A DNA stretch of 20,791 nucleotides from a virus. The notes under the pieces were generated by a model. It did no database searches and was not told the DNA's origin. It saw only the letters and a list, made by a program, of their open reading frames with translations. How positions within the stretch are numbered: position 1 is the stretch's first letter; every line of letters begins with the position of its first letter. This document shows positions 1 to 20,791 of the stretch, in pieces. The stretch spans positions 1 to 20,791 of the IMG/VR virus record IMGVR_UViG_3300037264_004672; one strand, written 5' to 3'. The translations under genes were made by a program, and so were the position numbers.

Positions 1-24
1 GGCGAGAGCCGCACAGGAGAGGCA

Positions 25-546
25 GTGAGGATTCAAGGCAAGATAAGCGCGGACGTCGACCAGGTCCGCACGAAGCGCAACAAGTCCCATGACGGGAAAA
101 CGACCACGGTCGACATCGACGTGAGCGTGAAGCGAGACGACGCCGCCACCAAGTTCGGCGAGGACTTCGAGGCGCTCGCGTTCGCCACGATGCGCACGCG
201 CATGGTGGGGGAGGGTGACGACGCCGAGGAGCGGATCACGTTCTTGCAGGACGACATCAAGCCCGGCAGCGTGATTGTGCTCGAGCGGCACCAGATCAAA
301 ATCGACGGCGACCTCGTCGAGGTGCAGCCGCAACTGCTCGGCGTAACCACGGTCGACGGGGAGGCGCGGGTCATCGTGCACTTGCGCATCCCGGTCGACT
401 CGGACCGCGCGAGTCAGATGGGGATTTCGGACAAGGTGAACAAGACGATCCCGGTTGAGTTCGAGCCGAAGCAGAGCGAGCTCCCGCTGCGCAAGAAGCG
501 CGGCGCGCTCAAGGCCGTCGACAGCGAAGAAGCCGAGTCGCACTGA
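25..546 (+). CDS. Hypothetical phage protein, beta-rich, 173 aa
   Basis: I do not recognise a family. The start is a GTG preceded by a good Shine-Dalgarno run (AGGAGAGG, about 14-22). The protein is soluble and strongly charged, without signal peptide or membrane segment. Alternating hydrophobic residues between about 70 and 130 suggest a beta-rich core, and the C-terminus is a basic then acidic tail. The stop shares its last base with the ATG of the RuvC-like gene (TGATG), so the two are probably translationally coupled. That suggests, without proving, a DNA-metabolism role such as a DNA-binding accessory protein. Confidence 0.75.
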   Translation: MRIQGKISADVDQVRTKRNKSHDGKTTTVDIDVSVKRDDAATKFGEDFEALAFATMRTRMVGEGDDAEERITFLQDDIKPGSVIVLERHQIKIDGDLVEVQPQLLGVTTVDGEARVIVHLRIPVDSDRASQMGISDKVNKTIPVEFEPKQSELPLRKKRGALKAVDSEEAESH

Positions 547-1076
547 TGCTCGTGCTCGGGGTGGACATCGGCATCACGGGCGGGCTCGCTCTCCTCGACG
601 GCGAGCAGGCGCACGTCTGGCCGGTGCCCACCCTCGAGCGCAAGATCAACGGCAAGACGAAGCGCCGCATCGACCCGGACAAGCTCGCGCGGCTCATCAG
701 CCTCGAGGCCCTTCGCCACTACGAACAGCCGAGCGACGGTGTCGCCTTCGTCGAGGGCGCGCAAGCATCGCCGAGCATGGGGGTATCCAGTGCGTTCGGG
801 TACGGGGAATCTTTCGGGCTGGTGCGCGGCATCCTTGCCCACCTGGGCGTGCCGGTGCGCGTTGTGTCGCCGGTCAAGTGGAAGAGGGCGCTCGGCCTCA
901 TCAAGCCCGGGAGCCGAAAGATCGGGCGGGACGCCGCGCGAGAGAAGACTAGCTCGATTGCACTGGCGCGGAAGCTCTACCCCCATCTCCACGCCGCGCT
1001 GAATCGAGAGAAAGACAACGGGCCAGCCGAGGCTTTGCTTTTGGCCCACTACGGCGCGGAGACGCTGGGACTATGA
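546..1076 (+). CDS. RuvC-like Holliday junction resolvase (phage type)
   Basis: Probable crossover-junction endodeoxyribonuclease that cleaves branched DNA before or during packaging. The RNase H/RuvC fold signature is visible. An N-terminal beta strand carries GVDIG with the first catalytic aspartate D7. The second strand ends in FVEGAQ with E70. A C-terminal helix has KDNGPAEALLLA, placing D157 and E162 near the usual third and fourth acidic positions. In E. coli RuvC the last pair is DxxD, so the spacing here differs and the exact metal ligands are uncertain. The length of 176 aa fits the family. The gene begins on the last base of the preceding stop and overlaps the methyltransferase by four bases, consistent with one operon leading to the terminases. 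Confidence 0.85.
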   Translation: MLVLGVDIGITGGLALLDGEQAHVWPVPTLERKINGKTKRRIDPDKLARLISLEALRHYEQPSDGVAFVEGAQASPSMGVSSAFGYGESFGLVRGILAHLGVPVRVVSPVKWKRALGLIKPGSRKIGRDAAREKTSSIALARKLYPHLHAALNREKDNGPAEALLLAHYGAETLGL

Positions 1077-1624
1077 GCCGAGCCGTAATTTTGTATGCGG
1101 ATCCCCCGTGGAAATATTCCGACAAGCGCCATGGTCGTGGCGGCGTCAGCTACAAGACCATGACGGACGCGCAGATCCGCGGGCTGCAGGTGCAGCGGAT
1201 CGTCGCCGACCACTGCGCGTTGTTCCTGTGGACCACGAAGCCGTTCATGCCGGTAGCGCTGTCGGTGATGCGTGCTTGGGGCTTCGAGTTCAAGACCATC
1301 GCCTTCGATTGGGTGAAGCGTGGCGAGAGCGGCAAGCTCGCGTGGGGCAACGGCGCGTGGACGCGGGCCAACGCCGAGCACGTTCTGCTTGGGGTGCGTG
1401 GCAAGCCGAGGCGTGTGAGCGCTGCAGTGCACTCGGTGATCGAGGCGCCGCGCGGGGAACACAGCGCCAAGCCAGCCGAGGTGCGCGACCGCATCGTGAA
1501 GCTGATGGGTGATGTGCCCCGGCTCGAGCTCTTCGCCCGCGTCGCCTCGCCCGGCTGGTATCGCTGGGGCGACCGGGCGCCGAAGGGCGACGGCCATTTG
1601 CCGCTGACCGCGCTGAAACCGTAA
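1073..1624 (+). CDS. MT-A70 family DNA adenine N6-methyltransferase
   Basis: Predicted SAM-dependent adenine methyltransferase of the MT-A70 class. The diagnostic DPPW catalytic motif sits at residues 10-13 right after the first strand (ILYADPPW). Further conserved-looking blocks are LFLWTTKPF near residues 49-57, a region reading AEHVLLGVRG, and the basic HSAKPAEVRDRI near 132-143, which resembles the HSxKP segment of phage MT-A70 enzymes. No restriction endonuclease gene is adjacent, so it looks like an orphan enzyme. It could modify phage DNA against host restriction or affect packaging or transcription. Its start overlaps the RuvC-like stop as ATGA. Target sequence cannot be read from the gene. 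Confidence 0.9.
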   Translation: MSRAVILYADPPWKYSDKRHGRGGVSYKTMTDAQIRGLQVQRIVADHCALFLWTTKPFMPVALSVMRAWGFEFKTIAFDWVKRGESGKLAWGNGAWTRANAEHVLLGVRGKPRRVSAAVHSVIEAPRGEHSAKPAEVRDRIVKLMGDVPRLELFARVASPGWYRWGDRAPKGDGHLPLTALKP

Positions 1625-1630
1625 CCACCA

Positions 1631-1637
1631 GGAGGAG
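1631..1637 (+). promoter_or_regulatory. Strong Shine-Dalgarno that selects a TTG start
   Basis: GGAGGAG lies three bases before TTG at 1641; its inner AGGAGG (1630-1635) has five-base spacing. It supports the non-ATG start of the downstream gene. Confidence 0.7.
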
Positions 1638-1640
1638 CCG

Positions 1641-2048
1641 TTGAGAGCACCCGTTGCCATTGCCATCGAGTTGCACGACGAGATCAAGAAGCGCTGCGAC
1701 TCGAACGACCTGTTCATGTACCAGTGGGTCGAGGAGGTCTTACGCACCGCGCTCGCCGTCGAGAAGGAGATCGAGCGCGCTGGCGGCATCGTCGAAGAGT
1801 TGCCCGGCGTGCTCGCGCCGTCAGTCGACAAGCTCCTCTCGACGCTCCGGCCGAGGCTCGCCGACAACGCAGCGAACGCTGGCCGTGTCGAGCGTCGCTA
1901 CGTCGCGCCGCCGAAGGACCCGCGCGACCCGTGGACGAGGCCGCCGTTCTGGAAGGCTGCCGGGTACAAGCCGACGGAACCGGGGCCGGTGCGGAAAAGT
2001 AAAAACCAGGTGGACGAAGACGAGTCGTCGGGTGCAGGGTTCCACTAA
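1641..2048 (+). CDS. Small protein with ribbon-helix-helix-like N-terminus
   Basis: The start is an unusual TTG chosen because a strong GGAGGAG (1631-1637) lies just upstream and no better start exists in frame. The first 40 residues show a short strand (VAIAIEL) followed by two helices ending in WVEEVLRTALA. This layout is reminiscent of ribbon-helix-helix DNA-binding proteins, but the match is by eye only. The middle is polar and the tail is proline-rich then acidic, probably disordered. The position directly before the small terminase would suit a regulator or a packaging accessory protein. The tail contains KSKNQVD, encoded by a short DNA motif repeated at 9942-9962. Confidence 0.7.
   Translation: MRAPVAIAIELHDEIKKRCDSNDLFMYQWVEEVLRTALAVEKEIERAGGIVEELPGVLAPSVDKLLSTLRPRLADNAANAGRVERRYVAPPKDPRDPWTRPPFWKAAGYKPTEPGPVRKSKNQVDEDESSGAGFH
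1995..2015 (+). repeat. Copy 1 of a 21-base A-rich motif
   Basis: AAAAGTAAAAA followed by CCAGGTGGAC. A second copy at 9942-9962 has the same 11-base A-rich core and seven of the ten following bases. Here it lies in the 3' end of a coding region and encodes KSKNQVD. The A-run stands out in a GC-rich genome. Function unknown. Confidence 0.5.
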
Positions 2049-2479
2049 TGGCGCGACGCGCGTCCACCAAGCAACGGGTTAGTTCAACGAAGCAGCGCAA
2101 AATGGGCGGCAGGCCCACGCGCGCTATCGACTACCGCGTGGTGCGCGAGCTCGCCGAGATCCAGTGCACCGAAGCAGAGATCGCCGGCGTCATTGGCTTC
2201 ACCCCCGAGTGGCTGTGCAAGCGCAAGGTGAAGGACGCGAAGCTCGCCGAGGCGATCGAGCAAGGGCGCGCCAACGGCACGGCTTCGTTGCGACGCACCC
2301 AGCACAGGCTGGCGCAGAAGGGCAACGTCGTGATGCTTATCTGGCTCGGGAAACAGCGGCTGGGGCAGCGTGAACCGGAGCGGACCATTGCGGCGGAAGT
2401 CATTGCGCCAGTAGTGAATGCGGATGGCGAGCGCAAGCTCACGATGTCGTTGACGCTCACGGACACACAGGAGGGGTGA
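2048..2479 (+). CDS. terS: Terminase small subunit-like protein
   Basis: Likely small terminase, the DNA-recognition component of the packaging motor. After a basic N-terminus, residues about 25-60 form a helix-turn-helix-like unit with the pattern CTEAEIAGVIGFTPEWLCKR. A helical segment follows (EAIEQGRANGTASLRRTQ), then QKGNVVMLIWLGKQRLGQRE. This block is highly typical of phage small terminases and mediates oligomerisation. The 143-aa length fits. The C-terminal beta-rich tail may contact the large subunit. It shares one base with the preceding stop and lies directly before the large terminase, separated only by a 35-codon micro-ORF. Confidence 0.85.
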   Translation: MARRASTKQRVSSTKQRKMGGRPTRAIDYRVVRELAEIQCTEAEIAGVIGFTPEWLCKRKVKDAKLAEAIEQGRANGTASLRRTQHRLAQKGNVVMLIWLGKQRLGQREPERTIAAEVIAPVVNADGERKLTMSLTLTDTQEG

Positions 2480-2586
2480 TGGGCGACCTCCCCGAGTGGG
2501 CTAAGTTCGTCGTGTGGCTGACGGTCGCCGCACCTTGTTACACGGTCGGCCTGTGGCTTCTGTGGCGCATGTCCTCGAAGCGGTGA
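2479..2586 (+). CDS. Micro-ORF, 35-aa single-span membrane peptide
   Basis: ATG at 2479 shares its A with the small terminase TGA, and the stop is followed one base later by the large terminase GTG, so the ORF fills the gap exactly. The peptide begins MGDLPEWAKF. It has one hydrophobic stretch (about residues 10-29, rich in V, W, L) and ends in basic residues RMSSKR, the pattern of a small inner-membrane peptide. No known family is recognised. A similar peptide is encoded at 7168-7260. It might be real and coupled, or a spacer that happens to be open. Confidence 0.5.
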   Translation: MGDLPEWAKFVVWLTVAAPCYTVGLWLLWRMSSKR

Positions 2587-2587
2587 T

Positions 2588-3970
2588 GTGGGACTCCACC
2601 TCGACATCCGCCTCCCACGTAGCGCCCTAAGCCCCGGGCAGCTCGCCGCCTTCGAGAGCCGCGCTGACTCGCTCCTGCTCGCTGGCGGCTTCGGCTCGGG
2701 CAAGACCACGCTCGGCGGCGTGAAGTCGCTGCAGCTCAAGTGTGAGAACCCCGACGCTCCCGGGCTCATCGTCTCGCAGAACTACAAGTCGCTGTGGTCG
2801 ATCACCTACCCGAAGTTCATGGAGATCTGCCGGCGAGCTCTCCCACCCGATCAGCAACCGAAGGTCTACGACAAGAACGGCGCGTGTTACCTCGCCTTCG
2901 CCGATGGCGTCCCGATCTACCTCCGCTCCGCACAGAACCCGATGTCGATCGACGGCCTCGATGTCGGCTGGCTGTGGGGCGACGAGCTCCGCCACTGGAA
3001 AAAGAAAGCGTACGAGATCGCAATCGGCCGCGTGCGCGTGAAGTGCCCGCGCTCGCAAAAGGTCTTCACCTCGACGCCCGACATGGGCTTCATGGCCGAC
3101 GAGTTCCTGCACAAGAAGTCACCGCACCGCGTGCTCATCCGCATGCCGACGAGCGAGAACGCGAAGCACCTCGAGCCCGGCTACATCGAGAAGCTCCGGC
3201 TCTCGTACTCGCCGCGCCTGCAGAAGGTCATCCTCGACGGTTTCTTCGCCATCCTCGAAGGCGCGGTGTACGAGCAGCTCGACGTCGACATCTGGAACAG
3301 CCCATGGGCGGCGAACATCGACATGGAGACGGTGCACCACACGCGCATCTCGTTGTGCTTCGACCCGGGTTATCGCAAGAGCGCGCTCGGGTGGATCTCG
3401 GAGCAGCGGCCGGGGAAGTGGGTCCTCTTCGACGAGTACATGGGCGAGAACGAAAGCGACGCTGCCCTCGTCGATATCATCAACTCGAAGCCATGGCCCA
3501 TCGACGAGATCTGGGTTGACCCTGCCGGCGACGCCACGCAGAGCACACTCGCCCTCGACACGCTCGACATGCTCGACGCGGTGGTACAGCGCGACGGCGG
3601 CGACATCCGCCACGTGGTCGCACCGTTCCGCGGCATCGCGTTCGGCGTCGACAAGCTGAGGACGCTCTACGGGAACCCGGAGCACGGCCAGCCCATCCGC
3701 CTGCAGTACGACAAGCGACTCGAGAAGGTCGAGGAGAGCTGGACGCGCGGCTTCGTTCGCGACTCGCTCTCGTACCAGTACCCCGAGGTGAAGGACGGCA
3801 GGCCGATCTCGAACGAACCGCTCAAGGACGGCAAGACGGATCACTCGATGGACGCGCTGCGCATGTGGGCGGTCGGCATGGTGCTCACCAACCCAAAGCT
3901 CAGAAATTTAGATTCTCGCATTGACGAGATGGCCAGGGGGCGTTCAGGTTGGAGGTCACGAAAAGCCTAG
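2588..3970 (+). CDS. terL: Terminase large subunit (packaging ATPase/nuclease)
   Basis: DNA-packaging motor protein of 460 aa. The ATPase domain carries a Walker A motif GGFGSGKT at residues 33-40. It has a Walker B-like strand VGWLWGDE ending in D132/E133, and a coupling motif TSTP at 161-164. The nuclease domain follows, with acidic metal ligands likely to be D259 (LCFDPGY), D311 (IWVDPAGD) and D418 or D422 in TDHSMDALR near the C-terminus. All three blocks are in canonical order and spacing. The start is GTG at 2588, one base after the micro-ORF stop. It would act with the small terminase and dock on the portal encoded at 4602-6224. Confidence 0.95.
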   Translation: MGLHLDIRLPRSALSPGQLAAFESRADSLLLAGGFGSGKTTLGGVKSLQLKCENPDAPGLIVSQNYKSLWSITYPKFMEICRRALPPDQQPKVYDKNGACYLAFADGVPIYLRSAQNPMSIDGLDVGWLWGDELRHWKKKAYEIAIGRVRVKCPRSQKVFTSTPDMGFMADEFLHKKSPHRVLIRMPTSENAKHLEPGYIEKLRLSYSPRLQKVILDGFFAILEGAVYEQLDVDIWNSPWAANIDMETVHHTRISLCFDPGYRKSALGWISEQRPGKWVLFDEYMGENESDAALVDIINSKPWPIDEIWVDPAGDATQSTLALDTLDMLDAVVQRDGGDIRHVVAPFRGIAFGVDKLRTLYGNPEHGQPIRLQYDKRLEKVEESWTRGFVRDSLSYQYPEVKDGRPISNEPLKDGKTDHSMDALRMWAVGMVLTNPKLRNLDSRIDEMARGRSGWRSRKA

Positions 3971-3994
3971 TGCGCTTTCGGAGGCTCGGATCGA

Positions 3995-4318
3995 ATGTCG
4001 AACGCAGTCGCCCACCCCTGGACCAAGTTTGAAGCCGTGATCACCCTTTCGGGAATGCACGGCAGCGTCGTCCTGAACTGCAGCGGCGTGAACCTCGACA
4101 AGGAGCCGGACATCGCGAACAAGATCGCTGAGAAGGCCCGCGCGGTTATCACCGGCCTCTTGCCGGCAGACCTCGCCGGCCTGAAGAGCCAGGTTGCCAA
4201 GCTCGAGAAGGGAACCGCCGATCTGCAAGCGAAGCTCGACGACGCGCTGAAAGAGAACGCGTTCCTCGAGAAGTCGCTCAAGTCCACGCAGTCGGCGCTG
4301 AAGAAGGGCGAGAGCTAG
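3995..4318 (+). CDS. Hypothetical coiled-coil protein, 107 aa
   Basis: ATG preceded by CGGAGG about ten bases upstream. The N-terminal 50 residues look like a small alpha/beta unit (FEAVITLSGMHGSVVLN). From about residue 60 to the end the sequence is a continuous charged heptad-like helix (LKSQVAKLEKGTADLQ onward), so it should oligomerise through a coiled coil. No signal peptide is seen. It lies between large terminase and portal, where small phage accessory proteins are common, but I recognise no family. Confidence 0.75.
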   Translation: MSNAVAHPWTKFEAVITLSGMHGSVVLNCSGVNLDKEPDIANKIAEKARAVITGLLPADLAGLKSQVAKLEKGTADLQAKLDDALKENAFLEKSLKSTQSALKKGES

Positions 4319-4328
4319 TCCAGGCCCG

Positions 4329-4598
4329 ATGCCTGGCTGCCCCTACAAGCTCGTGCAACCCGGCGGCGCCGAGATCGTGTGCCACCGGCGGGAGAATCAC
4401 CAGGGCGCGCACGACTTCGCCGCCGATGCCGTTGTGGCCGAGCGCCTCGCCCACCGCGAGACCTCGGTGCGCATCCAGGCACACGCCAGGCGCGCCGTGG
4501 AACTCGTGAGCAGCGGCCAGCTCGCCGCAGCCAAGGTACTCCTGAAGATGGCGCTTGCCGAGCTCCGTGACGAGCCCGACCGACCCGAGGGCGGCTGA
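4329..4598 (+). CDS. Small Cys/His protein, 89 aa
   Basis: The N-terminal 28 residues contain C4, C18, H19, H24 and H28 in the arrangement CPYK...CHRRENHQGAH, which could bind one zinc ion. The remainder is helical and rich in alanine, arginine and glutamate. Function unknown. It is one of four small putative metal-binding proteins in the packaging/head region of this window. Start ATG is ten bases after the previous stop and no strong Shine-Dalgarno is visible. The gene ends three bases before the portal start. Confidence 0.65.
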   Translation: MPGCPYKLVQPGGAEIVCHRRENHQGAHDFAADAVVAERLAHRETSVRIQAHARRAVELVSSGQLAAAKVLLKMALAELRDEPDRPEGG

Positions 4599-4601
4599 GC
4601 C

Positions 4602-6224
4602 GTGGCTATCTACGGGCCTCTCGGGTTGAAGGCAGCGCGCCGGCTGGCCAGCGGCATCGACATGTCCGGTCGCCAGAAGATGACGCAGCAGTACAAGCTC
4701 GCGATCGACTACCTCGAGAACCGCCAGCTCGACGACACGCGGAACGAGTTGAACAACCGCTTCCCGATGTCGATGCAGATCGATCAGGGTCAGGCGATCC
4801 AGCCCGTGGTGATGCCCCTCGCCGAGCGCTACATCGCCGAGGCGGCAAGCATCTACAACAAGCCCCTCACCCGCACGCTCGTAGGCGAAGACGGCAAGGA
4901 GAACGCCGAGACGAAGGCGCAGACGAAGAAGTACCAAGACTTTCTCGGCGCCGTCTACGACGAGAAGATGCACCGCAACGAGCACCTGACCGTGCTCCTC
5001 CGCTCCTCGGTGGTGGTGTACGAGGCCAAGCGCGGCAAGCTCCGCGCCGCCATCCGCTACCCCCACGACGTCTACCCGCTCGCCCCCGAGAACCCGGGCT
5101 TCGTCGAGGCCAGTGACCCCGAAGACTACGAGGGCTTCCTCATCGAGATCTTCGGCGCGACCAGTGGCGTCACCGGACAGAAGAGCATGCGCACCTTCGC
5201 GCTCTACACCCACGGCGAGGTGCAGTTCTGGCTAGGCGAATCGCCCGACAAGCTGAAGGACCGCCTCTCGGTGTTCGATAACCCCTACGAGTGGGAGCAG
5301 GCGATCGAGGACGTCGACTACGCCTCAGGCGACCGCGCCGTCACGAAGAAGGTCGTCCCCGGCCGCATGGTGACGTTCTGGCACATGCGCTACCCGCTCG
5401 AGGGAGTCATCGCGAAGACCGACCCGGATATCGTTGCCGGCAATCGCGAGCTCAATATCGCGTGGTCGTCGCTCTTGGACACCATCAAGCTCCAGGGCCA
5501 CGCGGTGCCGGTCATCACGAGCACGTCCGACAAGGGCGACGGCAAGGCCAAGCGCCGGTATGGTGCACGCTGGCCGCTGAACCTCCGCGCTGGCGAGACG
5601 TTCCAGCTCGCCTCGGCATCGCAGAACTACACCGACCAGGTCGGCGTGCTGCAGTCTTTCGTCAAGATGATGGCGGCACTCAAGCGCCAGAGCCCGAGCG
5701 ACTTCTCGATGGACCAGGCGGCCGCCATGTCTGGATTCGCGAAGGTCGTGGACTCGCTCCCAAAGATCGAGGCGCGCGCCGAGCGCTGGCGCCGGGTCAA
5801 ATACATGGAAGAAGAAGAGGCATGGCCGCGCCACCGCGCCATAGGCCTGCACCTCGGGGCGCTTGATGCGTCCGTGAACAAGATGAAGCTACGTGCGCAG
5901 TGCGCCGGCGTGGAGTTCCCACAGAGCGAGGACGAGCGTGCGAAGAAGCTCGACACGGACACGAAGTACAACCTCACGTCGATCATCCACGAGCTCGCGG
6001 AGCGCGAAGGCATCACCGAAGAAGAAGCGAAAGAGCGCTTCAAGCAAAACGCAGCTGACAATGAATCCGTGCGGCCAGCCCCAATGTCCGGCATGCCTGG
6101 CGCGGGGCCTGTCCCTGGTGGTGGTCAGCCAGGACGCTTCGGACAAATTGTTGGCCGAACAACTCGGGGCCAGGGCGAAGAGGGGAAGGGCGTGAAGGCG
6201 GAGAAGGAGGCGGCTCGTGACTGA
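4602..6224 (+). CDS. Phage portal protein (SPP1 gp6-like)
   Basis: Dodecameric ring subunit at the capsid vertex through which DNA enters and leaves. The GTG start follows the previous stop by three bases. At 540 aa it has the expected size. The N-terminal region (about 20-80) is helical with LENRQLDDTRNELN and PLAERYIAEAASIYN, then a beta-rich wing (about 130-260). A helical stem region around 350-440 follows, with basic LKRQSPSDFSMDQA. The last 60 residues are Pro/Gly rich and probably disordered. Position after the large terminase and before a Mu F-like minor head protein supports the call. It overlaps the next gene by eight bases. Confidence 0.85.
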   Translation: MAIYGPLGLKAARRLASGIDMSGRQKMTQQYKLAIDYLENRQLDDTRNELNNRFPMSMQIDQGQAIQPVVMPLAERYIAEAASIYNKPLTRTLVGEDGKENAETKAQTKKYQDFLGAVYDEKMHRNEHLTVLLRSSVVVYEAKRGKLRAAIRYPHDVYPLAPENPGFVEASDPEDYEGFLIEIFGATSGVTGQKSMRTFALYTHGEVQFWLGESPDKLKDRLSVFDNPYEWEQAIEDVDYASGDRAVTKKVVPGRMVTFWHMRYPLEGVIAKTDPDIVAGNRELNIAWSSLLDTIKLQGHAVPVITSTSDKGDGKAKRRYGARWPLNLRAGETFQLASASQNYTDQVGVLQSFVKMMAALKRQSPSDFSMDQAAAMSGFAKVVDSLPKIEARAERWRRVKYMEEEEAWPRHRAIGLHLGALDASVNKMKLRAQCAGVEFPQSEDERAKKLDTDTKYNLTSIIHELAEREGITEEEAKERFKQNAADNESVRPAPMSGMPGAGPVPGGGQPGRFGQIVGRTTRGQGEEGKGVKAEKEAARD

Positions 6225-6468
6225 CCTCCTCACCGAGCTCCACGACGAGATCGACTACCGCGAGAAGCGGCAGAACCAGATCGCCGAGGACGTGCGCGCC
6301 ATCGTGAGCGGCAACTTGAAGCGCCTCATCGAGGAGAAGGGCGGCGACCTCGGCCAGGTCATGGAGGCGCTCGCCGGGATCATCGGCGACGAGATCATCA
6401 CCGACGCCACCACCCAGGAGTTTCAGCGCGCGGCCCATGCGGCGGTGCAAAGGGGACGGACGACGTGA
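6217..6468 (+). CDS. Hypothetical helical protein, 83 aa
   Basis: The GTG start is supported by an AAGGAGG-type Shine-Dalgarno at about 6204-6210 inside the end of the portal gene, which it overlaps by eight bases. The protein is acidic and almost wholly helical (LTELHDEIDYREKRQ, then EEKGGDLGQVMEALAG). No membrane segment is present. No family is recognised. Its place between portal and minor head protein suggests a head-associated accessory role only by context. Confidence 0.7.
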   Translation: MTDLLTELHDEIDYREKRQNQIAEDVRAIVSGNLKRLIEEKGGDLGQVMEALAGIIGDEIITDATTQEFQRAAHAAVQRGRTT

Positions 6469-6695
6469 GCATAACGGTGCTCACGCAAGAGCCATCGCCG
6501 GAAGCGGTTGCGTCGCTCGAGCAGGCGCTCGCCCGCGTGCGCGCCGGCGAAGCCCGTGCGGTCATGGTTGCGACCATGCTCACTGACGGCACGTTCACGG
6601 TCGGCTGGGGTGGCACGGCGCCAGTGCTCGAGCGAATCGGTTTGCTCGAAGCAGTCAAGCACGAGATGCTCGCGGACGCGGAGCGCTACGAATGA
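6465..6695 (+). CDS. Hypothetical small protein, 76 aa
   Basis: The GTG start overlaps the previous stop by four bases (GTGA). The layout is a helical N-terminus rich in alanine, a strand-turn-strand (TMLTDGTFTVGWGG) and a C-terminal helix ending in a Tyr-Glu. Small phage proteins with a DGTxxxGW turn followed by a helix are common, but the function is not known to me. It overlaps the next gene by four bases. Confidence 0.65.
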   Translation: MSITVLTQEPSPEAVASLEQALARVRAGEARAVMVATMLTDGTFTVGWGGTAPVLERIGLLEAVKHEMLADAERYE

Positions 6696-7168
6696 TGCAG
6701 ATGATCCGCAAGCAGAAGATGAAGCTCCCGCCGCTGAAACTCCCGCAAGCGTTCTGGGGCAAAGCCGCCGGCCTCGTCGCCGCAGGCATCATGCACAACG
6801 TCGCCACGCAGCGCACCGCCGACGGCTCGCGCATCCAGACCAACGCGCCATCCACGCGCGCGCGCAAGGCCAAGGAAGGCAAGCCGCAACTCTCCCTGGT
6901 CGACGAGAAGCACCGCTTCGTGCGCTCGGGCAAGGGCAGCTTCAAGGCGCTGCGCTACATCCGCCACGGTGGCTCCGGTGCCATCCTCGGCGTGGTCGTT
7001 GGCCCCACCACCGCCGAGCTGCGTGAGCTCATCCGCCGCGTGGCGGCGCTTGGGTACGTCGGCTACATCGGACTTTCCGCCAACGTGAAGCGCGCCCTTG
7101 GTGTCGAGCTGCGCAAGGCGTTCCAACTTCTGTTCGCCAAGGCGCGCACAGGCAGGGGCAAGCGCTGA
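6692..7168 (+). CDS. Possible virion morphogenesis protein (Mu gpG-like)
   Basis: The start is the first of two adjacent ATGs, overlapping the previous stop as ATGA. The protein is 158 aa and very basic. Its order of motifs resembles phage Mu gpG/tail-completion proteins. There is a stretch like APSTRARKAKEGKPQLSLVD (plate-like start of the core), a strand GAILGVVVGP, and a C-terminal GYIGLSANVK followed by a helix, similar to the usual PaRpFLGxS motif. Key residues are diverged, so the assignment is tentative. Context between portal and minor head protein is compatible. Alternatives are a head-tail adaptor or a family not yet described. Confidence 0.6.
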   Translation: MMQMIRKQKMKLPPLKLPQAFWGKAAGLVAAGIMHNVATQRTADGSRIQTNAPSTRARKAKEGKPQLSLVDEKHRFVRSGKGSFKALRYIRHGGSGAILGVVVGPTTAELRELIRRVAALGYVGYIGLSANVKRALGVELRKAFQLLFAKARTGRGKR

Positions 7169-7260
7169 TGGGCCCGCAATACTGGATCGACGCTGCGTTC
7201 CGCCTGGCCATTGGCGGCTGTGGCGTGTGGTTTCTTGTGACCATAGCAAGGCGCTCCTGA
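7168..7260 (+). CDS. Micro-ORF, 30-aa single-span membrane peptide
   Basis: ATG shares its A with the previous TGA and the stop TGA shares its A with the ATG of the minor head protein, so the ORF fills the interval exactly. The peptide starts MGPQYWIDAAF. It has a hydrophobic span (about residues 11-27) and ends in RRS, a positive-inside pattern. It parallels the micro-ORF at 2479-2586. No homologue is known to me. Its reality rests on the exact overlaps and on the repeated membrane-peptide pattern. Confidence 0.5.
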   Translation: MGPQYWIDAAFRLAIGGCGVWFLVTIARRS

Positions 7261-8060
7261 TGGCCCGCTACTCCGAAGTCTTCGACGCTCTCGCCGACCG
7301 CGCCGTGCGCCAGGGCGCCATCGACGCCGATACGTTCATGCGCCTGGCCGTCGAGACTGGCATGACCGAGCGCCGCATCTTCGAGCAACTCGCCGCCGAC
7401 CTCGAGACGAACGGCCCCATCTTCGGGAAGTTCCTCCGCTCGATGACGGGCGCAGCGCAAGCCACCGTCACCGCGGCCGCACGCCAAGGTCAACTCATGG
7501 GTGATCTCCTCGCTGCCGGCTTTCGTGGCGACGACAACGCCGACGCCATCCACGAGGCCCTATCCGAGATCGCTGATGGCGATGGCGAGAGCGTCATCCA
7601 GCAAGCCATCGAGGGCGCCGACCCGGATCTCGCTGCCGAGATCGAAGCGGCTTCGGCGGAGCTCATCGAGTACACGTGGGTGGCGACGCTCATCAAGACG
7701 TGCCACCTGTGCTTGCCGCTGCACGGGCAGTCGCGCACGCTCGACGAGTGGAAGGCGCTGGGCTTCCTCCCCGAGACGATGCACCAGGGGTGGGGGAGTT
7801 CGTGCCAGTGCAACCTCGTGCCGGCGGCTCTCGTGGGCAGGAACGACCGCAAGGAGATCATGGCCCCGCTCGTGCGCACGCGCGAGACGATGGAGGGCAA
7901 GATCGACGGCCAGCGCAGAACGGCACGTGCGGTAACGCAGCAAGACCTCGAGCGCGCCCTCACCGCGCGAGACACGGCGCTGCAGAGCGAGCAGGGACGA
8001 AGGACACTCAGAGCCTTGGGCACGGCCCGGGGCGATGAAGGGAGCAGCACCAATGACTGA
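7260..8060 (+). CDS. Minor head protein, Mu F / SPP1 gp7-like
   Basis: Head morphogenesis protein expected to bind the portal inside the prohead. The true start is ATG at 7260; the frame is open further upstream but that part shadows other genes. The N-terminal half is helical and acidic. The C-terminal domain shows the family signature, TCHLCLPLHGQSRTLDEW with C148, C151 and H155, followed by H175 and CQCNLVP with C182 and C184. This matches the C..C.LHG...H..C.C.L.P pattern of Mu F-like domains, probably a metal site. The length is 266 aa. It overlaps the next gene by eight bases. Confidence 0.8.
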   Translation: MARYSEVFDALADRAVRQGAIDADTFMRLAVETGMTERRIFEQLAADLETNGPIFGKFLRSMTGAAQATVTAAARQGQLMGDLLAAGFRGDDNADAIHEALSEIADGDGESVIQQAIEGADPDLAAEIEAASAELIEYTWVATLIKTCHLCLPLHGQSRTLDEWKALGFLPETMHQGWGSSCQCNLVPAALVGRNDRKEIMAPLVRTRETMEGKIDGQRRTARAVTQQDLERALTARDTALQSEQGRRTLRALGTARGDEGSSTND

Positions 8061-8535
8061 AGAACTTGCCAGTGCCCCGATGAGCGCCCCGGTGGTCGCA
8101 GAGATGGAACGGCTCGAGAGGGAAGAGCGCGCCCGCGGCTTCAACAACGAAGGCGACCGCATCGGCGGCGAGGGGATGCCGGGCGATGTCGCGCCGGCGC
8201 AGGTCCCGACGCCACAATCGATCGGTCCCGACGCCCCGCAGGTCATGCAGCAGGCCGAGGCGCGCGTCACAGGCGTGTACGCGCTCGTCGTCGCGTTCCG
8301 TTGCTGCGGATGCAAGCAGCAGGCAGGCATCAACCACCCACAGGCGCTCGACGATGCGATGCACGGCAAGCCCATCGGCTTCAAGTGCGGCAACTGCAGG
8401 CAACTCAACATGATGGTTCCGCAAGGCAGCCCCGAGGCGCAGAAGGCTGCGGAGAACCAGCCGCGCATCATCACGGACATAGCCAAGCCGCCGATGATGA
8501 ACCGCATCGATGCGCGGTTCAGGCGGAACCGCTAA
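8053..8535 (+). CDS. Zinc-ribbon protein, 160 aa
   Basis: I chose ATG at 8053 over ATG at 8035 because AAGGGAG (8038-8044) lies eight bases upstream of it. The first 70 residues are acidic and then Pro-rich, probably flexible. A compact domain follows with C84/C87 (CCGC) and C112/C115 (KCGNC), a classic CxxC...CxxC zinc ribbon. The C-terminus is basic (RFRRNR). The function is unknown. It lies between the minor head protein and a second zinc-ribbon protein, upstream of the scaffold, so a role in head assembly or as an encapsidated protein is possible. Confidence 0.7.
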   Translation: MTEELASAPMSAPVVAEMERLEREERARGFNNEGDRIGGEGMPGDVAPAQVPTPQSIGPDAPQVMQQAEARVTGVYALVVAFRCCGCKQQAGINHPQALDDAMHGKPIGFKCGNCRQLNMMVPQGSPEAQKAAENQPRIITDIAKPPMMNRIDARFRRNR

Positions 8536-8538
8536 GCC

Positions 8539-9066
8539 GTGCCGCTCTACGACCTCGCGTGCACCGAGTGCGGCACTGTCCACGAGGACATTCGCCCGTA
8601 CCAGGAGAGCCGCCGCTACCGCGCCGAGTGCGTCGGCATCTGTGGCCGCTGGCAAGATCACGTGCGCCTGCCCTCCCTCTTCGCTTCGTACATGGGCGAG
8701 AAGGTGCAGAGCCCCATCGTCCTGGGTGGCAAGTTCGACACGGCCGGTCACGCCAAAACGCAGCGCCTCCCAGATTTCAAGGAAGCGATCGAGCACGACG
8801 CACACGTCAACGCGAACATTGCCAAGCTCGGACGCAACCCCAGCGACGAAGCCGTGCGTGATGCAGCGCGAGCCGCAGGGCCAGGGCCCTCGACGGCCGA
8901 CTGGCGCGAGCACATCAAGAAGCCGGCGTTCAAAGAAGCGAAGAAGCAGCAGAACGAGCAGCGGCGGCAGAACCGGCTGAAGCGCATGCGCGCCAAGGCA
9001 ATCAACCGCGGCGAAAACGTCAGCGTTCGACGCGACAGGTTACCAGGTGATCCCAAGTTCACGTGA
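8539..9066 (+). CDS. FmdB-like zinc-ribbon protein with basic tail
   Basis: The GTG start follows the previous stop by three bases. The N-terminus MPLYDLACTECGTVHE with C8 and C11, then C31 and C35, resembles the small FmdB-type zinc ribbon (MPxYxxxCxxCG). In this family the ribbon is often fused to unrelated tails. Here it is followed by a linker and a strongly basic helical tail (about 125-165, many K, R, Q) that could bind DNA. The gene lies just before the scaffold. Its partner and role are unknown. Confidence 0.75.
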   Translation: MPLYDLACTECGTVHEDIRPYQESRRYRAECVGICGRWQDHVRLPSLFASYMGEKVQSPIVLGGKFDTAGHAKTQRLPDFKEAIEHDAHVNANIAKLGRNPSDEAVRDAARAAGPGPSTADWREHIKKPAFKEAKKQQNEQRRQNRLKRMRAKAINRGENVSVRRDRLPGDPKFT

Positions 9067-9074
9067 TGCACGTG

Positions 9075-9080
9075 AAGGAG
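9075..9080 (+). promoter_or_regulatory. Shine-Dalgarno deciding the scaffold start
   Basis: AAGGAG with a nine-base gap to ATG at 9090. The frame is also open from GTG 9063 and ATG 9066, but those codons lack a ribosome-binding site. Confidence 0.65.
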
Positions 9081-9089
9081 AATGAACCA

Positions 9090-9929
9090 ATGAAGAACCA
9101 CAGAGACCACTACCGCCAGAACATCCTCGAACTCGTGCGCCGTGGCGGCGCTCAGGGTGGCGCACCCGACGACGCCGACGATAAGGGCGCCGACGACAAA
9201 GTCGCAGCGAAGAAGGGCAAGGAGAAAGCCGGCGACGACAGCGGCGGGGATGCCGAAGCCAAGGCCCTCGCCGACCGTGCGGCCAAGCTCGAGGCCGACA
9301 ACAAGAAGCTCCAGAAGAAAGCCGACGAGGCCGCGAAGAAGGAGGCCGACGAGAAGGCCGCGCTCGAGGCAAAGAAGGCGAAGGAGGAGGGCCGCCTCGA
9401 GGGCACTCTCGCCGAGACGCAGAAGAAGCTGAAGGACATGGAAGCCGACCACAAGAAGCTTCTCACCGCGGCCACGCTGCGAGCCGAAGCGAAGATGGCC
9501 AAGCTCCCCGACGGCGACAAGAAGCGGCTCGAGCGGTTGAAGGACAAGCTACCGCTCGCCGATTGGCTCGAAGAGGTCGACGAATACAGCGCCACCCCGG
9601 CCGACGACAAAGGCGCGGACGGCGACGGCAAGAAGAAGACCCCACCGACCACCGGCAGCGTCGGCAGCGACCGCGAAAGCGCCGAGTACGAGCCCACCGA
9701 CGCAGCGCTGAAGATCTTGCGCGAGATCGGCCATGGAGAAAACACCCTCCGCCGCCTCTCGGTGGCCAAGGGCGCGATGCAGTCTGTTGACGGCGGCTGG
9801 AGCATCTTCGCCCCGGTGAGCCAGTTCATCGAGGACATGCCCCGCAAGATGGTCCCGAAGCTGTCCCACGAGGAAGCGGCGAAGCGAAGGCTCCACAACG
9901 ACGCCGGGGCACGTGACAAGAAAAAGTAG
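9090..9929 (+). CDS. Probable capsid scaffolding protein, 279 aa
   Basis: Predicted scaffold that guides prohead assembly and is then lost. The protein is highly charged. A disordered Asp/Lys/Gly-rich N-terminus is followed by a long coiled coil from about residue 65 to 150 (repeated AAKLEADNKKLQ, AAKKEADEKAA patterns). After an acidic linker there is a C-terminal helical region with basic residues (about 210-279) that could contact the capsid protein. This architecture, and position two genes before a probable major capsid gene, are typical of phage scaffolds. Sequence homology cannot be judged from low-complexity regions. Start chosen by the Shine-Dalgarno at 9075-9080. Confidence 0.75.
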   Translation: MKNHRDHYRQNILELVRRGGAQGGAPDDADDKGADDKVAAKKGKEKAGDDSGGDAEAKALADRAAKLEADNKKLQKKADEAAKKEADEKAALEAKKAKEEGRLEGTLAETQKKLKDMEADHKKLLTAATLRAEAKMAKLPDGDKKRLERLKDKLPLADWLEEVDEYSATPADDKGADGDGKKKTPPTTGSVGSDRESAEYEPTDAALKILREIGHGENTLRRLSVAKGAMQSVDGGWSIFAPVSQFIEDMPRKMVPKLSHEEAAKRRLHNDAGARDKKK

Positions 9930-9941
9930 TCAGTCGGGGCA

Positions 9942-9962
9942 AAAAGTAAAAATCGGGTAGAC
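9942..9962 (+). repeat. Copy 2 of a 21-base A-rich motif, intergenic
   Basis: AAAAGTAAAAA then TCGGGTAGAC. It lies in the 64-base gap between the scaffold and the next zinc-ribbon gene and matches 1995-2015 at 18 of 21 positions. One reading frame would spell KSKNRVD, like the KSKNQVD of copy 1, but no gene is open here. Possibly a decayed gene end or a regulatory site. Confidence 0.5.
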
Positions 9963-9993
9963 AACGGTTCGGCGCAGGCTGCACCATCCCTGC

Positions 9994-10257
9994 ATGTCGG
10001 ACACCGTGTGGCAGCGAGTTGGGAGAGCCCTTCCCCCGAATGTCGGGACGGAGATCTACCCCAGCCAGTACGCCACCGGAGGCTTTACCCCAGCGCGGGG
10101 CGAGGCCAGCGGTAGAAAGCTAGTGGCTGAGGATGCCGAAGCCAGGGCAATCGACTGCGCACATTGTGGCGCGCACATCGAGGACCACGCTGCGCAAGCT
10201 GCCTGTTGGCACTGCGAGAGCGACAACGTCCTCGGTCGTCGCCTGAGTGGGCGGTGA
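9994..10257 (+). CDS. Small zinc-ribbon protein, 87 aa
   Basis: The C-terminal half has C55/C58 (CAHCG) and C71/C74 (CWHCE), a treble-clef or zinc-ribbon pattern with H61 and H65 between them. The N-terminus is polar without recognised motifs. No strong ribosome-binding site precedes the ATG. The gene sits between scaffold and decoration protein. Function unknown; it is the third CxxC...CxxC protein in the head region. Confidence 0.65.
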   Translation: MSDTVWQRVGRALPPNVGTEIYPSQYATGGFTPARGEASGRKLVAEDAEARAIDCAHCGAHIEDHAAQAACWHCESDNVLGRRLSGR

Positions 10258-10280
10258 TCGAGTGACTCGGAGCATCAAAC

Positions 10281-11039
10281 ATGGCTTTGACCGCCACTGC
10301 CTCGCAGGGGTTCGAGAAACACCGCACTGTTGAGAGCGCAGAAGTCTGCTACGTACCCGCGACCGCCGGCACCACCTACACCGTAGGTGACGCGTGCCTG
10401 GTGGCGTCGAGCGGGCTGCTTGCCAAGGCCACCGCCAACCAGGTGCCCACCTGCGTTGTCGCGAAGACGACCGTGTGCGCAGCGCAGACCGTCGCCTTCC
10501 CCGACTTCTCCGGCTTTGACTCGATCCGAGACGACACTGCGCTCTCCCGCATGCTCTCGCTGGTCCCGGTCGAGCCGCTGTGTGCTGTCGGCACCAAGAT
10601 CCTCCGGTCGACCTTCAAGGACCACAAGGACGACGTGGCCACCGGCTACACCGCGTCTACCAGGGAGCTCTTGGTCACCACCGGCATGGCGGCAAACGAC
10701 TACCCGAACGGCGCGCTCATCTACGTTTACGAGGGCCCCGGCGCCGGCGAGATGAACCTCGTCGAGGACTACGTGCACGGCTCGCTGGCCATCACGCTCT
10801 ACCGCCCGTTCATCGCGACGCTCACCTCGGCTTCGAAGATCATCGTGATCTCGGGCGAGGCTGTGGCCACCCGCGGCATTCACCAGCTCGGCCTGTGCGG
10901 CGTCGCCGACCACGACGAGATCGAGTGCGATGACCACGCGAACGACGGGAAGCGGATGTTCTACGAGAGTTGGGAGAAGCTCCCCGTCCTCCTGAAGAAG
11001 CTCCAGATCCCGACCACCAGCGCGGCTGCTTTCGCCTAA
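10281..11039 (+). CDS. Probable capsid decoration/head stabilisation protein
   Basis: A 252-aa beta-rich protein without signal peptide or membrane span, directly before the major capsid gene where head decoration or cement proteins usually lie. The first 75 residues (ATAGTTYTVGDACLVAS...) are like the small beta-barrel of decoration proteins, with a strand-rich second part from about 130 to 200 (NGALIYVYEGPGAGEMN). A GGAG at about 10269-10272 supports the start. The call rests mainly on gene order and composition. It could instead be a capsid-internal or scaffold-related protein. Confidence 0.6.
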   Translation: MALTATASQGFEKHRTVESAEVCYVPATAGTTYTVGDACLVASSGLLAKATANQVPTCVVAKTTVCAAQTVAFPDFSGFDSIRDDTALSRMLSLVPVEPLCAVGTKILRSTFKDHKDDVATGYTASTRELLVTTGMAANDYPNGALIYVYEGPGAGEMNLVEDYVHGSLAITLYRPFIATLTSASKIIVISGEAVATRGIHQLGLCGVADHDEIECDDHANDGKRMFYESWEKLPVLLKKLQIPTTSAAAFA

Positions 11040-11081
11040 GCCCACCCACCTCTCGAAACGCATCAGTAGGAGATTTCAGTC

Positions 11082-11987
11082 ATGTCTATGGTTACCAGCG
11101 CAAACAGCAACTACGTCCTCGACGAGGTCGTCACTGCGCTCGTCTTCGAGGCGCTGTACGACTCCACCGAGTTCCTCCTGCCAGAGCTCTACGACGTGCG
11201 CGGGAGCAACTCGCGGCGTGAGCGTCTGGCCTCGACCGGCGCCCTCTCGCGGTACACCGAGAAGCTGCCCGGCGTCTCGGCGGATGAGGACTCGATCAGC
11301 CAACAGTGGGAGAAGGACTTCACCCACAAGGTCTTCGCCAAGCAGATCCCGATCGAGCAAGAGCTCATCGACGACGAGGAGTGGGGCTACGTCGCCGACA
11401 TCTCCCGCCAGATGGGCCAGCTCGCCGGCTACTCGATGGAGGAGGACGCCGCGGCGCCCTTCAACGAGGCGTTCTCGAGCTCCACCTACAAGTCGGAGGA
11501 CGGCCTCTCGATCTGCAACGGCGCGCACCTGAACGCGGCCGGCGGCAACAGCCAGTCCAACAGCGGCACCACGGCGCTCTCGATCACCTCGGTGGGCGCG
11601 ACCCGCACCCTGATGCGCAAGTTTACCAACTCCCGCGCTCTCAAGATGATCGTGCGCCCCGACGAGCTTCACGTCCCGGTCGACCTCGAGGAGACGGCCT
11701 GGGAGATCGTGAACTCGATGGGCCGCACCGGCACCGCGAACAACAACGCGAACATGTACAACGGCATGTTCCGGCTCGTGGTGAACGACTTCTTCACTGA
11801 CGTGAACAACTGGTTCATGGCCGACAGCAAGATGCGCAAGGCGAACCTGCTCTGGTTCATGCGTAAGGCGTTCCAGTCCTTCGGCGACGGCAACCTCTTC
11901 TCCGGCGTGCGCCGCGTTGGCGCTCAGTACCGCGAGTCACACGGCTGCCGCGATTGGCGTTGGATCTACGGCCACGCGGTCTCCTAA
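11082..11987 (+). CDS. Major capsid protein (HK97-type fold expected)
   Basis: A 301-aa protein with an AGGAG (11068-11072) nine bases upstream, suiting high expression. The N-terminal arm is followed by a segment typical of capsid E-loops with aromatic and acidic residues (TEKLPGVSADEDSIS). A helical spine follows (about 105-150), then the central domain with LRxx-type strand ALKMIVRPDELHVPVD near 188-203. It ends with DWRWIYGHAVS, a C-terminal pattern seen in many Mu gpT-like and environmental phage capsid proteins. Gene order after the scaffold and the strong downstream terminator support it. Fold assignment is from family knowledge, not calculation. Confidence 0.85.
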   Translation: MSMVTSANSNYVLDEVVTALVFEALYDSTEFLLPELYDVRGSNSRRERLASTGALSRYTEKLPGVSADEDSISQQWEKDFTHKVFAKQIPIEQELIDDEEWGYVADISRQMGQLAGYSMEEDAAAPFNEAFSSSTYKSEDGLSICNGAHLNAAGGNSQSNSGTTALSITSVGATRTLMRKFTNSRALKMIVRPDELHVPVDLEETAWEIVNSMGRTGTANNNANMYNGMFRLVVNDFFTDVNNWFMADSKMRKANLLWFMRKAFQSFGDGNLFSGVRRVGAQYRESHGCRDWRWIYGHAVS

Positions 11988-12013
11988 GTCGTAGTCCTCT
12001 CCTTGGTCCTTTG

Positions 12014-12060
12014 CCCGCCCTGGGTGCGCTGCTCGGGGTGCCCTCAGGGCGGGTTTTTTT
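12014..12060 (+). terminator. Strong intrinsic terminator after the capsid gene
   Basis: A perfect nine-base stem, CCCGCCCTG (12014-12022) against CAGGGCGGG (12045-12053), with a GC-rich loop that may fold further. Seven T residues follow directly (12054-12060). It is placed 27 bases after the capsid stop, the expected spot for ending or damping the head-gene transcript. It is the only clear terminator in the window. Confidence 0.9.
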
Positions 12061-12093
12061 CTTGTCTCGAAGGTCTTTTGCTCGGAGCTCGAC

Positions 12094-13284
12094 ATGTTGA
12101 ACCGGATCCACTTCCTCTTTCTGGTCTCGCTCCTGGCCGCATGCGCCGAGGGCGATACGAACTTCACCAGCGTCGTCACCTCGGATGACCTGACCGTCGG
12201 CGATGACGCCACCATCGCCGGTGACCTGGTGGTGACCGGGACGCTGACCGCCACCGGCAATGTCCCGGCGGTAGGAGTGCTCACCGGCACCAACGGCGGC
12301 ACCGTCGGCAACGAGACCAATAACGCGTGGGCCATCGCCGAGAACAGCGAGAACCTGATCTGCACCTTCGGCGTGAACCTGGCGACCTGGTCGAGCTCCA
12401 CGGGGGCCACCGTCGCCTTCACCCCAGCGGTGGGCTTCACCGGAGACGCTACATTCAGCGGCGGCGCCGGTGCTATCACAATGTCCGACTCGGCGAGCTC
12501 GGTCGTGCTGCCGGACAACGACACCACAGCGCTCGCCATCGGGTCCACCGACCAGCTCGGCCTGCTCACCTTCGACACCGGCGACGCGACGGAGACCGTC
12601 ATCGTCAACGGCACCACGACCGTGAAGGCCTTCGACGTCGCGGTCGGCACATCGTCATTCGCTGAGACCGTGGCCATGGTGGCCAACGCCACTGTAGGCA
12701 CCACCCTCGGCGTTACCGGGGACGCGACCCTGAGCGGCGGGGCCGGTGCGCTGACCTTCGGCGCCGCCTCATCGAGCGTCCTCGTCACCGACAACAGCAC
12801 CACCGGCCTCGATATCGGCTCCACCGGCACCACCGCCGGCTTGCGCTACGACTCGACCGACAACGCTGAAAACCTTGTGGTCAACAGCGCTGGTATCCGC
12901 GCCGTGGGCGCAGACATCACCGGCACCATCTCCCTCGACGCGTCGGATTGCGGCAAGGCCTTCGCTGTCACGGCCGGCATCGACACCGGCACGATCACAC
13001 TACCCGACGCCGACGCAGCGCGCGGCTGCTACCTGACCTTCTCCTACGTCGGAGCTGATGCCGGCGCCCTGCTCGATATCTCCCCGCTCGACTCCGACGC
13101 CGACGGCATCGAGGGCGGGTTGCGTGCGGTCAACGGCGATCTCACCTACTTCTCTGGCACCGCAGACGCCGACATTGGGCTGACCAAAGCGACCAGCCTC
13201 ACCGGCGACATGATCGCCCTGCACGCCTGCGGCGACGCCATGTGGTGCGTGGTCACGACCATCGGCATCTGGGCGAACAACTAA
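12094..13284 (+). CDS. Large lipoprotein with fibre-like repeats
   Basis: The N-terminus is a textbook lipoprotein signal: basic MLNR, hydrophobic FLFLVSLLAAC and lipobox cysteine C17, followed by an acidic mature start. The mature 380 aa are small-residue rich (G, T, A, D, S), beta-repeat in style. Two related units start at residues 115 and 207 (FTGDATFSGGAGAITM / VTGDATLSGGAGALTF), so there is an internal duplication. The C-terminal 120 residues (DCGKAFAVTAGIDTGTITLPDA) look like domains found in phage fibres. Fibre-like content on a lipid-anchored protein is unusual: it may be a surface adhesin or exclusion protein, or a virion protein that passes through the envelope. GGAG at about 12083 precedes the ATG. 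Confidence 0.8.
   Translation: MLNRIHFLFLVSLLAACAEGDTNFTSVVTSDDLTVGDDATIAGDLVVTGTLTATGNVPAVGVLTGTNGGTVGNETNNAWAIAENSENLICTFGVNLATWSSSTGATVAFTPAVGFTGDATFSGGAGAITMSDSASSVVLPDNDTTALAIGSTDQLGLLTFDTGDATETVIVNGTTTVKAFDVAVGTSSFAETVAMVANATVGTTLGVTGDATLSGGAGALTFGAASSSVLVTDNSTTGLDIGSTGTTAGLRYDSTDNAENLVVNSAGIRAVGADITGTISLDASDCGKAFAVTAGIDTGTITLPDADAARGCYLTFSYVGADAGALLDISPLDSDADGIEGGLRAVNGDLTYFSGTADADIGLTKATSLTGDMIALHACGDAMWCVVTTIGIWANN
12436..12639 (+). repeat. Internal protein repeat, unit 1
   Basis: Codes for residues 115-182 of the lipoprotein. Shares FTGDAT/VTGDAT, SGGAGA, SSVxxxDN and IGST landmarks with unit 2 about 92 residues later. Similarity is clear in protein, weaker in DNA, suggesting an old duplication. 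Confidence 0.6.
12712..12912 (+). repeat. Internal protein repeat, unit 2
   Basis: Codes for residues 207-273 of the lipoprotein, aligned to unit 1 by GDATLSGGAGALTF and DNSTTGLDIGST. Confidence 0.6.
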
Positions 13285-13304
13285 AAGGTCCTGGGAGGTT
13301 GCCC

Positions 13305-13850
13305 GTGCGCAAGCTCATCACCGCATCGCTGTTCGCCCTGGCCCTGCTCGCGCCGTCGCTGGTGCGCGCGCAGACCTCCCGCTACGTCTGGACCGACCTC
13401 GGCTACCTGACCAACTGCGGCACCGCCGCTACCGGCGCGGCAATCAACTCGGCCATCAACTGCGAGATCGGGAGCGCGGCGAACCCGGGCGTCAACTACC
13501 TCAACGGGTTCAACATAGTATCGCTCGAGATCTTCTACGACGACAACGCAGGCGGGGCGAGCACCGGCTACACCTTCACGCTCCAGCAATGCAGCGAAGG
13601 GCTCGGGGCCGGCTCCTGTACCGACTCTGCGGACTGGTCCACCATCGCCGCTGACGCCGTGTCCTCGGGAACGGTGACGCTCACCGCCGCCACCTTCACC
13701 GTGGTGAGCGACGCCGACAGCAAGCTCACCTACTCGCTCGGCATCCATTACAACCGACTGCGCCTCGGCGGCGTCGTCGGCTCGGGTGCCCCTGGCGCCA
13801 CGGACACGATCAGAGTCAAGGCCCGCGTGGGCTACCTGGCTGCGTTCTGA
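13305..13850 (+). CDS. Sec-exported beta-rich protein, 181 aa
   Basis: The GTG start is chosen because GGGAGG (13293-13298) lies six bases upstream and it begins a canonical signal peptide: MRK, then LITASLFALALLAPSL, then a VRA-Q cleavage site near residue 22. The frame is open upstream but that part overlaps the previous gene. The mature part has alternating hydrophobic strands, four scattered cysteines that could form disulphides in the periplasm, and an ending VKARVGYLAAF. No family is recognised. The flanking gene products also carry export signals. Role unknown; possibly a virion or cell-surface partner of its neighbours. Confidence 0.75.
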   Translation: MRKLITASLFALALLAPSLVRAQTSRYVWTDLGYLTNCGTAATGAAINSAINCEIGSAANPGVNYLNGFNIVSLEIFYDDNAGGASTGYTFTLQQCSEGLGAGSCTDSADWSTIAADAVSSGTVTLTAATFTVVSDADSKLTYSLGIHYNRLRLGGVVGSGAPGATDTIRVKARVGYLAAF

Positions 13851-15283
13851 TGCTGCGCACGCTCAAGGCGGCAGGGCTCGCCGTAACGGCGATGGTCTTG
13901 CTCGGGGCCACGAACCCGCGGCAGCCGGGCTTCGTCGGCACCGCCAATGCGGATCTCAACTTCGGCGGCCTCTACGACGTTATCGACCTCCTGATGCTCG
14001 ACTTCTCGCCGCAGACCATCGTGGCGGATGATGCGACGCCGGACGTGTCGGGCGGCTCGTACTTCGTCACCAGCGCCAACACCGGCGCGACGGCCATCAC
14101 GGACCTCGATACGCCCCGCGTCGGCCAGTTCGTGATGCTGTGTGGTGGGAGCAATACCAACAGCACGACCATTGCCGACAGCGGGAACTTCGCCCTCAAC
14201 GGCGCGCTCACCCTCTCGCTCGACGTGTGCGTGATCCTGTTTGCGCAGGCGGACAACGACTACGTGGAGTTCACGAGGAACAATGCCGGCGGCTGGGTTG
14301 GGACGGCGACGAGCGACCTCGATATGGCCGCGTATAACATCACTGGTCTCGGTGCAATCGACACCAACGCGGGCCAGGTCACCATCACGGAAGCCGTTGC
14401 CGCCGCTGGCCTTAACGGCGTGTGTATTGGCGACATCGTTCAGTGTGACGGCGACCGCTCAGTAAACATCGGGTTTGCTATTGATGACAACAACTTTGAT
14501 GAAACGGTGTCCATTGGCGATGCGTCTACTGTTACCGGCGCCGCCGGTATTTCTATCGGAGACGCTGCAACGACAGTAACGGGCATTGCGATTGGAGACG
14601 ATGCGAGCAGTACGTCGGGGGTGGCAGTAGGCGACGGGGCGGTTTCGAGCGGTGCCAATAGTCACAACACCGCAGTTGGCTCCAGCACGAGTGCAACAGC
14701 AACGGCGGCTTGTGTCGCCATTGGGAATGGGGCTGGTTGCAGCGCGACTGACTGCGTTTCTCTGGGCGAAGGGTCTACGTGCACCCAAACGCAGGCTATC
14801 TCGATAGGCAGCGACTCAACCACGGGACAGCCTGGCTGCATCGCCATTGGCGACAATTCTACCACCAGTACATTCACTAAGTGCGTAGCCTTTGGCATCG
14901 GCGCCACCTGTGCCGCCAACAATGACTTTCAGCTAGGCACCTCAACCGATGTGCTCAACCTGAAGAGCTACGGCTTGGTCTCCATTGGCCGTAACGCAAC
15001 CATCACTGTTGACGGGGCGACCACATTCGTCGTCGCATCCGGGTACGCGACTCTTGCCTGCACCGGCGCCGAGACACTCATCACGGCCACGGCCGGCTCG
15101 CTAGGGTCGGTCTTGGTGCTCGCCAGCACGGATACCGAGTGCACGCTGCAGGACGACGACACCCCGGAGGTGAACGAGTTCAATCTCCTCGGCACTGGCG
15201 ACGACACAGGTGCCGCTAACAAGCACCTCACCTTCATTCATGACGGCAGCGCATGGCAGCAGACCGCCGAGTCGGACAACTAA
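13850..15283 (+). CDS. YadA/Hep_Hag-like repeat protein with N-terminal signal
   Basis: Starts on the last base of the preceding stop. The N-terminus (MLRTLKAAGLAVTAMVLLGAT) looks like a signal peptide or anchor. Residues about 60-150 form a fibre-type beta domain. Residues about 204-350 contain some eleven short units of the form xxIGxxA (VNIGFA, VSIGDA, IAIGDD, VAIGNG, ISIGSD, IAIGDN), the collagen-like spacing of YadA/trimeric autotransporter heads, which fold as trimeric beta-rolls. A second beta domain (about 385-470) ends in FIHDGSAWQ. The usual C-terminal membrane anchor of trimeric autotransporters is absent. It is best read as an adhesin or receptor-binding fibre. Codon use in the repeat block is less GC-biased than in neighbours. 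Confidence 0.8.
   Translation: MLRTLKAAGLAVTAMVLLGATNPRQPGFVGTANADLNFGGLYDVIDLLMLDFSPQTIVADDATPDVSGGSYFVTSANTGATAITDLDTPRVGQFVMLCGGSNTNSTTIADSGNFALNGALTLSLDVCVILFAQADNDYVEFTRNNAGGWVGTATSDLDMAAYNITGLGAIDTNAGQVTITEAVAAAGLNGVCIGDIVQCDGDRSVNIGFAIDDNNFDETVSIGDASTVTGAAGISIGDAATTVTGIAIGDDASSTSGVAVGDGAVSSGANSHNTAVGSSTSATATAACVAIGNGAGCSATDCVSLGEGSTCTQTQAISIGSDSTTGQPGCIAIGDNSTTSTFTKCVAFGIGATCAANNDFQLGTSTDVLNLKSYGLVSIGRNATITVDGATTFVVASGYATLACTGAETLITATAGSLGSVLVLASTDTECTLQDDDTPEVNEFNLLGTGDDTGAANKHLTFIHDGSAWQQTAESDN
14459..14899 (+). repeat. YadA-head-like repeat block
   Basis: Degenerate repeats of about 13-18 codons marked by I/V-G dyads. By eye, third-position A and T are commoner than in neighbouring genes (ATT, GTA, TCT, GAT codons), hinting at separate origin. 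Confidence 0.7.
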
Positions 15284-15477
15284 TGCGTCTCGCCCCCCTC
15301 ATCCTCGCGCTCTCGGGCTGCGCCACGTGGGCGCCATCGCCTGAAACGGTCGTGGCGTATCGCGATGCGTGCCGGGGGGCGTTCGCGTTCGGCATCAAGC
15401 AGCCCTACTCCGGCGACGGGTCCCACTTCCACATGCAGTGCATGCCGACATCGGCGCCGGCCGGGTACCGCGAATGA
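15283..15477 (+). CDS. Small lipoprotein, 64 aa (outer spanin candidate)
   Basis: ATG shares its A with the preceding TAA. The signal is MRLAPLILALSGC, with lipobox LSGC and lipidated C13, giving a mature chain of about 50 residues. The mature part has prolines at its start and end and two more cysteines. Small outer-membrane lipoproteins of this size next to lysis genes often act as outer spanins (Rz1-type), which would fuse inner and outer membranes. It is not strongly proline-rich, so that is an inference from context only. It overlaps the next gene by four bases. Confidence 0.7.
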   Translation: MRLAPLILALSGCATWAPSPETVVAYRDACRGAFAFGIKQPYSGDGSHFHMQCMPTSAPAGYRE

Positions 15478-15794
15478 TGCGCCTCGTTGGCTACGTGACT
15501 GCGTTCCTCTTCGGCGGCATGGTTGGCGCTAACTGTCCCGCCCACGCCGCTACCAGCGCCAACGCGCCCGCCGTAGTCACGTTCACTGCGACCATCGTTG
15601 CGCAAGAGCGCCTCGCCATCACCACCCACGACCTCGGCAACGGCGTGTGGTCCATCGTCGGCACGCACAACGACGAGCGGCCGGTAGAGATGCTGGCCAT
15701 GGCCGGCGACTTCGTGGAGTTCGACGCGACGGGTAGCGCGATGGTGGCGGTGCGGCGGTATCAGTGGGCGGGTGAGGCGGTGGCGCTGCGATGA
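15474..15794 (+). CDS. Sec-exported small protein, 106 aa
   Basis: The start is the first of two consecutive ATGs, overlapping the previous stop (ATGA). A signal peptide runs to about residue 25 (LVGYVTAFLFGGMVGA, then CPAHA-A cleavage). The mature part of about 80 residues is beta-rich (VVTFTATIVAQERLAI, GVWSIVGTHNDERPV). No coiled coil is present, so it does not look like an inner spanin. It overlaps the next gene by four bases. Function unknown. Confidence 0.7.
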   Translation: MMRLVGYVTAFLFGGMVGANCPAHAATSANAPAVVTFTATIVAQERLAITTHDLGNGVWSIVGTHNDERPVEMLAMAGDFVEFDATGSAMVAVRRYQWAGEAVALR

Positions 15795-16138
15795 TGCCCC
15801 TCCTCGACATCGTGCTTGCACAGGCTCAAGGCATGCCCCAGACCGGCAACGCCAAGCTCGACGCGCTCATGTACATGGGCGGCGCGGTCCTGAGCTTCAT
15901 GGGCCTCCGCGAAGCCAACTACATCCGCACGCAGATGAAGGCGAAGAAGAACGGCCACAACGGCGAGGGACTCGACCGCATGGGCCACGCCATCGAGAAG
16001 CTTTCGACCGCCATCGAGCGCCTCGCCGACTTCAGCCACGAGCAGCGCCGGGAAGAGCGCCAGGCCCACGGGCGTATCGAGGTCAAGGTCAACGACGTTG
16101 TCGACGAGCTACGCGCCGCCCGGCGCACGGGAGGCTGA
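15791..16138 (+). CDS. Membrane/coiled-coil protein of the lysis region
   Basis: 115 aa. A hydrophobic N-terminal stretch (PLLDIVLAQAQ) and one likely membrane span around residues 26-42 (DALMYMGGAVLSFMG) are followed by a charged helix to the end. Heptad-like LDRMGHAIEKLSTAIERL and a second helical run lie there. The architecture (one span, long cytoplasmic or periplasmic coiled coil) resembles XhlA-type lysis accessories or an inner-membrane spanin. The orientation cannot be fixed. It sits four bases before the holin-like gene. Confidence 0.65.
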   Translation: MMPLLDIVLAQAQGMPQTGNAKLDALMYMGGAVLSFMGLREANYIRTQMKAKKNGHNGEGLDRMGHAIEKLSTAIERLADFSHEQRREERQAHGRIEVKVNDVVDELRAARRTGG

Positions 16139-16141
16139 GTC

Positions 16142-16393
16142 ATGCAGAAGTCCACAGGCAAGTCCGAGATCGCCCTCGCCGCCGGCATCGCGCTCGCGGT
16201 CATCCCCTTGGCGATGGACTACATCCCCAAAGACAGCGCGTGGGTGCCGGTGCTCGGTGCTCTCCTCGCCATCGCCACCTACATCGGCGGGCGCCAGCTT
16301 CGTCTCGGCGCCGAAGCCAAGGCCAACGCAGTGATCGAAGCGGCCAAGGCGGCGCCCTCTGCAAACCCTTCCAAGCCATCGACCTCGGGCTGA
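16142..16393 (+). CDS. Holin-like protein, two membrane spans
   Basis: An 83-aa protein preceded by GGGAGG about eight bases before the ATG. Two hydrophobic segments at about 9-25 (EIALAAGIALAVIPLA) and 34-50 (WVPVLGALLAIATYIGG) are separated by a short charged turn (DYIPKDSA). A hydrophilic, positively charged C-terminal tail follows. This is the class II holin plan, and the amidase follows about 1.1 kb later. A holin would make the inner-membrane lesion that releases or activates the endolysin. No sequence homology is claimed. Confidence 0.7.
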   Translation: MQKSTGKSEIALAAGIALAVIPLAMDYIPKDSAWVPVLGALLAIATYIGGRQLRLGAEAKANAVIEAAKAAPSANPSKPSTSG

Positions 16394-16410
16394 GCAAGGC
16401 TGGTGAACTC

Positions 16411-16593
16411 ATGCCCGGTGGCGGTGGCTTGGACCTCGGTATCTTCGCCAACCGCGAGAGCGCGGTGGCGCGTGCTGAGTACCTCCACCGCGTGAACAAG
16501 GCGTGGGCGCTGTACGGGGCGGGGCAGGTTGAGACGTCGGCGGCGGGTGGGCTCGATTGGTCGGCGGTGGCCGGTGTCAGGGGGCGATGGTGA
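16411..16593 (+). CDS. Hypothetical small protein, 60 aa
   Basis: ATG 17 bases after the holin stop with no strong Shine-Dalgarno. The frame is open further upstream but that part overlaps the holin. The peptide begins with a Gly-rich stretch, then a helix (NRESAVARAEYLHRVNKAW). It then has a strand pair (ALYGAGQVE, DWSAVAGVRGRW) ending in an aromatic residue, reminiscent of a short amphipathic beta segment. No family is known to me. The stop overlaps the start of the peptidase-like gene. Confidence 0.5.
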   Translation: MPGGGGLDLGIFANRESAVARAEYLHRVNKAWALYGAGQVETSAAGGLDWSAVAGVRGRW

Positions 16594-17405
16594 GCACGAT
16601 CATCAGCGAACTCAGGGTCAGGCGCGAGCTCCGGGAGTCGGGCGCGCGCCTGGTCCCCAAGGACAACGACATCCTCATGTGGATGATCGGGTTCATCCTC
16701 CCCGATCCGTTCATGACTCGGTTTTGGACCACCTACCGCCTGCCGTTCATGCGCGCCCGGATCTGCTATCCGCCCTCAGTTCGCTACCCCGGAGATCATT
16801 GGGGCATCATCGACCACGAGCTTGTCCACGTGAAACAGTTCGCGCCGCCGTGGGGACCTCTGTGGGTGCTCATTCTCGCGACGCTGTTGCCCCTTCCTGC
16901 TCTTTTCAGCGGCCGGTGGTACATCGAGCGCCGAGCGTACCTGAAAGACATCCTAGCGGGCCGCAGGACTATCGACGACTGCGTGCGCACGCTTTGGGCC
17001 GGCTACGGGATGCCGTGGCCGAAGTCGTGGATGAAGGCGTGGTTCACCCGTGAGGTCGACCTTGCTGGCGCTCCTCCTCGGCGTGCTCACCTGGATCGTG
17101 CTCGGGATCGCCGTCCTCCTCCGGAGGCTCATCCGATGAAGAGCCTCGTGTTCTTCATCGTGAGCGGTTGCGGCCACATCCCGGGCACCGACGTAGCGAT
17201 ACCGCCGGAGTGGCACAACGGCGGCCGGCTCGCCGCCTGCTACCCGAACGAGGGGCGGCACAAGGCGATCTGCCTCTACGCGGGCCCCGCGTCGCTCGTG
17301 GCCTGGTGCACGTTCGACGGAGGCCGGCGCTGGGAGGCCTGCAAGAACGAGGACGTGATGCCGTCGGCACAGCACCCGGGGCACGACACCGGTGGGTCGA
17401 TATGA
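16587..17405 (+). CDS. Putative zinc metallopeptidase (HELVH), frame lacks own stop
   Basis: The start is ATG 16587 (a GTG directly follows), overlapping the previous stop. The recognisable protein is residues 1 to about 155. It has a helical start, then HELVHVKQF with the HExxH zinc motif (H77, E78, H81). A hydrophobic span (about 91-108) follows, then a helix IERRAYLKDI whose E114 could be the third ligand. Such HExxH proteins occur in phages without known substrate. After WFTREV near 17057 the frame carries 29 codons that look like an out-of-frame shadow of a membrane ORF. It then enters the lipoprotein gene at 17136, ending at 17405. Either a stop was lost, a frameshift occurred, or the fusion is genuine. 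Confidence 0.6.
   Translation: MVSTIISELRVRRELRESGARLVPKDNDILMWMIGFILPDPFMTRFWTTYRLPFMRARICYPPSVRYPGDHWGIIDHELVHVKQFAPPWGPLWVLILATLLPLPALFSGRWYIERRAYLKDILAGRRTIDDCVRTLWAGYGMPWPKSWMKAWFTREVDLAGAPPRRAHLDRARDRRPPPEAHPMKSLVFFIVSGCGHIPGTDVAIPPEWHNGGRLAACYPNEGRHKAICLYAGPASLVAWCTFDGGRRWEACKNEDVMPSAQHPGHDTGGSI
17050..17139 (+). CDS. Micro-ORF, 29-aa membrane peptide nested in +1 frame
   Basis: GTG at 17050 with a hydrophobic product: RSTLLALLLGVLTWIVLG then basic RRLIR, a clear single span. Its TGA overlaps the ATG of the lipoprotein gene (ATGA). A TGA at 17051-17053 would form a GTGA overlap if the upstream peptidase ended there, but the peptidase is not in that frame. It could be a separate peptide or the natural C-terminal anchor of the peptidase after a frameshift. 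Confidence 0.4.
   Translation: MRSTLLALLLGVLTWIVLGIAVLLRRLIR
17123..17127 (+). promoter_or_regulatory. Perfect Shine-Dalgarno inside the fused frame
   Basis: GGAGG with eight bases to ATG 17136. It argues that the lipoprotein is initiated independently rather than made only as the tail of the 272-codon frame. Confidence 0.7.
17136..17405 (+). CDS. Small lipoprotein, 89 aa (internal start)
   Basis: The product begins MKSLVFFIVSGC, with lipobox VSGC and C12 as the lipidated cysteine; the hydrophobic region is short. The mature chain has four cysteines (C35, C47, C58, C69) suited to periplasmic disulphides. It has no spanin-like proline richness. It shares the peptidase frame but has its own strong Shine-Dalgarno and an ATGA overlap with the micro-ORF stop. 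Could be an outer-membrane lysis accessory; this is inference from place. Confidence 0.55.
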   Translation: MKSLVFFIVSGCGHIPGTDVAIPPEWHNGGRLAACYPNEGRHKAICLYAGPASLVAWCTFDGGRRWEACKNEDVMPSAQHPGHDTGGSI

Positions 17406-17506
17406 TCTTCGGCCTCTTCTACGTGCTGCTCGCCGGCATGCGCGCCGAGGTGGTGGACCACTACACGGCGCCACCGCGGCCGAACCGGTACGAGGCTCGG
17501 CCATGA
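17402..17506 (+). CDS. Micro-ORF, 34 aa, hydrophobic N-terminus
   Basis: ATG overlaps the previous TGA and its own TGA overlaps the amidase ATG, so it fills the gap exactly. The peptide starts MIFGLFYVLLAGM, a short hydrophobic segment, followed by a proline-rich tail APPRPNRYEARP. The small size, hydrophobic start and Pro-rich tail are weakly like spanin partners, but no lipobox cysteine is present. Real coding status is uncertain. Confidence 0.45.
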   Translation: MIFGLFYVLLAGMRAEVVDHYTAPPRPNRYEARP

Positions 17507-18210
17507 CCCGCCCGATCATCTTCATCGACCCGGGTCACGGCGGCAGCAAGCTCGGGATCACGCACCCGCCCATGCCGACATCTACGGGCGGCAGCCCAGA
17601 AGAGTTGAACGCCCACGCGCTGGCCATGGGGGCATGGCGGCGGGTGGCCCTGTGCGAGAAGGACATCGCCCTGGACCTCGGGCTCGAGCTCCGCCACGCC
17701 ATCAAGCAACTCGAGTGGCCCGTCATCGTCGAGATGACCCGCGAGGTCGATGTCGAAGTAGCGAACAGCACCCGCGGCGACATGGCGCGCGGCCTATGCT
17801 CCTCGCTGGTGCTCTCCATCCACGCGAACGGCCACACCAACCCGGCCTACTCCGGCATGATCACCTTCGGCCGCGTGAACGACGAGCTCGGGTGCTCGGT
17901 GGCGCGCACCATCACCTCGAACGCCCCGGCAGCCTTCAGGCGCCACGGTAACGCCTTCTTCTCGTGCGACCCCCTGAGGGTGGCGACCGACGAGGCGCAC
18001 AAATGGCTGGTCGACGCGAGCGCGGTGGTGCACCGCTTCAAGCCGATCCCCACCGCGCTCGTCGAGGTCTTCCACATGACCAACGACGACGATCGGGCGG
18101 AGATCAGCAACCAGGCCATCCGCAAAGGCGTCATCAACTCGCTGCTCCTCGGTGTCGAGCACGGGCTCGTGATGATGGGCCTCGGAAGTCCGTGGGTGAC
18201 CCATGGCTAG
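17503..18210 (+). CDS. Endolysin, N-acetylmuramoyl-L-alanine amidase (Amidase_3)
   Basis: Zinc amidase that cleaves the bond between muramic acid and L-alanine in peptidoglycan. The true start is ATG 17503, overlapping the previous stop; the upstream open frame is shadow. The motifs of the AmiC/CwlV family are in order: IDPGHGG with H12, CEKDIALDLG with E52, SIHANG with H107 and a final VEVFHMTN with E188. These match the zinc ligands and catalytic glutamate. It is 235 aa, a single catalytic domain without obvious cell-wall-binding repeats or signal peptide. Release therefore likely depends on the holin-like protein at 16142-16393. Confidence 0.92.
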   Translation: MTRPIIFIDPGHGGSKLGITHPPMPTSTGGSPEELNAHALAMGAWRRVALCEKDIALDLGLELRHAIKQLEWPVIVEMTREVDVEVANSTRGDMARGLCSSLVLSIHANGHTNPAYSGMITFGRVNDELGCSVARTITSNAPAAFRRHGNAFFSCDPLRVATDEAHKWLVDASAVVHRFKPIPTALVEVFHMTNDDDRAEISNQAIRKGVINSLLLGVEHGLVMMGLGSPWVTHG

Positions 18211-18820
18211 GGTCGATTCCACCGGCAAGATCGACTGGCTCGTCTCAAAGCCGCTGGCGCAGCCGATCGCCTGCGACTCGTTCACCATCGGCGATGGGCA
18301 GTACGGCAGGCTGTGGGAGAGGATGACTCTCGCCGGCACGAACCGCATGACCACCAACGGCAGCGGGCGCTTGGTGATCGATGGGGCGGCCATCCCCGCG
18401 ACCGGTAGCGGGTTCTACGCCACGCGATTGGCTGGCACGGTCACTATGACAAACCTCCTGTACACAACGGTCACTTTCGACACCGAGATGTACGACTCGG
18501 ATGGGTGTTGGGACGGGACAACGTACGTCGCACCAGGCGCCGGGCTCTACATGTTCACGGGCCGAGCAGGCGTCGACAACATCGACGATGCCGAGCGTGT
18601 TGACGTCGCACTGTATGTCAACAACGAAGTCCGCGCTTACGCCATGCATGGCTTTGCGGTGACGACCGCCAACCAGAACATCTACGGATCAATCGCCGCG
18701 GTCCTCTATCTGTCGGGCGGTGACGCCGTGACCCTGCGACTGCGTCAGGCCGAGGGTGCCGACCAGAGCCTTAACGTCGGGCTGGCTCACTGCTGGTTTT
18801 CGTGCGCGAGGTTCCGGTAA
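18203..18820 (+). CDS. C1q/TNF-like jelly-roll protein, probable receptor binding
   Basis: A 205-aa protein overlapping the amidase by eight bases. After an N-terminal region of about 70 residues, a beta-rich domain runs to the C-terminus. It contains FYATRLAGTVTM, AGLYMFTGRAGV, RVDVALYVNNEVR and VLYLSGGDAVTLRLRQ, the order of strands and the YxF turn seen in C1q-like domains of phage tip proteins. Such domains trimerise and bind host surface. No signal peptide is present, unlike the adhesin-like genes upstream. Fold is inferred by eye. Confidence 0.65.
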   Translation: MARVDSTGKIDWLVSKPLAQPIACDSFTIGDGQYGRLWERMTLAGTNRMTTNGSGRLVIDGAAIPATGSGFYATRLAGTVTMTNLLYTTVTFDTEMYDSDGCWDGTTYVAPGAGLYMFTGRAGVDNIDDAERVDVALYVNNEVRAYAMHGFAVTTANQNIYGSIAAVLYLSGGDAVTLRLRQAEGADQSLNVGLAHCWFSCARFR

Positions 18821-19446
18821 TGGGCGACTGGCTCTCGGCAAATCAGGTCGCGCCGCCAACGCCGGCGTCCGGCTACAACATTCTCTACCCGAGCTCCGTC
18901 GATAAGCTCTGGCACGCATTCAATGACACCGGGAACAACGGGGCGCTGCTGCCCAGTATGGGCATGTTTTCCGCGGCCGACTTCACCGGCACCAACGTCA
19001 ACACGGCCCAACCGATCTTCGACACAAGCCTCGACGTGATCACGGTAGTCGGCAGCACGACCTACCTCATGGAGGGGGCGTTTCACATCCACACAACGGG
19101 GACGACCTCGCACACGCTGGGGCTCCTGTTCGGCGGGACGGCCACGCTTACGAGCATCGGTTACTGGGCAGATGCAACCAACGTCGCCACGGAGATCCTT
19201 GGCGCGGTGAGCAGGATCCACTCTGCGGTGGCTACCGTAATCGTAGTCTCGTCCGCCCTGGCGTCTGCGACCCATCACTCGATCCACCTCAAGGGCATCG
19301 TCCGCATCAACGCCGCCGGCACATTCATTCCGCAATACCAGTGGAGCGCGGCGCCGGGCGTGGCGGGCGTAACCCTCGCCAACGGATACTTCATGATGAA
19401 GCCGATCGGGATCAACACCATGACCATCCTCGGGCCGGTGGCCTAA
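18820..19446 (+). CDS. Probable appendage/tip structural protein, 208 aa
   Basis: ATG shares its A with the previous TAA. The sequence is beta-rich with many Thr, Ser and Gly (SLDVITVVGSTTYLMEG, SHTLGLLFGG) and ends MTILGPVA. No membrane or signal segment is visible. Composition and neighbours fit a second jelly-roll-like virion protein, perhaps a partner of the gene before. No named family can be assigned. Confidence 0.65.
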   Translation: MGDWLSANQVAPPTPASGYNILYPSSVDKLWHAFNDTGNNGALLPSMGMFSAADFTGTNVNTAQPIFDTSLDVITVVGSTTYLMEGAFHIHTTGTTSHTLGLLFGGTATLTSIGYWADATNVATEILGAVSRIHSAVATVIVVSSALASATHHSIHLKGIVRINAAGTFIPQYQWSAAPGVAGVTLANGYFMMKPIGINTMTILGPVA

Positions 19447-20156
19447 TGGCCTTCGAGAACCGCTCCATGGCGCGCCAGCGGGTGCGCTACGACAACGCCA
19501 ACGATGAATTGCCGCTGGTGTACCAGCTTGACGTGAACGGCGAGAAGGTCACGCCCACGAGCGCCACCATCGCCATCTACAAGAACGGCGAAACCACCGC
19601 GTCGCAGTCGGCCACGGCGATGACCGTCTCGGGCACGCTCATGACCTACGTGCTCGACACGTCAACCGAGACCACCTGGACCAAGGGCGCCTACCGCGCC
19701 GACGTGGTCGTCACCTACAGTTCGAAGACCTACGAGAAGCACTTCTTCTTTGACATCGTCCCGTACGTCTTCGACGCGAACATCGGCTTCGACCAGCTCG
19801 TGGCGCTCGACGACGGGCTGCGGGGCATGACCTGGGACAACGACTCGAGCTTCAAGCAGCTCATCGTTGCGGCCCAGGACTCGCTGAAGGTGAAGATCGA
19901 GGCCAAGGTCGTGAAGGACAAGAAGCTGGTCCAGGACATGGTGATCGACAACTCGGCGCTCTCGGTGGCGTATCGCTTCTACATCCTCGGACGTATCTGG
20001 CGCGCCAAGGGCAACGAGGAGCGGGCTGGCACCTACTTCGAGGAGTTCTCCGAGCTCTTCGAGGCACTGCTCTCGACCATCAAGTACGACTCCGGCCTCG
20101 GCGGCACAGAACCGACCGAGACCGGGGGCATCCAAGAAACGCAGTTCGTCACCTGA
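19446..20156 (+). CDS. Two-domain head-tail connector-like protein, 236 aa
   Basis: The true start is ATG 19446, overlapping the preceding stop. Residues about 20-105 are an Ig-like beta domain (VNGEKVTPTSATIAIYKNG, YRADVVVTYSSKTYEKHFFF), similar in style to N-terminal domains of some baseplate proteins. Residues about 113-212 form a helical domain (SFKQLIVAAQDSLKVKI, YRFYILGRIWRAKG, YFEEFSELFEALLSTI) like gp6-type head-tail connectors. The fusion of a beta domain to a connector helix bundle is uncommon to my knowledge. The C-terminal 25 residues are Gly/Thr-rich and acidic. Confidence 0.6.
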   Translation: MAFENRSMARQRVRYDNANDELPLVYQLDVNGEKVTPTSATIAIYKNGETTASQSATAMTVSGTLMTYVLDTSTETTWTKGAYRADVVVTYSSKTYEKHFFFDIVPYVFDANIGFDQLVALDDGLRGMTWDNDSSFKQLIVAAQDSLKVKIEAKVVKDKKLVQDMVIDNSALSVAYRFYILGRIWRAKGNEERAGTYFEEFSELFEALLSTIKYDSGLGGTEPTETGGIQETQFVT

Positions 20157-20791
20157 TGGGAGCGTGGTTCGTGGCACTGGCTTTAGGGGCAGGCGTAAGC
20201 GTCATCGCCAACAACTACGCCGACGTCATCGAAGGCGGGCGCCCCTACGCCGCGGGCAACTACTACCCGGGCGTGCCGGCCTACGGCGCCGAGGATGATG
20301 ACGAGGTCCTCACTGGCATCGGCACCTTTACGTGCGCCGCTGCGAGCTCGACGAGCGCCATCAAGACCACCATCAACTACGACACCACCTACCCCCGCCT
20401 TGCCGGCAGCATCAACAGCAGCGGCACCGACTACGACAAGGTCTACCCGCACTTCCTCGTCGGCATGAGCGCCTTGAATCAGAACATCGTGCGCCGGCTG
20501 CAGTCGTGGTCAGGCACCACCGCCACGGTCTACACTGGGCAAACGTTCCCCGAGTCTGTCGTTGCGGCGGTCGACACCTTCAAGCCGCTCATCGGCTTCC
20601 GGCGCGCGCCCGACAACCTTGACCTGATGGACCTCGGGGCGACCAACGCGCATGACCGATTCTTCTCGCTCGAGATCATGCCCGGCGCCCGGGACAGTTG
20701 GTGGGGCAACAACGTCGAGCACTACCGGACGCAGATGGTACTGTCCGTGCGCTTCCTCAAGAAGAACCGCGCCCGTCGGGTTAGGCTGCAC
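20156..20791 (+). CDS. Neck or tail protein, 3' end beyond the window
   Basis: ATG overlaps the previous TGA; 212 codons are open to the edge with no stop. The N-terminus (WFVALALGAGVSVIANNYAD) is hydrophobic and could be a buried or signal-like segment. A soluble alpha/beta region follows, with FFSLEIMPGARDSWW and MVLSVRFLKKNR near the edge. That arrangement is loosely like tail-terminator proteins, and the position after a connector agrees. Low certainty on function. Confidence 0.65.
   Translation, partial: MGAWFVALALGAGVSVIANNYADVIEGGRPYAAGNYYPGVPAYGAEDDDEVLTGIGTFTCAAASSTSAIKTTINYDTTYPRLAGSINSSGTDYDKVYPHFLVGMSALNQNIVRRLQSWSGTTATVYTGQTFPESVVAAVDTFKPLIGFRRAPDNLDLMDLGATNAHDRFFSLEIMPGARDSWWGNNVEHYRTQMVLSVRFLKKNRARRVRLH

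What the first reader, a model, noticed from the sequence alone, without database searches (positions are those of the whole stretch)
12094..15794. Five consecutive exported, adhesin-like proteins between capsid gene and lysis genes
Seen: genes at 12094, 13305, 13850, 15283 and 15474 all start with an export signal. Two have lipoboxes (LLAAC, LSGC); two have clear Sec signals (VRA-Q, AHA-A); the third in order (13850) has a signal-like hydrophobic start. Two have fibre- or YadA-like contents. Known: phage virion fibres normally assemble in the cytoplasm and lack signal peptides. Inference: this may be a phage-encoded cell-surface module made during infection (adhesion, receptor masking or superinfection exclusion), or a virion appendage assembled across the envelope. 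A strong terminator just upstream suggests separate expression.
Basis: partly seen in the sequence, partly recalled or inferred. Interest (0 to 1): 0.75.

Follow-up and report, generated by a model that had tools for sequence, protein, structure and literature searches.

The report
Phage fibre genes carrying export signals
An uncultured tailed phage carries, between its capsid and lysis genes, fibre-like surface proteins that start with genuine-looking export signals, and the same oddity recurs in about ten unrelated uncultured phages, which suggests that some phages send fibre or spike proteins into the host envelope instead of keeping them in the cytoplasm where virions are built.

Summary
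Genes 12094, 13305, 13850, 15283 and 15474 all begin with Sec-type signals, two with consensus lipoboxes. Background is about 3-4% in phage genes and 2% in spurious ORFs of the same DNA. The upstream terminator is real. The five are probably not one module: the first three are fibre-like, while 15283 (o-spanin-like lipoprotein) and 15474 fit the adjoining lysis cassette.

Gene 13850 encodes a signal peptide, a beta-sandwich domain 'D', a YadA-head-like beta-roll and a C-terminal beta domain. It has no YadA membrane anchor, so it is not an autotransporter. D is a virus domain: Bacteroidota phages fuse it to their major capsid protein. Searching with D gave 10 further independent uncultured phages whose multi-domain D-fibres also have signal peptides (11 of 13 with the window; tailspike control about 6%, p about 6e-9), beside unrelated capsid genes or in tail modules.

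Sec-exported fibres and tailspikes are thus a recurrent, polyphyletic minority trait. I found no description of it in the papers searched. Best reading: they act in the host envelope in late infection (receptor masking or trimming). Joining virions at lysis is not excluded. Export and function remain untested.

The parts
11082..11987 (+). Major capsid protein, Mu gpT-like; upstream neighbour of the exported genes
   Evidence: Pfam PF25209 E=9e-11 and PF10124 8.5e-9; tblastn to gpT-type phage capsids
12013..12054 (+). Intrinsic terminator directly after the capsid gene, followed by a T run
   Evidence: fold -34.5 kcal/mol, z -3.7; also listed by the scan
12094..13284 (+). Lipoprotein with fibre-like beta-repeat content (396 aa); signal 12094-12141, lipid Cys at residue 17 (LAA|C), +2 residue Ala
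   Evidence: sequence, rule call; no Pfam, PHROG, NCBIfam or PDB match; single-sequence model too poor to use
13305..13850 (+). Small exported beta-rich protein (181 aa); signal peptide 13305-13370 (VRA|Q)
   Evidence: sequence and GGGAGG ribosome site, rule call; no relatives found
13850..15283 (+). Exported multi-domain fibre-like protein (477 aa); signal peptide 13850-13909
   Evidence: relatives with signal peptides
14015..14281 (+). Domain D (residues 56-144), beta-sandwich also fused to the C-terminus of Bacteroidota phage major capsid proteins
   Evidence: tblastn, HMM, AlphaFold2 pLDDT about 97, Foldseek to CBA120 TSP4, T4 gp10 and Pa223 capsid spike, E 0.02 to 0.5
14501..14899 (+). 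YadA-head/Hep_Hag-like beta-roll (residues 218-350, period about 14); third-position GC falls from 0.90 to about 0.5-0.64 here, so probably a recently exchanged cassette
   Evidence: PDB 3s6l E=7.4e-5, 1p9h 0.022; GC3 profile and repeat positions
15062..15259 (+). C-terminal beta-sandwich (residues 405-470), weakly like Phage_depo_C (below the gathering score)
   Evidence: PF25692 E=0.0012, 19.6 bits against a cut-off of 25
15283..15477 (+). Small lipoprotein (64 aa, LSG|C), o-spanin-like; probably part of the lysis cassette
   Evidence: lipobox and 2 further Cys; spanin features in PMC6139136
15474..15794 (+). Small exported protein (106 aa), AHA|A site; translationally coupled to 15283
15791..16393 (+). 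Two small membrane proteins (15791-16138 and 16142-16393), holin-like by hydropathy; start of the lysis genes
   Evidence: hydropathy and sequence; no family match
17136..17405 (+). Further lipoprotein (VSG|C) inside the lysis region
17536..18210 (+). N-acetylmuramoyl-L-alanine amidase (endolysin)
   Evidence: PF01520 E=7.6e-21
18203..18820 (+). C1q-domain fibre protein without a signal: in-window contrast to the exported fibres
   Evidence: PF00386 E=2.3e-5; no signal

Best explanation
The phage makes virion-type fibre proteins (12094, 13305, 13850) that carry Sec signals and are sent out of the cytoplasm late in infection. Shown by sequence: the signals, the YadA-like and D-domain content of 13850, the position between capsid and lysis genes, and the same combination of signal and D-fibre in about ten other unrelated phages. 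Inferred: Sec moves the unfolded chains to the periplasm; signal peptidase I releases 13305 and 13850; signal peptidase II and lipidation anchor 12094, probably in the outer membrane (Ala at +2); the fibres fold there and bind or modify the host's own envelope glycans or receptors until holin, amidase and spanin open the cell. The most likely benefit is masking or trimming receptors, which limits superinfection and loss of progeny on cell debris. Genes 15283 and 15474 more likely serve lysis.
For: Signals in five consecutive genes, far above background, with lipoboxes that a mere virion-docking helix would not need. Domain D marks virus surface proteins: tandem copies end Bacteroidota phage capsid proteins. 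Multi-domain D-fibres have signal peptides in 11 of 13 independent cases including the window (9 by rule, L011 and L206 by eye), against about 5 of 79 pectate-lyase tailspikes, p about 6e-9. True phage context around them: major capsid genes of phrog_1005, phrog_9953 and phrog_3437 adjacent or one to two genes away in L016, L025, L111 and L112, tape measure or tail genes in L014 and L086. In L112 the signal is followed almost at once by the pectate-lyase domain, leaving no room for a virion-anchor domain. In the T7-like vir555 the gp17-type tail protein is followed by three SP-bearing fibre-like proteins. Precedent for an exported tailspike fold acting on exopolysaccharide: bacterial WceF (PMC7949094). 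Fibres without signals (18203 with a C1q domain, and 18802) exist in the same window, so export is selective.
Against: No experiment or SignalP run; all calls are rule-based or by eye. Export has not been shown, and no outer-membrane translocator accompanies the proteins, so surface display is unproven. Domain D proteins adjacent to capsid genes without signals (L012, L204, L207, L210, L211) suggest a capsid role for D. Hydrophobic N-termini of Bacteroidota capsid proteins also trip the rules. No close relative of this phage was found, so conservation of the exact five-gene arrangement could not be tested.
Confidence: 0.5

Rival explanations
1. Exported virion appendages: the fibres are translocated, fold in the periplasm, and bind the capsid or tail of progeny when the cell opens at lysis, an extracytoplasmic last step of virion maturation.
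For: D is fused to major capsid proteins in Bacteroidota phages and also found alone beside capsid or prohead genes; SP-bearing D-fibres sit next to major capsid genes in L016, L025 and L198 as in the window; the D model resembles virion parts: CBA120 TSP4, T4 gp10, Pa223 capsid spike (E 0.02 to 0.5).
Against: Head assembly is cytoplasmic; a lipid anchor on 12094 would hold it in a membrane; in L011, L013, L014 and L016 D is the distal C-terminal domain of the fibre, not the attachment end; Foldseek PDB hits are above E 0.001.
Confidence: 0.27
2. The hydrophobic N-termini are not used as signals; they are virion-docking or oligomerisation helices of ordinary head or tail fibres made in the cytoplasm.
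For: Hydrophobic N-termini occur on Bacteroidota phage capsid proteins and are flagged by the same rules; signal rules are not proof.
Against: Two consensus lipoboxes and AxA sites with basic n-regions in unrelated sequences; multi-domain D-fibres and some tailspikes converge on signal-like N-termini with no shared docking sequence.
Confidence: 0.1
3. Lysogenic-conversion morons: prophage-expressed surface adhesins that alter the host cell, similar in role to Lom or Bor of lambda.
For: Terminator upstream; exported; composition break inside 13850 shows exchange.
Against: Genes lie on the late strand between capsid and lysis genes; no promoter-like site; the genome-contig scan with domain D (one pattern) returned only Bacteroidota-type MAG contigs, no SP-type D-fibre; no integrase seen, though the contig is a fragment.
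Confidence: 0.08
4. The whole cluster is an extended lysis or envelope-disruption cassette rather than fibres.
For: 15283, 15474 and 17136 are small exported or lipoproteins among holin-like, metallopeptidase-like and amidase genes; L147 has a comparable order.
Against: 12094 and 13850 are large beta-repeat proteins, and 13850 has YadA-like and D domains.
Confidence: 0.05

Closest known systems
Phage tail fibres and tailspikes (PF12708 tailspikes, T4 gp10/TSP4-type modules)
   Same: Beta-rich multi-domain proteins encoded in the structural region; related phages have the SP fused to PF12708 tailspikes; D folds like TSP4/gp10 modules
   Different: Normal members lack signal peptides (about 94% of 79 in the control); here the N-terminus is a signal, and the genes lie beside the capsid gene, not after the tape measure
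Major-capsid-protein C-terminal D domains of Bacteroidota phages (Ingeline, BT-TP2, Porphyromonas phages)
   Same: Domain D, about 30-50% identical, on the virus surface protein next to or in the capsid gene
   Different: There it is part of the cytoplasmically assembled capsid; here it is on a separate exported protein
YadA-type trimeric autotransporter adhesins
   Same: Signal peptide and YadA-head-like repeats (PDB 3s6l, 1p9h)
   Different: No YadA membrane anchor found; ends in a beta-sandwich instead
Phage lipoproteins of superinfection exclusion (T5 Llp type) and Lom/Bor morons
   Same: Phage-encoded envelope protein, lipobox in 12094 (from general knowledge of those proteins)
   Different: Those are small or barrel proteins; 12094 is a 380-residue fibre-like repeat protein in a structural operon
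WceF of Pantoea stewartii (exported tailspike-fold enzyme)
   Same: Tailspike-like fold behind a cleavable export signal, acts on exopolysaccharide (PMC7949094)
   Different: Bacterial gene, Tat signal, in an EPS cluster; not phage-encoded
Two-component o-spanins
   Same: 15283: short lipoprotein, consensus lipobox, two further Cys, beside holin-like genes (PMC6139136)
   Different: No i-spanin identified; no sequence match

Membership tests
Trimeric autotransporter adhesin (YadA type), gene 13850 | YadA-head-like beta-roll repeats | tested here: met
   PDB 3s6l E=7.4e-5 over residues 218-350; nine motifs of period about 14
Trimeric autotransporter adhesin (YadA type), gene 13850 | C-terminal YadA membrane-anchor beta-barrel | tested here: not met
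   No Pfam anchor hit; C-terminus resembles Phage_depo_C weakly
Conventional phage tail fibre/tailspike, genes 12094-13850 | No export signal; made and assembled in the cytoplasm | tested here: not met
   Signals in all three, against about 6% in 79 tailspikes
Conventional phage tail fibre/tailspike, genes 12094-13850 | Virion component | not testable with these tools
   Needs virion mass spectrometry
Phage superinfection-exclusion lipoprotein, gene 12094 | Signal peptidase II signal with lipobox | tested here: met
   SLLAA|C, fits [LVI][ASTVI][GAS]C (PMC6139136)
Phage superinfection-exclusion lipoprotein, gene 12094 | Blocks receptor or adsorption | not testable with these tools
   No PADLOC or family match
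Two-component o-spanin, gene 15283 | Short lipoprotein with lipobox, beside lysis genes | tested here: met
   64 aa, LSG|C, upstream of holin-like genes
Two-component o-spanin, gene 15283 | Partner i-spanin, adjacent or overlapping | tested here: inconclusive
   Following genes have no spanin match; 15791 has basic residues after its TM, which argues against i-spanin topology
Lysogenic-conversion moron | Own promoter and terminator, composition unlike neighbours | tested here: not met
   No promoter-like site; GC3 of 12094 and 13305 like neighbours, only the middle of 13850 deviates

The most novel reading that the evidence does not exclude
A minority of tailed phages across several capsid lineages export their fibres or tailspikes through Sec and complete the particle, or arm it, only outside the cytoplasm when the cell lyses: an extracytoplasmic maturation step not known for tailed phages.
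Probability: 0.22. Interest if true: 0.88.

Novelty: new variant of a known kind. Interest (0 to 1): 0.58.

Why it matters
Fibres and tailspikes decide what a phage binds, and textbook assembly keeps them in the cytoplasm. A recurrent class with Sec or lipoprotein signals, in phages with unrelated capsids, means either that phages deploy their receptor-binding proteins against the host envelope (masking or trimming receptors, preventing re-adsorption to debris) or that tailed virions can be finished outside the cytoplasm. Both can be tested directly. It also warns annotators that a signal peptide does not make a metagenomic fibre-like gene bacterial.

Tried and rejected
Close relatives of this phage: pattern scans of viral contigs with portal, terminase, capsid, 12094 and 13850 single sequences found none; a capsid alignment was not conserved enough to search with. 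tblastn of 12094 and 13305 in phage records: nothing. Other SP-fibres as tblastn queries in isolated phages gave mostly signal-less proteins or nothing, apart from vir555. Genome-contig scan with D: only three Bacteroidota MAG contigs. Cysteine content as an independent sign of export: not diagnostic, dropped. AlphaFold2 of 12094 without relatives: pLDDT 40, unusable. L138, L122 and L163 were called SP by rule but judged doubtful or false by eye. L201 (no basic residue in the n-region) was left out of the counts. Diversity-generating target and defence-system readings: no PADLOC match. YadA autotransporter reading: rejected for lack of the anchor.

Full report
WHAT THE WINDOW IS. The window is a 20,791-base linear virus record, GC 65%, a fragment of a tailed phage. 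Gene order: methyltransferase 1073 (phrog_359), terminase large subunit 2588 (phrog_2 and PF03237), portal-sized protein 4602, head genes, gpT-like major capsid 11082, the five genes in question, holin-like genes, a metallopeptidase-like membrane protein, a lipoprotein, an amidase 17536, and then C1q-type and other fibre proteins. No close relative was found in viral contigs or phage records.

All five N-termini carry a basic n-region, an uncharged hydrophobic core and a cleavage site or lipobox. With the same rules, 9 of 216 annotated genes of reference phage loci are called, three of which belong to another phage of this kind, and 3 of 140 spurious ORFs in the window. A run of five is unexpected by any of these rates (shuffle p = 0.0006, rate-based expectation below 4e-6). 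The terminator at 12013-12054 is strong. No sigma-70-like promoter follows it. A terminator after a capsid gene is ordinary in phages (T7, from general knowledge), so it does not prove separate expression.

NOT ONE MODULE. 12094, 13305 and 13850 are large or beta-rich. 15283 is a 64-residue lipoprotein with a consensus lipobox and two more cysteines; of 526 two-component spanins tabulated in PMC6139136, 240 o-spanins had two cysteines. 15474 is a small exported protein coupled to it, and both precede holin-like genes. They are better read as the start of the lysis cassette. Contig L147, unrelated in GC, has the order SP tailspike, small SP protein, TM/weakly Rz-like protein, lipoprotein; the protein I take for its capsid had no family match.

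ANATOMY OF 13850. After the signal come domain D (residues 56-144), YadA-head-like repeats (218-350; PDB 3s6l E = 7e-5) and a C-terminal beta-sandwich weakly like Phage_depo_C. There is no YadA anchor, so it is not an autotransporter. Third-position GC falls from 0.90 to 0.5-0.64 across the repeats only, the mark of an exchanged central cassette. AlphaFold2 gives D at pLDDT about 97, with the rest poor. Foldseek places D nearest to virion parts: CBA120 TSP4, an Acinetobacter phage depolymerase, T4 gp10 and the Pa223 capsid spike, at E 0.02 to 0.5, so this is a lead and not a proof; six BFVD virus models reach E < 0.001.

DOMAIN D IS A VIRUS SURFACE DOMAIN. In Cellulophaga, Bacteroides and Porphyromonas phages it ends the major capsid protein, often in tandem, and in many Bacteroidota phages recurs in the next structural gene. 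The scan of GTDB genome contigs with D (one pattern) found only three Bacteroidota MAG contigs.

THE TRAIT IS RECURRENT. Two D scans of viral contigs gave multi-domain D-fibres in 12 further independent phages that could be judged. Ten begin with signal peptides: L011, L013, L014, L016, L025, L086, L193, L198, L203 and L206 (L011 and L206 by eye, because a single Asn breaks the rule's core window). Two lack one (L204, L205); L201 is ambiguous and left out. Bare 116-139 aa D proteins (L012, L207, L210, L211), most of them beside head genes, have no signal. As a control, 79 pectate-lyase tailspikes from the same collection include 7 called and about 5 convincing signals. With the window the contrast is 11 of 13 against 5 of 79 (Fisher p about 6e-9). 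The tailspike exceptions are themselves of the same kind: L112 has a phrog_3437 capsid, one intervening gene, then two SP genes including a tailspike whose PF12708 domain starts about 14 residues after the signal; L111 has three consecutive SP genes, one intervening gene, then a phrog_9953 capsid. L016 and L025 have phrog_1005 capsids next to the SP-fibre, L014 follows tail genes including a tape measure protein, L086 precedes a tail assembly protein. The L198 capsid is 38% identical to that of L016. The T7-like phage vir555 carries three SP-bearing proteins after its gp17-type tail protein. The trait is therefore not tied to one capsid lineage.

HOW IT MOST LIKELY WORKS. Shown by sequence: signals, domain content, gene position and recurrence. 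Inferred: Sec export, cleavage or lipidation, folding in the periplasm. Most likely function (0.5): the fibres act on the host's own envelope late in infection, masking or trimming receptors so that neither rival phages nor newly released progeny are trapped. In favour: a lipid anchor on one, no virion-anchor domain in L112, and the exported tailspike-fold enzyme WceF as a functional precedent (PMC7949094). The main rival (0.27) is that they join virions at lysis; in favour are D's place on capsids and the capsid-adjacent genes. Unused signals (0.1), morons (0.08) and a pure lysis role (0.05) are less likely.

NOVELTY. Six of the eight literature searches looked for signal peptides on tail fibres, tailspikes, head fibres or virion proteins and found, in titles, abstracts and the passages read, no description of Sec-exported fibres in tailed phages; the library is partial and most hits were not read in full. 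One paper states the opposite rule for DGR fibres: phage DGR proteins lack the signal peptides of bacterial ones (PMC6199706). I rate this a new variant of a known kind: phage fibres, and phage exported proteins, combined.

LIMITS. Signal calls are rule-based, not SignalP; start codons were taken from the DNA; most comparison contigs are uncultured fragments called with a simple gene finder; hosts are unknown; no virion or fractionation data were found for any of them.

Noticed in passing
window 14300-14950: Third-position GC drops from 0.90 to 0.5-0.64 only across the YadA-like repeats of gene 13850, flanked by normal values: a recently exchanged central cassette.
   Followed up: partly
window 16590-17138: Membrane-associated HExxH (HELVH) putative metallopeptidase in the lysis region, no Pfam, PHROG or NCBIfam match.
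   Followed up: partly
window 17050-17139: A 29-codon frame, VRSTLLALLLGVLTWIVLGIAVLLRRLIR, a possible tiny membrane protein overlapping the end of the metallopeptidase-like gene.
   Followed up: no
window 16411-16593: 60-residue protein ending ...WSAVAGVRGRW, resembling the last strands of an outer-membrane barrel; no match sought beyond sequence.
   Followed up: no
window 17136-17405: A third lipoprotein (VSGC, several further cysteines) in the lysis region.
   Followed up: partly
BK063671.1 (vir555), 38140-43157: T7-like virus labelled with host Methanomicrobiales carries SP-bearing fibre-like proteins after its gp17-type tail protein; the host label looks doubtful for a T7-like phage.
   Followed up: partly
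L005:4099-6258 (Cellulophaga phage Ingeline_1, QQV89987.1): Annotated 'hypothetical protein' but appears to be the major capsid protein with two C-terminal D domains; the preceding S49 peptidase carries the capsid label.
   Followed up: partly
L017-L068, Bacteroidota phage major capsid proteins: Conserved hydrophobic N-terminus (for example MKKWFLQALPLVAALMGFKEDGKEKL) that mimics a signal peptide on a capsid protein; function unknown.
   Followed up: no
L002, L003, L004, L008, L010 against window: Related gpT-capsid phages encode a GroES co-chaperonin between portal and capsid; no such gene was recognised in the window.
   Followed up: no
L013 (G002), genes 4825, 8258, 8951, 11664: One uncultured phage with four SP-bearing fibre/tailspike proteins in one region, the richest case seen.
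   Followed up: partly
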